DNA of 64,000 nt from Isoptericola halotolerans. GTDB taxonomy: Bacteria; Actinomycetota; Actinomycetes; Actinomycetales; Cellulomonadaceae. Below are positions 1-64,000 of this stretch, one piece after another. Under the pieces are notes generated by a model. It saw nothing but the letters and a program-made list of their open reading frames with translations, searched no databases and was not told where the DNA came from. Position 1 is the first letter of the stretch. Each line of letters starts with the position of its first letter. Made by a program: the position numbers and the translations under genes. The stretch covers positions 147,930-211,929 of the forward strand of contig NZ_JABEZU010000004.1 in the NCBI RefSeq assembly GCF_013149785.1. The letters run 5' to 3'.

Positions 1-117
1 GTCCTCGAGTCGGAGCCGGAGGCCCTCGGCTACCTCGAGCCGTTCCGTGCGGTGGCGATGACCACCAGCGCCGACGACACGCACGCAAAGGCGACGTTCC
101 GCGTCAGCTTCGACTGA
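1..117 (+). CDS. C-terminal end of an unidentified protein (partial)
   Basis: The window opens inside a reading frame of 38 codons that closes with TGA at 115-117. The peptide starts VLESEPEALGYLEPF and ends ATFRVSFD. It has no motif I can assign. Its alternating polar/hydrophobic tail looks like a final beta strand, as in many secreted or membrane-anchored actinobacterial proteins. A strong hairpin (133-169) follows the stop codon, which supports a real gene end. The function cannot be inferred without the part to the left. Confidence 0.6.
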   Translation, partial: VLESEPEALGYLEPFRAVAMTTSADDTHAKATFRVSFD

Positions 118-132
118 CGTCCGTCTCGACGG

Positions 133-169
133 CTGTGGGGCGGGGTCTCGACGAGGCCCCGCCCCACAG
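133..169. terminator. Hairpin terminator after the first partial gene
   Basis: Thirteen bases at 133-145 (CTGTGGGGCGGGG) are exactly complementary to 157-169, and the pairing continues inward with one G-T wobble to a three-base loop at 150-152. This gives about 17 paired bases ending 28 bases before the next start codon. A T-containing tract follows. It most likely ends transcription of the gene at the window edge. Confidence 0.7.
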
Positions 170-185
170 TCTTGTGCAGCTGCGG

Positions 186-191
186 GACACT
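186..191 (+). promoter_or_regulatory. -10 box for a leaderless transcript
   Basis: GACACT ends six bases before the ATG at 198. The same box-to-start spacing is seen before the starts at 7719, 9436, 17393, 26491, 40884 and 43585. It therefore marks a probable leaderless promoter and supports the start chosen. There is no Shine-Dalgarno sequence in this stretch. Confidence 0.45.
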
Positions 192-197
192 GGTCCC

Positions 198-1577
198 ATG
201 GGCCGAGCCCTGGAGACCGACTACCTCGTCATCGGCGCGGGCGCCGCCGGGATGGCGTTCACCGACGCCGTGCTGGACCACAGCGACGCGCACGTCACGC
301 TCGTCGACCGCCGTGACGCCGTCGGCGGCCACTGGCGCGACGCGTACCCGTTCGTCCGGCTGCACCAGGCGTCGCCGTTCTACGGGGTGGCGTCCACGCC
401 GTTCGGCGGGGCGCTCCAGACCTCCGGCCCGGAGGCCGGCCTGCACGAGCGCGCCACCGGCGCCGAGGTCTGCGCCTACTACGAGCGCGTGCTGCACGAG
501 CGGTTCGAGCCCAGCGGGCGGTTCACGTTCCTCGGGGGCCACGACGTGTCCGACGGCGGACGGGTGGTCGCGCTCGGTTCCGGCGCCGAGCGGGAGGTCC
601 GTGTCCGACGGCGCGTCGTCGACGCGCGGTACCTGTCGCCGCGCATCCCCGCGCTGGAACCGCCACCCTTCGAGGTGTCCGACGACGTCACCTGCGTCCC
701 CGTGGGCGAGCTGCCGTTCGTGGCGGAGTCGGCCCGGTCGTTCGTGGTGGTCGGGTCGGGGAAGACCGCGACCGATGCGATCGTCTGGCTGCTCGGGCGC
801 GGGGTGTCGCCGGAGGAGGTCTGCTGGGTGCGGCCGCGCGATCCGTGGATGCTCGACCGCGCCGTCGTGCAGCCGGACCCGGCGGTGTTCCTCTCCATGG
901 CGGCGTCCCTGATGGAGGCGGGGGCCGCGGCGGCGTCGGTGGACGAGTTCTTCCTGCGGCTCGAAGATGACGGCGTGATGCTGCGCCTCGACCCGGGTGT
1001 GGTGCCCACCATGGCGCGCGTGCCGACGCTGGCGCGGTGGGAGCTCGAGCTGCTGCGGACGGTGGAGAACGTGGTGCGGCGCGGGCACGTGCGTCGGGTG
1101 TCGCCGGGACGTGTGCTGCTCGACGGCGGGGACGTGCGGGTCGGTGCGGGCGCCGTCGTCGTCCACTGTGCTGCGCCGGGGCTGCGGCGTCGGGCCGCGC
1201 TGCCGATCTGGTCGGCCGGACGGATGGTGCTGCAACCCGTGCGCGCCGGGTTCCCGTGCTTCGGGGCGGCGCTGGTGGGGTATGTCGAGGCGACACGGCC
1301 GTCGTGGAGCGAGGCGGACTTGAATGCGCTGTGCCCGGCGACGCCGTACTTCTCGACGCCGGCCGAGTGGGTGGGGATACAGGCGGCCGGGGCGCGTGCT
1401 GTGGGAGCCTTCATGGCGGCTCCGGACGTGGCCGAATGGTCCCACTCGACGCCGCTCAACCCGACACGACTGACCGCTGGCGATCGCGAGCGGGACGAGG
1501 TGCGCGAGGCCATCGGGAGGTTGAAGGCGACCTCGGAGGCCGGGGTGCGGGGGATGGTGCGGCTCGGCCGGGCTTGA
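198..1577 (+). CDS. FAD-dependent oxidoreductase (pyridine nucleotide-disulfide type)
   Basis: A 459-residue flavoprotein. The first strand and loop (YLVIGAGAAGMAF, residues 9-21) form the Rossmann FAD-binding GxGxxG motif, followed by the acidic strand end LVDRR near residue 35 and a GGHW segment. A second dinucleotide-binding motif, VVVGSGKTATDA, lies near residue 180 and would bind NAD(P)H. This two-nucleotide layout is that of flavin monooxygenase/pyridine nucleotide-disulfide reductase folds. No redox-active CxxC is visible, so a monooxygenase-like or general oxidoreductase role is more likely than a disulfide reductase; the substrate is unknown. The open frame continues upstream to 135, but the ATG at 198 has a -10 box six bases ahead and places the FAD motif at the usual distance from the N terminus. 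It stands alone, just left of the defence island. Confidence 0.85.
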   Translation: MGRALETDYLVIGAGAAGMAFTDAVLDHSDAHVTLVDRRDAVGGHWRDAYPFVRLHQASPFYGVASTPFGGALQTSGPEAGLHERATGAEVCAYYERVLHERFEPSGRFTFLGGHDVSDGGRVVALGSGAEREVRVRRRVVDARYLSPRIPALEPPPFEVSDDVTCVPVGELPFVAESARSFVVVGSGKTATDAIVWLLGRGVSPEEVCWVRPRDPWMLDRAVVQPDPAVFLSMAASLMEAGAAAASVDEFFLRLEDDGVMLRLDPGVVPTMARVPTLARWELELLRTVENVVRRGHVRRVSPGRVLLDGGDVRVGAGAVVVHCAAPGLRRRAALPIWSAGRMVLQPVRAGFPCFGAALVGYVEATRPSWSEADLNALCPATPYFSTPAEWVGIQAAGARAVGAFMAAPDVAEWSHSTPLNPTRLTAGDRERDEVREAIGRLKATSEAGVRGMVRLGRA

Positions 1578-1906
1578 GGAGCGAGGCCGGCAACTGCTGC
1601 GGATTGGCGAGAATCGGCGTGCAGAACGGCGAGACCAAGTATGCAGATCGGCGAGAAGAAGCGTGCAGATTGGCGAGAACATGGATGACCTGGCGGTGGC
1701 GCGAGACTTCAGCTAAACCGTCGAGGAACTGAGCGGGGTTCCCACGCTCGTGTCGAGAGACGCGCGGCGACGCATCGCCCTCCTACACCCGTTCGAGCGG
1801 AACGGCGGTGGCCGAGCTCTCGACGTTCGCGCGGTTGCGCCACAGGTCGGGTTCGACCCGACCTTCAACCTGATCCGCAGTCCCATGCGGGCAACGGCTC
1901 GACTCC
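1578..1906. other. Gene-free interval at the left edge of the defence island
   Basis: This interval separates the oxidoreductase from vsr. Its first third holds the 22-bp direct repeats described separately. In the rest I see no frame with protein-like composition, no clear hairpin and no RNA gene. Base composition falls here towards that of the island genes, so the junction between backbone and island probably lies within it. Confidence 0.5.
1598..1685. repeat. Four direct repeats of exactly 22 bp
   Basis: Copies begin at 1598, 1620, 1642 and 1664. Each follows the pattern TGCRGAWYGGCGAGAA or a close variant, with a more variable six-base end. A period of 22 bp is about two helical turns, so bound proteins would sit on one face of the DNA. 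There are no unique spacers, which excludes CRISPR. As far as I recall, tandem transposase-binding repeats near the ends are known from IS21-family elements, and this could be a solitary end left behind; no istA or istB gene is present. An operator array is the alternative. Confidence 0.75.
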
Positions 1907-2377
1907 TCAGTGGAACGCGATGGAACTCGGGCCTGAGGGCTTGCGGCTCCGCTCTGCGACGGTCATGGCGACCCGGTCCGCCGCCTCTTGAGGACGCTCA
2001 TGCTCCCACACACGGATGACCGCCCAGCCAGCCGCTTCCAGCACCGCATCGGTGTCCGCGTCCCGGGCGCGGTTGGCCGCGAGCTTGCCTACCCACCACT
2101 CGCTGTTCGCGGACGGCTCGGTGCCGTGGCCCGGGCAGCCATGCCAGAAGCATCCATCGACGAAGACTGCGACCCTGGCACGGGTGAAGGCGATGTCGAT
2201 CGTCCGACGCCTCTGCCCAGGCACAGGCCACGCCACCCGGTAGCGCAGGCCTCGAGCATGCAGCACCCGACGCAGCGCGACCTCAGGTGCAGTGTCCTTG
2301 CGCTTCGCCCTGCTCATCCGCAGACTGACCTGCCTCGACGAGGCACCCGGATGCGGCGGGACATGCTGCGGCTTCAT
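1907..2377 (-). CDS. vsr: Very short patch repair endonuclease Vsr
   Basis: A 156-residue protein with the features of Vsr: the N-terminal MSRAKRKDTAPEVALRR helix, then RRTIDIAF with the catalytic aspartate, then VAVFVDGCFWHGCPGH, whose Cys and His residues bind structural zinc in the family. Vsr nicks next to T:G mismatches that arise when 5-methylcytosine deaminates, so it protects the genome from mutation at sites made by the partner methyltransferase. It lies 13 bases downstream of the cytosine methyltransferase gene on the same strand, the usual pairing, and is probably cotranscribed with it. The length is normal. The start at 2377 gives a short basic leader before the conserved part; an in-frame ATG at about 2317 (SLRMSRAKRKD) is possible. 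Confidence 0.95.
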   Translation of the reverse strand: MKPQHVPPHPGASSRQVSLRMSRAKRKDTAPEVALRRVLHARGLRYRVAWPVPGQRRRTIDIAFTRARVAVFVDGCFWHGCPGHGTEPSANSEWWVGKLAANRARDADTDAVLEAAGWAVIRVWEHERPQEAADRVAMTVAERSRKPSGPSSIAFH

Positions 2378-2390
2378 GGCGTTGGGGCGA

Positions 2391-3800
2391 TCAGAGCAGC
2401 CGCTTGTGCGCGGCCTGCTCTCTGTACCGACGCTGACCAGCGGCTACCACCATCTCGAGCCTGTCGTCGGGTGTCTTGGGCGCGTCGGTGACGATCGCTC
2501 GGTAGAGCGCGCGTCCCGTCTCTGAGCGCTCCAGGATCGCTTTGTCGCGCTCAGCGTGTGCGCGCAGCACGTTCCATACCGCCCCGACGCTGACGCCGTT
2601 CCCAAGCTGCTTGTACGTCTGGGCTGCGGGCTGGCCGCCGAAGTCGAAGTTGTCCGGGAGACCTTGAAGCCTCGCCGCCTCACGCCACGCCAACCGGCGC
2701 CTAAGCGGACCCAGCACTGAGGTCTGGGTGATTGCGACGAGCGCCGGCAGGTGCGTCATCCGCTTCGCCCGGATTCCGGACGGCCTGAGTTGCATCGCGC
2801 AGTCCCACAACCGGGGTGTCTGTTGCGCCTGCCACTCGAGCTTGCGCCGCGACGGCGGGAACTCCTTGACAGGCCAGTTGTTCAGCCAGGCATCGAGTGC
2901 AACCCGGTGCTTCGTGTAGAACTCGGCGTTCTTCCGGAGGAAGTTCTCCTTCCACCGTGGCGTCCCCTCAGGGATCTCCAACGACGCGGCATCGACCCAC
3001 GCGTCCACCCAGATGGGGAACCCGGGGAGCCTAGCCCCGTCACCGTCGGTGCGCCGGACCTCTGCCCACATGAGCTCCACGAAGTCGTTCCAAGCATCGA
3101 TCCATTGAGTCTCCGCGGCCGAGAGCTCCAGATCCGGGGCGGCCTCGACGTCCCCCAGTGGAAGGTCGGTCGTCAGCAGCCACTCCTCGTCGCCTCGCTG
3201 CGAGATGTTCTCGATGACCGCAGGGACGCCGTCGGCTTCGCAGGCACTGTCCGGGTCGTACGTCGCCGTGATGAAGACGCGCTCTCGCACCTGAGGCCTG
3301 CCCCCTCGCTCGATCGGCAGCAGGTGCGGCGAGAACACTGTCGGCTTCGCGGACACACGGTAGCCAGCGTCACGCAGCTCCCGGATGATGACGTCCCACT
3401 CGTGGCCGTGTCGGGGCCCAGCGAGGTTCCGCACGTTCTCCAGGAGGACAACCGTGGGGCGGTGCTCGTGGATGATCCTCAGGATGTTCCAGAACAGAGT
3501 GCCGCGGGTCTCCTCCATCCCACGCTGGGCACCAGACTTGGAGAAGGGCTGACAGGGGAATCCGGCTGCGAGCAGGTCGTGCGGGGGGATGCTGACGACC
3601 TCATCGTTGGCGTCCTTGGTGATGTCACCGAGGGGCGAGTGACCCCAGTTCCGTTCATAGACCGCGGCAGCAGCAGGGTCGATCTCAACCGAGTACACAC
3701 ACTCGCCGCCGAACGCCTCGAGGGCCGCAGCGAAACCGCCGATGCCGGCGAAGAGGTCGATGTACCGGAACGATCGTCCTGCGGACACGTGGGCTCCCAT
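2391..3800 (-). CDS. DNA (cytosine-5) methyltransferase
   Basis: A C5-cytosine methyltransferase of about 469 residues. Motifs are in canonical order: motif I YIDLFAGIGGFAAAL (residues 13-27), motif IV GFPCQPFSKSG with the catalytic Cys near 83, motif VI LLENVRNL, motif VIII QVRERVFI, then a long variable target-recognition region of roughly 180 residues, motif IX around RLQGLPDNF and motif X YKQLGNGVSVGAVW. It would methylate a specific sequence that cannot be read from the protein. The frame is open to 4061, but the extra 87 residues do not look like the family. The ATG at 3800 puts motif I close to the N terminus, as usual. An ATG at 3827 is the alternative. Neighbours: vsr downstream and a candidate restriction enzyme upstream, making a restriction-modification set. 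Confidence 0.93.
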   Translation of the reverse strand: MGAHVSAGRSFRYIDLFAGIGGFAAALEAFGGECVYSVEIDPAAAAVYERNWGHSPLGDITKDANDEVVSIPPHDLLAAGFPCQPFSKSGAQRGMEETRGTLFWNILRIIHEHRPTVVLLENVRNLAGPRHGHEWDVIIRELRDAGYRVSAKPTVFSPHLLPIERGGRPQVRERVFITATYDPDSACEADGVPAVIENISQRGDEEWLLTTDLPLGDVEAAPDLELSAAETQWIDAWNDFVELMWAEVRRTDGDGARLPGFPIWVDAWVDAASLEIPEGTPRWKENFLRKNAEFYTKHRVALDAWLNNWPVKEFPPSRRKLEWQAQQTPRLWDCAMQLRPSGIRAKRMTHLPALVAITQTSVLGPLRRRLAWREAARLQGLPDNFDFGGQPAAQTYKQLGNGVSVGAVWNVLRAHAERDKAILERSETGRALYRAIVTDAPKTPDDRLEMVVAAGQRRYREQAAHKRLL

Positions 3801-4232
3801 GAGGACAGCTTGCCAGCTCGAACGCATGTGCGCAAGGGGCACCGCCGAGCCTGTGGAAAGAGCGGTCCATCGTACCGCGGCCACCGGTGCGAGCGGGGCG
3901 TCGCCGAAAAGCCACGCTGTCGAACCCATGCCGGGCGGGTCGCTGCCCGCCCGTCGGCAGTTGCGCTTGAACCGGGCAGCCACCTCCTCGATCGACACCT
4001 GTCGGCTGACCCGGCTTAGGCCACGCAACTCCGCGGTCGCGGCCCAAGTCAGGTTCATCACGACCGCACGCCGCTACCGCACCACCTGGGCCAAGACCGG
4101 AGCCCAGACTCTGCCCATCCGCAGAGCCCCTACCCGACTACCTCCGCGAAGCCCTCGACAAGATCGATCAGGCCGCCCGCTGAAGGGGACGCCACGATGG
4201 CCCAAGTCGGGCCCGGCTCGAGGCGATGCGCC
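3801..4232. other. Interval with remnant coding fragments inside the defence island
   Basis: No intact gene is evident. Two short stretches look like pieces of former proteins. On the minus strand, about 3972-4052 encodes ELRGLSRVSRQVSIEEVAAR followed by FK, fused in frame ahead of the methyltransferase but dissolving into unlikely sequence afterwards. On the plus strand, 4124-4183 encodes EPLPDYLREALDKIDQAAR and a stop. Both have the helical, charged composition of real C-terminal or linker segments. They suggest that other genes were once between the methyltransferase and the candidate nuclease and have been lost by deletion. Confidence 0.35.
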
Positions 4233-5444
4233 CTAAGCAGGAACCTCGACCGACTCGCTGTAAATCAGGAAGTTGTCGATGTTGCGCTTGTTGATCATCA
4301 CCTTGAGCGCGCGCGAAGCACCGTCCGGCTGCCTGCCCTGCTTGAAGCCTCCGAGCACGACGCCGAAGTTGGCCGCGTTGATCTCGAGCACCCTCATACG
4401 CTCGAACCTCACGGCCTCCTTGAAGCGGCGCGCGTACGAAAGTTCGTTGTAGCCCTTCTTCGCAACGTAGCCCTTGTCGCGCCGCCACTCGTTCCACGCG
4501 ATGGTGGCCAGGTCGCCGTTGTCGCGGGAGTGCCAGGTCCGGTGCTCGTAGACGACGTACCAGAACCGGCCGTACTGCTCGATGCAGCGCTTGAGGTCCT
4601 CGGCGTCGTTGCCCGGCGACTCGTGCTTGACGATGTCGCTGGCCTTCAGGTCTCCGTAGAAGTCGAGCTTGCCCCGCTCGAGGAGGAGCAGGTCGTAGTC
4701 GAGCAGGCCCTTGCGCTTCTCCTTCTGGAACTGCACGAGGTCAGTGTGGCTGCCGGCCCGGGTGAACGCGTCCAGCCGGTACTCGAGGTAGAATCCCGGC
4801 CACTCGCCCTGGTTGCGGTCCTTCCACTGGGCCTCGTGCATCTGCTCCAGGGCCTCAATCCACTCCAGCCGGTCGCCGGTGAGGAACTCGCGGTTGAAGT
4901 TGGCGAAGACGTCGAGGTGCGGGTGCCGTTCCTCGGTCCGGGCGGCAAGGTAGCCGGCGAGAAGGTCCGCCCGGACGCTCGTGATGTGGTTGCCGGTCTT
5001 GTCCTCGCGGGAGAACTGGCCCAGCGTCTGCGCCTGGAAGAGGTCGTTCGTGTAGACCCAGGCCGAGGAGTTGTTGGCCTTGCGCTTGGCGTAGGTGTGC
5101 GGGTCGTAGTCGACGAAGATCGTGACGCCGTCGTAGTGGTAAATTCCGACGAAGTGCGGCGTCAGGCCCTCGGCAACCGCCTGCCGGTAGGCCACGGGCC
5201 AGGTCTGCGGGATCTGGATGCGCTTCTTAAACTCCGGGTGGGGGAAACCCATGTGGGTGATCTGCTTGTAGAGGATCACCACGTCGCCGAGGCGGGCCGC
5301 CGGCACGCCCGCGTACCTCCCGAAGGTCGCATCGGTAAGCGCCGCCAGCAGCAGTTCACGCTTCTGGATCGGCGACAGCTTCGTGTCGACGTCCTGGACC
5401 AGCGCGCCGCTCGGCGTGATCTGGTCGACGTTCAGAGTTCCCAC
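4233..5444 (-). CDS. Unclassified protein; candidate restriction endonuclease
   Basis: A 403-residue protein that I do not recognise by name. It starts at a GTG at 5444, six bases after AGGAAA; the frame is open further upstream but those residues lie across the divergent promoter and look random. No signal peptide or membrane segment is present. Residues 247-270 contain two acidic positions (D249, D251), the segment LDFYGDLKAS and thus D265-x-K267, spaced like the D...(D/E)xK core of PD-(D/E)XK nucleases. It sits in the same strand and direction as the cytosine methyltransferase and vsr, and divergently from a DUF262/HNH gene, so its context is that of a restriction enzyme. The nuclease reading is inference from motif and context; a regulatory or DNA-binding role is not excluded. 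Base composition is less GC-rich than in flanking backbone genes. Confidence 0.6.
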   Translation of the reverse strand: MGTLNVDQITPSGALVQDVDTKLSPIQKRELLLAALTDATFGRYAGVPAARLGDVVILYKQITHMGFPHPEFKKRIQIPQTWPVAYRQAVAEGLTPHFVGIYHYDGVTIFVDYDPHTYAKRKANNSSAWVYTNDLFQAQTLGQFSREDKTGNHITSVRADLLAGYLAARTEERHPHLDVFANFNREFLTGDRLEWIEALEQMHEAQWKDRNQGEWPGFYLEYRLDAFTRAGSHTDLVQFQKEKRKGLLDYDLLLLERGKLDFYGDLKASDIVKHESPGNDAEDLKRCIEQYGRFWYVVYEHRTWHSRDNGDLATIAWNEWRRDKGYVAKKGYNELSYARRFKEAVRFERMRVLEINAANFGVVLGGFKQGRQPDGASRALKVMINKRNIDNFLIYSESVEVPA

Positions 5445-5538
5445 GCGGGCTTTCCTACCAGTCGGTGGCTCATCCTGCCGTCGGACCGCGTCAGGTTGGT
5501 CCGCTCCAGATCGTAGCGGCTCCGCGTACTCTACCGTC

Positions 5539-7425
5539 ATGGTGACCACGAATGCCGCGTCGCACATCACGCTGACCGTCGGGCAACTCGTCAGCGCCAC
5601 GCAGCCGCAGTCCGGTGGGGCGAGCGGCATGCGCATCGAGATCCCCAGGTTCCAGCGCTCGCTCGTCTGGAGCGACGAGCAGCGCAAGACCTTGATCGAG
5701 TCGATCCACAAGGGCTACCCGATCGGGTCGCTGCTCCTTTACAAGCGTCCGAACCCAAAGGGCGACGAGGAGGTCTACCAAGTCGTAGACGGATTGCAGC
5801 GCACAAGCACGCTGGTCGCCTACGCGAACACCCCTCTCTCCTACGCCCCGATCGATGTGTTCCCTTCCGAGGTCATCAAGCAGGTCTCGGCCACGCTGGG
5901 GACAGACGTATCCCACGTCCAGCGCGCCATCACGGACTGGATGAAGGCGACGGAGAAGTTGACGAGCGCGGCCGGCTTCGCCTCGAACAAGTTGGCCAAG
6001 CGTCTGCTCGAGGCTCTCGAGCGCGAAGAGGACCAGGATCTCCTGGCTCAGTTGGAGTCCATTCTGGACGACGGACTCGATTTGCTGCGGAACGAAGTCG
6101 ACATCACCGGTGTCCCGGTGGCGGTGGTGACCTACACGGGCGACGAGGCCGATCTGCCCGACATCTTCGAGCGGATCAACCAGCGCGGAACGAAACTGAA
6201 CAAGTACGAAGTCTTCGCCGCGACCTGGATCTACAGCCCGACCAATGTTGCATCCGACGGAATCCGGGAGGCCATCAACTCGAAGTACAACTCGCTGCTC
6301 AGCCAGGGCTACTCAATCAATGGTCTGGAGAAGGACAGGTCCATCCAGGACTTCAACCTGTTCGAGTACCTCTTCGGCTTCGGCAAGGTGCTCGTGGGCT
6401 CCCACCCGTCGCTGTTCAGCGAGCCCGCCCAACCGGACCCCACGTCCACCGAGCCTGCGGCGTTCTCGCTCAGCTGTGTCGTCCTGGGAGAACAGCTCAG
6501 CGAGATGAAGCGGCTCCACCAGTTGATGCCGAAGGACTCGGATAGCCTCATCAACCCCAGCAAGATGGAGGAGGCACTCCTCAAGGCGGCCGAGGCGGTC
6601 CAGCAGTGGCTGGAACCCTTCATCGGACTGAAGCTAAACAGCCAGACCGCGAAGGTCGACCTCGCGCACGGCGAACTCCAGATCGTGTCGATGATCGCGA
6701 GGGCAGCCGTGGGTCGATGGGACACCCGCGGCGACTGGTCGGAGCTGCCTGACTGGAAGAAGGACTGGGACAACCTCAGGCTCTCGATGCGCCAGCACTA
6801 CCTGATGGAGCTCATCGAGGAGACCTGGCGCGGTCCGATCTACAGCACGGCCTACAACCGCGTGTGGAAGGTGGCCGAGGGGACGTCGGACATCGAAGGA
6901 CCGGCGCAGCACTACGCGCAGCCGATTGCGCATGCCACCTGGGAGAACGCGCTCAACGCGTGGTTCGACAAGCAGTTGGCGCGGGAGCAGCTGACCCGGC
7001 CCTACGTCCGCGCCCTGGATCGGGTCTTCCTCCGGTACGTCTACACGGGCCTCGTGTCGCACCTCGACGACAAGGACGTCACCTTCGAACTCGAGCACCT
7101 CTTCCCGGTATCACGCCTCAAGGATGAGATCCCGGTGGACTCGGCAGGCTGGCCCATCAGCTGTGTCGCCAACCTCGCCCTATTCAGCAAGGCGCTCAAT
7201 CGGGAGAAGACCAGCCAGACGATCTCGGAGTACCTGAAACTGAACAAGTTGTCTGACGCCGAGCAGAAGCGGCTCGACACCTACATGTTGTGCAAGGTCG
7301 ATCATGTCGACATTCCAAGCGACGGCCTCTCGCACGCGGAATACGTCGCCTTCCTCCAAACTCGCTGGGAGGCGATGAAGAGCAAACTCTTCGCCAACCT
7401 CGGTGTCACCGTCCCCGCTCCATAA
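5539..7425 (+). CDS. DUF262/HNH protein, single-chain GmrSD-type nuclease
   Basis: A 628-residue protein. The N-terminal DUF262 (ParB/sulfiredoxin-like) domain has IPRFQRSLVW near residue 35, the nucleotide-related motif VVDGLQRTS at 82-90 (usual form DGQQR) and FERINQRGTKLNKYEVFAA near 214. A long helical middle follows. The C-terminal HNH (DUF1524-like) part has LEHLFPVS near residue 518 and CVANLALFSKALNREKTS some 25 residues later, matching the H...N...N/K order. GmrSD enzymes are type IV restriction systems that cleave modified DNA using nucleotide hydrolysis, with GmrS and GmrD fused in many bacteria. The ATG at 5539 is preferred because upstream residues overlap the divergent promoter region (5445-5538). 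This gene and the methyltransferase-associated genes form one defence locus; the low GC content suggests transfer. Confidence 0.85.
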   Translation: MVTTNAASHITLTVGQLVSATQPQSGGASGMRIEIPRFQRSLVWSDEQRKTLIESIHKGYPIGSLLLYKRPNPKGDEEVYQVVDGLQRTSTLVAYANTPLSYAPIDVFPSEVIKQVSATLGTDVSHVQRAITDWMKATEKLTSAAGFASNKLAKRLLEALEREEDQDLLAQLESILDDGLDLLRNEVDITGVPVAVVTYTGDEADLPDIFERINQRGTKLNKYEVFAATWIYSPTNVASDGIREAINSKYNSLLSQGYSINGLEKDRSIQDFNLFEYLFGFGKVLVGSHPSLFSEPAQPDPTSTEPAAFSLSCVVLGEQLSEMKRLHQLMPKDSDSLINPSKMEEALLKAAEAVQQWLEPFIGLKLNSQTAKVDLAHGELQIVSMIARAAVGRWDTRGDWSELPDWKKDWDNLRLSMRQHYLMELIEETWRGPIYSTAYNRVWKVAEGTSDIEGPAQHYAQPIAHATWENALNAWFDKQLAREQLTRPYVRALDRVFLRYVYTGLVSHLDDKDVTFELEHLFPVSRLKDEIPVDSAGWPISCVANLALFSKALNREKTSQTISEYLKLNKLSDAEQKRLDTYMLCKVDHVDIPSDGLSHAEYVAFLQTRWEAMKSKLFANLGVTVPAP

Positions 7426-7429
7426 CAAC

Positions 7430-7660
7430 CGCCTGCGTTTCGCACAGGGAGGCCGAGCGAAGGCGCAGGAGCTCCTGGGCCGGCTCACCGACCGGGAGCG
7501 GGAGATCGCCCGCCTCGTGGCCGAGGGCCTGACCAACGTGGAGATCGCCGGCCGGATGTTCCTCGGAGAGGCGACGGTGAAGACCCATCTGGCCAAGGCC
7601 TGCCAGAAGCTCGGCGTGAACCGGGTCCGCCTGGCACTGGTGGTCGACCGCGCGGGCTGA
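7430..7660 (+). pseudogene. Truncated LuxR/NarL-type regulator, only the HTH remains
   Basis: The frame encodes about 76 residues that are clearly a LuxR-type helix-turn-helix: LTDREREIARLVAEGLTNVE, then IAGRMFLGEATVKTHL and KACQKLGVNRVRLAL, ending at TGA 7658-7660. Response regulators of this family carry a receiver domain of about 120 residues before this point. Here nothing of it remains: coding similarity begins only a few bases after the stop of the DUF262 gene. No start codon or ribosome binding site of its own is visible. The high GC content is that of the backbone. The simplest reading is that the defence island entered this gene or deleted its first half, so the fragment marks the right-hand junction. 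Confidence 0.8.
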
Positions 7661-7706
7661 CTCCGCGAGCATCCCGGCAGTGCCCGCACCTGTCGCACCC
7701 CACCGC

Positions 7707-7712
7707 TACCGT
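7707..7712 (+). promoter_or_regulatory. -10 box for a leaderless transcript
   Basis: TACCGT ends six bases before the ATG at 7719. There is no Shine-Dalgarno sequence between them. This fits leaderless transcription of the small monooxygenase-like gene. Confidence 0.45.
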
Positions 7713-7718
7713 CGCCCC

Positions 7719-8021
7719 ATGACCTACGCCAACGTCGGCACCCTGGGTGCCGCCCCCGGGAAGCGCGACGAGCTGGCCGCCCACCTCACCGCTCGCAGCC
7801 AGGAGCTGGCCGACGCCGGCTGCCTGCTCTACGAGGTCGGCGTCCACGACGACCACCCCGACACCGTCTACGTCGCCGAGCTGTGGACGTCGGCCGAGGC
7901 CCACCAGGCGTCACTCCGGCTCGCGAGCGTCCAGGCGTCCATCGCCGCAGCGAGGCCGCTGCTCTCCGGGGAGATGGGCGGGTTCGACTTCACCGTGGTC
8001 GGCTCCCCGCTGCGCGACTGA
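7719..8021 (+). CDS. Antibiotic biosynthesis monooxygenase (ABM) domain protein
   Basis: A 100-residue protein with one ABM/dimeric alpha-beta barrel domain. The first strand YANVGTLGA is followed by the helix KRDELAAHLTARSQELADA, the strand CLLYEVGVHDDHPDTVYVAE and the motif LWTSAEAHQASLRLASV. The family includes quinol monooxygenases such as YgiN and small cofactor-free oxygenases that act as dimers in the cytoplasm; most members have no known substrate. The start was chosen at the ATG preceded by a -10 box at six bases. It is the first intact gene right of the defence island. Confidence 0.85.
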   Translation: MTYANVGTLGAAPGKRDELAAHLTARSQELADAGCLLYEVGVHDDHPDTVYVAELWTSAEAHQASLRLASVQASIAAARPLLSGEMGGFDFTVVGSPLRD

Positions 8022-8232
8022 GCCGCCCTGGGTGGGCACGAAAGTCACCCGCTCCCCCGCGCGCGTCGGACGGAGACCCGGCGCAGACTCGTGGGCGGAG
8101 TGGCGCGCCACAGCGGGCGCACCACACGCTGCGGCCCTCGGACCGCGTCGCGCACCCGCGGCAGATCCGCGTCGAGCGCACCCGCGACCGTCTCGGCCGC
8201 GCCGACCCCCTGCGCATCCCAGGAGCCTTCCC

Positions 8233-9333
8233 ATGCGTCGCATCCTGTCCTCCTGCACGGCCGTCGTGGCCGCGCTGGTCCTCGCTGCCGCCCCCGCGGC
8301 AGCCCACGGGTCCAAGGACTCTCGCCCTCCGTCGTCGTCGACCATCACCTCCGGGCTGGTCACCCCGCTGAGCCTCGCCGTGGGCCCCCGGGGCACCACG
8401 TTCGTCAGCCAGAACTTTGCCGGCCTGCTCACCGCGGTGGACCGCCGCGGCGAGACCTCGATCCTTCACGCCTCCGACGGCGCGGAGGTGGGCGGCGTCA
8501 GCTACAGCGGCGGCGTCGTCACCTTCGTCGAGTCCGGCGCCGACCACACGGTCCACCAGCTGCGCGTCGACAAGCGCGGGAACGCCCGTGGCGAGCCGAA
8601 GGTCATCGCCGACGTCGGCGCCTACGAGACGGCCAAGAACCCGGACGGCAAGGTCACGTACGGGTTCCGCACCGTGCCGGCGTCGTGCCTCGCCGAGCTG
8701 CCGCCCGAGTTCCCCGGGAGGTACACCGGCATCGTGGAGTCCCACCCGTACGCCACGACGTCGCACTGGGGCACCACCTTCGTGGCCGACGCCGCCGCCA
8801 ACACGATCCTGTCGGTCGACCACAAGGGCAAGATCCGCACGGTCGCGGTGCTGCCGGCGCAGCCGGTGAAGATCACCGCCGCGGCGGCCGAGGCACAGGG
8901 CCTGCCGAGCTGCGTCGTCGGGCACAAGTACTGGTTCGAGCCGGTGCCCACCGACGTCGAGGTCGGCCCGCACGGACTGCTGTACGTCTCGCTGCTGCCG
9001 GGCGGGCCCGAGGACGAGTCTCTCGGGGCGCGCGGCTCCGTCGTCGTCGTCTCCCCGTGGACCGGCCGCGTGCGCACGGTGGCCGACGGCCTGCTCTCCC
9101 CCACCGGGATCGCCGTCGACCGCACGGGCACCGTCTACGTCGCCCAGCTGTTCGGCGGCGAGATCGCCAAGGTCCATCGGAAGGGCACCACCCCGATCGT
9201 GTCCGTCCCCCTGCCGGGCGACGTCGCGCTCGACGGTCGCAGCCTGCTCGCCACCGTCAACGTCCTCCCGGCGGACGAGACGAGCCCGCCCGCCGGCCAG
9301 CTCGTCCGGTACACGCTGCCCGGGCGACGCTGA
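8233..9333 (+). CDS. Secreted ScyD/ScyE-family beta-propeller protein
   Basis: A 366-residue exported protein. AGGAG at 8221-8225 stands eight bases before the ATG. Residues 1-25 form a signal peptide with an AAAPAAAHG cleavage region. The mature part alternates strands typical of six-bladed propellers: ITSGLVTPLSLAVGPRGTTF, VAQLFGGEIAKV and GLLSPTGIAVDRTGTVYVA are repeated blade-like units. ScyD and ScyE were named from the cyanobacterial scytonemin cluster, but most actinobacterial relatives are secreted proteins of unknown function; no scytonemin genes are nearby. A lactonase-like or binding role is possible. It is followed by a hairpin terminator and then another secreted protein. Confidence 0.8.
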   Translation: MRRILSSCTAVVAALVLAAAPAAAHGSKDSRPPSSSTITSGLVTPLSLAVGPRGTTFVSQNFAGLLTAVDRRGETSILHASDGAEVGGVSYSGGVVTFVESGADHTVHQLRVDKRGNARGEPKVIADVGAYETAKNPDGKVTYGFRTVPASCLAELPPEFPGRYTGIVESHPYATTSHWGTTFVADAAANTILSVDHKGKIRTVAVLPAQPVKITAAAAEAQGLPSCVVGHKYWFEPVPTDVEVGPHGLLYVSLLPGGPEDESLGARGSVVVVSPWTGRVRTVADGLLSPTGIAVDRTGTVYVAQLFGGEIAKVHRKGTTPIVSVPLPGDVALDGRSLLATVNVLPADETSPPAGQLVRYTLPGRR

Positions 9334-9342
9334 CGCCCTCCC

Positions 9343-9375
9343 GGTCCACGGCACCGACCACGAGCGCCGTGGACC
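9343..9375. terminator. Hairpin terminator after the ScyD-like gene
   Basis: GGTCCACGGC at 9343-9352 pairs perfectly with 9366-9375 around a 13-base loop. It begins ten bases after the stop codon at 9333 and lies before the promoter of the next gene. Confidence 0.6.
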
Positions 9376-9423
9376 CGGAGGCACTGTTCACGTGCGGTTG
9401 ACGCCGCCGTCACGGTCCGGCGT

Positions 9424-9429
9424 TAGCGT
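9424..9429 (+). promoter_or_regulatory. -10 box for a leaderless transcript
   Basis: TAGCGT ends six bases before the ATG at 9436. A possible -35 box TTGACG lies at 9398-9403, with a spacing of 20 bases that is longer than ideal. No Shine-Dalgarno sequence is present. Confidence 0.45.
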
Positions 9430-9435
9430 GACGTC

Positions 9436-10686
9436 ATGACGATGCGACGACGCACCCTGTCCGCCGCGACGGCGCTGACCGTGGCCCTGGCGGTCGCGTT
9501 CGCCCCGGCCGCCGTCGCGAACGGAAGCGCCCACAAGCCCGGCAAGGGGAACGGCAAGCACGAGACCCTGCGCGTCGCGACGTACAACCTGTCGCTGAAC
9601 CGCGCGACGGAGGGCGAGCTGCAGGCAGACCTGTCCACCGGCGACGACGCCCAGGCGGCCACCGTCGCCGAGGTCATCCAGCGCACGGACCCGGACGTGG
9701 TGCTGCTCAACGAGTTCGACTTCGACGCCGCGGGCACCGCAGTCGACCTCTTCCGCGAGAACTACCTGGAGGTCGGCCAGGGCGGCGCCGAGCCGGTCAC
9801 CTACCCGTACGCCTTCTCCGCGCCGTCGAACACCGGGATCCCCAGCGGCTTCGACCTCAACAACGACGGCGTGGTCGGCGGTGGCGACGACGCCTTCGGC
9901 TTCGGCGACTTCCCGGGCCAGTACGGGATGGTCGTGCTGTCCAAGCACCCGATCGTCACCGACGGCGTCCGCACCTTCCAGCACTTCCTGTGGAAGGACA
10001 TGCCGGGCGCCATGCTCCCCGGCGACCCGGCCACCCCCGAGCCCGCCGACTGGTTCAGCCCGGAGGAGCTCGAGGTGGTCCGCCTGTCGAGCAAGTCGCA
10101 CTGGGACGTGCCGATCCGGGTCGGGCGCCACACCGTGCACGTGCTCGCCTCGCACCCCACGCCGCCCACCTTCGACGGCCCCGAGGACCGCAACGGGCGC
10201 CGCAACCACGACGAGATCCGCTTCTGGGCGGACTACGTCACCCCCGGCAAGGCCTCCCGGTACATCTACGACGACGACGGCGGACGTGGCGGCCTGCACC
10301 CGGGCGCGCGCTTCGTGATCCTCGGCGACCAGAACGCCGACCCTCACGACGGCGACTCCGTCCCCGGTGCGATCGACCAGCTGCTGCGGCACCCGCGGAT
10401 CGTCGACCCGTTGCCGGCGTCGGCCGGTGGCGTCGAGGCGGCGGCCCTCCAGGGCGGCGCCAACGACGACCACACCGGCGACCCCGCGTACGACACCGCC
10501 GACTTCGCGGACAGCGCGCCCGGCAACCTGCGCGTCGACTACGTGCTGCCGTCGAGGCACGGCCTGCGGGTGCACGACGCAGGGGTGTTCTGGCCCACGC
10601 AGGACGACCCGCTGTCGCGCCTGACCGGCACGTTCCCGTTCCCGAGCAGCGACCACCGGCTGGTCTGGGTCGACCTGTCGCTCTGA
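9436..10686 (+). CDS. Secreted endonuclease/exonuclease/phosphatase family protein
   Basis: A 416-residue exported member of the DNase I-like EEP superfamily. Residues 1-30 form a signal peptide. Catalytic motifs are in order: RVATYNLSLNRA (Asn of motif 1), VLLNEFDFD (metal-binding Glu), HVLASHPTPPTF with its His, VILGDQNADP (Asp/Asn pair) and SSDHRLVWVDL at the C terminus (Asp-His). All key positions are present, so the enzyme should be active on a phosphodiester or phosphomonoester outside the cell, for example extracellular DNA or a phosphorylated metabolite; the substrate cannot be told. Inserts between motifs make it longer than a minimal EEP domain. It follows another secreted protein on the same strand, but a terminator separates them. 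Confidence 0.88.
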   Translation: MTMRRRTLSAATALTVALAVAFAPAAVANGSAHKPGKGNGKHETLRVATYNLSLNRATEGELQADLSTGDDAQAATVAEVIQRTDPDVVLLNEFDFDAAGTAVDLFRENYLEVGQGGAEPVTYPYAFSAPSNTGIPSGFDLNNDGVVGGGDDAFGFGDFPGQYGMVVLSKHPIVTDGVRTFQHFLWKDMPGAMLPGDPATPEPADWFSPEELEVVRLSSKSHWDVPIRVGRHTVHVLASHPTPPTFDGPEDRNGRRNHDEIRFWADYVTPGKASRYIYDDDGGRGGLHPGARFVILGDQNADPHDGDSVPGAIDQLLRHPRIVDPLPASAGGVEAAALQGGANDDHTGDPAYDTADFADSAPGNLRVDYVLPSRHGLRVHDAGVFWPTQDDPLSRLTGTFPFPSSDHRLVWVDLSL

Positions 10687-10694
10687 CGGGCTTC

Positions 10695-11201
10695 TTAGCC
10701 GGTCGGGTCGATCCAGTACCGCCGCTTCGGCGCCTCGCCCTCGACGGGCCGGACGTCTTCCAGCATGCCGCCGCACGCCTCGATGACGGCGGCGGACCCG
10801 ATGTTGTCGTCGTCGCAGGTCACCAGGACGCGGTCCACACCGGCGGCGGCGAGCCGGACGACCGACTGTCGGAGGATCTCGGTCGCGTGGCCGCGGCGGC
10901 GGTGCGCGGGCGCCACCCCGTAGCCGACGTGCCCGCCGATGGTCCGCAGGAAGTCGTTGAGCTCGTACCGGATCGACACCCGTCCCACCGGCTCGCCGTC
11001 GGCCTCGGCGACGAGGAACTCTGCCCGCACCCGACCCGGTGGCAGGTCGGTGCCCTCCGCCTCCCGGCGGGCCTGCTCGAGGATCTCGTCCCAGGTGCCG
11101 TCGGCCAGCAGGAACGTGAAGCCGTCGGCCGCGAGCTCGGTGTGCAGGCGGCGCAGCACGGTCTCGTCGTCGGTGCGTGGTGGGCGGAGCGTCAGCGGCA
11201 T
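10695..11201 (-). CDS. GNAT family N-acetyltransferase
   Basis: A 168-residue GNAT protein. It begins LTLRPPRTDDETVLRRLHTE, the usual first strand and helix. The acetyl-CoA binding motif A is HVGYGVAPAHRRRGHATEIL (residues 91-110), containing the Q/RxxGxG/A loop as RRRGHA. The C-terminal VTCDDDNIGSAAVIEACGG is motif B, close to that of RimJ/RimL-type and small-molecule acetyltransferases. The acceptor is unknown. The ATG at 11201 is followed directly by family sequence; a CATGAT box lies six bases upstream. It is convergent with the EEP gene, nine bases apart, and lies 61 bases downstream of the HxlR gene. Confidence 0.88.
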   Translation of the reverse strand: MPLTLRPPRTDDETVLRRLHTELAADGFTFLLADGTWDEILEQARREAEGTDLPPGRVRAEFLVAEADGEPVGRVSIRYELNDFLRTIGGHVGYGVAPAHRRRGHATEILRQSVVRLAAAGVDRVLVTCDDDNIGSAAVIEACGGMLEDVRPVEGEAPKRRYWIDPTG

Positions 11202-11262
11202 CCCCGGATCATGCCGTCCGGCGGGCCGACGGCGCACGTTCTTTCCGTGCGGTGGCCTGCGT

Positions 11263-11652
11263 TCACGCCCCGGCGGCCTCGGTCGCGTCGTCGAACTCCC
11301 GGCGCGCGCGGTCGATGCGCGCCTGGTGGGTGGTGACCCAGGCGAGGACGACGTCGACCGGTTCGCGCAGGGTCTTGCCGAGGTCGCTGATCCGGTACTC
11401 GACGGCGACCGGTCGGTCCGCGACGACGCGTCGCTCCACGATCCCGTTCCGTTCCAGCCGTCGCAGCGTGGCGGTGAGCGACTTCTGCGTGATCCCCGGG
11501 ATCTCCCGGCGCAGCACGTTGAACCGGCACGGCCGTTCGCACAGCTGGTCGAGGATGCTGACGGACCACTTGTCGAGCACCTGGTCGAGCACGTCACGGT
11601 GCGAGGGGTCGATGCGCAGCGCGCCGGGTGGGGTGGCGGTGGTGTCGTCCAC
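11263..11652 (-). CDS. HxlR family transcriptional regulator
   Basis: A 129-residue winged helix-turn-helix protein of the HxlR family. DKWSVSILDQLCERPCRFNV is the family signature, with PGITQKSLTATLRRLERNGI as the recognition region and VEYRISDLGKTL the wing. Members often sense redox or electrophile stress, and the two Cys residues near the start of the domain are candidates. The start is a GTG at 11652 after GGAGA. It is divergent from a Rid-family gene, with a palindromic motif in the 80-base space, so it probably regulates that gene and itself. Confidence 0.92.
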   Translation of the reverse strand: MDDTTATPPGALRIDPSHRDVLDQVLDKWSVSILDQLCERPCRFNVLRREIPGITQKSLTATLRRLERNGIVERRVVADRPVAVEYRISDLGKTLREPVDVVLAWVTTHQARIDRARREFDDATEAAGA

Positions 11653-11687
11653 GAAACCTGGTCTCCTTGAAGTTTCTGCCGTGTACC

Positions 11688-11706
11688 AGGTATCCAGGGT
11701 ATACCT
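11688..11706. promoter_or_regulatory. Candidate HxlR operator
   Basis: AGGTAT (11688-11693) and ATACCT (11701-11706) are inverted repeats seven bases apart, and GGTATACC inside (11698-11705) is a perfect palindrome. The motif lies in the middle of the space between the divergent hxlR-like gene (start 11652) and the Rid gene (start 11733), where it would control both promoters. Confidence 0.55.
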
Positions 11707-11732
11707 TGCTTCCTCACCTCCAGGAGATCGCG

Positions 11733-12143
11733 ATGACCGTTCACCTCATGACCCCCGACGGCATGCTGCAGCCCACGCCGTACCACCACGTCGCCGTCGG
11801 GACAGGCACCCGGCACGTCCACGTCGCCGGGCAGGTCGCCCTCGGGGCCGACGGCGCCCCGCTCGCCCCAGGCGACCTCGCCGGCCAGGTCGCGCACGCG
11901 CTGCGCGCCACGGCGCGCGGGCTCACCGGTGCGGTGGCGACGTTCGACGACGTGCTGCGGCTGACCTTCTACGTCACCGCGTGGGCGCCGGAGAAGATGG
12001 AGGCCTTCATGGCCGGCGTCGAGTCCGTCGCCGAGGAGATCGGTCTGCGCCTACCCATGCCACCGGCCTCGCTCCTCGGCGTGGAAGCCCTCTTCGCACC
12101 GGACGTCCTCGTCGAGGTGGAGGCCACCGCGATCCTCGACTGA
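11733..12143 (+). CDS. Rid (YjgF/YER057c/UK114) family protein
   Basis: A 136-residue single-domain Rid protein. Residues GTRHVHVAGQVALGADG hold the family's central strands, LRATARGLTGAVATFDDVLRL the long helix, and LVEVEATAI the C-terminal strand. In RidA proper, an Arg in a PARS-like motif before the last strand is needed for hydrolysis of reactive enamine/imine intermediates. Here the matching segment reads MPPASLLGVEAL, with no Arg, so deaminase activity is doubtful and the protein belongs with the Arg-less Rid subgroups. AGGAG precedes the ATG by six bases. It is divergent from hxlR, which probably controls it. Confidence 0.88.
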   Translation: MTVHLMTPDGMLQPTPYHHVAVGTGTRHVHVAGQVALGADGAPLAPGDLAGQVAHALRATARGLTGAVATFDDVLRLTFYVTAWAPEKMEAFMAGVESVAEEIGLRLPMPPASLLGVEALFAPDVLVEVEATAILD

Positions 12144-12239
12144 GCACGCCCCCGTCCCTCGCCGCGCACCCGGCCGGACGGCCCTCTTCGCCCACCTGAC
12201 CTGCCGACCATGCCGTCCCGACCGCCGAGCATGCGGTGA

Positions 12240-12267
12240 CGGCCCGTCCACCCATGCGGACGGGCCG
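12240..12267. terminator. Hairpin terminator between the Rid gene and oleD
   Basis: CGGCCCGTCC at 12240-12249 pairs with 12258-12267 across an eight-base loop. The two flanking genes converge on it, so it probably serves both. The remaining sequence from 12144 to 12325 shows nothing else recognisable. Confidence 0.6.
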
Positions 12268-12325
12268 CCATGGCATGTTCGGCGCCGGAGTCGGCGGCCG
12301 GAGTCGGCGCCCGGAGGCGGAGGGG

Positions 12326-13405
12326 TCAGACGGCGCCGCCGTAGTGGGCCGCCAGCCGACGCATCCCCTCGTCGATGCTCACCCGCGGACGCCAGCGCAG
12401 CTCCGCCCATGTCGACCGCTGGTCGAACCAGTGGGCCGTGGAGAGCTGCTCGGCGAGGAACCTCGTCATCGGGGGCTCGTCGGCCCCGGGCCGCACCCCC
12501 CAGACCGCCTCGACCAGCCCGCCCGCACCCCGGGCCAGCTTCGCCGGGACGCGCCACCGCGGCGGCGCCACACCCCCGGCGCGGCAGATGCCGGTCAGCA
12601 GGTCCGCCACGGTGCGCGGCTCACCGTTGGTGAGCACGTACGCCCGCCCCCGCACGACCTCGGGGCTGTCCTGCAGCCGGTCGAGGGCGGCGACGATCCC
12701 CTCGGCCGCGTTGTCCACGTACGTGGTGTCGATGAGCGCCGCCCCGTGCCCCAGCAGCGGCAGGCGCCCCGACCGCGCCCGGTCGATGATCCGCTCGACG
12801 AGCTGGGTGTCCCCCGGCCCCCACACGGCATGCGGCCGCACCGCCACGACACGGAGGTCCCCAGGTTGCGAGCGTCTCTGTTCGTCAGGATTCAGCCCCG
12901 GGTTCCTGACGGACAGAGACGCTCGCGCCGAACCGTCGTCTCGTCGCGCAGCAGCGCCGTCCCGGGACAGCGCCAGCAGCTCGGAGGCCGCCTTGGTCCG
13001 CGCGTACTCGCCGCGTGCCCGCACCGGGTCGGCCGGCTCGGCACCCACGCCGACCAGCGACGACCCGGCGTGCGCCACCGACGGCGACGACACCTGCACG
13101 AACCGTCGCACTCCCGCCCGTTCGGCGGCGTCCAGCAGCACCTGGGTCCCGCCGACGTTCACCTGCTCGAACTCCGCCGGGTCACCGGCGAGCGACACCT
13201 TCGCCGCGAGGTGCACGACGGCGTCGACCCCGTCGAGCGCGCGCGCGACCACGGCGGGGTCGGTCACCGACCCCGCGACGCCCTCGGCACCGGCGACACC
13301 GGACGGACGGCGCTGCAGGGTGCGCACACCGTCCCCACGCTCCACGAGCACGCGGGCGACCGCACCGCCGAGCAGCCCGGACGCGCCCGTGACGAGCACG
13401 GTCAC
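12326..13405 (-). CDS. oleD: OleD, 2-alkyl-3-oxoalkanoate reductase
   Basis: A 359-residue short-chain dehydrogenase of the extended (3-beta-HSD-like) type. VTVLVTGASGLLGGAVARVL (residues 1-20) holds the NAD(P)-binding TGxxGxxG motif. The catalytic Tyr-Lys pair is in GEYARTKAASE near residue 140, and AVRPHAVWGPGDTQLV follows. In olefin biosynthesis OleD reduces the beta-keto acid made by OleA to a beta-hydroxy acid. The start is a GTG at 13405 whose codon overlaps the stop of oleBC (GTGA), giving tight translational coupling. An unusual stretch at about residues 160-180, RASLSVRNPGLNPDEQRRS, is encoded by a long palindrome and has no counterpart expected in the family; it lies between the Tyr-Lys motif and the next strand, where a surface loop could tolerate it. 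Confidence 0.93.
   Translation of the reverse strand: MTVLVTGASGLLGGAVARVLVERGDGVRTLQRRPSGVAGAEGVAGSVTDPAVVARALDGVDAVVHLAAKVSLAGDPAEFEQVNVGGTQVLLDAAERAGVRRFVQVSSPSVAHAGSSLVGVGAEPADPVRARGEYARTKAASELLALSRDGAAARRDDGSARASLSVRNPGLNPDEQRRSQPGDLRVVAVRPHAVWGPGDTQLVERIIDRARSGRLPLLGHGAALIDTTYVDNAAEGIVAALDRLQDSPEVVRGRAYVLTNGEPRTVADLLTGICRAGGVAPPRWRVPAKLARGAGGLVEAVWGVRPGADEPPMTRFLAEQLSTAHWFDQRSTWAELRWRPRVSIDEGMRRLAAHYGGAV
12868..12926. repeat. 59-bp palindromic element inside oleD
   Basis: Twenty-three bases at 12868-12890 (beginning GCGAGCGTCTCTG) are complementary to 12904-12926 with a single T-G wobble; the loop is 13 bases. The element lies wholly within the oleD coding sequence, is read through in frame and adds about 20 residues. 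Its arms are far longer than chance would give in a coding region. It resembles in form, not in sequence, the palindrome at 62498-62553 inside pxpBC. Confidence 0.9.
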
Positions 13406-16161
13406 GGGGCGCCCACCCGGCCGCCGGCCAGCACCCCGTCCGCCCAGCGCGCCAGGCGCGCCCGGTCGATCTTGGAGTTGTGCCGCACGTCCGTGGGCAT
13501 CTGCGGCACGACGAGCACCGCCGCGAGCGGCACCGACGACGTCGCGCGCACAGCCGCGCCCAGGCCCTCCGGCGCGAGCCCCGGCCGCCGGACGCCGTCG
13601 GCGAGCTCCAGCACCGCGACCGCCTGCTGCACGCCCGCCGGCCCGACACCGACCACGGCTGCCCGCCGCACGGCCGCGACCCGCTCGATCGTCTGCTCCG
13701 GACCCACCGGCGCCAGCGGCCCCTCGGCGGTGGTCAGCACGTGCGCGAGCCGGCCCTCGATCCACAGCCGCCCCTCGGCGTCCAGGTGCCCGACGTCCCC
13801 GGTCCGGTGCCAGCGCCCCGGCGGGGTGTCGCGCTCGGCGGCCCGGTCGGTGAGCCACAGCCGGTCGTAGCGCTGCTTGAGGTGGGGTGCGCTCACGAGC
13901 ACCTCGCCCAGCACCCCGTGCACCTCCGGCCCCGACGACGGCGGCCCGGTCGCCGCGCCGTCGTCGTCCAGCGCGCTGACGGTCACCCCGCCGACCGCGG
14001 CGCCCATGATCGGCCGGCCCACGCACACGCCGTCGTCGGGGGCGGAGGCGGCCTCCCGGATGCCGTCGAGGTCGATGTCGGTGACGAGCAGGCACTCCGT
14101 CATCCCGTACGGGGTGTGCGCGCGGGCGTTCGGCATGAGGGCCTGCGCCGAGCCGAGCAGCTCGGCGCTGATCGGCGCGCCGGTGGACAGGAAGGTCTCC
14201 ACACGCTCGAGGGCCTCACGGTCCGCGTCTCCCAGCGCGTCGGCCGTGGCGACCACGTTGAGGATCGCCGCCGGGGAGAGGAACACGATCCGGGCGTCCG
14301 AGGCGCGCACGGCGTCCGCCACCGCCCGCGCGGTGAGGGTGCGCGGCGCCGAGACGTCCATGTCCGGGGTGACCGACCGGGTCCCCAGGGCCGGTCCGAG
14401 CAGCGCGAACGGCGCGAACCCGGTGACCAGGCCGGACTCGGGGCGCACGGCGTAGTGCCCGGCGAGCACGTCGCGCAGGGCCGAGAGCTGGGCGTGGGTG
14501 TACACGACCCCCTTGGCAGGGCCGGTCGACCCGGACGTGAACAGCACCGCGGCCTCGTCCTGCGGGCCGGGCTCGGGCGGCAGCTCGTGGCCCTCGCCGG
14601 CGCGGGCCACGTCCACCAGCTCGTGGTGGACGCCGAGCGCCCGGCGCGTCACGGCGTCGAGCGGGTCGGCCGAGATCCGCACCCCCGGCCAGCCGCACGC
14701 CCGCGCGGCCGCGAGCGCCTTCGTCTGGCCGACCAGGTACTGCGGCCAGGCGCCTCGCTGGGCGCGGGTCAACCCCCGGACGCCGAGGCCGGCGTCGGCG
14801 ACGACCACGACCGCCCCGATGCGCAGGCAGGCGTAGACGAGCGCGGTCAGGGTGGGGCCCGGCTGCACCAGCAGCGACACGCGGTCGCCGCGACGCACCC
14901 CGATGGAGTGCAGGCCCGCGGCGATGCGGCGCACCTGCCGGTCCAGGGCACGCCAGGTCACGGTGCCCGGCCCGGAGCCGGACATGTCGAGCACGGCGGA
15001 CTCGGCGCGGGTCGCGGGGTCGGCGGCCCGCTCGTCGAGGCCGGTCCAGATCGGCCCCCGGCCCCCGAACCCCTCGGTGCCGAACAGGAGGTTGCGCCCG
15101 CTTTGCCCCTCCATACCGGGCACAGGTTCCTGTTCGGCACCCAGGGCGACGCCGCGCAGCCAGTCCAGCACGGGCGCCGCGTAGTCGACGTCCTCGGCGA
15201 CCAGGTGGCCGGCCCCCTCGAACCGGTGCACCCGCGCCTGCGGGAGCCGGCCGATCAGATCATCCAGGTACCGGTCGGAGAACACCGGGTCGCGCGGACC
15301 CCACAGCAGCAGCGCCGGGACGTCCAGCGCCGCGACGCCGGTGGCGATGCGGTCCAGCTCCGGCCGGCTCGGGTGCTCGGCGTCGGCCGGGATGTCCGCC
15401 ACGAAGCCCTCGATGCCGGCGCGGTCGTCCGCGGTCCGGTACGGCAGCCGGTAGGCGTCCGCGACGTCGGCGGGCAGCCGGGGGTGCGCCAGAGCCAGCG
15501 TGGTCTCGAGGAACGCGGGCGTGCTGCTCGTGCCCGCCCGGTGGACACCGGGCGCCAGAGCGAGTCGCAGCGGGGCGGGGATCGCCACCCCGTCCGGCTG
15601 GTGCACCGCGGTGTTGAGCAGCGCGACGCCGGTCAGCAGCTCCGGGTGGTCGACGGCCCAGCTGAGGGAGACCACCCCTCCCCAGTCGTGCCCGAGCGTC
15701 ACCACCGGCCCGGACAGCCCCAGCTCGGCCGTGAACGCCCCGAGGTCCGCGACCCGCTCGGGCAGCGTACGGTGCCGGCCGCTGCGCGCGGACAGTCCCA
15801 TCTCGAGCTGGTCGACGGCGACCACCCGCCACGCGCCGGGCACACCGCCCGGGCGCTCGCCGGTGGCAGCGGCCGCGACGACGGCTCGCTCGGTGGCCAG
15901 GTCCACGAGGTCCCGCCACAGGTAGGACCACGTCGGGTTGCCGTGCACGGCCAGCACCGTGCCGACCGGCTCGATCCCCCGGGCGGCGAGATCCGGGCCG
16001 TTGTCGAGGTAGTGCCACTCGTCGCCGCTCGCGGCGACCCCGGCGCCACCCGAGGCGCGAGCGCCCGCCGGGCTGCCGCCGTCGGGCACGCACAGCACGT
16101 GGCTGAACCGTGGGTCGAGGCCGGGCAGGCCGGGCGGTACCGTGCTGGCGCCGATCCTCAC
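13402..16161 (-). CDS. oleBC: OleB-OleC fusion: beta-lactone decarboxylase and beta-lactone synthetase
   Basis: A 919-residue fusion. Residues 1 to about 330 form an alpha/beta hydrolase like haloalkane dehalogenases: VLAVHGNPTWSYLWRDL, then the nucleophile elbow LGHDWGGVVSLSW with Asp, and GAGHLVAEDV with the catalytic His. This is OleB, which decarboxylates the beta-lactone to the cis-alkene. From about 370 on, an AMP-forming ligase fold gives OleC: VLFTSGSTGPAKGVVYTH (P-loop), THTPYGMTE-like segment reading AHTPYGMTECLLV, and WHRTGDVGHLDAEGRLW; it converts the beta-hydroxy acid to the beta-lactone with ATP. OleBC fusions are known from Actinobacteria such as Micrococcus. The GTG start at 16161 overlaps the oleA stop, and the end overlaps the oleD start, so the three genes form one coupled operon. 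Confidence 0.95.
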   Translation of the reverse strand: MRIGASTVPPGLPGLDPRFSHVLCVPDGGSPAGARASGGAGVAASGDEWHYLDNGPDLAARGIEPVGTVLAVHGNPTWSYLWRDLVDLATERAVVAAAATGERPGGVPGAWRVVAVDQLEMGLSARSGRHRTLPERVADLGAFTAELGLSGPVVTLGHDWGGVVSLSWAVDHPELLTGVALLNTAVHQPDGVAIPAPLRLALAPGVHRAGTSSTPAFLETTLALAHPRLPADVADAYRLPYRTADDRAGIEGFVADIPADAEHPSRPELDRIATGVAALDVPALLLWGPRDPVFSDRYLDDLIGRLPQARVHRFEGAGHLVAEDVDYAAPVLDWLRGVALGAEQEPVPGMEGQSGRNLLFGTEGFGGRGPIWTGLDERAADPATRAESAVLDMSGSGPGTVTWRALDRQVRRIAAGLHSIGVRRGDRVSLLVQPGPTLTALVYACLRIGAVVVVADAGLGVRGLTRAQRGAWPQYLVGQTKALAAARACGWPGVRISADPLDAVTRRALGVHHELVDVARAGEGHELPPEPGPQDEAAVLFTSGSTGPAKGVVYTHAQLSALRDVLAGHYAVRPESGLVTGFAPFALLGPALGTRSVTPDMDVSAPRTLTARAVADAVRASDARIVFLSPAAILNVVATADALGDADREALERVETFLSTGAPISAELLGSAQALMPNARAHTPYGMTECLLVTDIDLDGIREAASAPDDGVCVGRPIMGAAVGGVTVSALDDDGAATGPPSSGPEVHGVLGEVLVSAPHLKQRYDRLWLTDRAAERDTPPGRWHRTGDVGHLDAEGRLWIEGRLAHVLTTAEGPLAPVGPEQTIERVAAVRRAAVVGVGPAGVQQAVAVLELADGVRRPGLAPEGLGAAVRATSSVPLAAVLVVPQMPTDVRHNSKIDRARLARWADGVLAGGRVGAP

Positions 16162-17195
16162 CACGCGAGCTCCATCATCGCCGTGTTGATCCCCGAACCC
16201 ACTCCCATGAGCAGCACCCGGTCCCCGGAGCGCAACGACTCCTGCTCCTCGACGAGGGTGATGGGCACGGACGCCGGTCCCACGTTGCCGAGCCGACCGA
16301 ACGTGGTCGGCACCGCCGACCGGTCGAGCCCGACGGCCTCCACGATCGCGTTCGTGTGCACCCGCGACACCTGGTGCGTGACGTAGCGGTCCATCGCGCC
16401 CCAGCTCCAGTCGGCCGTGGCGTCCTTCCAGGCGTCGACCACCAGCTCCAGCCCGCCCTCGAGCAGGCCCTGCGCGTCGGTGAACATCCCCTCCGTGCTG
16501 CCGACGCACAGCAGGTGGTGCTGCGTGGCGGCACGGGTCACGCCACCGAGCACCCGGTGCCCCTCGGCGTGCTCGTCCGCACGCCCGAGCACCGCCGCTG
16601 CCGACCCGGACCCGAGGGTCAGCGAGGCGAACTCGGCCATGAAGTCCTCGCGCCCGACGTCGTCCCGCAGCAGCCGCTCGACCGTGACGTCCTGGATGTC
16701 GTCGGCGTCCTCGCCCGCGACCACCATCGCGTACCGCACCTGGCCGGACTCGATCATGCCCGCCGCCAACGACATCCCGTTGATGAAACCGAGGCAGGCG
16801 TTCGCGACGTCGAAGTTCACGGCCGAGCTCGGCAGCCCCAGCCCGTGGTGCAGGCCCACGGCGACCGACGGCTCGAGGTGCTTGCGCGTCACGGACGTGT
16901 TGATGAGGAGACCGACGTCGTCCGGCTCGACGCCCGCGAGCTCCAACGCCTCGGTGCCCGCCGCGACGGTGGCGGCGTTCGCGTCCTCGCCCGGGCCCCA
17001 GTTGCGCCGTGCCTCCACCCCGGCGACCCGCTCGAGCAGCGTCGACGGCAGTCGCAGACGCTTCAGCGCCGGTGCGAGCCGCTCCTGGACGGATGCGGAG
17101 GTCGTGACCCGGGACGGCAGCCGGCTCGTCACGGACAGCAGCGCGACGTTGCCGAACCTGGTGGTGGCGTTTCCAGTCACTCGAGCTCCAGACAT
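16158..17195 (-). CDS. oleA: OleA, long-chain acyl-CoA condensing thiolase
   Basis: A 345-residue thiolase-fold enzyme related to FabH. The catalytic Cys is in NFDVANACLGFINGMSLAAG; VTHQVSRVHTNAIVEAVGLD supplies the His and GRLGNVGPASVPI the Asn of the triad. OleA joins two fatty acyl-CoA molecules head to head to give a 2-alkyl-3-keto acid, the first step of long-chain alkene synthesis. It is the first gene of oleA-oleBC-oleD. The ATG at 17195 follows GGGTGA; a GTG six codons earlier (17213) is possible. About 200 bases separate it from the divergent threonine aldolase gene, space for two promoters. Confidence 0.93.
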   Translation of the reverse strand: MSGARVTGNATTRFGNVALLSVTSRLPSRVTTSASVQERLAPALKRLRLPSTLLERVAGVEARRNWGPGEDANAATVAAGTEALELAGVEPDDVGLLINTSVTRKHLEPSVAVGLHHGLGLPSSAVNFDVANACLGFINGMSLAAGMIESGQVRYAMVVAGEDADDIQDVTVERLLRDDVGREDFMAEFASLTLGSGSAAAVLGRADEHAEGHRVLGGVTRAATQHHLLCVGSTEGMFTDAQGLLEGGLELVVDAWKDATADWSWGAMDRYVTHQVSRVHTNAIVEAVGLDRSAVPTTFGRLGNVGPASVPITLVEEQESLRSGDRVLLMGVGSGINTAMMELAW

Positions 17196-17380
17196 CCGGT
17201 CACCCAGGGGCACCGGTACGACGACGGATCACCGGCCCCTCGCACGGGTCCGGCATGGCGGGCGTGGCGACACCCGTCCTCGAGGTTAAGACGCTCAGGC
17301 GCTCCTTGCCGTTCCGACCACGGTGTGGGCCGCGACACGTCGCTCCTCCCCGACGGTGCCGACGCCCCCTCGAGGGTGCC

Positions 17381-17386
17381 TAACCT
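17381..17386 (+). promoter_or_regulatory. -10 box for a leaderless transcript
   Basis: TAACCT ends six bases before the GTG at 17393. This spacing decides between the two neighbouring in-frame GTG codons at 17387 and 17393 in favour of the second, although the first has a weak GAGGG ten bases ahead. Confidence 0.45.
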
Positions 17387-17392
17387 GTGCGG

Positions 17393-18631
17393 GTGACCAG
17401 CCTCCCTCCGTTCGCCTCCGACAACTACGCCGGCACCCACCCCGAGGTGCTCGCCGCGATCAACGCCGCGAACGACGGGTTCGCGGTCGCCTACGGCGAC
17501 GACCCGTGGACCGCCCGGCTCGACGCCCGTGTCGCCGAGGTGTTCGGCGAGGGCGCGCTCGCCTTCCCGCTGATCAACGGCACCGGCGCGAACGTCGTCT
17601 CTCTCATGGCCCTCTCCGAGCGGTGGGGCGGCGTCGTGACCTCCGACGTCGCCCACGCCAACACCGACGAGAACGGCGCACCCGAACGGGTCGGTGGGCT
17701 CAAGATGCTGCCCTGCCCGTCGGTGGACGGGCGGATCGAGCCGTTCCACGTGGAACGGTGGGCCGGGCAGCGGCACGACGTGCACCGCGCGCACCCCGGC
17801 GTGCTGTCGCTGACGCAGTCCACCGAGCTCGGGACCGTCTACTCGGTGGCCGGGCTGCGGTCCCTGGTCGAGACCGCGCACGGCCTGGGCATGGCCGTGC
17901 ACGTCGACGGCTCACGGCTCGCCAACGCCGCGGCCGCACTGGGGTGCTCCCTGCGCGCGCTGACCACCGACCTGGGGGTGGACGTCGTCTCCCTCGGCGC
18001 CGCGAAGATCGGCGGCATGATCGGCGAGGCGGTCGTGGTGCTCGCCCCCGCCGACGCACCGGACGTTTCCGGGTACGACGGCGGCGCGGTGCGGGAGCGG
18101 GCCGCGGCGGCAGTGCCGTTCCTGCGCAAGGCGACGATGCAGCTCGCCTCGAAGACACGCTTCGTCTCGGCGCAGATCCTTGCGCTGCTCGGGGAGCCAG
18201 GGACGCCCGTGGCTCCTGGGGACTCCGCCGGCGACGGCGCCGCGGAGGGCGGGACCGCCGTCGGGCAGGACGGGACCGCCGTCGAACCCCTGTGGTGGCG
18301 CAACGCGGCGCATGCCAACGCCATGGCCGCGCGGCTGCGGGACGGGCTCGACGCAGCCGGGGCGCTCGACCTCGCACCCGGCGGGGCTGCCGCACCCGCC
18401 GGGAGGGCCGCCGGCGGCGGCGTGCGCATCACGCGGCCCGTCGAGGCGAACGCGGTGTTCGCGACCCTCCCGCGGGCGGCGGCGGACCGGGTACGCGAGC
18501 AGGCACGGTTCTACGACTGGGCGCCGGGCGAGTCGGCGGACCGCGTCGAGGTGCGCTGGATGTGCTCGTGGGACACCCCGTCCGAGGCGGTGGACGCGTT
18601 CGTCGCAGCCGTGGCGGCCACCGTCGCGTGA
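17393..18631 (+). CDS. ltaE: L-threonine aldolase family (PLP-dependent beta-eliminating lyase)
   Basis: A 412-residue PLP enzyme of fold type I. FASDNYAGTHPEVLAAINAA is the typical N terminus and INGTGANVVSLMAL the cofactor phosphate-binding region. HVDGSRLANAAAALG holds the PLP-contacting Asp, and SLGAAKIGGMIGEAVV contains the lysine that forms the Schiff base. It should split L-threonine or L-allo-threonine to glycine and acetaldehyde. Two alanine/glycine-rich inserts (about residues 268-298 and 325-345) are not expected for the family and are encoded by imperfect direct repeats (18251-18263 and 18272-18284 are identical). The gene ends directly against a 66-bp palindrome. Confidence 0.88.
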   Translation: MTSLPPFASDNYAGTHPEVLAAINAANDGFAVAYGDDPWTARLDARVAEVFGEGALAFPLINGTGANVVSLMALSERWGGVVTSDVAHANTDENGAPERVGGLKMLPCPSVDGRIEPFHVERWAGQRHDVHRAHPGVLSLTQSTELGTVYSVAGLRSLVETAHGLGMAVHVDGSRLANAAAALGCSLRALTTDLGVDVVSLGAAKIGGMIGEAVVVLAPADAPDVSGYDGGAVRERAAAAVPFLRKATMQLASKTRFVSAQILALLGEPGTPVAPGDSAGDGAAEGGTAVGQDGTAVEPLWWRNAAHANAMAARLRDGLDAAGALDLAPGGAAAPAGRAAGGGVRITRPVEANAVFATLPRAAADRVREQARFYDWAPGESADRVEVRWMCSWDTPSEAVDAFVAAVAATVA

Positions 18632-18697
18632 CTGATCGTCACTTCGTGTTCTGTCCGGCAGTCCGGACTGCCGGACAGAACACGAAGTGACGATCAG
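18632..18697. repeat. 66-bp perfect palindrome without loop
   Basis: Bases 18632-18664 are the exact reverse complement of 18665-18697, with no mismatch and no spacer; the first half begins CTGATCGTCACTTCGTG. It starts on the base after the threonine aldolase stop codon and its last bases supply the stop codon of the gene on the other strand (18694-18696). It can act as a terminator for both convergent genes, but a terminator does not need 33 perfect pairs. The central 40 bases recur at 19739-19778 with the same core, so it belongs to a family of mobile or homogenised palindromes. Confidence 0.95.
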
Positions 18698-19644
18698 AAC
18701 GAGGCGCCGGGCAGCGGGAGCAACGGGTTGACCCTCAGCGAGCCGCGCACCGCCGGGCGGAACGCCCTCAGCAGGGCGGCTGTCGCGGCCGCCGGGTCCG
18801 GGCCGTCCTTCGCGGTGAACCGCAGCGGCCGCACGCCGAGCCGCGCCGTGATGGCGTCCTCGCGCACCTTGTCCTCGAACCGCGCGTGGTCCGCGTCGTA
18901 GCCGGCGCCGAACGACCCGTCCACGTCCTTGACCCGGCCGTCGAACTCGACCAGCACCTTCTCCTCGGCCCAGCCCAGGTCCACGCGGTAGCGGCGTCCG
19001 TCCACCTCGACCGGGAGCTGCGTGCGTGGTCGGGGCAGCCCGGCGCGCAGTGCCAGGTAGCGGACCCACGTCTCCCAGGGCGACTCGGCACCGGCGTCGG
19101 CGTGCTCGAGGACCCATCGGGCGCGCGCCGTGCCGTTGCGGCGCCGCGGGCGGGCCCACAGATCCAGCGCTGCGGCCCGGTCCATACCCCTGCCAAGAGC
19201 CCAGTCCGCGACGACCAGGGCGTCCAGAGGATGGAGGGTCAGCGCGCAGTCCACGACGGTCCGGCGCAGCGTCGTCACGGGGAGAGCCCGCAGCACGACG
19301 TGCTCGTCCGGCACGCCCCGCCGTCGCACGATGTCGGCCGCGGCGCGGCTGCTCGGGCTGGACGGCACCAGCACGTGCACCCGCTGCGGCAGACGCCACA
19401 GCGGCGCACCCCACAGCAGCGCCGCGCTCTCGTGGCTGAACACGTGGCGAGCCCGGAGCTGACGGTGGACGGCGCGGAGCCGGTCGGTGGCGAGCCGACG
19501 AGCCGCCGCGTGCCTGTTCTGCTCCGGGCCGACCGGACGATAGGCGCCCCGGCGTACCCGCTCGAGGTCACCGTTCGCCGTGGCACGCCGCAGGACGTGG
19601 CGGTCGTGCTCGCGCGCGACGAGCAGGGTGTCCTCAGGGAGCAT
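18694..19644 (-). CDS. AbiEi-like antitoxin domain / DUF559 nuclease-fold protein
   Basis: A protein of about 316 residues of a type common in actinobacteria. The N-terminal part (VAREHDRHVLRRATANGDLE, then RRGAYRP) is a winged-helix AbiEi-type antitoxin domain that ends in the VRRGAY/RGVY turn. HVFSHESAALLWG and TTLRRTVVDCAL follow. The C-terminal part (LPVEVDGRRYRVDLGWAEEK, then VLVEFDGRVKD) is a DUF559/Vsr-like fold with an acidic site, D..E.D, resembling PD-(D/E)XK enzymes. No AbiEii toxin gene is adjacent, so a toxin-antitoxin role is not supported; the function of these orphans is unknown. The ATG at 19644 is chosen; a GTG at 19665 is possible. Palindromes of one family flank the gene on both sides. 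Confidence 0.75.
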   Translation of the reverse strand: MLPEDTLLVAREHDRHVLRRATANGDLERVRRGAYRPVGPEQNRHAAARRLATDRLRAVHRQLRARHVFSHESAALLWGAPLWRLPQRVHVLVPSSPSSRAAADIVRRRGVPDEHVVLRALPVTTLRRTVVDCALTLHPLDALVVADWALGRGMDRAAALDLWARPRRRNGTARARWVLEHADAGAESPWETWVRYLALRAGLPRPRTQLPVEVDGRRYRVDLGWAEEKVLVEFDGRVKDVDGSFGAGYDADHARFEDKVREDAITARLGVRPLRFTAKDGPDPAAATAALLRAFRPAVRGSLRVNPLLPLPGASF

Positions 19645-19738
19645 GGCGACAGGGTGCCGCAGCACGCACCACGAGCGTCGTCGGCCGACAAGATCTGTGG
19701 ACGGCGCTCGTCTGTGGACAGCGATCTGTCCGGCAGTC

Positions 19739-19778
19739 CGTGTTCTGTCCGGCAGTCCGGACTGCCGGACAGAACACG
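19739..19778. repeat. 40-bp perfect palindrome related to that at 18632
   Basis: Bases 19739-19758 (starting CGTGTTCTGTCCGG) are the exact reverse complement of 19759-19778. The core is identical to the inner 40 bases of the 66-bp palindrome at 18632-18697. On the right the similarity continues (GAGTGACGATCAGA, one base different), but on the left the outer arm is replaced by a second copy of CTGTCCGGCAGTCCG (19726-19740). This looks like a family member damaged by local duplication. It lies between the AbiEi-like gene and the SRPBCC gene. Confidence 0.93.
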
Positions 19779-19874
19779 GAGTGACGATCAGAAGGCCCGG
19801 ACACCGATTCGGCCCGACGACGACGCGGCGTTACGGTCGTCCTGACAGGTTGCGCACCGACCCAGGAGCCTCCC

Positions 19875-20321
19875 ATGACCGAGCACGACACCGGGTTCAC
19901 CGCCACCGCGACGACCCATGTCGCCGAGCCTCCGGAACGGGTCTGGGCCGAGCTCGTGCACCCCGGCGCCCGGTGGATGCTGGGCGCCAACATCGAGACC
20001 GACTTCCGGCCCGGCAGCCCGATCACGTTCGAGGGGCACTTCTTCGGCCGGCAGTTCGCGGACAAGGGCGAGGTCATCGCCGTCGAGCGCCCCCGCCTGC
20101 TGCACTTCACCCACTTCTCGCCCCTGGGCGAGCTCCCCGACGCGCCGGAGAACTACCACGAGATCCGCATCACCCTCGTCGCGGACGACGGCGGCACGCA
20201 GGTGACGGTGGAGCAGGGCAACATCGACACGGCGGAGCACGCCCGCCGCTCCGAGCAGCACTGGCGAGAGGCCCTGACCACGCTCGCGCACCGGGACTCG
20301 ACGCCGACGTCCGGCACATGA
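19875..20321 (+). CDS. SRPBCC (START-like) domain protein
   Basis: A 148-residue single-domain protein. FTATATTHVAEPPERVWAEL is the opening strand and helix of the SRPBCC fold; GHFFGRQFADKGEVIAVERP, RLLHFTHFSPLGELP and HEIRITLVADDGGTQVTVEQ are the following strands, and EQHWREALTTL the long C-terminal helix. Close to the AHSA1/polyketide-cyclase-like groups that bind small hydrophobic ligands. AGGAG lies six bases before the ATG. The stop codon overlaps the start of the next gene (ATGA), so the two are translationally coupled, although no functional link is known to me. Confidence 0.85.
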   Translation: MTEHDTGFTATATTHVAEPPERVWAELVHPGARWMLGANIETDFRPGSPITFEGHFFGRQFADKGEVIAVERPRLLHFTHFSPLGELPDAPENYHEIRITLVADDGGTQVTVEQGNIDTAEHARRSEQHWREALTTLAHRDSTPTSGT

Positions 20322-21550
20322 TCGGCCGCTGGTCGAGGGCGGTCGCCGCGGCACTGACCTGTACGGTCCTGGCGGCGTGCAGCAGCCCGGGCCCGCCGAC
20401 GACGGCCGCCCCCGAGCAGTCCCCGGCGACCAGCACGCCCGCCCCCACGCCGTCGCCCGCCCCCACGCCGTCGGCCGCCCCGAGCGGCCGGGGGACCCCC
20501 ACGCCCGACGGCGGCAGCCCGGACCCGCAGGACCCCACGGGGTGGAGCGTCGAGGAGAAGGTGGGCCAGCTCCTGGTGGCCGGGACACCGGTCGACGCCC
20601 CGACGGTGAGCGACGCGACCCGCACCGCGATCGAGGACCACCACGTGGGCAACGTGTTCCTGCACGGCCGCAGCGAGGCGGGGGTGGACGCGACGTCGGC
20701 GCTCGTGGAGTCGGTGACCGGTCTCGTCCCGGACGGTGCTCCGCCGATGCTCGTGGCCACCGACCAGGAGGGCGGCTCCGTGCAGGTGCTCCGGGGGCCG
20801 GGGTTCTCGGACCTGCCGCCCGCGACCGAGCAGGCGGAGTGGGAGCCGGCCGAGCTCGAGGACGCCGCGGCCGGCTGGGGCGCCGAGCTCGCCGACGCCG
20901 GCATCAACCTGAACCTGGCGCCGGTGACGGACCTCGTCCCCGCGGACATCCAGTCGGCGAACGCACCGATCGGGTACTTTTCGCGCAACTACGGCAACAC
21001 GCAGGAGTCGGTGGTGCGGTCTTCCACGGCGTTCTCGGCGGGCATGCAGGCGGCGGGCGTCGAACCGGTCGTCAAGCACTTCCCCGGGCTGGGCCACGTC
21101 ACGCAGAACACCGACACCACCCAGCACGTCACGGACGACACGGTGACGGCGGACTCCCCGTCGGTCGAGGTGTTCGCCGATGCGATCGACGCGGGTGCCC
21201 GGTTCGTGATGCTGTCGAACGCCGTGTACACCCGGATCGACCCCGACAACCCCGCGACGTTCTCCCCCGCGGTGGTCGACCTGCTGCGGGACGACCTGGG
21301 CTTCGACGGCGTCGTGATCACCGACGACGTCTCCGCCGCCGCAGCCGTGACGACCCTCGCCCCGGCGGAGCGTGCGGTCGAGGCGGTGGCCGCCGGTGCG
21401 GACCTCGTGCTGGCGTCCGCGGACCCGACGGTCGTCCCGGCGATGGCGGACGCCCTGGTGGAGCGCGCCGAGCAGGACCCGCAGTTCGCGACGCAGGTGG
21501 ACGACGCCGTCGCGCGGGTGCTGGCCGCGAAGGCCGGGCTGGGCGGGTAG
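20318..21550 (+). CDS. Glycoside hydrolase family 3 lipoprotein (NagZ-like)
   Basis: A 410-residue lipoprotein. The signal peptide ends in the lipobox LAAC (Cys near residue 20), then comes a Thr/Pro/Ser-rich linker of about 50 residues and a GH3 catalytic barrel. Markers are KVGQLLVAGTPV, ATDQEGGSVQVLRG, the NagZ-like VVKHFPGLGHVTQNTDTTQH loop and VVITDDVSAAAAV. In NagZ the Asp-His pair of the KHFPGHG loop acts as acid/base; here the loop keeps KHFPG but reads GLG instead of GHG. It probably removes N-acetylglucosamine from peptidoglycan or chitin fragments at the cell surface. A strong terminator follows. Confidence 0.88.
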   Translation: MIGRWSRAVAAALTCTVLAACSSPGPPTTAAPEQSPATSTPAPTPSPAPTPSAAPSGRGTPTPDGGSPDPQDPTGWSVEEKVGQLLVAGTPVDAPTVSDATRTAIEDHHVGNVFLHGRSEAGVDATSALVESVTGLVPDGAPPMLVATDQEGGSVQVLRGPGFSDLPPATEQAEWEPAELEDAAAGWGAELADAGINLNLAPVTDLVPADIQSANAPIGYFSRNYGNTQESVVRSSTAFSAGMQAAGVEPVVKHFPGLGHVTQNTDTTQHVTDDTVTADSPSVEVFADAIDAGARFVMLSNAVYTRIDPDNPATFSPAVVDLLRDDLGFDGVVITDDVSAAAAVTTLAPAERAVEAVAAGADLVLASADPTVVPAMADALVERAEQDPQFATQVDDAVARVLAAKAGLGG

Positions 21551-21575
21551 GCAGCGAGCACGCCGCGAACGACGA

Positions 21576-21621
21576 ACGCCTCCTCGCCCACCGAGCAGCG
21601 AGGCTCGGGGCGAGGAGGCGT
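21576..21621. terminator. Bidirectional hairpin terminator
   Basis: ACGCCTCCTCGCCC at 21576-21589 is perfectly complementary to 21608-21621 around an 18-base loop. It separates the convergent GH3 gene (end 21550) and the secreted lysine-rich gene (end 21635). Confidence 0.75.
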
Positions 21622-21634
21622 CGGTGTCATGCGG

Positions 21635-22375
21635 TCAGACGCGCGGCGTGGCCGTGCTCTTGCCGCCGACCACCTGGCTGGTCGCCGGGACGAACACCCG
21701 GTACTTGACCCGCTTGCTGGTGGAGAACTTGTAGGTCGCCACGCCCTTCTTGTTGAGCTTGACGGTCTTCTTGGTCTTCCACTTGCCGCCGACCTTGTGC
21801 TGGATCTTCACCTTCTTGCCGGCGTAGGGCTTCCAGCCCTTGCTGACGGTGTACTTCTTCACGCCGACCTTGACGGTCTTCTTCTTGCCGTCGGCCTTGA
21901 CCTGGACGACGTTGCCGTACTTGAGCTTGCCGTCGATCGCGGACTTCATCGTGAACTTGCCGCCGGAGACCTTGGTGTCCTTGTAGGTCTTGCCGGCGTA
22001 CACGGTGCGGACGTTCTTGATCTGGAACGTGCCCCGGCCCCACGACGACTTCGCCAGGAGGTACTCGGTGAAGTTCTGACCACCCGAGTAGGCGTAGCCG
22101 AGGTCGATCTTGGAGGCGACCTTCTTGCTGCCCCGGTAGACGTCACCGTAGACGTCGACCCAGCCGTCGACCTTGCCGACCTTCTTCACCTTGGTGGTGA
22201 TCTGGTAGTACTTCGTCTTCGAGTTGATGGCAGCGCCGCCGTAGCTGGGCTTGACCGTCACCGAGACGACGTCGATCGGCGTGCTCGGCGCAGCCGACGC
22301 GGGGGCGACGAGGCCACCGATGAGGAGAGACGTCGCTGCCACCGTGGTGGCAGCAACCTTGAGCAGTGCGCGCAT
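21635..22375 (-). CDS. Secreted lysine-rich protein of unknown function
   Basis: A 246-residue exported protein. GGAAGGA is placed six bases before the ATG at 22375. Residues 1-28 form a signal peptide ending APASAAPS. The mature protein is unusually basic: about one residue in five is Lys, in strands such as YYQITTKVKKVGKVDGWVDV and VKIQHKVGGKWKTKKTVKLN. The C-terminal third has the repeated pattern of Ig-like or cell-wall-associated beta strands (KGVATYKFS, RVKYRVFVP), as in many actinobacterial surface proteins. Codons for Lys are almost all AAG. I do not recognise a catalytic motif; an adhesive or wall-binding role is a guess. Confidence 0.8.
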   Translation of the reverse strand: MRALLKVAATTVAATSLLIGGLVAPASAAPSTPIDVVSVTVKPSYGGAAINSKTKYYQITTKVKKVGKVDGWVDVYGDVYRGSKKVASKIDLGYAYSGGQNFTEYLLAKSSWGRGTFQIKNVRTVYAGKTYKDTKVSGGKFTMKSAIDGKLKYGNVVQVKADGKKKTVKVGVKKYTVSKGWKPYAGKKVKIQHKVGGKWKTKKTVKLNKKGVATYKFSTSKRVKYRVFVPATSQVVGGKSTATPRV

Positions 22376-22516
22376 GAAGTTCCTTCCAGGACATCCGGAC
22401 GTCGTCGGCCGTGCTCCTGGCAGCGCCGCCATCGGCGAGGCACGAGACCTGACACGCGGGATCATAGCCACCTGAACAGAGCCTGGACGCGAACGTCCGC
22501 GCCCGCGCGTCGTCGG

Positions 22517-22813
22517 TCAGCTGTGCCCGCCCGCGGCCAGGAAGACGAGACCGGCCGCGATGGCACCGACCACGGTGCCGAAGCACAGCAGCGCACCGGC
22601 GAGCCGCAGCGGCGAGGGGCGTGCGATGACGACGGGACCCTTCGGGCCTGGCGCCGGGCCCGTGTCCCCGCGCGCCGGCTCGGCGCTCGCCTGCTCCGAG
22701 GTGCCGGCCACGAGACGCAGCCCGAGGGCGAACAGCGCCGGGATGCCGGCACCGACGATGACGCCGGCCACCACGACCTGGCCGAGCGAGCTCCACTCGA
22801 TGAGTCCGTTCAT
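22517..22813 (-). CDS. Small membrane protein coupled to the phosphate transporter
   Basis: A 98-residue protein with two predicted membrane segments: VVVAGVIVGAGIPALFALGL and, after a polar loop with PARGDTGPAPGPKG, LRLAGALLCFGTVVGAIAAG. Its ATG overlaps the stop of the phosphate transporter gene (ATGA at 22810-22813), so it is translationally coupled to it. Such short partner proteins often follow PiT genes in actinobacteria, but I know of no assigned function. A subunit or regulator of the transporter is the natural inference. Confidence 0.8.
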   Translation of the reverse strand: MNGLIEWSSLGQVVVAGVIVGAGIPALFALGLRLVAGTSEQASAEPARGDTGPAPGPKGPVVIARPSPLRLAGALLCFGTVVGAIAAGLVFLAAGGHS

Positions 22814-24090
22814 GACCGTTCTCCGTCCGTACCGGTGCTGCCGTTCGTGGTGGTCGCAGAGATCGCCGGGGCGACGGACGGGGCCAGACGCTCCTCGACG
22901 ACCGGGCCGACCTGCGGGTCACCGACCTCGCCGGTGGTGGGCACGGACGGCCGCAGCCGGGCGCCCTTCTCCTCGTCCCACTCCTCGTTGACGTTGCTGT
23001 GGTCGACCGGCGCACGGCGCGACGCGACCCAGATGGCCAGCGAGGTGCCGACCAGCAGCAGGAAGACGAGGAACGTACCGAGGAACCCGCCGATGACGTG
23101 CTGGACCCAGAAGCAGACCGCCCCGACGATGCCGGCGGCCGGGAGCGTCAGCCCCCAGGCGGCGAGCATCCGACCGGCCACGCCCCAGCGCACCTTCGCG
23201 CCGGGCATCCCGACGCCGGAGCCCAGGATCGACCCGGTGGCGACGTGGGTGGTGGACAGCGAGAACCCGAAGTGGCTCGAGAGCAGGATGACCGCGGCGG
23301 ACGACGTCTCGGCGGCCATGCCCTGCCGGCTGTCGATCTCCACGAGTCCCTTGCCGAGGGTGCGGATGATGCGCCAGCCGCCCAGGTAGGTGCCCAGCGC
23401 CATGAAGAACGCGCACGAGAAGATCACCCAGAACGGCACGCTGGAGTCGGCAGGGACGGCACCGGCGGTGATGAGGGCCAGCAGGATGATGCCCATCGAC
23501 TTCTGGGCGTCGTTGGTGCCGTGCGCGAGGGAGACGAGGGAGGCCGAGCCGATCTGCCCCCACCGGAAGCCCCGGTCCGTCACGGCCTGCGAGACGCCGC
23601 GGGTCAGGCGGGCGACCAGCCAGGTGCCGAGCCCGGCGACACCGATCGCGATGACCGGGGCGAGAAGGGCGGGCACCAGCACCTTGGACAGCACCCCGGA
23701 CCAGATGACTCCGGCGGTACCGGCCGCGGCGAGGACGGAGCCGATGACACCGCCCACGAGGGCGTGCGACGAGCTGGACGGCAGCCCGAGCAACCAGGTG
23801 AGCAGGTTCCAGACGATGCCGCCGACGAGGCCCGCGAAGACCACCTCGAGGCTGATCGCACCGGCGTCGACGAGGCCCTTGGCGATGGTGGCTGCGACGG
23901 CCAGCGAGAGGAACGCACCGGCCATGTTGAGGACGGCGGACAGCAGGACGGCGACCTTGGGCCGCAGGGCTCGGGTCGCGATGGACGTCGCCATCGCGTT
24001 GCCGGTGTCATGGAAACCGTTCGTGAAGTCGAAGGCCAGTGCGGTCACGACGACGAGCACGAGGAGGAGTGTCTCGGTCACGGGCTCCAT
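22810..24090 (-). CDS. pit: PiT family low-affinity inorganic phosphate transporter
   Basis: A 426-residue membrane protein of the PiT family. The signature appears near the N terminus as FDFTNGFHDTGNAMATSIAT and again in the second half as SLVSLAHGTNDAQKSMGIIL, giving the inverted repeat of the fold with some ten to twelve membrane segments. GLPSSSSHALVGGVIGSVLA and SLSTTHVATGSILGSG are the matching second motifs. It carries phosphate with H+ or metal-phosphate across the membrane. The C-terminal 60 residues are a polar tail. The ATG at 24090 is preferred to one at 24132 because the latter would leave no room for a promoter between the PHO-box-like repeats (24144-24187) and the start. Confidence 0.93.
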   Translation of the reverse strand: MEPVTETLLLVLVVVTALAFDFTNGFHDTGNAMATSIATRALRPKVAVLLSAVLNMAGAFLSLAVAATIAKGLVDAGAISLEVVFAGLVGGIVWNLLTWLLGLPSSSSHALVGGVIGSVLAAAGTAGVIWSGVLSKVLVPALLAPVIAIGVAGLGTWLVARLTRGVSQAVTDRGFRWGQIGSASLVSLAHGTNDAQKSMGIILLALITAGAVPADSSVPFWVIFSCAFFMALGTYLGGWRIIRTLGKGLVEIDSRQGMAAETSSAAVILLSSHFGFSLSTTHVATGSILGSGVGMPGAKVRWGVAGRMLAAWGLTLPAAGIVGAVCFWVQHVIGGFLGTFLVFLLLVGTSLAIWVASRRAPVDHSNVNEEWDEEKGARLRPSVPTTGEVGDPQVGPVVEERLAPSVAPAISATTTNGSTGTDGERS

Positions 24091-24143
24091 GGTGGGGCTC
24101 ACCACGGGGCGCTGGCGGACGTGAGGTGACATCCAGGTGAACT

Positions 24144-24187
24144 GTTCGTCGAGAGTTCACCTGATGTTCATCGTGGGTTCGAAACTC
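24144..24187. promoter_or_regulatory. PHO-box-like array: four 11-bp direct repeats
   Basis: GTTC occurs at 24144, 24155, 24166 and 24177, exactly 11 bases apart: GTTCGTCGAGA, GTTCACCTGAT, GTTCATCGTGG and GTTCGAAACTC. In Streptomyces the PhoP operator is built from 11-bp direct repeats with a conserved GTTCA(CC) part. The array lies 54 bases upstream of the phosphate transporter start, the place expected for phosphate control. The repeats read on the strand opposite to the gene. Confidence 0.75.
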
Positions 24188-24211
24188 TCCGCCGTGCTCT
24201 TCGAACGTCGC

Positions 24212-26491
<2,280 letters not shown>

Positions 26492-26811
26492 GCGACCAGC
26501 GTACGGGGCGGGCGGGACAGCGCTGCTGCGCCCGCGTCGTCGACCTCCGGCCCTCGACTGATCACGTCTCTGCAACGGTTTGCTCAGCGCAGCCATCGAG
26601 ATCCGCGCATCTGGCCTGATATCACCCGGTCCGGGAACAGCGGTGTGATCCGGAGGTGTCTTCCACGTCACACCACGCCGCTACACTTCCCGCACGTTCG
26701 CACCGCGTGTCGGTCAATGGGGGCTTCAGCATGCCTACATGGCCACGCCGGTGCGTCGCCGCCCCGGGGACGACCCGGGGCCTGACCATGACCCGACGGA
26801 GGACCCGTCCG
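26492..26811. other. Divergent promoter region between ptrB and livH
   Basis: No gene is seen here. It contains the -10 box of ptrB (26498-26503, minus strand) and must contain the promoter of the liv operon. An open plus-strand frame precedes livH but its residues are not protein-like. No strong hairpin or known riboswitch form was noticed. Confidence 0.5.
26498..26503 (-). promoter_or_regulatory. -10 box for a leaderless ptrB transcript
   Basis: On the minus strand TACGCT is followed by six bases and then the GTG at 26491. The position supports this GTG as the true start of the oligopeptidase. Confidence 0.45.
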
Positions 26812-28245
26812 ATGACAGCGGACCGACCCACCATCACGAGCCGATGGAGCCGCCTGCTGGCGGCGCTCGCGCTCGTGCTCCTACCGGCGATGCTCGTCGC
26901 ACCACCAGCGACGGCGAGCACCGACGACAGCCCCTGCGAGCCAGACAACTCCACACCGTGCATCGCCGTCCTGGTGCTGAACGCGGACAACGACCGCCTC
27001 GGCGACGTCGTGGTCACCGTGGCCGGTCAGGGCTTCAGCGCCGACCTGACCACGTCGGCCGACGACGCCGCGACGGTGGCAGCCCCGCAGGTGGGCACCT
27101 ACACGGTGACCATCGACCCGGCCACGCTGCCCGACGACCAGCAGCTTCCCGAGGGCGCGGAGACCGAGCTGACCGTCACCGCGCAGAACGGCGCCACGGC
27201 ACGCGCAGCCTTCCGCGTCGGACCCGGTGCCGTGGCGCCGGCCGCCCCGACCGCCGACGGCTCCGACGACGGCGTCGCGGGAGGGACCGGGGACGCACCT
27301 GCCACCGAGGACGGTGAAGGGGTCGGGGCCGCCCCCGAGGGCGACGCCTCCCAGCGCGCGCTCACCTTCGCGCAGGTCTGGCAGCAGATCGGCTCAGGTC
27401 TCCGGTTCGGGCTGCTGCTGGCGCTCGCGTCGATCGGGCTGAACCTGGTGTTCGGCACGACCGGCCTGTCGAACTTCGCGCACGGCGAGCAGTTCGCCCT
27501 CGGCGCCGCGGTCGGCTTCATCACCATCAACCAGATGGGGATGTCGATCTGGGTCGGTGGTCTCCTCACCCTCGCGGTCTGCGCCTTCACCGGTCTCGCG
27601 CAGGACTCCGCCATCTGGCGGCCTCTGCGCAAGCGCAACGTGCCGGTGATGCAGCTGATGATCGTCTCGATCGGACTCTCCATCACGCTGCAGTACGTGA
27701 TCCAACTGATGATCGGCGGCGGTTCCGAGCGCATCCTGTCGCGCAACCCGCAGCCGCTCACCCTGGCCGGCATCACCCTGAGCACCGCCTCGTGGATGTC
27801 GATGGTCGTGGCGCTCGTCTGCGTCCTCGGCATCGCCTGGTTCCTCACCCGCACCCGCATCGGACGGGCCACGCGCGCCGTGTCGGACAACCCGGCCCTG
27901 GCCTCGGCCACCGGGATCGACCCCGACAAGATCATCCGGATCGTGTGGATCATGGCCACCGGTTTCGCCGCTCTGGCGGGCCTCATGTGGGGGGTGTCGT
28001 TCGGCTCCTTCAACTGGCAGCTCGGCGTGCAGCTCCTGCTGCTCATGTTCGCCGCGGTCACCCTCGGCGGGCTCGGCACGGCACTCGGCGCGTTCGTCGG
28101 GTCCCTGCTCATCGGACAGGTCGTCGAGCTGTCCAACCTCTTCATCCCCAGCGACCTGCGGTACGCCTCGGCGCTGGTGATCCTCATTCTCGTGCTGCTG
28201 TTCAGGCCGCAGGGGATTCTCGGCCGCCGCGAGCGGATCGGCTGA
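26812..28245 (+). CDS. livH: Branched-chain amino acid ABC permease LivH with added extracellular domain
   Basis: A 477-residue protein. GGAGGA ends eight bases before the ATG. The last 290 residues are a complete LivH permease: FGLLLALASIGLNLVFGTTG, LSNFAHGEQFALGAAVGF, RAVSDNPALASATGIDPDKI (the EAA-type loop) and VTLGGLGTALGAFVGSLLIG. Before it stands an unusual N-terminal part: a signal-like segment (LLAALALVLLPAMLVAPPAT), then about 100 residues of beta-rich sequence (IAVLVLNADNDRLGDVVVTV, GTYTVTIDPATLP) resembling an Ig-like or carboxypeptidase-regulatory fold, and an acidic Gly/Ala/Asp linker. Standard LivH lacks all of this. The extra domain would lie outside the membrane and could contact the binding protein. 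First gene of livHMGF. Confidence 0.92.
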   Translation: MTADRPTITSRWSRLLAALALVLLPAMLVAPPATASTDDSPCEPDNSTPCIAVLVLNADNDRLGDVVVTVAGQGFSADLTTSADDAATVAAPQVGTYTVTIDPATLPDDQQLPEGAETELTVTAQNGATARAAFRVGPGAVAPAAPTADGSDDGVAGGTGDAPATEDGEGVGAAPEGDASQRALTFAQVWQQIGSGLRFGLLLALASIGLNLVFGTTGLSNFAHGEQFALGAAVGFITINQMGMSIWVGGLLTLAVCAFTGLAQDSAIWRPLRKRNVPVMQLMIVSIGLSITLQYVIQLMIGGGSERILSRNPQPLTLAGITLSTASWMSMVVALVCVLGIAWFLTRTRIGRATRAVSDNPALASATGIDPDKIIRIVWIMATGFAALAGLMWGVSFGSFNWQLGVQLLLLMFAAVTLGGLGTALGAFVGSLLIGQVVELSNLFIPSDLRYASALVILILVLLFRPQGILGRRERIG

Positions 28246-28258
28246 AGGGAGACCCATC

Positions 28259-29260
28259 ATGGAAGAGTTCCTGCGCATCCTCACGCAGTCGCTGGGCGAG
28301 CTCCTCGCCCCGACGACGGCCGCCTACGCGATGGCCGCGATCGGCCTCAACCTGCACTTCGGGTACACCGGACTGCTCAACATGGGCCAGGCAGGCTTCA
28401 TGCTGCTCGGCGCCTACGGCTTCGGCATCACCCTCGTGGCGGGCGGTCCCTTCTGGCTCGCGCTGCTGGTCGCCATCGCGGCCGGCGTGGTGTTCGCCCT
28501 CATCCTCGGTATGCCGACGTTGCAGCTACGCGGCGACTATCTCGCCATCGTCACCATCTCCGCAGCGGAGATCGTCCGCTGGTTCGGTCGTTCCACGCTC
28601 TGGCAGGAGTGGACCGGCGGTGCCTCCGGCCTGCAGGGCCGCTACTACAAGGAACCGTTCCAGGAGCTGTCGTTCCTGCCGGACGGACGGTTCGCGCTCG
28701 GTCCGCTGGAGTACATCAACACCGGCTCGGACTCGTGGTGGACGCGCATCGTCGCCTGGGGCCTCGTCGCCCTCGTGCTCGTCTTCGTGTGGCTCATCAC
28801 CCGCAGCCCGTGGGGCCGGGTCCTCAAGGGCATCCGCGAGGACGAGGACGCCGTACGGGCACTGGGCAAGAACGTCTACTCCTACAAGCTGCAGGCGCTG
28901 GTCATCGGCGGCGCGATCGGAGCCCTCGGCGGCGTGATCTTCGCCCTGCCCGCAGCGATCGTGCCCGACTCGATGGGCCGCACCATGACGTTCTTCGTCT
29001 GGACGATCCTGCTGCTCGGTGGCGCAGCGACGGTCTTCGGACCGGTGCTGGGGTCGATGATCTTCTTCGCGGCCTACATGTTCATGCGCACCGGCATGCG
29101 GGCGCTGGCCGAGAACACCGGCGTGGGTGACGTCATCACGACCACCAACGTCGAGCAGATCGGCGGCATGCTCGTCGGTGTGACCCTGATGCTCCTGGTC
29201 ATCTTCAGACCACAGGGCATCCTCGGGAACAAGAAGGAGCTGGCGTTCAATGTCCGATGA
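28259..29260 (+). CDS. livM: Branched-chain amino acid ABC permease LivM
   Basis: A 333-residue integral membrane protein of the LivM family, the second permease of the HAAT-type importer. GLNLHFGYTGLLNMGQAGFM near residue 25 is the family signature; LQLRGDYLAIVTISAAEIVR and RVLKGIREDEDAVRALGKNV (the loop contacting the ATPase) follow, and VVIF-like ending reads LLVIFRPQGILGNKKELA. It begins 13 bases after livH, with GAAGGGAG ahead of the ATG, and overlaps livG by 11 bases. It lacks the N-terminal domain seen in livH. Confidence 0.94.
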   Translation: MEEFLRILTQSLGELLAPTTAAYAMAAIGLNLHFGYTGLLNMGQAGFMLLGAYGFGITLVAGGPFWLALLVAIAAGVVFALILGMPTLQLRGDYLAIVTISAAEIVRWFGRSTLWQEWTGGASGLQGRYYKEPFQELSFLPDGRFALGPLEYINTGSDSWWTRIVAWGLVALVLVFVWLITRSPWGRVLKGIREDEDAVRALGKNVYSYKLQALVIGGAIGALGGVIFALPAAIVPDSMGRTMTFFVWTILLLGGAATVFGPVLGSMIFFAAYMFMRTGMRALAENTGVGDVITTTNVEQIGGMLVGVTLMLLVIFRPQGILGNKKELAFNVR

Positions 29261-30164
29261 CAAGACGGTGACCGCGGCCGCTCTGAGCGACCTGGCGACG
29301 GTCGCCCGCACCCCGGGTGCGGCCAAGCCGAACCCGATCCTCGTGGCCGACCACGTGACCCGCCGGTTCGGCGGCATGACGGCCGTCGACGTCGACCACC
29401 TCGAGGTGCAGGAGGGCGTCATCACGGCGCTCATCGGCCCCAACGGTGCCGGCAAGACGACGCTGTTCAACCTGCTCACCGGGTTCGACCGCCCCAACAC
29501 GGGCGAGTGGAGCTTCCAGGGCAAGTCCCTGAGCGGCAAGGGCGGCGCCGCCGTGGCCAAGTCCGGCATGGTCCGCACGTTCCAGCTCACCAAGGCGCTG
29601 TCGCGCCTCACGGTGCTGCAGAACATGCTCCTGGCTTCGCCGTCGAACCCGGGCGAGAAGCTCGCGCTGTCCTGGCTGCCCTTCCTGTGGAAGAAGCACG
29701 AGGCCGAGACCACCGAGAAGGCGATGGAGATCCTCGCCCGGTTCAAGCTGGACGCCAAGGCCGCCGACTACGCCGGCTCCCTGTCCGGTGGTCAGCGCAA
29801 GCTCCTCGAGATGGCGCGTGCACTGATGACCGACCCGACGATCATCATGCTCGACGAGCCGATGGCCGGCGTGAACCCCGCCCTGGTGCAGTCGCTGCTC
29901 CATCACATCCAGGCGCTGCGCGACGAGGGCATGACCGTGCTCTTCGTGGAGCACGACATGCACGCCGTGCGACACATCTCGGACTGGGTGGTCGTCATGG
30001 CCGAAGGCCGGATCGTGGCCGAGGGGCCGCCCGACAGCGTCATGAAGGACCAGGCGGTCGTGGACGCCTACCTCGGCGCCCACCACGACACGGACCTCGG
30101 GGACGACTCGCTGCTCGACCCCGAGGTGCTGGCCCGGCTCGAGGCCGAGGAGGAGAAGCGATGA
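29250..30164 (+). CDS. livG: Branched-chain amino acid ABC ATPase LivG
   Basis: A 304-residue ABC ATPase. Walker A is LIGPNGAGKTTLFNLLTGF (near residue 70), the signature SLSGGQRKLLEMARALMTDP, Walker B TIIMLDEPMAGVNP and the switch His in LFVEHDMHAV. VRTFQLTKALSRLTVLQNML is the Q-loop region. An N-terminal 30-residue extension and an acidic C-terminal tail (DLGDDSLLDPEVLARLEAEE) are added to the normal core. The start overlaps livM by 11 bases and the stop overlaps livF (ATGA). Confidence 0.93.
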   Translation: MSDDKTVTAAALSDLATVARTPGAAKPNPILVADHVTRRFGGMTAVDVDHLEVQEGVITALIGPNGAGKTTLFNLLTGFDRPNTGEWSFQGKSLSGKGGAAVAKSGMVRTFQLTKALSRLTVLQNMLLASPSNPGEKLALSWLPFLWKKHEAETTEKAMEILARFKLDAKAADYAGSLSGGQRKLLEMARALMTDPTIIMLDEPMAGVNPALVQSLLHHIQALRDEGMTVLFVEHDMHAVRHISDWVVVMAEGRIVAEGPPDSVMKDQAVVDAYLGAHHDTDLGDDSLLDPEVLARLEAEEEKR

Positions 30165-31063
30165 GCACCACCACCACCGACGCCGGCGAGAAGATGTCGG
30201 CCGCCGGCGTGCCCCAGAAGGACCTGCTCCTGCACGCCGACAACCTGGTCGCCGGCTACATCCCCGGGGTGAACATCCTCGAGGGCTGCTCGCTGGAGGT
30301 CGCCCAGGGCGAGCTCGTGGGGATCATCGGTCCCAACGGGGCCGGCAAGTCGACGCTGCTGAAGGCGCTCTTCGGCCTGGTGAAGATCCACTCCGGCACC
30401 GTCACGCTCCAGGGCAAGGACATCACCGGGATGAAGGCGAACCAGCTCGTCGCCAACGGCGTCGGGTTCGTCCCCCAGAACAACAACGTGTTCCCCTCGC
30501 TGACGGTCGAGGAGAACATGCGGATGGGTACCTACCTCAAGCCGAAGATCTTCACCGAGCGCTGGTCGTTCATCGGGGACCTGTTCCCGGTGCTGCACGA
30601 CCGGCGCTCCCAGCGGGCGGGCGCCATGTCCGGCGGTGAGCGGCAGATGGTCGCGATGGCACGTGCGCTGATGATGAACCCGTCGGTGCTGCTCCTCGAC
30701 GAGCCGTCCGCCGGGTTGTCGCCCGTGCGGCAGGACGAGACGTTCCTGCGGACCCGGATGATCAACAAGGCCGGGGTCTCGGTGATCATGGTCGAGCAGA
30801 ACGCCCGCCGCTGCCTGCAGGTCTGCGACCGCGGCTACGTCCTGGACCAGGGCAAGGACGCGTACACCGGCACCGGACGCGAGCTGCAGGCCGACCCCAA
30901 GGTCATCTCGCTGTACCTCGGCACCCTCGCCGAGGACGTCGACGAGGCGGCCCAGTCGGCCGAGGTGGAGGCCGCCGAGGCCGAGCGCATCGAGGCCGCC
31001 GTCGAGGCGGAGGCCGAGGCGCAGGCGCTCGCGGAGGAGGCCGACAAGAAGGAGGAGAGCTGA
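30161..31063 (+). CDS. livF: Branched-chain amino acid ABC ATPase LivF
   Basis: A 300-residue ABC ATPase. Walker A is IIGPNGAGKSTLLKALFGL, the signature AMSGGERQMVAMARALMMNP and Walker B VLLLDEPSAGLSP, with IMVEQNARRCLQVCDRGYVL as switch region. LivF proteins are usually about 235 residues; this one has an extra C-terminal tail of some 50 residues rich in Glu and Ala (AEVEAAEAERIEAAVEAEAE), likely a charged helix. The ATG overlaps the livG stop and has AGGAG just before. A strong terminator follows, so livHMGF ends here. Confidence 0.93.
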   Translation: MSTTTTDAGEKMSAAGVPQKDLLLHADNLVAGYIPGVNILEGCSLEVAQGELVGIIGPNGAGKSTLLKALFGLVKIHSGTVTLQGKDITGMKANQLVANGVGFVPQNNNVFPSLTVEENMRMGTYLKPKIFTERWSFIGDLFPVLHDRRSQRAGAMSGGERQMVAMARALMMNPSVLLLDEPSAGLSPVRQDETFLRTRMINKAGVSVIMVEQNARRCLQVCDRGYVLDQGKDAYTGTGRELQADPKVISLYLGTLAEDVDEAAQSAEVEAAEAERIEAAVEAEAEAQALAEEADKKEES

Positions 31064-31098
31064 CGCGCACCGCGTGACGACAGCTCCTCGACGAGGAC

Positions 31099-31146
31099 AC
31101 GACGGCGGCGGGTGACCCGGGAGACCGGGACGCCCGCCGCCGTCGT
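31099..31146. terminator. Terminator of the livHMGF operon
   Basis: ACGACGGCGGCGGG at 31099-31112 pairs perfectly with 31133-31146 around a 20-base loop. It lies between the convergent livF (end 31063) and lipoprotein gene (end 31157) and can serve both. Confidence 0.75.
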
Positions 31147-31156
31147 CATGGCGTCG

Positions 31157-32080
31157 TCATCCTGGCGGTACGGGCAGGTCCTGGCGGGCGTGCACGGAGA
31201 GGATCACGCCGGGCGGGACCTCGTCGGTGTGGTCCAGCAGCACCTGGGCCGTGTCGCCCTCGACCGACAGGGCGGGGTTCTCGAAGTACTCCGTGTACGG
31301 GCTGCCCGTCGTCGGGAGGCGGCCGGAGGCGAAGGCCTCGAGATAGTGGTCACCGAGCGCCTGCGGGTCGTCACCGTGGACGCAGACCACGCTCTGCCCG
31401 CCCGAGCCCGGGTCCTCGGCCGGGCCGCCGAGCACGCCGACGGCGATCGGTGTGGCGGCCGTCGGTTCGAGCACCGCTGCCGTCGCGTCGCCCAGGCAGC
31501 CGCTCAGCGCGGCGATCGTCGGGTCGTCGGCCAGCGAGTCCCCGGAGGCGTCGACGACCAGGAGGTCGGCAGAGGTCCCTCCGAGCGCGACGGAGTCCTC
31601 GGTGACCCGCAGCTGCGGCGCGACGATCGCGATCCCGGCCACGCCGGACTGCCTGTCGGTCAGATCGAGCTCGTGCGTCAGCACCTCGTCCCCCGTCCAG
31701 CCGGCAGCAGTCGAGGCGTCCCGCACCGCGGCACCGTCGTGGCCGCCGGAGACGAGCGTCAGCGCACCGGTCGGGTAGCCGACGGTGAGGAGGCTGTCCG
31801 CCTCGAGAAGATCGACCTCGAGCTGCTCGGACAGCTCCCGCGTGTGCTGCCCGATGTCCGGCGCGCCGGCGAGGGAGGTCTGCCAGTGCTCCGTCGCCAG
31901 CTCGCCGAGCGCACCCGGGTCGCTGAACGCGATGAGCTCGGGGACGTCGTCACCGGCACCGACCCGTCCCAGGGCGTCGGCGAGCGGACCGTCTCCCGAT
32001 GCCCCGCCGGAGCAGGCTGCCAGGGCCGTGACGAGCAGGAACGCAGAGGTGGCGGCGGCGGTGCGCGCAGGAGCAGGCAT
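31157..32080 (-). CDS. Putative lipoprotein of unknown function beside the liv genes
   Basis: A 307-residue protein starting at the ATG at 32080. Its signal peptide ends in the lipobox TALAACSGG (Cys near residue 23). The mature part is acidic and mixes helices and strands: ELIAFSDPGALGELATEHWQ, LLTVGYPTGALTLVSGGHDG, LLVVDASGDSLADDPTIAAL, and a C-terminal VQVLLDHTD-like strand reading AQVLLDHTDEVPPGVILSVH. Two Cys residues (SGCLGD and VVCVHG) may form a disulfide. I recognise no family. It sits between livHMGF and livK on the livK strand, but a terminator (32116-32149) separates it from livK, so a transport role is only suggested by position. Confidence 0.78.
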   Translation of the reverse strand: MPAPARTAAATSAFLLVTALAACSGGASGDGPLADALGRVGAGDDVPELIAFSDPGALGELATEHWQTSLAGAPDIGQHTRELSEQLEVDLLEADSLLTVGYPTGALTLVSGGHDGAAVRDASTAAGWTGDEVLTHELDLTDRQSGVAGIAIVAPQLRVTEDSVALGGTSADLLVVDASGDSLADDPTIAALSGCLGDATAAVLEPTAATPIAVGVLGGPAEDPGSGGQSVVCVHGDDPQALGDHYLEAFASGRLPTTGSPYTEYFENPALSVEGDTAQVLLDHTDEVPPGVILSVHARQDLPVPPG

Positions 32081-32115
32081 GCGGCGGACCCTAGCAAGGG
32101 GACCACAGGACGACT

Positions 32116-32149
32116 GCGGCCCGGTCACCTGGAGTGGTGACCGGGCCGC
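32116..32149. terminator. Terminator of livK
   Basis: GCGGCCCGGTCACC at 32116-32129 pairs perfectly with 32136-32149 across a six-base loop. It lies 36 bases downstream of the livK stop codon, in the space before the lipoprotein gene. Confidence 0.8.
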
Positions 32150-32184
32150 CGTCGGACCGCTGGAGCCGTGCGGCTCAGGCGGGA

Positions 32185-33483
32185 CTACTCGATGGAACCC
32201 TCGATCTCACGCTCGAACGAGTACTCGTTCGACTCGTCGTAGGCGTAGATCCCGATGAAGGCGGACGACGGGTCGTTGGCCTCGTTGAGCGGACCGGCGC
32301 CCGACAGTCCGACGTACGTGATCTCCTCGCCGGCGTCGATCGCCGCGACGGCGTCCTCGAAGGTGCTGACCTCCGTGCCGCCCTCCGAACCGGACACGGC
32401 GCGGATGTTGTCGGCGATGGTGCGGCCGTCCGTGGCGCCGCCCTTGACCGCGGCGAGCGCCGCGAGCATCGTGGCGTCGTAGGACTCGGCAGAGTACGAG
32501 TAGTCGGCGAGCTCGCCACCCTCGTTCTCCGCGTACCACTCGTTGAGCCGCTCGCGGAAGTCCTCCTCGGCCTGAGCACCCGGGAGGGTGCCCTGGACGC
32601 CGGCCAGCGTGCCCTCGTCGAACTGGTCGCCGTAGTTGGACAGGTTGCCGTCGCAGAAGTACGTGGTCCCGTCGAAGTCCCAGCCCTGGGAGACGAGCTC
32701 GTTGACGATCGCCACGGTCTCCTCGAAGGCGATGACGACGATCGCGTCGGGCTCGGTGGCGAGAGCGGCCGTCACCTGGGCACCGAAGTTCGTCTCACCG
32801 GGCGGGAACTCCTCGCCGCCGCCCGAGGCGCCGTAGACGACCGACCCGCCGCCGGCCTCGATGGCCGACTGGGTGTGGTCGCGCAGACCTGTGCCGTAGG
32901 CCTCGTTCTGGACGAGCATCGCGACGTCCATGTGGCCGCCGTCGAGGACCAGGGAGCCGAGCGCCGCGCCCTGGACCGTGTCCGGCGGGGCGGTGCGGGC
33001 GAAGAAGTCGCCGTACCCGGAGAGGTCCGCCGCGGTGTTCGCGGGCGAGATCTGCATGACCTCGGCCTCGGCGAAGGTGTCCACGACCGAGAGCGAGACA
33101 CCGGAGGAAGCCGCGCCGATGACGGCCGAGACGCCACGACCGATGAGGTCGGTGGCGGTCGAGCTGGCCACCGACGGGTCGGTGGTGTCGCCGGAGTCGC
33201 CCCACTCGACGCCGACGTCGTTGCCGAGCACGCCGCCCGCCGCGTTGATGTCGTCGATCGCCAGGCCCACGCCGGCGATCTCGGGCGGGCCGAGGAACGC
33301 GAGCGTGCCGGTGACCGGCAGGATGGTGCCGATCGTCAGGGGCTCGGCGTCCCCCATCGCCTCGTCGCTGGTCTCCTCGCCGGTCGACTCTTCAGGATCG
33401 CTGTCGGAGGCGCAGGCCGCGAGGCCCAGGCTGAGGACTGCGGCAAAGGCGATGCCCTTGGCAGCCGTCATGCGTCGATTCAT
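32185..33483 (-). CDS. livK: Branched-chain amino acid ABC substrate-binding lipoprotein LivK
   Basis: A 432-residue periplasmic-binding type 1 protein. GGGGAAG stands seven bases before the ATG at 33483. The signal peptide ends with LSLGLAACAS (lipobox Cys near 23), then an acidic stretch (SDSDPEESTGEETSDE) that keeps the domain away from the membrane. The binding domain starts EPLTIGTILPVTGTLAFLGP; GVGLAIDDINAAGGVLGNDV and AVIGAASSGVSLSVVDTFAE are family hallmarks, and AESYDATMLAALAAVKGG lies near the C terminus. It should deliver branched-chain or related amino acids to LivHMGF, encoded 1.1 kb away on the other strand. Own promoter and terminator are visible. Confidence 0.92.
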   Translation of the reverse strand: MNRRMTAAKGIAFAAVLSLGLAACASDSDPEESTGEETSDEAMGDAEPLTIGTILPVTGTLAFLGPPEIAGVGLAIDDINAAGGVLGNDVGVEWGDSGDTTDPSVASSTATDLIGRGVSAVIGAASSGVSLSVVDTFAEAEVMQISPANTAADLSGYGDFFARTAPPDTVQGAALGSLVLDGGHMDVAMLVQNEAYGTGLRDHTQSAIEAGGGSVVYGASGGGEEFPPGETNFGAQVTAALATEPDAIVVIAFEETVAIVNELVSQGWDFDGTTYFCDGNLSNYGDQFDEGTLAGVQGTLPGAQAEEDFRERLNEWYAENEGGELADYSYSAESYDATMLAALAAVKGGATDGRTIADNIRAVSGSEGGTEVSTFEDAVAAIDAGEEITYVGLSGAGPLNEANDPSSAFIGIYAYDESNEYSFEREIEGSIE

Positions 33484-33576
33484 GTGCTTCCCCTTCGGGG
33501 TCGGACTTCCTACGGCCACTCAATGCCGCATGTAGTGGCGCTGAACCTAACCCGATTGTGTGACGTGCATGTGTCA

Positions 33577-33625
33577 GATGTGCCACATCCGACCGATCGT
33601 GACGAACCTGTTATGTGTCTCACAT
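33577..33625. promoter_or_regulatory. Two ATGTG/CACAT palindromes upstream of livK
   Basis: GATGTG-C-CACATC is at 33577-33589 and ATGTG-TCT-CACAT at 33613-33625, 94 and 130 bases before the livK start. Further TGTG words lie between them and the gene. Two such sites in one helix-phase range suggest binding of a dimeric regulator (GntR- or CRP-like), which is inference. Confidence 0.4.
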
Positions 33626-33657
33626 CCGCGGCCCGACGAGCGGCCGCCGACCGTCCG

Positions 33658-34499
33658 TCAGGGGCTGATCCGGGTGACGACGATCGGTCGCGGGGTGCGC
33701 GCCGGGCGCTCTCGCTCGCTCGCCCCGAGGACCGAGACCGATCCCGGCTGCGCGTCGTCGAGCGCGAGGGTGAAGGCGTCGATGCCGGCGAGCTGCCGTG
33801 GAGCGGACATCGCCCTCCGGACGACGACGATGCCGGCTGAGCCTCCCGGCGGCGTGCCACCTGGACCGAGGTGAGGTCGAGCTCGGACCCGGCTGCCCCC
33901 ACCGCGGCGGCGCCGGGGTCCGACCCCCAGGACGCGCGGCGAGCGGGTCGGGACGGCGACCCTCTGCCGGCGGCAGGCGTCCCCGCACGGCGCCCGCTGG
34001 AAGGTCCGGCGCACCTCGACCTGGTTCGCTGCGAGGACCGGCTGCGACGCGCTGACCAGCCTGTCGAGGTGCGCGGGCACGGAGCTCCCCGCCCGCCCGG
34101 CGCGCACCGCGCCCTGCGGCGGAGCCCCCCGAGCTCGCCGGGCGTCGTGAGGTAGACGTCCCTGCGCGGTGCCCGCCCGGTGGACGAGACGAGGTCGACG
34201 ACGCCGGGGCTCAGGACCCGTCGGGACCTGTCGGACGCCCGCGGCGGCGACTCGCGGCCCTGGCCCGTCGCGGGGCCTCGTGGTCACGGGCAGCCCGTCC
34301 CGCGGGACCCGGAGGCACGGGGCCCGGCACCGTCGTCGCCCTCGCCGCCACTGCCCGCCGCGGTGCCCGCACGCCGGTGCTCGAAGTCGAGCGTCTGCTC
34401 CACGTCGGCCCGGGTGCCACCGTCCGGAAACCGGAAGACCCCGAGGCCGACCTGGGGGACCTGGACGCCGTCGTTCAGGGTGATACTGGGAACAGTCAT
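33658..34499 (-). pseudogene. Decayed aldo/keto reductase gene
   Basis: The minus strand starts like an aldo/keto reductase at ATG 34499: MTVPSITLNDGVQVPQVGLG and VFRFPDGGTRADVEQTL, matching the family N terminus. Similarity then moves between frames: LPVTTRPRDG (cf. FVTTKL) and DLVSS-type remnants, VLAANQVEVRRTFQRAP (cf. PAVNQVEVHPTFQQ), and SAPRQLAGIDAFTLALDDAQ (cf. SVTPERIAENIDVFDF). The order is right and the span of 842 bases equals a normal gene of about 275 codons, so it is one gene broken by several small insertions or deletions. It cannot make a working enzyme. It lies between livK and the cold-shock gene. Confidence 0.8.
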
Positions 34500-34731
34500 G
34501 CACAACATCGTGTCTTGTGCTGGTGCGATGGCGCGCGCTCGCGTACGGTTGTGGCTGTTGCAGTGTGTTGCTCGTACCGGGACGGTTCTCCGTCCTGCGT
34601 CGGCGCGGACGCGTCGTCAGGATTGACGCGGTCCGCCGGCGGACCTTGGACTATCAGGATCAAGAGTTGGCGACGAACACCGTGATGTGCGCCCCCGACA
34701 AGCGGGGACGCCGACTCTTGAAGGAGTACCC
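34500..34731 (+). promoter_or_regulatory. Promoter and probable 5' leader of the cold-shock gene
   Basis: These 232 bases hold no gene. They include T- and A-richer stretches than the surroundings (GTTGGCGACGAACACCG, CTTGAAGGAG) and end with AAGGAG eight bases before the cspA ATG. Cold-shock genes often have long 5' leaders that refold at low temperature; no specific structure is claimed here. Transcription start is not identifiable with confidence. Confidence 0.4.
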
Positions 34732-34935
34732 ATGGCCACCGGGACCGTGAAGTGGTTCAACAGCGAAAAGGGCTACGGCTTCATCGCCCCCGAGGACGGC
34801 ACCGCTGACGTGTTCGTCCACTTCTCCGCCATCCAGTCGCAGGGCTACCGCTCGCTGGAAGAGGAGCAGAAGGTCGAGTTCGACGTCACGCAGGGCCCGA
34901 AGGGTCCGCAGGCGGAGAACGTCCGCCCGGTCTGA
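34732..34935 (+). CDS. cspA: Cold-shock protein (CspA family)
   Basis: A 67-residue single cold-shock domain. The RNA-binding motifs RNP1 ([11 protein letters not shown], here GYGFIAP) and RNP2 (DVFVHFSAI) are both present, as is the N-terminal [11 protein letters not shown]. It binds single-stranded RNA and DNA and acts as an RNA chaperone. AAGGAG lies eight bases before the ATG. A strong hairpin follows at 34981. The strong ribosome binding site fits high expression. Confidence 0.97.
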
Positions 34936-34980
34936 TCGACCGAGTGACGGTCGCCTGAGGGCGACGCCTCTCGACAGGAC

Positions 34981-35018
34981 GGCCCGCACCACCCGCCTCA
35001 CGGCGGAGGGTGCGGGCC
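34981..35018 (+). terminator. Terminator of the cold-shock gene
   Basis: GGCCCGCACC at 34981-34990 pairs with 35009-35018, with further partial pairing inside, and is followed by a T-rich run (GTTCGTCGTTGT). It begins 45 bases after the cspA stop codon. Confidence 0.75.
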
Positions 35019-35111
35019 GTTCGTCGTTGTCAGCAGTGTGCGGGGACCGGCGGTCTGCCGGAACCCACGGTCGATGGGAACCGTCCACCGGCCCGGCTCG
35101 TTCTGGGGGGT

Positions 35112-35918
35112 ATGGGCTTCCTCGACCGACTTCTCGGCAGGTCACGCGACGAGCGTTCCGACATCCCCGGCATGACCGGTGGCGCCGCACCACGCGGCTA
35201 CCAGTCCCCCACGCAGGACTACGCACGATCCGCCTACCAGCAGCCGACGACGACGCACACCGTGCCGTCGACCCCGGCCGCCGGCCAGGCCCCGGGACGC
35301 CACCCGGACGACGTCGCCCTGGACCGCTACCGGTACCTGCTGCGGACGGCCCCGCCGGACGCCGTCGAGCAGGCCCATGCCGAGGCGTTCGCCCAGCTCT
35401 CCCCGGAGCAGCGTCGTCGGGTGCTGACGGAGGTCGGTGCCTCGCTCCCCGCGTCCGAACGCGCCACGTCCGACGACCCGCAGGCACTGGCACGGATGGC
35501 GACCCGGGCCGAGATGCGCAGCCCGGGCACCCTCGAGCGGTCGTTCGCCGGCTCGGGCGCCGGCCGCGCCGGCGCGCCGGGGTTCGGCAGCATGGTCGGC
35601 TCCAGCATGCTCGGGACCGTGGCCGGCGTGGTGATCGGCTCGGCCGTGGCGAACGCCCTGTTCGGTCCGATGTTCGGCGACCCGAGCACCCCGGTCGCCG
35701 AGGATGCCGCCGCGGGCGGCGAAGAGGCCATGGACGACGGCGGTGACGTCGGCGGTGACATCGGCGACGGCGGGGTCGCCGAGGCCGGCATGGCCGATGC
35801 CGGGGGCGCCGAGGCGGCAGGCGACGAAGGACTCTTCGGCGGGTTCTTCGGTGGCGACGGCGGTGGTGGTCTCTTCGGTGGGGACGGCGGCGGGTTCGAC
35901 GGCGGCTTCGACTTCTGA
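35112..35918 (+). CDS. Glycine-rich protein of unknown function with a membrane-like segment
   Basis: A 268-residue protein starting at an ATG right after a run of six G. The first residues MGFLDRLLGRSRDE form an amphipathic helix. A Pro/Gln/Thr-rich linker leads to a compact helical part (DDVALDRYRYLLRTAPPDAV, AFAQLSPEQRRRVLTEVGAS). Residues around 158-180 (SMLGTVAGVVIGSAVANALF) are a hydrophobic, glycine-zipper-like segment. The C terminus is acidic and extremely Gly-rich (GGFFGGDGGGGLFGGDGGG). This layout is common in actinobacteria but I know of no function. It is probably membrane-associated. Confidence 0.75.
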   Translation: MGFLDRLLGRSRDERSDIPGMTGGAAPRGYQSPTQDYARSAYQQPTTTHTVPSTPAAGQAPGRHPDDVALDRYRYLLRTAPPDAVEQAHAEAFAQLSPEQRRRVLTEVGASLPASERATSDDPQALARMATRAEMRSPGTLERSFAGSGAGRAGAPGFGSMVGSSMLGTVAGVVIGSAVANALFGPMFGDPSTPVAEDAAAGGEEAMDDGGDVGGDIGDGGVAEAGMADAGGAEAAGDEGLFGGFFGGDGGGGLFGGDGGGFDGGFDF

Positions 35919-35941
35919 GCTGTGCCGGGGTCGGCCGCGGG

Positions 35942-38900
35942 CTATCCCGCCCTCGTCGTCCCCGGCGGCGCCGGAGACCCCGCGAGGAGCCGCAGGAACG
36001 CCCCGAGCTGCTGCAGGTCACGCACCGAGGTCGGCAGGTAGTCGGTCAGTCGCGGTGAGCGGACCACGACCGCGCACCACTGGCCCCGCGAGACCGCGAC
36101 GTTGACGCGGTTCCTGCTGAGCAGGAACCCCATCCCCCGCGGCACGTCCTCCGGGAGGACGCCGCCATCGACAGGATCGCCACGGGTGCCTCCTGGCCCT
36201 GGAACTTGTCGACCGTGCCGACCGGGACGTCGTCCAGCCCGGCTGCCCCCAGTGCCCGCCGGACGGCCCAGACCTGTGCGTTGTAGGCGGCGACCACGAT
36301 GACGTCGGCAGCGCGCAGCTCGCGGGGTGCCTCGCCGAGTGCGCCGACCCAACCGCGCCCGAGCACCGCGCGCACCTGGTGCACCACCTCCTCGGCCTCC
36401 TCGACCGACGAGACCGCCCGACCCTCGTGCGGCACGAGCACCTCGTGCACCCCCGGGGCGATGCCGTCCAGCGACCGCCCGAGCGCGGTGGCGTGGGCGT
36501 GCAGCCGGCCGTCGTAGGCCAGCTCGGACACCCCGGCGCAGAGGTCGGGGTGCATGCGCCGCGAGGCCGGCAGGAAGTACCCGAGCCCCTCGGGCAGGGT
36601 CTCGTGCCCGTCGGCTAGCCACCCGAGCGCCGAGCCCGCGACGGCCGGGTCGGGGTGGGTGCCCTGGGACACCTGGGGCAGCTGCTGCGGGTCACCGAGA
36701 AGGAGCAGCCGCGTCGCCGCCCGCGCCACGGCGACGGTGTTCGCGATCGCGAACTGGCCGGCCTCGTCGACGACGAGCAGGTCCAGCCCGCCCTCGGGCC
36801 AGCGCTCGTGCGCGAAGTCCCAGGCCGTGCCGCCCACCACGCAGCCCTGCCCCGCCTCCTCGGCGCGGGCCGCGAAGGCCTGCAGCGCGTCGGGCTTCAT
36901 CGGCTGCCAGGGCGGGTCGTCCGGGTCGCCCACGGACGCCTTCTTCGCGACCTGCTCGGCCGGGAGCCCCGCGCGGAGCACTCCCCCGAGCAGGTTGCCC
37001 ACGACGGCGTGCGACTGTGCGACCACCCCGACCCGCCACCCGCTGCGGACCAGCGCGACGACGACGTGCGACGCCAGGTACGTCTTGCCCGTCCCGGGCG
37101 GGCCCTGCACCGCGAGGTACGAGCGGTCGAGGCGCCGGACCGCCTGCTCCACCGCCGCGACGACGTCGGGCTCCCCGTCGTCACCCCTCCGGGGCTCGGG
37201 GAGGCCCCCGGTGACCCGCGGCGCCCGGCGCTGGAGGAGGTCGGTCATCGGGCCGGCGGGCAGTCGGTCGGCCATCGGCACGCCGCCGTCGGCCCCGCTG
37301 CTCCATGCCTGGCACGCCGACGACGCCGCCTCGGCGATCGCCCGCTCCTGCGGCCCGGCCCGCACGAAGCCGTTGACGGACATCCCGGACGGCATCTCGG
37401 AGTGCCGGTCGTGGTTGCCGCCCACCGCCTCCCGGACCGTGAAGACGTCCCGTTCGCCGTCGCCGTCGGGCTCTCGGCGCACGCCGGTGATCTCGACCCG
37501 GCCGTGGCAGCCGCGCACCGCGCGGGGGCCGAGCTCACCGACCACCTCCGGACCGGGCGCCTCGTACAGCAGGAACGCGCCGACGCCGACGCGCAGCTCG
37601 GACCCCTCGACGGCCGGGCAGGTGAGCTCCAGGACGCGCGACGGCGTGCGCCGGCCGGGCTCCACCTCCCAGTCGCGCAGCACGCGGCCGGACTCCACCA
37701 CCGTCGCCGAACGGCGCCCCGGCCACTCGTCCGGCGGCAGCTCCAGCCGCGCGAAGTGGGCGTGCCAGAACGGTTTGCCCTCGCGGCGGTGGTACCCCAC
37801 CGCCGCGCCGAGGAGGCTCAGCGCCCGCACGGCGGCCACCTCGTCCGGGGCGTGCGGGTGAGCGTGCTCGACGGCGGTGCGCACGTCCGCCTCGAGGCGG
37901 TCCCGGGCGGCCCGCTCCTCGTCGACGGCGATCTCCTCCGGCACGGCGAGCGGGGCCGCCACGGGCACCTCGACGGGGCCGACCACCTCGTCGTGCGCCC
38001 AGCGCAGCCAGTCGAGCAGGCGGAGGGTGGACAGGCAGTCGTACCGGTTGTAGTCGAGGATCTCCGCACGGCGGGCCGCCGCCTCGTCGTGCGCCCCGGC
38101 GGACACCAGGTCGCAGTACTCGGCGTACTCCACGACGGACGTCGCGGCGTCGGTCACCCCCGAGCGTGCGGCCTCGGCGCCCATGTAGAGCGGCTCGAGC
38201 TTCTTGATCGACCGTGACCGGTGCGAGATCCGCAGTCCCGCGCGCACGGTGGCGTACAGGTCCACGAGCACCCCGGCCCGCAGGAGCTCGTCGACCTCCT
38301 CGTCGTACACCCCGTGCCGCGCCGCGATGGACAGCAGGTGCGTCCGCTCGTACGCGGCGTAGTGGTACACGTGCATGTCCGGCCACCTGCGGCGCCGGTC
38401 GGCCATCTCGTCCACGAACGCGACGAGCGCGCGCGCCTCGTCGGCGAGCGAGTCCGCCCACAGGGCATGGAACGCCGGCCGCCCCTCGGCGTCGAGGTCG
38501 CGCGTCACCCAGCCGAACAGGTAGTCGATACCGGACGCCGCGGGGGCGCCGAGGCCGTCCGACGGGGCCCACAGCGGGTCGCCCTCGAAGTCGAAGAACA
38601 CGTCCCCCTCGCTGGGCGGGGGCAGCCGCTCGACCGCGCGCGGGTCCGTCAGCGCCCAGCGCAGCTCGGCGGGCCCGTCGTCCGTCTCGATCTTCACCGA
38701 GCCGTGCCCGGGCTCCGTCCCGAGCTGCAGCCCGGCCTGGAGGCGGAGCCCGGCGAACCGGTCGGCGCTCATCCCTCCCGGTGGCGAGGTCGCCGCGGCC
38801 AGCGCCTCCATCGTGGTGATCCCGGCCTCGCCCAGCCGCGCGCGCTGCGGCCCGTACACCCCGGCGACGAGCAGCACGTCGGAGTGCGCCTGTGCAGCCT

Positions 38901-39711
38901 CGTCGCAGTCCGGGCACTGTCCCAGCCGCCGGCAGGCGGTGTGTCCCGGTGCGTCCCACTCCACCGCGGAGCCCTCCGTCACGTGCCGTTCGACGACCTC
39001 CAGCAAGCGGTCGCGACGCGCCCGGAACACCGGCAGCACCTCCGCCAGCAGATGATCGGTGCGCACGCCGGTGCCGAGCACCAGGTGCGCGTGCTCGGTG
39101 GGGTCGACGCCGGCCGCGAGGAGCTGGTCCGCGTACGCCGCGAGCTGGAGCACCGCGCGGACCTTCTCCCGCCGTGCGAGCTTCGTGTCCCACACCGCGT
39201 AGCGCGCCCCCGCAGGAGACCGGCCGGCCAGCGTCCCGCCGTCGGACCCCGCGCCGTCGGGCCCCGCCGAGGCGCTGCGCACCAGGAAGTCGGCCCGCCC
39301 GTGGAAGCGCCCGTCGAAGAACGACGCCTGGTAGACGACGTCCGCGCCCCCGGCCAACGCCGCGAGCGTCCGCTCGTGCGCGGCCGCGAGGCTGCCGACG
39401 TCCAGGCGTCGCGGCGGCTCGATCGCCACCACGCCGCCGGGCCCGCCACCGCTCGCCCAGCCGAGCTGCTCGACGAAGCCCGCCAGCACCGACCGCTCGT
39501 GGGACTCCCCCAGCGCTGCCGTCCGTTCCAGCATCTCGTCACGCTCGCGCCGTCGGCCGGGCGCGCGGCCGAGCACCTCGTCCAGGCGTCGCAGCAGCGC
39601 GTGCTCGCACTCCGCGGCGACCACGAGGTCGCTGGCCGAGTGCACGAGCCGCGGCATGACGTCGGTCGTCGACGGCGCCCCGCCCGTGTCGCCCTCGCTC
39701 AGCAGGAACAT
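35942..39711 (-). pseudogene. TM0106-family RecB-like nuclease fused to SF1 helicase, with one-base frameshift
   Basis: A gene of about 1,256 codons. The N-terminal third has the RecB-like nuclease site (RYAVWDTKLARREKVRAVLQ, with D-x-K) and a Cys cluster TACRRLGQCPDCDEAA. GDVFFDFEGDPLW starts an RNase H-like region. The helicase part has Walker A VQGPPGTGKTYLASHV, Walker B LLVVDEAGQFAIAN, LLLGDPQQLPQV and VGTVDKFQGQEAPVAILSMA. At 36153-36155 the plus strand has three G where the frame needs four; after this the frame continues in another phase with PEDVPRGMGFLLSRNRVNVA, VSRGQW and on to 35942. Restoring one base gives a canonical C terminus, so this is either a fresh mutation or a sequence error. 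The start at 39711 has a TAGACC box six bases before it. Confidence 0.88.
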
Positions 39712-39796
39712 GTCACAGGTCTACCAGCGCCCCCCGACATGGACCTCGGGACGCCCTGTCCGCCATAGTGGGTCCGCGCGATCACGAAGGAGCACC

Positions 39797-40771
39797 ATGT
39801 CCGTGCGGTTCAACCCCCCTCCCGGCTGGCAGGTACCCCCGGGCTTCCGGCCCGAGGCCGGCTGGTCACCCGACCCCTCCTGGCCCCCGGCACCCCCCGG
39901 CTGGGAGTACTGGGTCGAGGAGCCGGCGGCGCCCGCCCCGTCGTACGCCCCGGCGTCGGCGTCACGGCCGGCACCTCAGGACGTCGGCGCGACGGCGGTG
40001 CTCGCCCCGGTCGCGACGCCACCGCGGCCCGTGCCGGCACCGACGGTCCCCCCGGCCCGTTCCGAGGCGCCCCCGCCACCGGCACCACCACCAGCGGCAG
40101 CACCTGCGGGCTCCCCGTCCGGCGGCCGGCCCGTCGCGCACCCGAGCGATCACCCGGTCGAGCAGCCGACGACGCCGGTGCCCCCGCTCGGTCGCCCCGC
40201 ACCCGCACGCGGCGCGGAACCTCCTGCCCAGCGCAGCACCCGACGGCGGCGGACCCCCACCGCGGTGGTCGCCGGCGTGGCCGTCGCCTGCCTCGCCCTC
40301 GGCATCATCATGGGGGTCATGTTCTCGATGATGCAGACGTCCGACGCCCGGCAGGCCGTGGCGAACGCCGAGCGCGACGTCGCCGCGGCGCAGGCCCTCG
40401 AGGAACAGCTCAAGGCCGAGCGCAACGACCTCGAGGAGCGCCTCGAGGCCATGGACACCCGCGAGGCGGAGCTCCTCGAGCGGGAGAAGTCGGTCGACGA
40501 GCGGGACGCTGAGCTGACCAACCGGGAGAACGAGATCGCCGGCGCCGAGCAGCAGCGTCAGCAGGACGAGCAGCGCCGCCAGGAGGAGGAGCAGCGACAG
40601 CAGGAGGAACGAGACCAGGATCGGCGGGGGAACCGGGACGGCGGCTGGTGGTACTGGGACTGCGACAGCGCCCGGGCGGCCGGCGCCGCGCCGATCCACC
40701 AGGGGCAGCCGGGCTACCGCCACGGGCTCGACCCCAACGGCAACGGGATCGCCTGCGAGGACGGGGAGTAG
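39797..40771 (+). CDS. Membrane protein with coiled coil and excalibur calcium-binding domain
   Basis: A 324-residue protein. The N terminus is a Pro/Trp-rich cytoplasmic region (VRFNPPPGWQVPPGFRPEAG, PDPSWPPAPPGWEYW) of the SHOCT/DUF2510-like kind, then a Pro/Ala-rich linker. One membrane helix follows (AVVAGVAVACLALGIIMGVM), then a coiled coil of about 110 residues, very rich in Glu, Gln and Arg (NERDVAAAQ-type to RRQEEEQRQQEERDQ). The C-terminal 40 residues WWYWDCDSARAAGAAPIHQG with LDPNGNGIACE form an excalibur domain, whose DxDxDG-like loop binds calcium. The calcium site is thus held outside the cell on a long stalk. GAAGGAG precedes the ATG. Confidence 0.87.
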   Translation: MSVRFNPPPGWQVPPGFRPEAGWSPDPSWPPAPPGWEYWVEEPAAPAPSYAPASASRPAPQDVGATAVLAPVATPPRPVPAPTVPPARSEAPPPPAPPPAAAPAGSPSGGRPVAHPSDHPVEQPTTPVPPLGRPAPARGAEPPAQRSTRRRRTPTAVVAGVAVACLALGIIMGVMFSMMQTSDARQAVANAERDVAAAQALEEQLKAERNDLEERLEAMDTREAELLEREKSVDERDAELTNRENEIAGAEQQRQQDEQRRQEEEQRQQEERDQDRRGNRDGGWWYWDCDSARAAGAAPIHQGQPGYRHGLDPNGNGIACEDGE

Positions 40772-40871
40772 GCCGCGTAAGGGACGCGCGGCCGACACCC
40801 CGAAGGTTCCACCGTCCGCACCTCCTCGACAGATCCGGGTGATCCCCGATGTGGTGCCCGGCTCGTCGCCC

Positions 40872-40877
40872 TACGGT
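40872..40877 (+). promoter_or_regulatory. -10 box for a leaderless transcript
   Basis: TACGGT ends six bases before the GTG at 40884, as in several other genes here. It supports this GTG rather than the in-frame codon at 40839. Confidence 0.45.
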
Positions 40878-40883
40878 GGGTCC

Positions 40884-42881
40884 GTGGTCGACGTCCTCGG
40901 AGCCCAGCTCTACGCCTGGTCCGCACTCATCGCGCTGCTGCTCTTCGCCCTTTTCGTCCGCCGGGTGATCGGTGTCCGCCTGGGCCTGCCGCGCACGCTG
41001 CTGGCCGCAGCCGTCGGCACGACCCTCGGACCGGCCCTCGTCACCAGCATGCTGCCGGTCCCGCCGGGGTCCGCCGACACCCTGGACCTCCTGCTCTACA
41101 CGGCGCTGCTGTCCGTGGTGGCCCTGGTCGTGGCGATGTTCGCCCTGGCGACGATCGAGATGCTCGTCCCGAACGGCTCCCTGCCCGGTCCGGTGAGCAC
41201 GGCGCGCGGGCTGCGGGGACGCCTGCGCCGCTCGCGCCGCTACCTGAGGATCCTGCGGGTCCTGGCCCAGCACGGGCTGGCCCGGTTCCTGCGCGGCGGT
41301 CGCCACCGTGGTGTCGCCACGCCGGAGGACCGCCGCGCCCTGGCTCGCTCGGTGCGGCGCGCGATGGAGGACGCCGGGGTCACGTTCGTCAAGCTGGGCC
41401 AGCAGCTCGGCACCCGGCGCGACATCCCGCCGGAGTTCGTGGCGGAGCTGTCCCGGCTCCAGGACGAGGCACACCCGCTGCCGTGGCCCGCGGTCGAGGC
41501 CGTGCTCGCCGCCGAGCTCGGCGCACCGCCGTCGCAGGTGTTCGCCTCGATCGATCCCGAGCCGCTCGCGTCGGCGTCGGTCGCCCAGGTGCACGTGGCG
41601 CGCACGACGGCGGGACGCGACGTCGTCGTCAAGGTCCAGCGCCCGGGCATCGCGTCCCAGGTCGCCGGCGACCTCGACATCCTGGACCGGCTGGCGCGGA
41701 CCCTGACGGCGCGGACCGCCTGGGCCCGGCACCTCGGGCTGACGGACCTGGTGGCCGGGTTCGCGGCCGCGCTGCACGAGGAGCTGGACTTCCGCGTCGA
41801 GCGGGACAACCTCGCGACGGTCGCGGCAGGGCTCGAGGCGTCGGCAGGGATCGTGGTGCCCGCGGCCGAGCCGGACCTCTCGACGGCCCGCGTGCTGGTC
41901 ATGGAACGGATGCCGGGCATACCGCTGGGTGCTGCGGAACCCGTGCTCGCCCGCCTGGGTGAGGACCGCCGTCGGGCGATCGCGGAGAACCTGCTGCACG
42001 TGGTGGTGGACCAGGTGGTGGTGCGGGGCGTGTTCCACGTGGACCTGCACCCCGGCAACCTGCTCGTCGCGGACGACGGCACCCTGGCGATGCTGGACCT
42101 GGGCTCGGTGGGACGGCTCGGCTCCCGTGCGCGCACGCAGCTCGCGCTCCTGCTCGCGGCGCTGTCCACCGCCGACTCCGTGGCCGTGACCGACGCGCTG
42201 CTCGAGGTGGTGGACCGCCCGGACGTCCTGGACGAGCACCGCCTCGAGCAGGAGGTCGGGGAGGTCCTCGCGCGGTTCACCGGACCATCGACGGTACAGG
42301 CGGCGCAGGCCGCCCAGGCCGCACCCGCGATGGCCGCGCTGTTCCAGCTCGTGGCACGGTACCGCCTCGGCATCCCGCCCCAGGTGGCGGCGGCGTTCCG
42401 CACGCTCGCCACCCTGGAGGGGACGTTGCAGGTCGTCTGCGGCGGCTACGACCTCATCGACGGCGCGCGGCGGTACGCCGGGCGGTCCGCCGCCCACGCG
42501 ACGTCACCTCGCGAGCTGCGCTCCACCCTCGAGGCGGAGCTGCTGGGCCTGGTGCCGGTGCTGCGCCGGCTGCCGCGCCGGATCGACCGCATCACCGACG
42601 CCGTCGAGCACGGCAGGCTCCAGGTGAACGTGCGGCTCCTCGCCGACCCCGCCGACCGGCGGTTCGTCACCCGCCTGTGGCACCAGGCCCTGCTCGTGGT
42701 CCTCGCGTGCACGGCCGGCCTGATGGCCGTCGCGCTCTTCCTCGCGGCCCCCGGACCGATGGTGACCGACGTCGTCGGCATCTTCCACGTGCTGGCGACC
42801 GCCCTGCTCGCCGGATCCGTCATCCTCGTGATGCGGCTGCTCGTGGTGATCTTCCGCGGGGCCGACGACGGGCCGCCCTGA
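40884..42881 (+). CDS. UbiB/ABC1 family atypical kinase, membrane-bound
   Basis: A 665-residue protein. Three membrane helices lie at the N terminus (YAWSALIALLLFALFVRRVI, LPRTLLAAAVGTTLGPALVT, TALLSVVALVVAMFALATIE) and two at the C terminus. In between is an ABC1 kinase-like domain with the KxGQ motif VTFVKLGQQLGTRRDIPPEF, the Ala-rich nucleotide loop SASVAQVHVA, VVVKVQRPG with the ATP-binding Lys, the catalytic VFHVDLHPGNLLV and MLDLGSVGRL. UbiB proteins support quinone and lipid metabolism; in actinomycetes with menaquinone the exact role is unsettled. The GTG start follows a -10 box by six bases. It stands alone. Confidence 0.92.
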   Translation: MVDVLGAQLYAWSALIALLLFALFVRRVIGVRLGLPRTLLAAAVGTTLGPALVTSMLPVPPGSADTLDLLLYTALLSVVALVVAMFALATIEMLVPNGSLPGPVSTARGLRGRLRRSRRYLRILRVLAQHGLARFLRGGRHRGVATPEDRRALARSVRRAMEDAGVTFVKLGQQLGTRRDIPPEFVAELSRLQDEAHPLPWPAVEAVLAAELGAPPSQVFASIDPEPLASASVAQVHVARTTAGRDVVVKVQRPGIASQVAGDLDILDRLARTLTARTAWARHLGLTDLVAGFAAALHEELDFRVERDNLATVAAGLEASAGIVVPAAEPDLSTARVLVMERMPGIPLGAAEPVLARLGEDRRRAIAENLLHVVVDQVVVRGVFHVDLHPGNLLVADDGTLAMLDLGSVGRLGSRARTQLALLLAALSTADSVAVTDALLEVVDRPDVLDEHRLEQEVGEVLARFTGPSTVQAAQAAQAAPAMAALFQLVARYRLGIPPQVAAAFRTLATLEGTLQVVCGGYDLIDGARRYAGRSAAHATSPRELRSTLEAELLGLVPVLRRLPRRIDRITDAVEHGRLQVNVRLLADPADRRFVTRLWHQALLVVLACTAGLMAVALFLAAPGPMVTDVVGIFHVLATALLAGSVILVMRLLVVIFRGADDGPP

Positions 42882-42884
42882 CCG

Positions 42885-43403
42885 TCAGACTCCGGAGAGC
42901 GCGTCCACCCCGACGGTCGCCAGCACGCCGAACAGCACGCCCCACAGGATGATCGAGACGATCTGCCAGCCGATGACGGCGTTGCGCGAGGCGCCGAACG
43001 ACACCATCGCGGCGGCGGTGATCTGGCTGGGCAGCAGCGTCTGGCCGAGCAGGCTCACGCCGGGGACCCCGAACCGGTCGAACCGCTGACGGAGCTTCGC
43101 CCGCTTCGGCGATTCCGGCTTGCCCCGCCCGGCGACGGCAGCGGTCCGGACGCGGGAGGTCGTCAGCACGAAGATCATCATGGAGATCACGTTCCCGACC
43201 ACGGCGGCCGCCACCGCGACCACCGGGTTGAGCCCGGCGAGGATGCCGATCGCGGATCCCGCGTACGACTCGACGAAGGGGATCGCCCCGGCGAGCATCA
43301 CTCCCACCCACTGCAGCAGCGGCGGCAGGGACTCGGTGAAGGACTGCAGGTTCTCGATCAACTCTCGGCGCTCCCGGGTAGTGGTTCGTGGATGTGACTC
43401 CAT
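42885..43403 (-). CDS. Small multidrug export family (Sm_multidrug_ex) membrane protein
   Basis: A 172-residue membrane protein with four likely helices: PPLLQWVGVMLAGAIPFVES, VVAVAAAVVGNVISMMIFVL, GVSLLGQTLLPSQITAAAMV and IVSIILWGVLFGVLATVGVD. The pattern AIPFVESYAGSAIG and the central basic loop RGKPESPKRAKLRQRFDRFG match the family called small multidrug export protein, for which transport has not, to my knowledge, been shown. It is convergent with the UbiB-like gene (three bases apart) and divergent from a two-component system. Confidence 0.82.
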   Translation of the reverse strand: MESHPRTTTRERRELIENLQSFTESLPPLLQWVGVMLAGAIPFVESYAGSAIGILAGLNPVVAVAAAVVGNVISMMIFVLTTSRVRTAAVAGRGKPESPKRAKLRQRFDRFGVPGVSLLGQTLLPSQITAAAMVSFGASRNAVIGWQIVSIILWGVLFGVLATVGVDALSGV

Positions 43404-43572
43404 CCTCTGGCCGCCAGGGCGCCGGCGGCAGTGCCCCGGTGCACTGGTTCACGTGGCCCCGTCACGGCCCGGTGATGACATCTGTCACGACGGAGCTGCC
43501 CGGACTTCTGACGAGGTGGTGACGGTGCGCGCCCCGACGCCCGGGACCGACCCCGCGACCCGTCCGCCGCCC

Positions 43573-43578
43573 TAGGCT
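43573..43578 (+). promoter_or_regulatory. -10 box for a leaderless transcript
   Basis: TAGGCT ends six bases before the ATG at 43585, so the two-component operon probably starts transcription on its own start codon. Confidence 0.5.
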
Positions 43579-43584
43579 GGGCAG

Positions 43585-44355
43585 ATGGTCCGGGTCCTCG
43601 TGGTCGACGACGACACCACCGTCGCCGACGTGGTGGTGGCGTACCTGGAGCGCGCCGGCATGACCGCCGAGCACGTCGCCGACGGCGCACAGGCGCTCGC
43701 CGTCGCCGCCGCCCGGCCGCCCGACGCCGTCGTCCTCGACCTCATGCTGCCCGGCCTGGACGGCCTCGAGGTCTGCCGCCGGTTGCGCACCGACCGGCCG
43801 GGCCTGCCCGTGCTCATGCTCACCGCCCGCGGGGAGGAGGACGACCGGGTCGCCGGGCTCGAGATCGGCGCGGACGACTACGTCACCAAGCCGTTCAGCC
43901 CGCGCGAGCTGACGTTGCGGGTGCAGTCGGTGCTGCGGCGCTCCGGTGCCGTGCCGGCCCCCGAGCCCGTCCCGCACCCGGCCGGCCCCGGCGACCCACC
44001 GCCCGTACCGCCGTCGGGCACCCTGCGCGACGGTGACCTCACGCTCGACGTCGCGGCCCACCGGCTGCTGCGCGGCGGCCGGGAGGTCGACCTCACCGCC
44101 CGGGAGTTCGACCTCCTGACCTGGTTCCTCGCCCGACCGGGCCAGGTGCACGACCGCGAGACGCTGCTGCGCGAGGTGTGGGGCTGGGAGTACGGCGACC
44201 GCTCCACCGTCACCGTCCACGTGCGCCGGCTGCGCGAGAAGGTGGAGGAGGACCCCTCCCGCCCGGCCCGGCTCGTGACGGTGTTCGGTGTCGGGTACCG
44301 CTGGGACGCCCGCACCGGGACAGGGTACTCCGGGGCCCCCGGGGGCCCGACGTGA
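43585..44355 (+). CDS. OmpR-family response regulator
   Basis: A 256-residue regulator. The receiver domain starts [20 protein letters not shown]; the phospho-acceptor Asp is in [13 protein letters not shown] (about residue 52), the conserved Thr in VLMLTARG and Lys in YVTKPFSP. After a Pro-rich linker comes the winged-helix output domain ([20 protein letters not shown] and [20 protein letters not shown], ending FGVGYRWD). It is phosphorylated by the histidine kinase encoded next, whose GTG overlaps its stop codon. The signal and targets are unknown. Confidence 0.95.
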
Positions 44356-45383
44356 CGCCGCTCGCGGGCGTCGGCCTGGCGGCCGGGGTGGCGGCGGCCG
44401 TGGGTGCCCTCGGTGCCGCCGGGGTGGTCGCGACGGGTCGACGGCGCCCGGCGGTCGCGGCCGTCCTCGCTCCCCTGGTCGTGGTCGCCTCGGTCGCGGC
44501 GGGCGTCTACGCCAGCGCGCGGGCCATGTTCCTCTCGGAGACCGACTCCGCGACCGTCCTGTGGCTGCTGCTCGCCACCGTGCCGGTGGCGCTCGGGGTC
44601 GGGGCGGCCCTCGGGGTGCGCACGCACCGCCTCGCCGCCGAACGGACCGCAGCCCTGGCCGCCCGCGAGCGCGACCGGGAGGTCGAGGAACGACGTCGCG
44701 AGCTCGTCGCCTGGGTGTCCCACGACCTGCGCACGCCGCTCGCCGCGGTGCGCGCCCTGACCGAGGCGATGGAGGACGGGGTGACCCCGCCCGCCGACGC
44801 CGCCACAGGGATCCTCGCGGAGAACGGCCGCATGAGCGACATGGTGGACGACCTCCTCGCCCTGTCCCGCCTGCAGTCGGGGGCGTCCCCGCTGCGGCCC
44901 GAGCCGACGGACGTCGGCGACCTCGTCTCCGACACGCTGGCTGCGGCGGGCCCCCTCGCCGATGCCACCGGTGTCCGGCTCACCGGGGAGGTCGACCCCC
45001 AGACCGTCGCCGTCGTGGACGCCCGCGAGGTGGCCCGGGCGTTGGCGAACCTCGTGGGCAACGCCGTACAGCACACCCCCGCGGGCGGCACCGTCTCGGT
45101 GCAGGTGGAGGACCGGCCGGTCGGCGACGCACCCGGGGCGAGTGCCGTCGTCGTGCACGTGACCGACGGCTGCGGCGGTATCCCGGAGGCAGACCTGCCC
45201 CGGCTGTTCGAGGCGGGGTGGCGGGGCACCGCCGCGAGGACGCCCCGCTCGGGCGGTGCGGGGCTCGGCCTGTCCATCGTGCGGTCCGTCGCCGAGGCGC
45301 ACGGCGGCCGGGTCGAGGCACGCAACGTGACGCCGGCCGACGGCGGTCCCGGCTGCCGCTTCACGCTCACCCTGCCGAGGTAG
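44352..45383 (+). CDS. Sensor histidine kinase
   Basis: A 343-residue kinase. Two or three N-terminal membrane helices ([60 protein letters not shown]) leave almost no extracellular sensor domain, so it may sense the membrane or envelope itself. The H-box is [20 protein letters not shown] with the phosphorylated His, the N-box [20 protein letters not shown], and the G-boxes [20 protein letters not shown] and [19 protein letters not shown]. All catalytic motifs are intact. The GTG start overlaps the response regulator stop codon (GTGA). Confidence 0.94.
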
Positions 45384-45415
45384 CGTCCGACGCCGCCGAC
45401 CGTGCCCGGCGGGCG

Positions 45416-46198
45416 CTACCCGACGGGGACCTGCTCGGTCGTGCCGTCGGTGAACGTGACCTCGGCGCTCGCCGCGAGCGCCGAACCGCCCGGGGCCCAC
45501 ACGGCCCACCAGCCGCCGGCCACCGAGGCCTCGACCCGCTCGCCGGAGGTGAGGGTCAGCTCCACGGCCGCCACGTCGTCCCCGGCCTGGCCGAGCGCGG
45601 ACGTCAGCGCGCCCTCGACCTGGTCGCCCTGCGACCAGGTGGCCGTGCCGCTCTGCTCGGTGGTGAGCTCGCGCGCCCCGGGTGCGCGCAGCTCGGGCAC
45701 CACGGCGCTCGAGGTCACCACCTCCGGCTCCCCGCCGTCGGCGTCGGTGACGAAGCACTCGCCGTAGGCGTCCTCGCCCGCCACGACCACGTAGGTGTAG
45801 TCGCCGCGCACGTCCGTCAGGACCGGTGCGACCGCGACCTCCTGGACGTCGGGGCCGTCGGGTCCCTCGACGATCTCCGTGACCGTGCCACCGCACGGCT
45901 CGCTGCGCTGCGCCGCCTCCGCGTCGCCGACGGCGGCAGGCACCGGGGTCCACGAGGCGTACGCCGTCGGCGAGTCCAGCGTGACCGAGACGACCACCAC
46001 GGCCACGGTGACGGCGGCCGCCGCGCTCGCGACGGCGGCGACCCGCCCCGGGCGGCGGGCCGGACGCCGCTCACCGGCCGGTGCGACCCGGGGCTGCGCC
46101 AGGATCTCGGCCAGGGCGTCGTCGTCGGCGCGGCCGGGCGCACGGAGGTCGCGGGCAGGGTCGAGCTCGGAGAGCTCGGCCAGCATCGGGGACTTCAT
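45416..46198 (-). CDS. Membrane-anchored partner of an ECF sigma factor
   Basis: A 260-residue protein with a cytoplasmic N-terminal part (SPMLAELSELDPARDLRAPG and ADDDALAEILAQPR), one membrane helix (VAAVASAAAAVTVAVVVVSV) and an extracellular domain of about 190 acidic residues with two Cys. The N-terminal layout is common in proteins encoded directly after ECF sigma factors in actinobacteria, which are thought to act as anti-sigma factors or sensors; no zinc-binding HxxxCxxC motif is visible. The ATG overlaps the sigma factor stop (ATGA), so both are coupled. Confidence 0.82.
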   Translation of the reverse strand: MKSPMLAELSELDPARDLRAPGRADDDALAEILAQPRVAPAGERRPARRPGRVAAVASAAAAVTVAVVVVSVTLDSPTAYASWTPVPAAVGDAEAAQRSEPCGGTVTEIVEGPDGPDVQEVAVAPVLTDVRGDYTYVVVAGEDAYGECFVTDADGGEPEVVTSSAVVPELRAPGARELTTEQSGTATWSQGDQVEGALTSALGQAGDDVAAVELTLTSGERVEASVAGGWWAVWAPGGSALAASAEVTFTDGTTEQVPVG

Positions 46199-46770
46199 CT
46201 CGCCTCCTGGAGCTTCTGCAGGACCTCGGCGGTCTCGCTCGGCACCTCGGAGAAGGCGAGCAGACGCTTGCGGGCGCGGGTGAGCCGGACGGAGAACGTG
46301 GTCGGTCGGCAGCCGAGCACCCGGGCGGCCTCGACGGCCGTCAGCCCGTCCCACGCGACCAGCGCGATGACCTCCCGGTCGCCGTCGGAGAGCAGCTCCC
46401 ACGCCTGGCGCAGGTCGGCGCGGTCCGCCGCGACCTCGTCGGCGCCCTCGCGGGCAGGTTCGGGCTGCTGCTCCAGGCGGACGTTGAGCGCCCGCCAGCG
46501 GCCCTGCGTCCGCAGGTGCGTGGCGAGCACGTTGCGCGCCACGCCGAACAGCCACGGGCGAGCCTCGCCGTCACCACCCGGCACGCCGTCGAGCCGACGC
46601 CATGCCGTCAGGAACGCCTCGGAGACGACGTCGTCGACGAGCTCCGGCGCCACCCGGCGCGCGACGAACCGCGTGACCTGCTCGTGGTGCTCCACCCACA
46701 GCCCGGTCAGTCGCTCGTGCGCCTCGGCGTCGTCCACGCTCCACAGCCTTCCACCCATCACCCTGTTCAT
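46195..46770 (-). CDS. ECF-type RNA polymerase sigma factor
   Basis: A 191-residue sigma-70 family protein with regions 2 and 4 only. Region 2 reads VTRFVARRVAPELVDDVVSE to AFLTAWRRLDGV and RPWLFGVARNVLATHLRTQG; region 4 reads LRQAWELLSDGDREVIALVA and WDGLTAVEAARVLGC, the helix-turn-helix that contacts the -35 box. It directs polymerase to a small regulon, probably including itself. The ATG at 46770 is chosen; another ATG at 46758 is possible. The divergent secreted protein gene (46919) is a plausible target because its promoter shares the same 148-base region. Confidence 0.93.
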   Translation of the reverse strand: MNRVMGGRLWSVDDAEAHERLTGLWVEHHEQVTRFVARRVAPELVDDVVSEAFLTAWRRLDGVPGGDGEARPWLFGVARNVLATHLRTQGRWRALNVRLEQQPEPAREGADEVAADRADLRQAWELLSDGDREVIALVAWDGLTAVEAARVLGCRPTTFSVRLTRARKRLLAFSEVPSETAEVLQKLQEAR

Positions 46771-46918
46771 TGCCGGCAGGGACCCGTTTGCTACACGGTA
46801 GGGGAAGATCAGTTGCACCGGGCAGGCGGGCCGGTACGCTCGCACCCAACTCGTGCACGCCACCAGCACCCGACATCGACCTCGAGACGACGACGCTCGA
46901 CAGGGCGAGGAGAACGAC

Positions 46919-47653
46919 ATGAGCCGACGCACCAACCGCCACCGTGCCGCCGTGAGCCTCGGTGCCGCCGCCCTGGTGCTCGGCCTCGCGGTCGCACCGA
47001 CCTCCAGCGCCGTGGCGGTCGCCGAACCCGAGAACCTGCCGGGTGTCCCGGCGCCGGGCAGCCCCTCCTCCGTCTGGGAGTCCTGGGCGGCCGACGAACG
47101 GGCCGAGGCGGAGGCCACCGACTGGGAGGCCGACGCCGCCACCCGGGGATGCACCCTGGAGGACGTGCAGATCTCCGACGAGGTCGACGTCGACTACAAC
47201 CGGGCCATGGGCGCTCCCGACGACCTGGCCACCTACCGGGTGGACCTCGTGGAGGACTGCTCCTCGGCCGAGGCCGAGCGCCTCATGGCCCCCCAGCAGA
47301 AGGCGTCGACCGACGTCTCCACGCTGGCCCTGTCGAGCGGCACGACCTGCCGCTCGACCAGCGGCCCGGGCACGGCCTGCGTGTACCTGAGCAGCGGGCG
47401 GGTGTACGCCTCGTGGAAGTACAGCGGGTCGGGCAGCGTCAGCGGGTTCCTGCGCGTCTACCAGATCCCGGCGTCCTCCTCGAGCTGCTACCGCGGCACC
47501 ACCTGGCTGACGGGGCCCTCGGCGACGTGGAGCAGCGGGACGACCCGCAGCATCTCCAAGTCGAAGACGACGACCACCGGCTACTCGGCGCACATCTGGA
47601 AGAAGGTCGCGATCGGGCACACCGACTGGGGCTCGGTCTGCGCGCGTCTGTGA
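46919..47653 (+). CDS. Secreted protein of unknown function
   Basis: A 244-residue exported protein. GAGGAG is six bases before the ATG. Residues 1-35 form a signal peptide with basic start SRRTNRHRAAVSLGAAALVL. The mature part has an acidic helical half (SVWESWAADERAEAEATDWE, DAATRGCTLEDVQ) and a C-terminal half rich in Ser, Thr, Tyr and Trp (YLSSGRVYASWKYSGSGSVS, SSSCYRGTTWLTGPSATWSS) that looks like a secreted beta fold. Five or six Cys residues could form disulfides. No family is recognised. It is divergent from the ECF sigma factor gene. Confidence 0.82.
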   Translation: MSRRTNRHRAAVSLGAAALVLGLAVAPTSSAVAVAEPENLPGVPAPGSPSSVWESWAADERAEAEATDWEADAATRGCTLEDVQISDEVDVDYNRAMGAPDDLATYRVDLVEDCSSAEAERLMAPQQKASTDVSTLALSSGTTCRSTSGPGTACVYLSSGRVYASWKYSGSGSVSGFLRVYQIPASSSSCYRGTTWLTGPSATWSSGTTRSISKSKTTTTGYSAHIWKKVAIGHTDWGSVCARL

Positions 47654-48481
47654 TCACAGGACGTGGGCGAGGAACTCCTGCAGCCGGGGCTCGCTCGGTG
47701 AGTCCAGCACCTGGGCGGGCGGTCCCTGCTCGACGATCGCGCCGTCGTCCATGAACACGACGTGGTCGGCGACCTCGCGGGCGAACCCGATCTCGTGCGT
47801 GACCACCACCATCGTCATGCCGGACGCCGCGAGGTCCTTCATCACCGCGAGCACCTCGCCCACCAGCTCGGGGTCGAGCGCGGAGGTCGGCTCGTCGAAC
47901 AGCATGAGGTCGGGGTCCATCGCCAGGGCCCGCGCGATCGCGACCCGCTGCTGCTGACCCCCGGAGAGCTGCACCGGGTAGTGGTCCACCCGGTCGGCGA
48001 GCCCGACCCGGTCGAGCAGCTCGAGCGCCCGCTCGCGCGCCGCCCGTCTCGACAGGCCGCGGACCTGGACCGGCGCCTCCATGACGTTCTCCAGCGCGGT
48101 CTGGTGACCGAACAGGTGGAACCGCTGGAAGACCATGCCGATGCGCGAACGCTGCGCGGCGATCCTGGTGGGGTGCAACCGGTGCAGCACACCCTTGGCG
48201 TCCTCGCGGTAGCCGAGCCGCTCGCCGTCGACGTGCACCGAGCCCGCGGTGATCTCCTCGAGCTCGTTGAAGCACCGCAGCAGGGTGGACTTGCCCGAGC
48301 CGGACGGCCCGAGCACCACGCAGACCGCGCCGCGCGGCACCTCGAGGTCGACACCGCGCAGCACGTGCAGGGCGTCGGCACCGTGGCCGAACACCTTGTG
48401 GAGGCCGCGCGCCTCCACCATCGGGGCGTCCGGCAGCCCGTCGGGCATCCCGTCCGACGGCGGGACGGTCGTCGCGCTCAT
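47654..48481 (-). CDS. Polar amino acid ABC transporter ATPase
   Basis: A 275-residue ABC ATPase of the GlnQ/HisP type. Walker A is [20 protein letters not shown], the Q-loop [20 protein letters not shown], the signature [20 protein letters not shown], Walker [20 protein letters not shown] and the switch His in [18 protein letters not shown]. It drives uptake of a polar amino acid through the adjacent permease. Its ATG overlaps the permease stop codon (ATGA). Third gene of a binding protein-permease-ATPase operon. Confidence 0.94.
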
Positions 48482-49479
48482 GGGGTCACCTCCACGAAGG
48501 GGTCCTCGCGGGTCGTGCCCGCCCGCTGGATCGCCGCCTGACGACCGAGCCGCCCGCCGCCCGGGCCGCCGGTCCCGCTCGGGCGCGCCCGGCGGCGCCG
48601 GCCGCCCCCCGAACCCCCGGCCACCCCGCGCCCGTAGTGGCGCTCGAGGTGGTGCTGGCCGACCATGAGGACGGACGTGATGAGCAGGTACCACAGCGCC
48701 GCCACGATGAGCAGCGGGATGGGCTGGAACGTGCGGGAGCCGATGGCGCTCGTGGCGTAGGTGATCTCCAGCGTGAAGGGCACCGCGACCACCAGCGAGG
48801 TGGTCTTGAGCATGGAGATCGTCTCGTTGCCGGTGGGCGGCACGATGACGCGCATGGCCTGCGGCAGCACGATGCGGCGCAGGATCTTGCCCTCCTTCAT
48901 CCCCAGGGCCCGCGCGGCCTCGGCCTGCCCGGCGTCGACCGAGCCCAGGCCCGCGCGCACGATCTCCGCGAGGTAGGCCGCCTCGTTGAGCGCCAGCCCG
49001 ATCAGGGCCGCCCAGAACGCCGTGATCACGGTGCGGGTGTCGACGACGAGCAGCTCCGGGCCGAACGGCACGCCGAGGCTGAGCCGCGGGTACAGCACGG
49101 AGATCAGCCCCCAGAACACGAGCTGGGTGTAGATCGGGGTGCCGCGGAAGAACCAGATGTACACCCAGGACACCCAGCGCATCACCGGGTTGTCGCTGCG
49201 CCGCATCACCGCGAGCAGGACGGCCAGCACCACGGCGATCGCCATGGACCCGAAGGTCAGCACGAGCGTCCAGCCGACGCCGCGCACCACGTTGACGTCG
49301 CGCAGGTACAGCCAGACGGTGTCCCACCGGAAGTTCGGGTTGGTCACCAGGGCGTTGACGACCATGGCCGCCAGCACGAGGACCACGGCCCCGGAGATCC
49401 AGCGGCCGGGCCGCGGGACCGGCCGGGCACGCAGCGGCTCGGGCAGGGCGGTGCCGGGCCGCGCGGTCTCGGCGGGCAC
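48478..49479 (-). CDS. Polar amino acid ABC transporter permease
   Basis: A 333-residue permease of the HisMQ/GlnP family. [20 protein letters not shown] is the N-terminal family signature and [39 protein letters not shown] the EAA loop that contacts the ATPase. Five or six membrane helices. The C-terminal tail of about 55 residues is very rich in Gly, Arg and Pro ([20 protein letters not shown]) and is longer than usual. The start is a GTG one base after the stop of the binding-protein gene. Confidence 0.93.
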
Positions 49480-49480
49480 G

Positions 49481-50425
49481 TCAGACGCCGGGGTCGAGCT
49501 CGGCGGTGGCCAGCGCGCCGTCGGCGTTGCCCCACGCGTCGAGGATCTCGGTCAGCGTGCCGTCGTCCATGAGCTGCTGCAGCGCGCCCTGGACGGCCTC
49601 GGCGAGCTCGGTGTCGTCCTGCGCGACGACGACGCCGTAGGGCGCGGAGTCGGTGATGTCACCGAGCGTCTCGATGGCTCCGTCGGCCTGCGTCACGGCG
49701 TACGCGGTGACGGGCGAGTCGGCGTACATCGCCTGCACCTTGCCGCCGGCGAGGTTGGTGGTGACGTCGGCCTGCGAGTCGTACGGGAGGACCTCGACAG
49801 GCTCGCCACCGGCGGCCTCGCAGTCGGCGGAGGCGGTCTCCAGCGCGGCCTGCTGCACGGTGCCGGTCTGCACGCCGACGACGACGCCGCACAGGTCGTC
49901 CGTGTCGATCCCGTCCGGGTTGCCGGAGGCCACGGCGAACAGCGACCCGGCGTCGAAGTAGCTGACCATGTGGACCACCTGCAGGCGCTCCGCGTCGATG
50001 GTGAAGCCGGAGATGCCCACCTCGTACTTGGTGCCCACGGCCGGGATGATCGCGTCGAACGTGGAGGGCTCCACCTGCGACTCGAGGCCCAGGGTGGCGG
50101 CGATCGCGGCGGCGATGTCGACGTCGAACCCGACCGGGGTCACGCCGTCGGCGGCGACGAACTCGGCCGGGGCGTAGGAGAGCTCGGCGCCGACGGTGAG
50201 CACGCCGTCCGCGGCGACGTCGTCGGGCACGAGCGCGGCGAGCTCGGGGTCCGCCTCGATCCCGGAGACGTCGAAGCCCTGGGCCTCAGGGCTGCTCGAC
50301 GCGTCGGCGGTGCCGCCCGCGGTGCTGCCGGAGGTGGACCCGAGGTCCTGCGAGGCGGTGGTGCAGCCGGCGAGCAGCGTGACGGCGGCGAGCGCGGACA
50401 GGGGCAGGGCGAGGCGAGCACGCAT
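49481..50425 (-). CDS. Polar amino acid ABC substrate-binding lipoprotein
   Basis: A 314-residue family 3 solute-binding protein. The signal peptide ends with the lipobox TLLAGCTTA, followed by a Ser/Gly/Ala linker. The domain reads GVLTVGAELSYAPAEFVAAD, VGFDVDIAAAIAATLGLESQ and KYEVGISGFTIDAERLQVVH, with GVVVGVQTGTVQQAALE in the second lobe. Two Cys residues (DLCGVV, SADCEAAG) probably form a disulfide. It would capture a polar amino acid, identity unknown. GGAG is eight bases before the ATG. First gene of the operon. Confidence 0.93.
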   Translation of the reverse strand: MRARLALPLSALAAVTLLAGCTTASQDLGSTSGSTAGGTADASSSPEAQGFDVSGIEADPELAALVPDDVAADGVLTVGAELSYAPAEFVAADGVTPVGFDVDIAAAIAATLGLESQVEPSTFDAIIPAVGTKYEVGISGFTIDAERLQVVHMVSYFDAGSLFAVASGNPDGIDTDDLCGVVVGVQTGTVQQAALETASADCEAAGGEPVEVLPYDSQADVTTNLAGGKVQAMYADSPVTAYAVTQADGAIETLGDITDSAPYGVVVAQDDTELAEAVQGALQQLMDDGTLTEILDAWGNADGALATAELDPGV

Positions 50426-50487
50426 GACGGTCTCCGGGGGTCGCGGGAGGGGGACGACGCCGGTGCCCGGTCCGGGCGATCGACGTC

Positions 50488-50505
50488 TATGCAGGAGTAT
50501 GCATA
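50488..50505. promoter_or_regulatory. TATGCA inverted repeat upstream of the amino acid importer
   Basis: TATGCA (50488-50493) and TGCATA (50500-50505) are inverted repeats six bases apart, about 65-80 bases before the start of the binding-protein gene. AT-rich dyads are rare in this GC-rich DNA, so this may be an operator or contain the -10 box (GCATACT-like on the minus strand). Confidence 0.4.
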
Positions 50506-50529
50506 CCTATTCCTCGCAGGACCAAACCA

Positions 50530-50557
50530 GTGCGGCATGACGTCGGTCACGCCGCAC
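50530..50557. terminator. Terminator of metPS
   Basis: GTGCGGC at 50530-50536 pairs with 50551-50557 and TGAC/GTCA pair further inside, with one mismatch and a four-base loop. It lies 21 bases after the metS stop codon. Confidence 0.55.
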
Positions 50558-50577
50558 CGGCCCCCGACGGTCCGCGC

Positions 50578-50745
50578 CTACGTGTCGTGCTCGATGATCC
50601 CGGCGTCCTGGCGGTGGTCGTCCTGGCCTCCGGACGGCAGGTCGGTGCGTTCGGGGCGTGCCCGCAGCACGACGATGCTGACGATCAGGCCTCCCCAGAT
50701 GATCAGCATGGCGACGATCATCATCAGGATCGCTTCGGTGCTCAT
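50578..50745 (-). CDS. metS: MetS, small subunit of methionine/alanine importer
   Basis: A 55-residue protein: one membrane helix (ILMMIVAMLIIWGGLIVSIV) followed by a short basic and acidic tail (VLRARPERTDLPSGG). It matches in size and form the small subunit MetS that Corynebacterium glutamicum needs, together with MetP, for sodium-dependent methionine and alanine uptake. Its ATG overlaps the metP stop codon (ATGA at 50742-50745), and a terminator follows, so metPS is a two-gene operon. Confidence 0.88.
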   Translation of the reverse strand: MSTEAILMMIVAMLIIWGGLIVSIVVLRARPERTDLPSGGQDDHRQDAGIIEHDT

Positions 50746-52319
50746 CGGACGGACCCCTTCTGCTCGGTGCCGGCATCGACCGGCGGGTACGACGGCCAGG
50801 GCGCGAAGTCCTCGCGACCCCGCCACCGCGGCAGGGTGAACAGGACGGCGCCGAGCACCAGCAGGGCCACCGAGCCCCACCCGGCGAACAGCAGGTACGT
50901 GGTGTCGTAGCCCTCGTACGGCTCGCCGATCCTCGTGATGATGTACTGCACGAGCATCACGATGAGCATCACCGGGACGATCGCGCCGACGCAGGCGTAC
51001 CACCACCGGCCCACCTGGACCGTCGAGACGGCGTTGAGGTGGTACCGCAACTCGGGTCCACGGCGGTAGACCCAGATGACGAACACGCACATGAAGATCG
51101 CCGAGGCGACGATGCCGATGTTGTTGACGAACGCGTCCACCGTGTCGAGCAGGATCAGGCCCGTCGTGGTGCTGAACCCGAGCACGGAGATCGTGCCGAG
51201 CACGAGACCCAGCCCGATCGTGGCCGCCCGGCGGGACAGCGCGAACTTCTCCTGCAGGGCGGCGGAGACCACCTGCAGGATCGAGACCAGCGACGTGAAG
51301 CCCGCCATCACCAGCGACCCGAAGAACAGCGCCCCGAAGAACGCGCCGCCCGGCATCTCGGTGACGATCGTCGGGAACGTGACGAAGGCGAGGAGCACCC
51401 CCTGGAAGTTGAGGTCGGCGACCGTCACACCCTGCTGCGAGGCGAGGAATCCCAGGGCGGAGAACACACCGATGCCGGCGAGCAGCTCGAACCCGGAGTT
51501 GGAGAACGCCACGACCAGGCCCGGGCCCGTCATGTTCGAGCGCCGACGGCGGTACGAGGCGTACGTGATCATGATGCCGAACGCCACGGAGAGCGAGAAG
51601 AAGATCTGCCCGTAGGCCGCGATCCACACCGACGGGTCGCCCAGCGCGCCCCAGTCGGGAGTGAACAGCACGTTCAGCCCGTCGACCGCCCCCTCGAGGA
51701 ACAGCGAGCGCACCACCAGGACACCGAAGGCGACGATGAGCAGCGGGATGAAGATGACGTTGGCGCGCTGCACGCCCTTGACCACGCCGGCCGCCAGGAC
51801 GGCGATCACGGCGACCCACACCAGCACGAGCGGGATGAGGACGGCGGCCACGAAGTCGAACGTCAGCCACGGGTCAGCGCCGCCGACGTCGGCGAGCTGC
51901 AGGTGCTCACCGACGAAGAACGCCGCGGCGTCGTCGCCCCAGTCCAGCCCGAACGAGTACACGAAGAAGCTCGCGGCCCAGGCGACCACGGCGGCGTAGT
52001 AGACGGCGATGAGCACGCAGATCATCACCTGGAACCAGCCGACGCTCTCCAGCCACCGCTTCACCCGGCGGAACGCCTGCGGGGCGCCGCCACGGAACCG
52101 GTGACCCAGCGCGTAGTCCAGGTAGAGGATCGGGATGCCCGCCGTCAGCAGCGCGACGAGATAGGGGACCATGAAGGCGCCCCCGCCGTTCTCGTACGCC
52201 ACACCGGGGAACCGCCAGATGTTGCCCAGGCCCACGGCCGAGCCGATCGCGGACAGGATGAAGCCGACCTGTCCGGTGAACGCCTCGCGTGGCGCCGCCG
52301 TGCTGTTCGTTGTGCTCAC
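50742..52319 (-). CDS. metP: MetP, neurotransmitter:sodium symporter family transporter
   Basis: A 525-residue membrane protein of the NSS (LeuT-like) family. The first helix carries the signature GFILSAIGSAVGLGNIWRFP with the unwound substrate and sodium site, and NGGGAFMVPYLVALLTAGIP follows. Some twelve helices are present; AYGQIFFSLSVAFGIMITYA and FSNSGFELLAGIGVFSALGF are the sixth and seventh-helix landmarks. With MetS it should import methionine or alanine with sodium. The GTG at 52319 has GGAGGG ten bases ahead; residues upstream of it are not conserved-looking. Confidence 0.93.
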   Translation of the reverse strand: MSTTNSTAAPREAFTGQVGFILSAIGSAVGLGNIWRFPGVAYENGGGAFMVPYLVALLTAGIPILYLDYALGHRFRGGAPQAFRRVKRWLESVGWFQVMICVLIAVYYAAVVAWAASFFVYSFGLDWGDDAAAFFVGEHLQLADVGGADPWLTFDFVAAVLIPLVLVWVAVIAVLAAGVVKGVQRANVIFIPLLIVAFGVLVVRSLFLEGAVDGLNVLFTPDWGALGDPSVWIAAYGQIFFSLSVAFGIMITYASYRRRRSNMTGPGLVVAFSNSGFELLAGIGVFSALGFLASQQGVTVADLNFQGVLLAFVTFPTIVTEMPGGAFFGALFFGSLVMAGFTSLVSILQVVSAALQEKFALSRRAATIGLGLVLGTISVLGFSTTTGLILLDTVDAFVNNIGIVASAIFMCVFVIWVYRRGPELRYHLNAVSTVQVGRWWYACVGAIVPVMLIVMLVQYIITRIGEPYEGYDTTYLLFAGWGSVALLVLGAVLFTLPRWRGREDFAPWPSYPPVDAGTEQKGSVR

Positions 52320-52418
52320 GAGTCCCACACCCTCCGCGTTGATCGCCGTCGAGTCAAACCGCGTCACCTGCGATCATGCGCGATGCGGCACGCACAGGCA
52401 ACGGCTCGGCACGGTGGT

Positions 52419-53669
<1,251 letters not shown>

Positions 53670-53673
53670 GCGC

Positions 53674-54834
53674 CTAGCCTGCCACGGCTCGCACCCGGTA
53701 GGCGGCGAGGTCGGTCGCTGCGTCGCGGACCGCGTCGTGCTCTGCCGGCGCCGGCTCACGCTGCCACTGGAGCTCGAGCTCGCCGTCGTGCGGGGCCCGG
53801 GCGGGCCAGCGCCACCGGGCGGCGAGGAGCCCGTCGACCGCGACGCTGTGGATGAAGGCCCCGATACGTCCGGGTGCGGGCGCCCGGGCGTCGGCCACCA
53901 CGTCTCGCGTCTCCCGGTAGGAGCACAGCAGCTCGTCGTACCCGCACAGCAGGTCCACCACGGGGCCCGACGACGGTGCTGCAGCCCGCGGCCCGGGGGC
54001 GACCGGCCGGCGCGCGGCGTCGTCGTGCCCCGAGGGCGTGCTGAGCAGCGTGAGACCGTCCAGGTCGCCGGTGCCGGGGACCTCGACCACCTCGCCGGCG
54101 TCGAGCAGGTCGGCGAGCCCGCCGCGGAGCACCGTGAGCGTCAGGCCGCACCACTGGGCGAGGTCCTTGGCGGTGGCGTACCCGCGCCCGGGCAGGAATC
54201 GGCGCCAGAGCTCCCGGACGGCGTCGTCCGGGTCGAAGGTGCTGCCGAGCGGGCCGTAGCCCGCCGGGACGCGCTCGTCGAAGGCCGCGTACGTGTGGCG
54301 CCCGTCCGCCGTCGGGCCGCTGACGACCACCTGCCGCAGCTCGGCGTGCATGAGGATATGGGTGAGGGTGATGCCGGGGGCGTCCGCCGCGACGACCCCG
54401 CGGGCCACCAGCAGGGCGCCGAGCTGGGCGCGGGTGCGCGCACCGGCAGCGACCTCCTCGGCGACGGCGTCGATCGCGGCCGTCGGGTCGCCGAGGCCCC
54501 ACTGCTTCTCCGTGGAGGCCATCGTGCGCGCGACGCGGGGCCCGGTGAGCTCGAGGAGCCAGCGGGCGTCGTCGGGCCGCACCAGGTGCCACGTGGGCCG
54601 CAGGACGTGCGTGCGCAGGAGCTCGCCGTCGTCGAGGGCGTCGAACCCCGTCTGCTCTCCGTGCCGCGACGCGGGGGCGATGCGTCGCGAGAGGCCCCAC
54701 AGCGTCGGGCGCAGCTCCTGCCCCTGGACGGCGAGCAGGTGCCCGACGGCGGTGGGCAGGTCGGGCAGGGCGGGCTCCCGCAGGTGCTGGGCGTGCAGGC
54801 GCGCGGTGCGGACCGTGGCGGCGTCGACGCTCAT
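53674..54834 (-). CDS. Winged-helix DNA-binding protein of the AlkZ-like (HTH_42) family
   Basis: A 386-residue protein built from tandem winged helices. The N-terminal LREPALPDLPTAVGHLLAVQ, then GQELRPTLWGLSRR is the family start, where the QxQ motif of the DNA glycosylase AlkZ appears here as QGQ. LLRTHVLRPTWHLVRPDDAR and ITLTHILMHAELRQVVVSGP are further landmarks. AlkZ unhooks interstrand crosslinks, and related proteins are self-resistance factors, but most genomic members are uncharacterised. GGAAGGG stands nine bases before the ATG. It may be cotranscribed with the oxidase gene downstream; the link is not obvious. Confidence 0.88.
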   Translation of the reverse strand: MSVDAATVRTARLHAQHLREPALPDLPTAVGHLLAVQGQELRPTLWGLSRRIAPASRHGEQTGFDALDDGELLRTHVLRPTWHLVRPDDARWLLELTGPRVARTMASTEKQWGLGDPTAAIDAVAEEVAAGARTRAQLGALLVARGVVAADAPGITLTHILMHAELRQVVVSGPTADGRHTYAAFDERVPAGYGPLGSTFDPDDAVRELWRRFLPGRGYATAKDLAQWCGLTLTVLRGGLADLLDAGEVVEVPGTGDLDGLTLLSTPSGHDDAARRPVAPGPRAAAPSSGPVVDLLCGYDELLCSYRETRDVVADARAPAPGRIGAFIHSVAVDGLLAARWRWPARAPHDGELELQWQREPAPAEHDAVRDAATDLAAYRVRAVAG

Positions 54835-54852
54835 GCCGCCACCCTTCCACGG

Positions 54853-54920
54853 TGTGGGCGTGATTTCTGGGCGAATTTTCCGGGCAAACCAGACTTCACG
54901 GGCCAGAAATCACGCCCACA
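54853..54920. repeat. 68-bp inverted repeat with AT-richer spacer
   Basis: TGTGGGCGTGATTTCTGG at 54853-54870 is perfectly complementary to 54903-54920; the 32-base spacer is less GC-rich (GCGAATTTTCCGGGC...). It fills the space between the end of the arabinofuranosidase gene and the start of the winged-helix gene and could be a terminator of the former. The arms contain a run of AT bases unusual in this DNA. It does not share sequence with the other palindromes. Confidence 0.85.
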
Positions 54921-54931
54921 ACGCTCGGGGG

Positions 54932-56461
54932 TCAGGCGAGGGTGAGGCTGACCGTCGCGTAGGAGTGCGCCGGGAGGGTGACCTCGAGGCCGCGCTCGTG
55001 CGGGCGGATCGCCTCGAGAGCCACCGGCGCGACGGCGTCGGGCGCGTCCGGGGTGTTGTGCGTCGCCAGCTCCGGGGCGCTGAGCACCCGGCCGCTGTGC
55101 GCCGTGACCTCGCGCCCGCGCAGGTCGAGCACGACCGTCCGCTCCGCCGTCGCGTCCAGGTTGGTCAGCGAGACGAGCGCGGTGCCGCCGCGCGTGGAGG
55201 CCGACGCCGAGACCAGCGGCAGCTCGGCCTTCTCCCCGGCCCGGGTGGGCACGCCCTGCAGGTGGACGTCCAGGGAGTCGGCGTCGTGGTGGCCGGTGTT
55301 CATCTCGAACACGTGGTAGCTCGGGGTCCGCACCAGCGCCCCGGTCTCCGGGTCGGTGAGCAGCATCGCCTGCAGCACGTTGACGGTCTGGGCGATGTTG
55401 GCCATGACGACGCGATCGGCGTGCTGGTGGAAGGCGTCGAAGTGGACGCTCGCCACGAGGGCGTCGCGCAGGGTGTTCTGCTGGTACAGGAAGCCCGGGT
55501 TGGTGCCCGGCTCCACGTTCCACCAGGTGCCCCACTCGTCCACGACCAGGCCCACCCGCTTGGCCGGGTCGTAGCGGTCCATGACCTGGCCGTGCCGGGT
55601 GAGCAGGTGGTCCATGAACCGGGCCCGCTCCAGGGCGAGGTACCACTCGTCCTCGGTGAACTGCGTCGCGGCGCCCTTGTCCGCCCAGGGGCCCGTCATC
55701 GTGTAGTAGTGCAGCGAGATCGCCTGGAAGGGCCCGGCAGGGCGCTCCGACTCCTCCGGCTTGTCGAGCGCGTCGAACGACTGCATGAGGACCTCGGTCC
55801 AGTGCAGGTCGCCGTCCGAGGCGCCGGCGGCGATCCGGTAGACGTCGTTGCCCGCGTGGTTGCGCACGTACGTCGAGTACTGGCGCGCCAGCGAGGCGAA
55901 CTGCTCCACGCGCAGGTTGCCGCCGCATCCCCAGGCCTCGTTGCCGATCCCGAAGTAGGGCACCTTCCACGGCTCGTCACGGCCGTTGGCCCGGCGCAGC
56001 GCCGCCATCGGCGAGTCGTCGGCGCGGGTGAGGTACTCGATCCACTCGCTCATCTCGGCCACGGAGCCGGAGCCCACGTTCCCGGCGATGTAGGCCTCGG
56101 TGCCGAGCAGCTCGCACAGGTCCATGAACTCGTGGGTGCCGAACGAGTTGTCCTCGACGACGTCACCCCAGTGCGAGTTGACCATCCGGGGGCGCTCGTC
56201 GCGCGGGCCGATCCCGTCACGCCAGTGGTAGTCGTCGGCGAAGCAGCCGCCGGGCCAGCGCAGGTTCGGGATGTTCAGCGCGCGCAGGGCCTCGACGACG
56301 TCGAGCCGGATGCCGCGCTCGTTCGGGACGTCGGAGTCCTCGCCGACGTAGAAGCCGCCGTAGATGCACCGGCCCAGGTGCTCGGCGAAGTGCCCGTAGA
56401 CGTGCCGCGAGATCCGCGCGCCGGGGAGGTCGAGGTCGATGACAGCCGTTGTCTTCTCCAT
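54932..56461 (-). CDS. abfA: GH51 alpha-L-arabinofuranosidase
   Basis: A 509-residue intracellular family 51 glycoside hydrolase. The barrel starts [20 protein letters not shown] with [29 protein letters not shown] is a family hallmark. The acid/base Glu is in [14 protein letters not shown] (about residue 175) and the nucleophile Glu in [13 protein letters not shown] (about 295). A C-terminal beta sandwich follows. It releases arabinose from arabinoxylan or arabinan oligosaccharides taken up by the cell; no signal peptide is present. It is divergent from a LacI regulator with an operator-like dyad between the starts, so it is probably induced by arabinose oligosaccharides. Confidence 0.95.
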
Positions 56462-56470
56462 GGACGTGAC

Positions 56471-56482
56471 TTTAACGATAAA
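56471..56482. promoter_or_regulatory. Candidate LacI-family operator
   Basis: TTTAACGATAAA is a 12-bp palindrome centred on CG with one mismatch, the form typical of LacI-family operators. It lies in the 49-base space between the divergent abfA (start 56461) and lacI-type gene (start 56511), only ten bases from the abfA start codon, a position suited to repression. Confidence 0.65.
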
Positions 56483-56510
56483 ATCTCGCCACGGAAAGGG
56501 GATCGATACC

Positions 56511-57551
56511 GTGACGTCCGTGAAGCCGACCATGAGCGACGTGGCGCGCGCCGCCGGCGTCTCCGCGATGACGGTCTCCAACGCCCTCACCGGACGACGA
56601 CCGGTCAGCCCGGCGACCCGGGCCCGCGTCGAGCGCGCCGCCGCCGACCTCGGCTACGAGCTCAACCTCACCGCCCGCCACCTGCGCGCCGGCCGCACCG
56701 ACACCGTCGCTCTCGTGGTGCCGCACTTCGACCACCCGTACTACGGCGAGCTCGCGGCCCGCATGGGGCGTCACCTCGCCGACCAGGGCCGTCACCTCGT
56801 CGTCGAGCAGAGCGGCGCGCGGCGCGAGGCCGAGCTCGCCGCGGTCGCCCCGGCCCGGTGGCAGCTCTACGACGGAGTGCTGCTGTCCGCCGTCGGCACG
56901 ACGCCGGACGACCTCGCCGGCCTGCACACCTCCGTCCCGCTCGTGCTGCTCGGGGAGCAGCAGATGCCGGCCCGCTACGACCACGTCCGCATGGACAACG
57001 TGGCCGGGGCCCGGCTCGCCACCCGGCACCTGCTCGCCACCGGGTCGCGACGGGTGGCGATCGTCGGCGGTGCCGACCCGGACCGGGACGCCGGCATGCG
57101 CACCGCACGCACGCTGGGGTGGACCATGGCGCACACCGACACCGGGACCGCCCCGGCGCCCGAGCTGCTCGTCCGCACGGGCCCCGACCTCTCCGCGGGC
57201 CGCGACGCCGTCCGCCGCCTGCTCAGCGACGGCACCGACTTCGACGCCGTGTTCGCCGTCACCGACACCCTGGCCGTCGGCGTCCTCGCCGCCCTCGCCG
57301 AGGCCGGCCGGCGCGTGCCCGACGACGTGCAGGTCGTCGGGTTCGACAACCTCGCCTCGTCCGGGTTCACGGTGCCGGCGCTGACCACCGTGGACCCCGG
57401 ACACGAGCAGATGGCCGTCGAGACGCTCCGGCTCCTCGACCAGGTCGTGGCCCGCGCAGCGTCCGGCGAGGCCGACGGCAGGTCGTCCGGCCCGGAGCAC
57501 GTCACGGCGCCGGTGCGGCTCGTCGTGCGCGCCACCACCCGCTCGGCGTGA
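56511..57551 (+). CDS. LacI-family transcriptional regulator
   Basis: A 346-residue regulator. The helix-turn-helix and hinge read [40 protein letters not shown] and [17 protein letters not shown]. The periplasmic-binding-type effector domain follows ([80 protein letters not shown]). It most likely represses the divergent arabinofuranosidase gene and responds to an arabinose-containing sugar. The GTG at 56511 lies ten bases after GAAAGGGG; the HTH begins within eight residues, as usual for the family. Confidence 0.93.
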
Positions 57552-57588
57552 GCACCCCGGCATCGCGGACGGGTCGGACGAGGGCAGG

Positions 57589-57960
57589 TCAGGCGCCCGC
57601 GGGCTGCTCCTCGCGCACGACGGGGATGCGCCCCGCCATACCCACCATGTCCAGGACCTCGGTGACCGCCTCGGACGGCTCGAAGAGCTGCACCGGAGAA
57701 CCGGTCTCCTGACCGAGCATGTAGATCTGCAGGATGAACGCCACACCCGAGGAGTCGAGGAACGTCACGTCGCGGACGTCCAGGACGATCGGGGCGGCGG
57801 TGCGACGCGCCACCACGGTGGACATCGCGTCGCTCGCCGCCTCGCGCAGCGCGGCGTCCACCTCACCCCAGAGGGTGACGTACGTGCCGTCCTCCTGCTG
57901 CTGGCAAGAGATTCCGGAGCCCGGATCGGGCTCGAGTTCTGTGGTGCGGTCCGTGTCCAT
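57589..57960 (-). CDS. STAS domain anti-sigma factor antagonist
   Basis: A 123-residue protein with one STAS domain like SpoIIAA/RsbV. ISCQQQEDGTYVTLWGEVDA is the first strand and VLDVRDVTFLDSSGVAFILQ holds the Ser that is phosphorylated by a cognate kinase/anti-sigma factor. A short acidic N-terminal extension precedes it. When dephosphorylated such proteins bind the anti-sigma factor and release a stress sigma factor. No partner kinase or phosphatase gene is in the window. The start at 57960 fits the family; there is no strong ribosome binding site. Confidence 0.9.
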   Translation of the reverse strand: MDTDRTTELEPDPGSGISCQQQEDGTYVTLWGEVDAALREAASDAMSTVVARRTAAPIVLDVRDVTFLDSSGVAFILQIYMLGQETGSPVQLFEPSEAVTEVLDMVGMAGRIPVVREEQPAGA

Positions 57961-58091
57961 GGGGTTGTCAGGCTCCCGTAGTGCCGTCGGCGGCCGATCG
58001 TGGCTCCCCTCCCCCGACGAAGGCCACGGGGTCGAGTGTTCACCCGCTGCGTCGATTCGTCCAGTGGAACCGACCGATCGTTGCCTGAGGT

Positions 58092-58622
58092 TCACCCGCC
58101 GGACTGCGGAACCGGCTCGGTGACGTCCGCGACCTGAGCACCCAGGACCCGCACGAGCTCGTCGGCGTCCAGGGTGGCGGAGACCCCGGGGCCGCCGGCC
58201 CCGATCGACACCGGCCCCGCGCCGACGACGGACCCGTCCGCCACCACCGGCCACGCCGTGGTCGCGCCGAACGGGGTGATCGTGCCCCGCACGTACCCCG
58301 TGACGTCCCGCGCGACCTCGGCGTCCGGCATCGACAGCCGGTTCACGCCGAGGAACGACCGGAGCCGCGCCCACGCGATGGCCCGTCCGCCCGGCACGAG
58401 CACGAACAAGAAGTCGTCCTCGCCACGACGGACCACCAGGGTCTTGAGCACCTGGTGCGGGGCGACCCCTCGCGCGACGGCCGCCTCCTCCAGGGACGCC
58501 ACCGGGCCGTGGCGCGTGATCGCGAAGGCGACGCCCGACGCCTCGAGAGCGTCTCGGGCACGCTGCTCGGCCTCGGACCCGGCTCCCGGCCCACGGCGCC
58601 CGCCGGGGAGGTCACTCGTCAC
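58092..58622 (-). CDS. YbaK/EbsC-type aminoacyl-tRNA deacylase
   Basis: A 176-residue YbaK/ProX-like protein. ARDALEASGVAFAITRHGPV and ASLEEAAVARGVAPHQVLKT, LVVR hold the catalytic lysine (HQVLKTLVV), and YVRGTITPFG is the GxxxP-type loop. It edits mischarged tRNA, in YbaK Cys-tRNA(Pro). The start is a GTG at 58622. It lies 18 bases downstream of the VanY-like gene's end, on the same strand, and 131 bases upstream of the STAS gene. Confidence 0.92.
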   Translation of the reverse strand: MTSDLPGGRRGPGAGSEAEQRARDALEASGVAFAITRHGPVASLEEAAVARGVAPHQVLKTLVVRRGEDDFLFVLVPGGRAIAWARLRSFLGVNRLSMPDAEVARDVTGYVRGTITPFGATTAWPVVADGSVVGAGPVSIGAGGPGVSATLDADELVRVLGAQVADVTEPVPQSGG

Positions 58623-58640
58623 AGGGCCTCGGCGCCTTCC

Positions 58641-60839
58641 CTACTTCTTGAGCCCGGTCAGGCCCAGGACGCCGCCCAGGAGCCCCTTGGAGCCGCCGTC
58701 CTTCTCCTGTTCGTCCGGATCACCCTCGTCCTCCGAGGGTGACGGGGAAGGGCTCGGCGACGGCTTCGGCGTCCCGCTGGGGGACGGCGTGGGGGCCGGT
58801 TCGGTCGGCTTCGGCGACCCGCTCGGGGACGGCGTGGGGGCCGGTTCGGTCGGCTTCGGCGAGGTGCTCGGCGACGGCGAAGGGCTCGGGCTCGGCTTCG
58901 GCGAGGTGCTGGGCGACGGCGAAGGGCTCGGGCTCGGCTTCGGCGAGGTGCTCGGCTTCGGCTTCGGCTCGTCCTTCTTCTTGTCGGCCTTCTTGCCGTC
59001 CGACGTGCCGTTCTTCTTGCCGTCCGACTTCTTGTCCTTCGCGCCGTCGGCCTTCTTGCCGTCCGGCTTCTTGTCGGCCTTCTTCTTGTCCGAGGACTTG
59101 TCGGAGCTCTTGCCCTTGCCGTCCTTCGTGTCGGCCGACGCGCTCTGGCCCGCGCCGGCGCTCTTGCCGTTCGACCCCGTGCCGCCGGCCGCACCACCGG
59201 CGATGTCCGTGGTCGAGGAGGCACGGTCCGGCACGGGCCCGGCGGCGAAGAACTCGAAGTGCCACGGCTCGGGCTTGCTGCCGTCGAGACGGGCCCAGGT
59301 CGGGTTGTCCCATCCGTAGTCGGGCCCGTGGACCCGCAACCAGGCGTACTCGGCGGACCGGCCGCTGGAGATCGGGGTGGACAGGTCGACGGCCAGGCCC
59401 CAGCCGTGGTTCGACGTGCCCGGGACCGCGGCCAGGTGCGGCTTGGCGGCACGGACCGCGACCTGCCCGGCGAAGGAGCGGTACGAGTCGGTGATCGGGA
59501 TGTTCGTCCCGAACCGTTCGCGGTAGGCCTCGTTGAGCGCCTCGAGCTGCAGGGCGGCGTCGCAGCGCAGCATGTGGCCCGGGGCCCACGGGAGGTCGCA
59601 CAGCACCGAGGCCGGGATATGACCGTTGCTGTAGCCGGCCGTCGATGCCGCGTGCTGGTCCACCACGGAGCGCAGTGCCGCGGACAGCGAGTCGGCCGCG
59701 GCGGCCAGCGGCAACCCGTCGGCCGTGGCGGGGGTGCCGTCGTTCGTCACGAACGACCCGTCCGGGAGCTCGGTCACTGCACGGCGCACCTCGATGACGT
59801 ACGTCGCGGCCGCAGGGTCGAGAAGCGTGGACAGGCGCATCGCCGCCACCACGACGTCGTCGAACGTCACGGCCTCGTGCAGGTGCTCGTGGCCCTCCTC
59901 GTCGTGCTCGTCCGGCACGGCGGGGACCTCGTCGGGCACGGCGGGAGCCTCGTCGGGCACAGCGGGGACATCGTCCGGCTCCGCACCCTCGGTCTCGCCG
60001 AGAAGCCCGACGCTCTCGAACGGGCGAGCGACCGGCAGGGCACCGTCCGCCGCGAGGAGCTCCTCCAGGGTGGGCAGCTCGAGTCGCGGCACCTCGATCG
60101 GCTCGACGGGCTCCGGCTCCGCCGTCGCCCGCGACCGGTCGGCGCCGTCGGCCTCCTGGTCGTCGGAGGGGTCCGCGTACTCCACCTGCGGCGTGCCGAC
60201 GTCGACGGAGTCCTGCGGCCGCACCGAGCCGGTGTCGGCGTCGGCGTCGGTGGCGTCGACAGCCGGGGGCTCCGCCTGCGCGGGCGGGCGCAGCTCCTCG
60301 ACCTCGAGGCCGTCGGTGTCGAGAGTCAGGTCGTGGTCGTGCGCGGGGTCAGGTTCCGCCGGGTCGATCTCGACGACGTCGTCACGGGCACCGCCGAGGC
60401 CGTCCCGGGGCTCGAGAGCCACCCGCTCCTGGGCGACGTAGATGCTCAGCAGCGAACCGAGCTCGGCCGCGGCCTGCTGGACCTCCGCGTCGAACGCGCG
60501 CCCGGACTCGAGGGCGGCCAGCTCCGCGCGCTCGATGATGTCGAGGATCTCTTCGACCGTCTGAGGGCCGGTGGGCGTCGCCGCGCCGACGACGCCCAGG
60601 ACGACCGGGTCGGCCTCGACGGGAGCGGTGAACCCGGGGTGCTCGGCGAAGTCGTTCCACGGCAGGTCAGCCATCGAGCCGGCCATGATCCCCGCGACGA
60701 GGGCGAAGGCCGCGGAGCTCGCTCCCAGGGTGCGCAGCACCGGGTGGGCGTGCCCGGCCGGCGGGGCTGATCCCGCCCAGGCCTCGTCGACGGCGTCGCC
60801 GTCGTGTCCTCCCAGGTCACCGTTCTTGTCGAGCACCAC
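58641..60839 (-). CDS. VanY-like D-alanyl-D-alanine carboxypeptidase with repeat-rich tail
   Basis: A protein of about 732 residues. One membrane helix lies near residue 45 (ASSAAFALVAGIMAGSMADL), followed by about 320 acidic, low-complexity residues with repeated PAVPDEVPAVPDE-like units. The peptidase M15 domain spans about residues 430-540: TDSYRSFAGQVAVRAAKPHL, the zinc motif PGTSNHGWGLAVDLSTP (His and Asp) and EPWHFEFF (second His). The C-terminal 200 residues are Lys/Asp/Ser-rich, then Pro-Ser-Thr repeats (PKPSPSPSPSPSTSPKPSPS), then a short hydrophobic end. It trims peptidoglycan stem peptides at the cell surface. The GTG at 60839 follows AGAGGGG by six bases; an ATG at 60878 is an alternative. 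Confidence 0.87.
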   Translation of the reverse strand: MVLDKNGDLGGHDGDAVDEAWAGSAPPAGHAHPVLRTLGASSAAFALVAGIMAGSMADLPWNDFAEHPGFTAPVEADPVVLGVVGAATPTGPQTVEEILDIIERAELAALESGRAFDAEVQQAAAELGSLLSIYVAQERVALEPRDGLGGARDDVVEIDPAEPDPAHDHDLTLDTDGLEVEELRPPAQAEPPAVDATDADADTGSVRPQDSVDVGTPQVEYADPSDDQEADGADRSRATAEPEPVEPIEVPRLELPTLEELLAADGALPVARPFESVGLLGETEGAEPDDVPAVPDEAPAVPDEVPAVPDEHDEEGHEHLHEAVTFDDVVVAAMRLSTLLDPAAATYVIEVRRAVTELPDGSFVTNDGTPATADGLPLAAAADSLSAALRSVVDQHAASTAGYSNGHIPASVLCDLPWAPGHMLRCDAALQLEALNEAYRERFGTNIPITDSYRSFAGQVAVRAAKPHLAAVPGTSNHGWGLAVDLSTPISSGRSAEYAWLRVHGPDYGWDNPTWARLDGSKPEPWHFEFFAAGPVPDRASSTTDIAGGAAGGTGSNGKSAGAGQSASADTKDGKGKSSDKSSDKKKADKKPDGKKADGAKDKKSDGKKNGTSDGKKADKKKDEPKPKPSTSPKPSPSPSPSPSTSPKPSPSPSPSPSTSPKPTEPAPTPSPSGSPKPTEPAPTPSPSGTPKPSPSPSPSPSEDEGDPDEQEKDGGSKGLLGGVLGLTGLKK
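58780..58950. repeat. Tandem coding repeats of 45 and 42 bp
   Basis: Within the VanY-like gene a 45-bp unit occurs at 58780 and 58825 and a 42-bp unit at 58861 and 58903, with a partial third copy from 58945. They encode the Pro-Ser/Thr-rich spacer of the protein. Copies are almost identical in DNA sequence, which implies recent expansion by slippage or recombination and probable length variation between strains. Confidence 0.85.
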
Positions 60840-61020
60840 GTGGAACCCCTCTGCCAGCTGCTGTGCTGCCGAACGCATCCTCGCACATCGACGTGCTGCG
60901 ATGCTGCGGGCAACTTCCCCCTGCGGACCACTCTGCGGTACGCGGCCACGTCCCGCCACCCGTCCGGCGCACCATTCACCCCCTGTTCGCCCGCGCCACC
61001 GGCCGGGCACACTGGGCACC

Positions 61021-61809
61021 ATGCTCCCTGCCTCCGCGTCGGCGCCACGGATCGACCTGAACAGCGACCTCGGCGAGGGGTTCGGCCGCTGGGAGCTGGG
61101 GGACGACGACCGCATGCTCGACGTCGTCTCCAGCGCCAACGTGGCCTGCGGTTTCCACGCCGGCGACCCCGCGACGATGCGGCGGACCGTCCGGGGTGCG
61201 GCCCGGCGCGGGGTGGCGATCGGGGCGCACGTGTCCTACCGGGACCTCGCGGGTTTCGGGCGTCGCGCGATGGACGTGCCGAGCGACGACCTGCGCGCCG
61301 ACGTCGTCTACCAGCTCGGTGCGCTGCAGGCCTTCGCCACCGCCGAGGGAGCGCGGGTGCGGTACGTCAAGCCGCACGGGGCGCTCTACCACGCGGCGGC
61401 GACGGACGAACGGGTCGCCCGCGACGTGGCCGTGGCGGTCGCCGGGGTGGACCCGACGCTCGTCCTGCTGGGTCTGCCGGGCAGCGTCGCGCTGTCCGCC
61501 GCGGCCGAGGCAGGTCTGGCGACCGCCACAGAGGCCTTCGCCGACCGGGCGTACACCCCGGCCGGGACGCTCGTGCCGCGCGGTGAGCCCGGGTCCGTGC
61601 TCGACGACGCCGACGCCGTCGCCGCGCGTGTCCTGCGGCTCGTCACCACCGGGACCGTCACGGCGGTCGACGGCACGGAGGTCCGCGTGCCGGCGGACTC
61701 CGTGTGCGTGCACGGGGACACCCCGGGTGCCGTCGCCATGGCGCAGCGGGTCCGCGAGGTGCTGGCCGCGCAGGGCGTGGAGCTGCGACCGTTCGTCGAG
61801 ACCGCATGA
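61021..61809 (+). CDS. pxpA: 5-oxoprolinase subunit A (LamB/YcsF family)
   Basis: A 262-residue protein. RIDLNSDLGEGFGRWELGDD is the family signature, and SSANVACGFHAGDPATMRRT, VRYVKPHGALYHAAATDERV and TPAGTLVPRGEPGSVLDDAD are further conserved blocks. PxpA with PxpB and PxpC forms the ATP-dependent 5-oxoprolinase that opens the damage product 5-oxoproline to glutamate. The ATG at 61021 has a CACACT box seven bases before it. The stop codon overlaps the start of pxpBC (ATGA), so all subunits are coupled. Confidence 0.94.
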   Translation: MLPASASAPRIDLNSDLGEGFGRWELGDDDRMLDVVSSANVACGFHAGDPATMRRTVRGAARRGVAIGAHVSYRDLAGFGRRAMDVPSDDLRADVVYQLGALQAFATAEGARVRYVKPHGALYHAAATDERVARDVAVAVAGVDPTLVLLGLPGSVALSAAAEAGLATATEAFADRAYTPAGTLVPRGEPGSVLDDADAVAARVLRLVTTGTVTAVDGTEVRVPADSVCVHGDTPGAVAMAQRVREVLAAQGVELRPFVETA

Positions 61810-63452
61810 GCGGGAGTCCCCGCGACGGGTCACCACCCGGCGCACCCGCCCCCGGGGTGCGGGTGCGGCGAGCCCGCGACGACGTCCTGCTGGTCGAGGT
61901 CGCCGACCTCGCGGCCGCCACCGAGCTGCACCGGTCCCTGCGCTCGGACCCGCTCCCCGGCGTCGGGCACACCGTGCCCGGCGCCCGCACGGTGCTGGTC
62001 CCCTTCGACACCGGGGTCGTCGAGGCGTCGACCCTCGCGGCGGCTCTGCTGGCGCGGGCCGCGGCGCCGTCGGCCGGCGCCGACGACCCCGGGCGGCTCG
62101 TGGAGGTCCCGACGACCTACGACGGCGCGGATCTCGACGACGTCGCCGCCCACCTCGGGTGGAGCCGCGCCGAGGTGGTGCGCCGGCACGCCGCCGCGGG
62201 CTGGACCGTCGGCTTCATGGGGTTCGCCCCCGGTTTCGGGTACCTGGTGGGGGACGACCCGGGTCTCGTCGTGCCGCGGCGCCCGTCCCCGCGCACGCGT
62301 GTCCCCACGGGGTCGGTGGCGCTCGCCGGCGAGTACTCCGGCGTCTACCCGCGCGCGAGCCCCGGCGGGTGGCAGCTGGTCGGCCGCACCGACGTCGCTG
62401 CCTGGGACGTCCGGCGCGACCCGCCGTCCCTGTGGGTCCCCGGCGACCACGTCCGTTTCGTGGCGGTGCGGGAGTCGGTGCGAGGCGCCCGCGCGGTCGG
62501 CACGTCCGGCTCCGCTCGGCAGCTCGAGGTGCCGAACGGAGCCGGACGTGCCGAGCGGAGCGGGCTGGAGGTGGTGGACCCGGGGCTGCAGACCCTCGTC
62601 CAGGACCTCGGCCGCCCCGGGCACGGCGACCTCGGCGTCACGGCCTCCGGTGCCGCCGACCCGCGCAGCCTGCGCGCCGCCGCACGAGCCGTCGGGAACG
62701 CGGCCGAGGCCGCCTGCCTGGAGACGCTCGGCGGGCTGCGGCTCCGCGCGCACGGGCCGTGCGTCGTCGCCGTGACGGGCGCAACCGGCCCCCTGCTGGT
62801 GACGACCGGCGCCGGCACCGTCCGTGAGCCGGCACGCGGCCGACCGTTCCCCCTGGCCGACGGCGACGAACTGACCGTCGGGATGCCGCCGCGCGGCCTG
62901 CGGTCCTACGTGGCGCTGCGCGGGGGCCTCGACGTCCCCCCGGTGCTGGGGTCGCGCGCCACCGACGTGCTCGCCGTCCTCGGACCGGACCCCGCGCACC
63001 GCGGCACGTTCCTCCCCGCCGCCGGGGCGGCGTCGTCGGCCGTGGCGGTCGACGACGTCGGAGGGCCCGACCCGCAGGAGCTGCCCGCCCCGGGCGAGAC
63101 GGTGACCCTGCGGGCCACGCTCGGCCCGCGCGACGACTGGTTCACCCCCGCAGCACGGCAGGTGCTCACCTCCCAGGTCTGGGAGGTCACGCCACGGTCC
63201 GACCGCATCGGGCTGCGCCTGGCCGGCGCCGTCCCGCTGGAGCGCGAGCCCGCCGCGCAGCACGCCGAGCTGCCGAGCGAGGGGTGCGTCACCGGAGCGC
63301 TGCAGGTCCCGCCCGACGGGCAGCCCGTCCTGCTCCTGACCGACCACCCGCTCACCGGGGGCTACCCCGTCGTCGCCGCGGTGTCGTCGAGGGACCTGTG
63401 GCGGCTCGGCCAGGTTCCCCCCGGGGCACGGCTGCGCTTCCGTGTGACGTGA
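61806..63452 (+). CDS. pxpBC: 5-oxoprolinase subunits B and C fused (PxpB-PxpC)
   Basis: A 548-residue fusion. Residues about 18-228 are PxpB (KipI-like): TYDGADLDDVAAHLGWSRAE and GFMGFAPGFGYLVGDDPGLV, VPTGSVALAGEYSGVYPRAS. Residues about 252-548 are PxpC (KipA/biotin-dependent carboxylase-like): LEVVDPGLQTLVQDLGRPGH, GLRSYVALRGGLDVPPVLGS and DHPLTGGYPVVAAVSSRD. Many bacteria have two separate genes. Here the joint (about residues 231-249, VGTSGSARQLEVPNGAGRAE) is encoded by a 56-bp palindrome, which may have created or lengthened the linker. With PxpA it forms the 5-oxoprolinase complex. Confidence 0.93.
   Translation: MSGSPRDGSPPGAPAPGVRVRRARDDVLLVEVADLAAATELHRSLRSDPLPGVGHTVPGARTVLVPFDTGVVEASTLAAALLARAAAPSAGADDPGRLVEVPTTYDGADLDDVAAHLGWSRAEVVRRHAAAGWTVGFMGFAPGFGYLVGDDPGLVVPRRPSPRTRVPTGSVALAGEYSGVYPRASPGGWQLVGRTDVAAWDVRRDPPSLWVPGDHVRFVAVRESVRGARAVGTSGSARQLEVPNGAGRAERSGLEVVDPGLQTLVQDLGRPGHGDLGVTASGAADPRSLRAAARAVGNAAEAACLETLGGLRLRAHGPCVVAVTGATGPLLVTTGAGTVREPARGRPFPLADGDELTVGMPPRGLRSYVALRGGLDVPPVLGSRATDVLAVLGPDPAHRGTFLPAAGAASSAVAVDDVGGPDPQELPAPGETVTLRATLGPRDDWFTPAARQVLTSQVWEVTPRSDRIGLRLAGAVPLEREPAAQHAELPSEGCVTGALQVPPDGQPVLLLTDHPLTGGYPVVAAVSSRDLWRLGQVPPGARLRFRVT
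62498..62553. repeat. 56-bp palindromic element at the PxpB-PxpC joint
   Basis: Bases 62498-62521 (beginning CGGCACGTCCGGCTCCG) are complementary to 62530-62553 with one mismatch; the loop is the eight bases GCTCGAGG. The element is read in frame and coincides exactly with the linker between two conserved domains. In layout (23-24 bp arms, short loop, one mismatch, within a coding region) it matches the element in oleD. Confidence 0.92.
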
Positions 63453-63527
63453 GTGTGCGCAAGATCTCCACCAACTCTGTGGTGGCGACCACACACAAAG
63501 CACGACGCCCCAGGCAGGATAGGGCCC

Positions 63528-63998
63528 ATGACGTCGATGACGACCAGCACCTCCACCGGTCGAGCACCGGGCCGCGCCGCCGCGGCAGGTCTGCTCGCCG
63601 TGACCCTCACCCTCGGCGCCTGCTCCGTGCCCGACGACGTCGAGCGGCACATCGCCGATGCCCAGGTCCAGGCCGAGAGCCTCGACGCCGACCTTCAGCA
63701 GCTCGCGGACCAGACCTCCGAGCTCACCTCCGGACTCGGGGAGGACGTCACGCACGCCGTCGACTCAGCACAGGCCGCCACCGACGAGGCGCTCACCGCG
63801 CTCGACAAGGCCGCCGACTCCTCGGACAGCGCGGTCGTGGCGCTCGCTGACGCCCAGGTCGCGCTCGAGGCAGCCTCTGCCGAGCTCCACCACGTGATCG
63901 AGCACGCCGACACGACCCCCGAGGTCGCCGCAGCCCTCACCGAGCTGCAGGAGCAGATCAACGCGCTGCGCGGGCAGACGGAGGACGCGAGCGAGTAG
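63528..63998 (+). CDS. Small lipoprotein with helical repeat pattern
   Basis: A 156-residue protein starting at the ATG at 63528, seven bases after a CAGGAT box. The signal peptide ends with the lipobox TLTLGACSVPDD (Cys near residue 32). The mature part is almost entirely helical and acidic, with heptad-like hydrophobic spacing (LDADLQQLADQTSELTSGLG, AATDEALTALDKAADSSDSA, LTELQEQINALRGQ), suggesting a coiled-coil or spectrin-like bundle as in murein-lipoprotein-like or chemoreceptor-like stalks. No family is recognised. It ends two bases before the window edge. Confidence 0.82.
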   Translation: MTSMTTSTSTGRAPGRAAAAGLLAVTLTLGACSVPDDVERHIADAQVQAESLDADLQQLADQTSELTSGLGEDVTHAVDSAQAATDEALTALDKAADSSDSAVVALADAQVALEAASAELHHVIEHADTTPEVAAALTELQEQINALRGQTEDASE

Positions 63999-64000
63999 CG

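Follow-up and report, generated by a model that had tools for sequence, protein, structure and literature searches.

The fused pxpB-pxpC gene (pxpBC) of Isoptericola halotolerans carries a long palindrome at the joint of its two parts, and this raises the question of whether the palindrome made the fusion or, if it did not, where it came from. The gene lies in the window, that is, the whole stretch of 64,000 nucleotides that was analysed, and its features are collected in Table 1. The hairpin of 56 bp proposed from a reading of the letters alone, with 24-bp arms of which 23 bases pair, was confirmed at 62498-62553, where 62498-62521 faces 62530-62553 across an 8-nt loop with 23 of 24 pairs; read without a loop, the palindrome has 27 of 29 pairs over 62497-62554. 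Its position between the PxpB and PxpC blocks was confirmed too, since it lies in frame within the ORF, 3' of the CT_C_D domain and 5' of the CT_A_B domain. When synonymous codons were permuted 150 times under a fixed protein sequence, the best hairpin score was at most 13, and the observed score was 23; folded as RNA, the element gave -59.8 kcal/mol (z -7.95). The protein resembles the PxpB-PxpC and urea amidolyase-like fusion proteins in domain order and sequence, with CT_C_D followed by CT_A_B in one ORF, and its sole oddity with respect to them is the linker insert of around 20 residues.

Table 1. Features of the window discussed in the text, in window coordinates.
Feature	Position	Strand	Remarks
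Solo imperfect palindrome 3' of the oleD-like gene	12226..12281		Family of nuclease L222 (G000:C1:868395-869273)
Solo palindrome, in frame in the oleD-like gene	12868..12926	none	Family of nuclease L226 (G000:C2:189877-190770)
Solo palindrome, linker of the fused alpha/beta hydrolase/AMP-ligase (oleB-oleC-like) gene	15071..15146		Family of nuclease L224 (G000:C2:656867-657763)
Perfect 66-bp palindrome	18632..18697	none	3' side of the nuclease gene 18694-19665
AbiEi-like + MTES_1575/DUF559-like (Vsr-fold REase) gene	18694..19665	-	323 aa; own palindromes on both sides
Palindrome, same family as 18632-18697	19726..19791		5' side of the nuclease gene 18694-19665; perfect 44-bp core 19737-19780
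pxpA (LamB_YcsF)	61021..61809	+	4-base overlap (ATGA) with the pxpBC start
Fused pxpB-pxpC ORF	61806..63452	+	548 aa; CT_C_D (PxpB) residues 19-210, CT_A_B (PxpC) residues 276-546
pxpBC-linker palindrome	62497..62554	none	Codes for ~20 residues in frame; family of nuclease G000:C4:434130-435140

The sequence-only reading had proposed that the palindrome created the fusion by deleting the stop between pxpB and pxpC, and the exact position of the element between the two domains speaks for it. The homologues argue otherwise. A match was found in 79 of 118 genomes, from which the best 30 were taken (15 in the genus and 15 in other genera), and each of these 30 showed by tblastn a single match that is longer than 500 residues and spans the two domains, in such a way that all of them are fused, although the linkers of 18 lack any hairpin comparable to the palindrome, among them 14 of the 15 from outside the genus. 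In some other genera the PxpB and PxpC halves match as separate ORFs. Within the best 30 the palindrome is in register in ten, all of the genus, two of which are decayed copies (local scores 10 and 7), and two further genomes, G012 and G047, have imperfect linker hairpins of unrelated sequence (scores 17 and 16). A tree of both domains, made without the linker and rooted at its midpoint, needs three palindrome changes, possibly one gain and two losses, and permits the gain to have fallen within the lineage that was already fused. The oleB-oleC-like gene offers a second case against, as in G001 it is one continuous match whose linker has no palindrome. Judged from these homologues, the fusion is older than the palindrome, which is the outcome that the sequence-only reading had named as fatal to its proposal, and a fusion made by the palindrome is extremely improbable.

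Three observations on single genes belong here. In G010, one of the 18 homologues without a hairpin, the linker peptide resembles by eye a decayed copy of the palindrome. The pxpBC gene of G001 (L156) has a single in-frame stop at residue 336, in the PxpC part, which reflects either a broken gene or a sequence error. The oleB-oleC-like gene of the window is a second fusion joint holding a palindrome, besides pxpBC.

The history of the element was followed through the ten in-register copies. These align over 60 bp with no gaps and on one axis, with 21 to 29 of 29 pairs, and they have flanking bases in common (GATCAGGTCGG in three rows, near forms in the others), so that the shared flanks and the single axis point to one old insertion in pxpBC. 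The identity among them is 42 to 83% over the 60 bp, and most remain palindromic: changes on both sides were found in 19 of 30 pairs, and the cells with a double change were 58, compared with a mean of 20.5 when shuffled (0 of 500 reached the observed value) and no more than 14 when slid. Bacteria are known to correct quasipalindromes, and the paired changes on both arms could arise from template-switch repair during replication, which would keep any palindrome perfect with neither a nuclease nor selection. Template switching gives no reason, however, for the shared sequence of copies that lie at different places in one genome. In the genome of the window (G000) the pxpBC copy has 93% identity with a dispersed copy at C2:76585 and 83-84% with its nearest orthologue; the contrast is weak in G008, whose pxpBC copy is up to 86% identical to its own dispersed copies, 84% to a G011 copy and 79-81% to the pxpBC orthologues. 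As the explanation of the co-variation it is quite unlikely, and it may act in addition to the nuclease described below.

The palindrome belongs to a dispersed family. At E <1e-5 the pxpBC palindrome was found at 14 places in G000, itself included, and two of these relatives flank a nuclease gene at G000:C4:434130-435140, whose family has ten matches in the same genome. In 464 kb of G000 (the sample plus the window), solo copies were detected for 6 of 7 palindrome-flanked nucleases. Each of the four solo palindromes of the window has its best match in the flanks of a different nuclease paralogue, all four paralogues being located elsewhere, and three of the palindromes are inside genes and in frame (oleD-like, oleB-oleC-like and pxpBC). 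The likeness to an element of different sequence in oleD, which had been noticed before, holds, that element being a palindrome of another family, and the accompanying suggestion of one mechanism with several sequence families gains support from the match of the four solo palindromes to four paralogues of one nuclease family. The oleD-like palindrome spans around 20 residues, and at that place G001 and G004 are 29 and 22 residues shorter; it is absent in G001, G004 and G008, the last of which has a shorter unrelated stretch, and G011 has an apparent remnant. The region at 12212 gave no clean alignment with the sister genomes. A search of plasmids with the pxpBC palindrome gave no match, and a scan of genome contigs with an 18-base arm returned at least 116 stretches, in many phyla.

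A further palindrome of the window, at 54850-54923 (arms like CGGTGTGGGCGTGATTTCTGG), resembles another one elsewhere in the genome, at L209:2581-2652, and the gene gap of G001 that matches it holds a palindrome of different sequence.

The nuclease family joins an AbiEi-like half, at the N-terminus, to a Vsr-like REase half. Its members match AbiEi models, the commonest of which was matched by 33 of 34, and PF18741 (REase_MTES_1575) was matched by 8 of 34 and DUF559 by 1 of 34, at E up to 0.01, so that for this second part most members taken alone give no match. The MTES_1575 endonuclease is described, in a passage of PMC3710099, as having the Vsr REase fold. E198, D229, E240 and D242 are invariant in the 34 rows of alignment A1, which leaves out L223, L230 and L240. 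The single-sequence structure model of the nuclease was poor (pLDDT 39.6), and a profile search of PDB sequences gave only two matches, both non-significant: an antibody at E 0.23, and 3hrl, an "Endonuclease-Like Protein", at E 0.77 over the REase half. Viral relatives of the nuclease were searched for and none was found, and a Pfam scan of 10 neighbours at 7 nuclease loci found no AbiEii partner. Loci L218 of G000 and L234 of G003 have neighbours of the same two Pfam families; the nuclease unit can thus persist at one orthologous place, and the gene itself may move rarely. RAYT genes, likewise, can persist at one place between species.

The association between these genes and palindromes was measured at 37 loci of the genus, 9 from G000 and 28 from sister genomes, out of 59 genus matches; L225, a piece of L219, was left out, and the ORF of L240 is probably mis-framed. 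The test asked for a palindrome within 400 bp by a score cut-off only, in such a way that some one-sided matches are ordinary terminator-like hairpins. Palindromes were found on both sides at 19 loci, on one side at 11 and on none at 7, this last group including L230, which has 83 bases on one side. Among 4986 random 970-bp intervals of the G000 sample taken as control, from which starts in L202 17200-18900 (around a nuclease) were left out, the figures were 8, 140 and 4838. Several nucleases have no matched long palindrome pair in the 864 kb, from six genomes, that were scanned for such pairs, and the link is not obligatory, as 7 of 37 loci in the genus and 20 of 27 distant ones lack a flanking palindrome at the cut-off. 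A whole palindrome-nuclease-palindrome unit is absent in G001, between the same neighbour genes.

On another view, the palindromes terminate transcription in both directions between convergent genes and owe their spread to some unrelated process, the nuclease gene merely tending to sit between two of them. Of the 11 other solo copies that the pxpBC family has in G000, at least 5 lie between convergent ORFs, as judged from ORFs and third-position GC only, as do several in G255, and 9 of 11 units have the same placement by an ORF heuristic that can err. In the 864 kb, however, there are 4 palindrome pairs with an identity of at least 80% and a spacing of 0.4-2.5 kb, and all 4 enclose an ORF of the nuclease family and nothing else. 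The next-best pairs have identities of 0.75 and 0.74; the former, in G011, is terminator-like and also encloses a nuclease-family ORF, which favours terminators, and the latter encloses none. Copies in frame within genes cannot be terminators, and the palindrome sequence goes with the nuclease, as shown in the next paragraph, so that we regard terminators as a very unlikely explanation.

Palindrome and nuclease sequences were compared at the 21 of 37 loci where both palindromes are present, under a cut-off looser than that of the flank count. The best match of the left palindrome among the 21 right ones was that of its own locus in 18 of 21 cases, and left-right identity had a median of 0.91 within a locus and 0.66 between loci. 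Palindrome similarity also tracks nuclease similarity (Mantel r 0.65, 0 of 5000 permutations), a correlation that template switching would leave unexplained. Each palindrome-flanked locus, or group of near relatives, has its own palindrome sequence. When the pxpBC copies of 10 genomes were compared with the flanks of 28 nuclease loci, G000, G008 and G014 (3 of 10) had the best match in their own genome and G011 and G007 had it in a near relative; for G003, G004, G001, G016 and G013 it was in another genome. Own-genome matches in only three genomes count against the model of a cognate nuclease.

Two observations concern single loci. At the place of the window nuclease, G011 has a nuclease around 54-55% identical with quite different palindromes (84 bp, with arms of 42; L231:1405-1488 and 2560-2643), a pair that co-diverges at one locus. 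The window hairpins at 31099 and 32111 are terminator-like and enclose a lipoprotein-like ORF (31157-32128) and no nuclease, and the matching region in G008 (C2:207949-208719), G011, G001 and G004 has a nuclease-family ORF without matched long palindromes.

Within the arms, internal repetition was strongest at a spacing of 19 or 20 bp in 36 of the 43 palindromes of the genus, so that an element tends to contain four occurrences of a motif, around two helical turns apart within the arm. AbiEi-type antitoxins bind inverted repeats, and both this spacing and the cognate co-variation would fit binding sites, that is, operators by which an AbiEi-like regulator controls its own gene and others elsewhere, with no mobility of the palindromes. 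Such operators, on the other hand, would hardly be expected on both sides of the gene, in frame inside enzyme genes, at around 40 copies or more in each of two genomes (G263 and G255), or present in one species and absent in another, and no AbiEii toxin was found among the 10 neighbours of 7 loci. We consider this explanation unlikely, and the least unlikely of the alternatives.

The same association was found in some genomes far outside the genus. A profile search with the nuclease across the phylum gave matches in 59 of 198 genomes, one of them G000, and among the 27 distant loci with full flanks (2 of 29 with short flanks were left out) palindromes were present on both sides in 6, on one side in 1 and on none in 20. 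The flank palindrome of G263 has at least 40 places in that genome, 14 in G189 and 4 in G154, where two of the four surround the nuclease of G154 itself; none was found in G210. That of G255 has at least about 40 places in its genome, and identity reaches 96% among the copies outside its own locus. Target-site duplications, which go with MITEs of DDE insertion sequences, were looked for by eye at 19 loci of G255 and none was seen; at one of these loci (L331) the palindrome picked was a different one. By eye, several of the G255 copies (L314-L332) extend symmetrically into locus-specific flanks (CCCC/GGGG, GCGCCG/CGGCGC, GTGCGC/GCGCAC), and these extensions may be a trace of the mode of insertion.

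Among known systems, the closest likeness is with REP/REPIN elements and their RAYT enzymes (Y1 HUH), or "REPtrons", for which part of PMC3733652 describes short palindromes dispersed between and sometimes inside genes, and an enzyme gene flanked by palindromes. Here too palindromes with further copies across the genome lie on both sides of the enzyme gene, but the enzyme is of the Vsr-like REase kind, the palindromes are longer, with the motif usually twice per arm, and the pxpBC palindrome has no GTAG (neither GTAG nor CTAC occurs in 62497-62554). A RAYT was considered as the mover of the palindromes and rejected, because the Y1 HUH tyrosine transposase (PF01797) was found in 0 of 18 genomes of the genus, with 5 of 14 controls positive. 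Rickettsia palindromic elements and CGTC REPs share with our elements the location of palindromes inside genes; what differs here is the presence of a candidate dedicated enzyme, and the CGTC of the pxpBC palindrome is internal, at offset 6 of 58 bp, and not terminal as in those elements. EDxHD or Vsr-like homing endonucleases have a Vsr-like domain in a small free-standing gene, as do the nucleases described here, which have an invariant E, D, ExD set; these differ in having no intron or intein at the loci read, and in their flanking and dispersed palindromic repeats. The likeness to AbiE toxin-antitoxin systems lies in the match to AbiEi models, and the differences are the REase-like half and the lack of AbiEii among 10 neighbours at 7 loci. 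In a literature search judged by titles and abstract openings, which covered few subscription papers and no bioRxiv preprints, none of the papers listed linked such nucleases to palindromes. By analogy, the pairing of palindrome and nuclease would work like REPIN/RAYT, with a putative role for the enzyme, but its transposase was not found in the 18 genomes of the genus and GTAG is absent from the pxpBC palindrome.

In our reading, to which we give roughly two chances in three, the pxpBC palindrome is a solo copy of a family of short non-autonomous mobile repeats tied to a cognate Vsr-fold nuclease, in a REPIN-like manner, with in-frame insertion into linkers that were already there. The association with the gene, the cognate sequences, the dispersal, the presence and absence between species and the paired changes are observed, and the nuclease would act on the palindromes by copying or converting them. 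The AbiEi-like half would bind the repeated motif, and the Vsr-like half would nick or cut the palindrome, as a cruciform or as a single-stranded hairpin; as a result the palindrome would be copied into new sites and copies already present would undergo conversion, in a role similar to that of RAYT transposases for REPINs. At pxpBC, one copy would have entered the already fused gene early in the genus, would have survived because the linker tolerates around 20 extra residues, and, in most of the lineages that carry it, would since have been maintained as a palindrome through changes of its sequence. Those copies may have been rewritten as the nuclease changed, or some other process may have preserved them. 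The same enzyme could alternatively work through homing-type repair at cut palindromes, and we favour the REPIN/RAYT-like mode. More tentatively, and with the odds near balance, an AbiEi-like/Vsr-fold nuclease that belongs to no known transposase family would spread cognate palindromes throughout the phylum, rewrite old copies as its specificity drifts and add linker peptides to proteins.

These results associate a specific enzyme family with the repeats, with several paralogues per genome that have their own repeat families where palindromes are present. If the enzyme copies palindromes, this would be a mechanism of mobile DNA with a type of enzyme that, to our knowledge, has not been tied to such repeats before. 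It would also provide a natural series of protein-DNA pairs for the study of how specificity evolves, would explain some of the in-frame peptide insertions in enzymes, and would point to a function for a multi-copy family of proteins, the models of which carry the name of an antitoxin.
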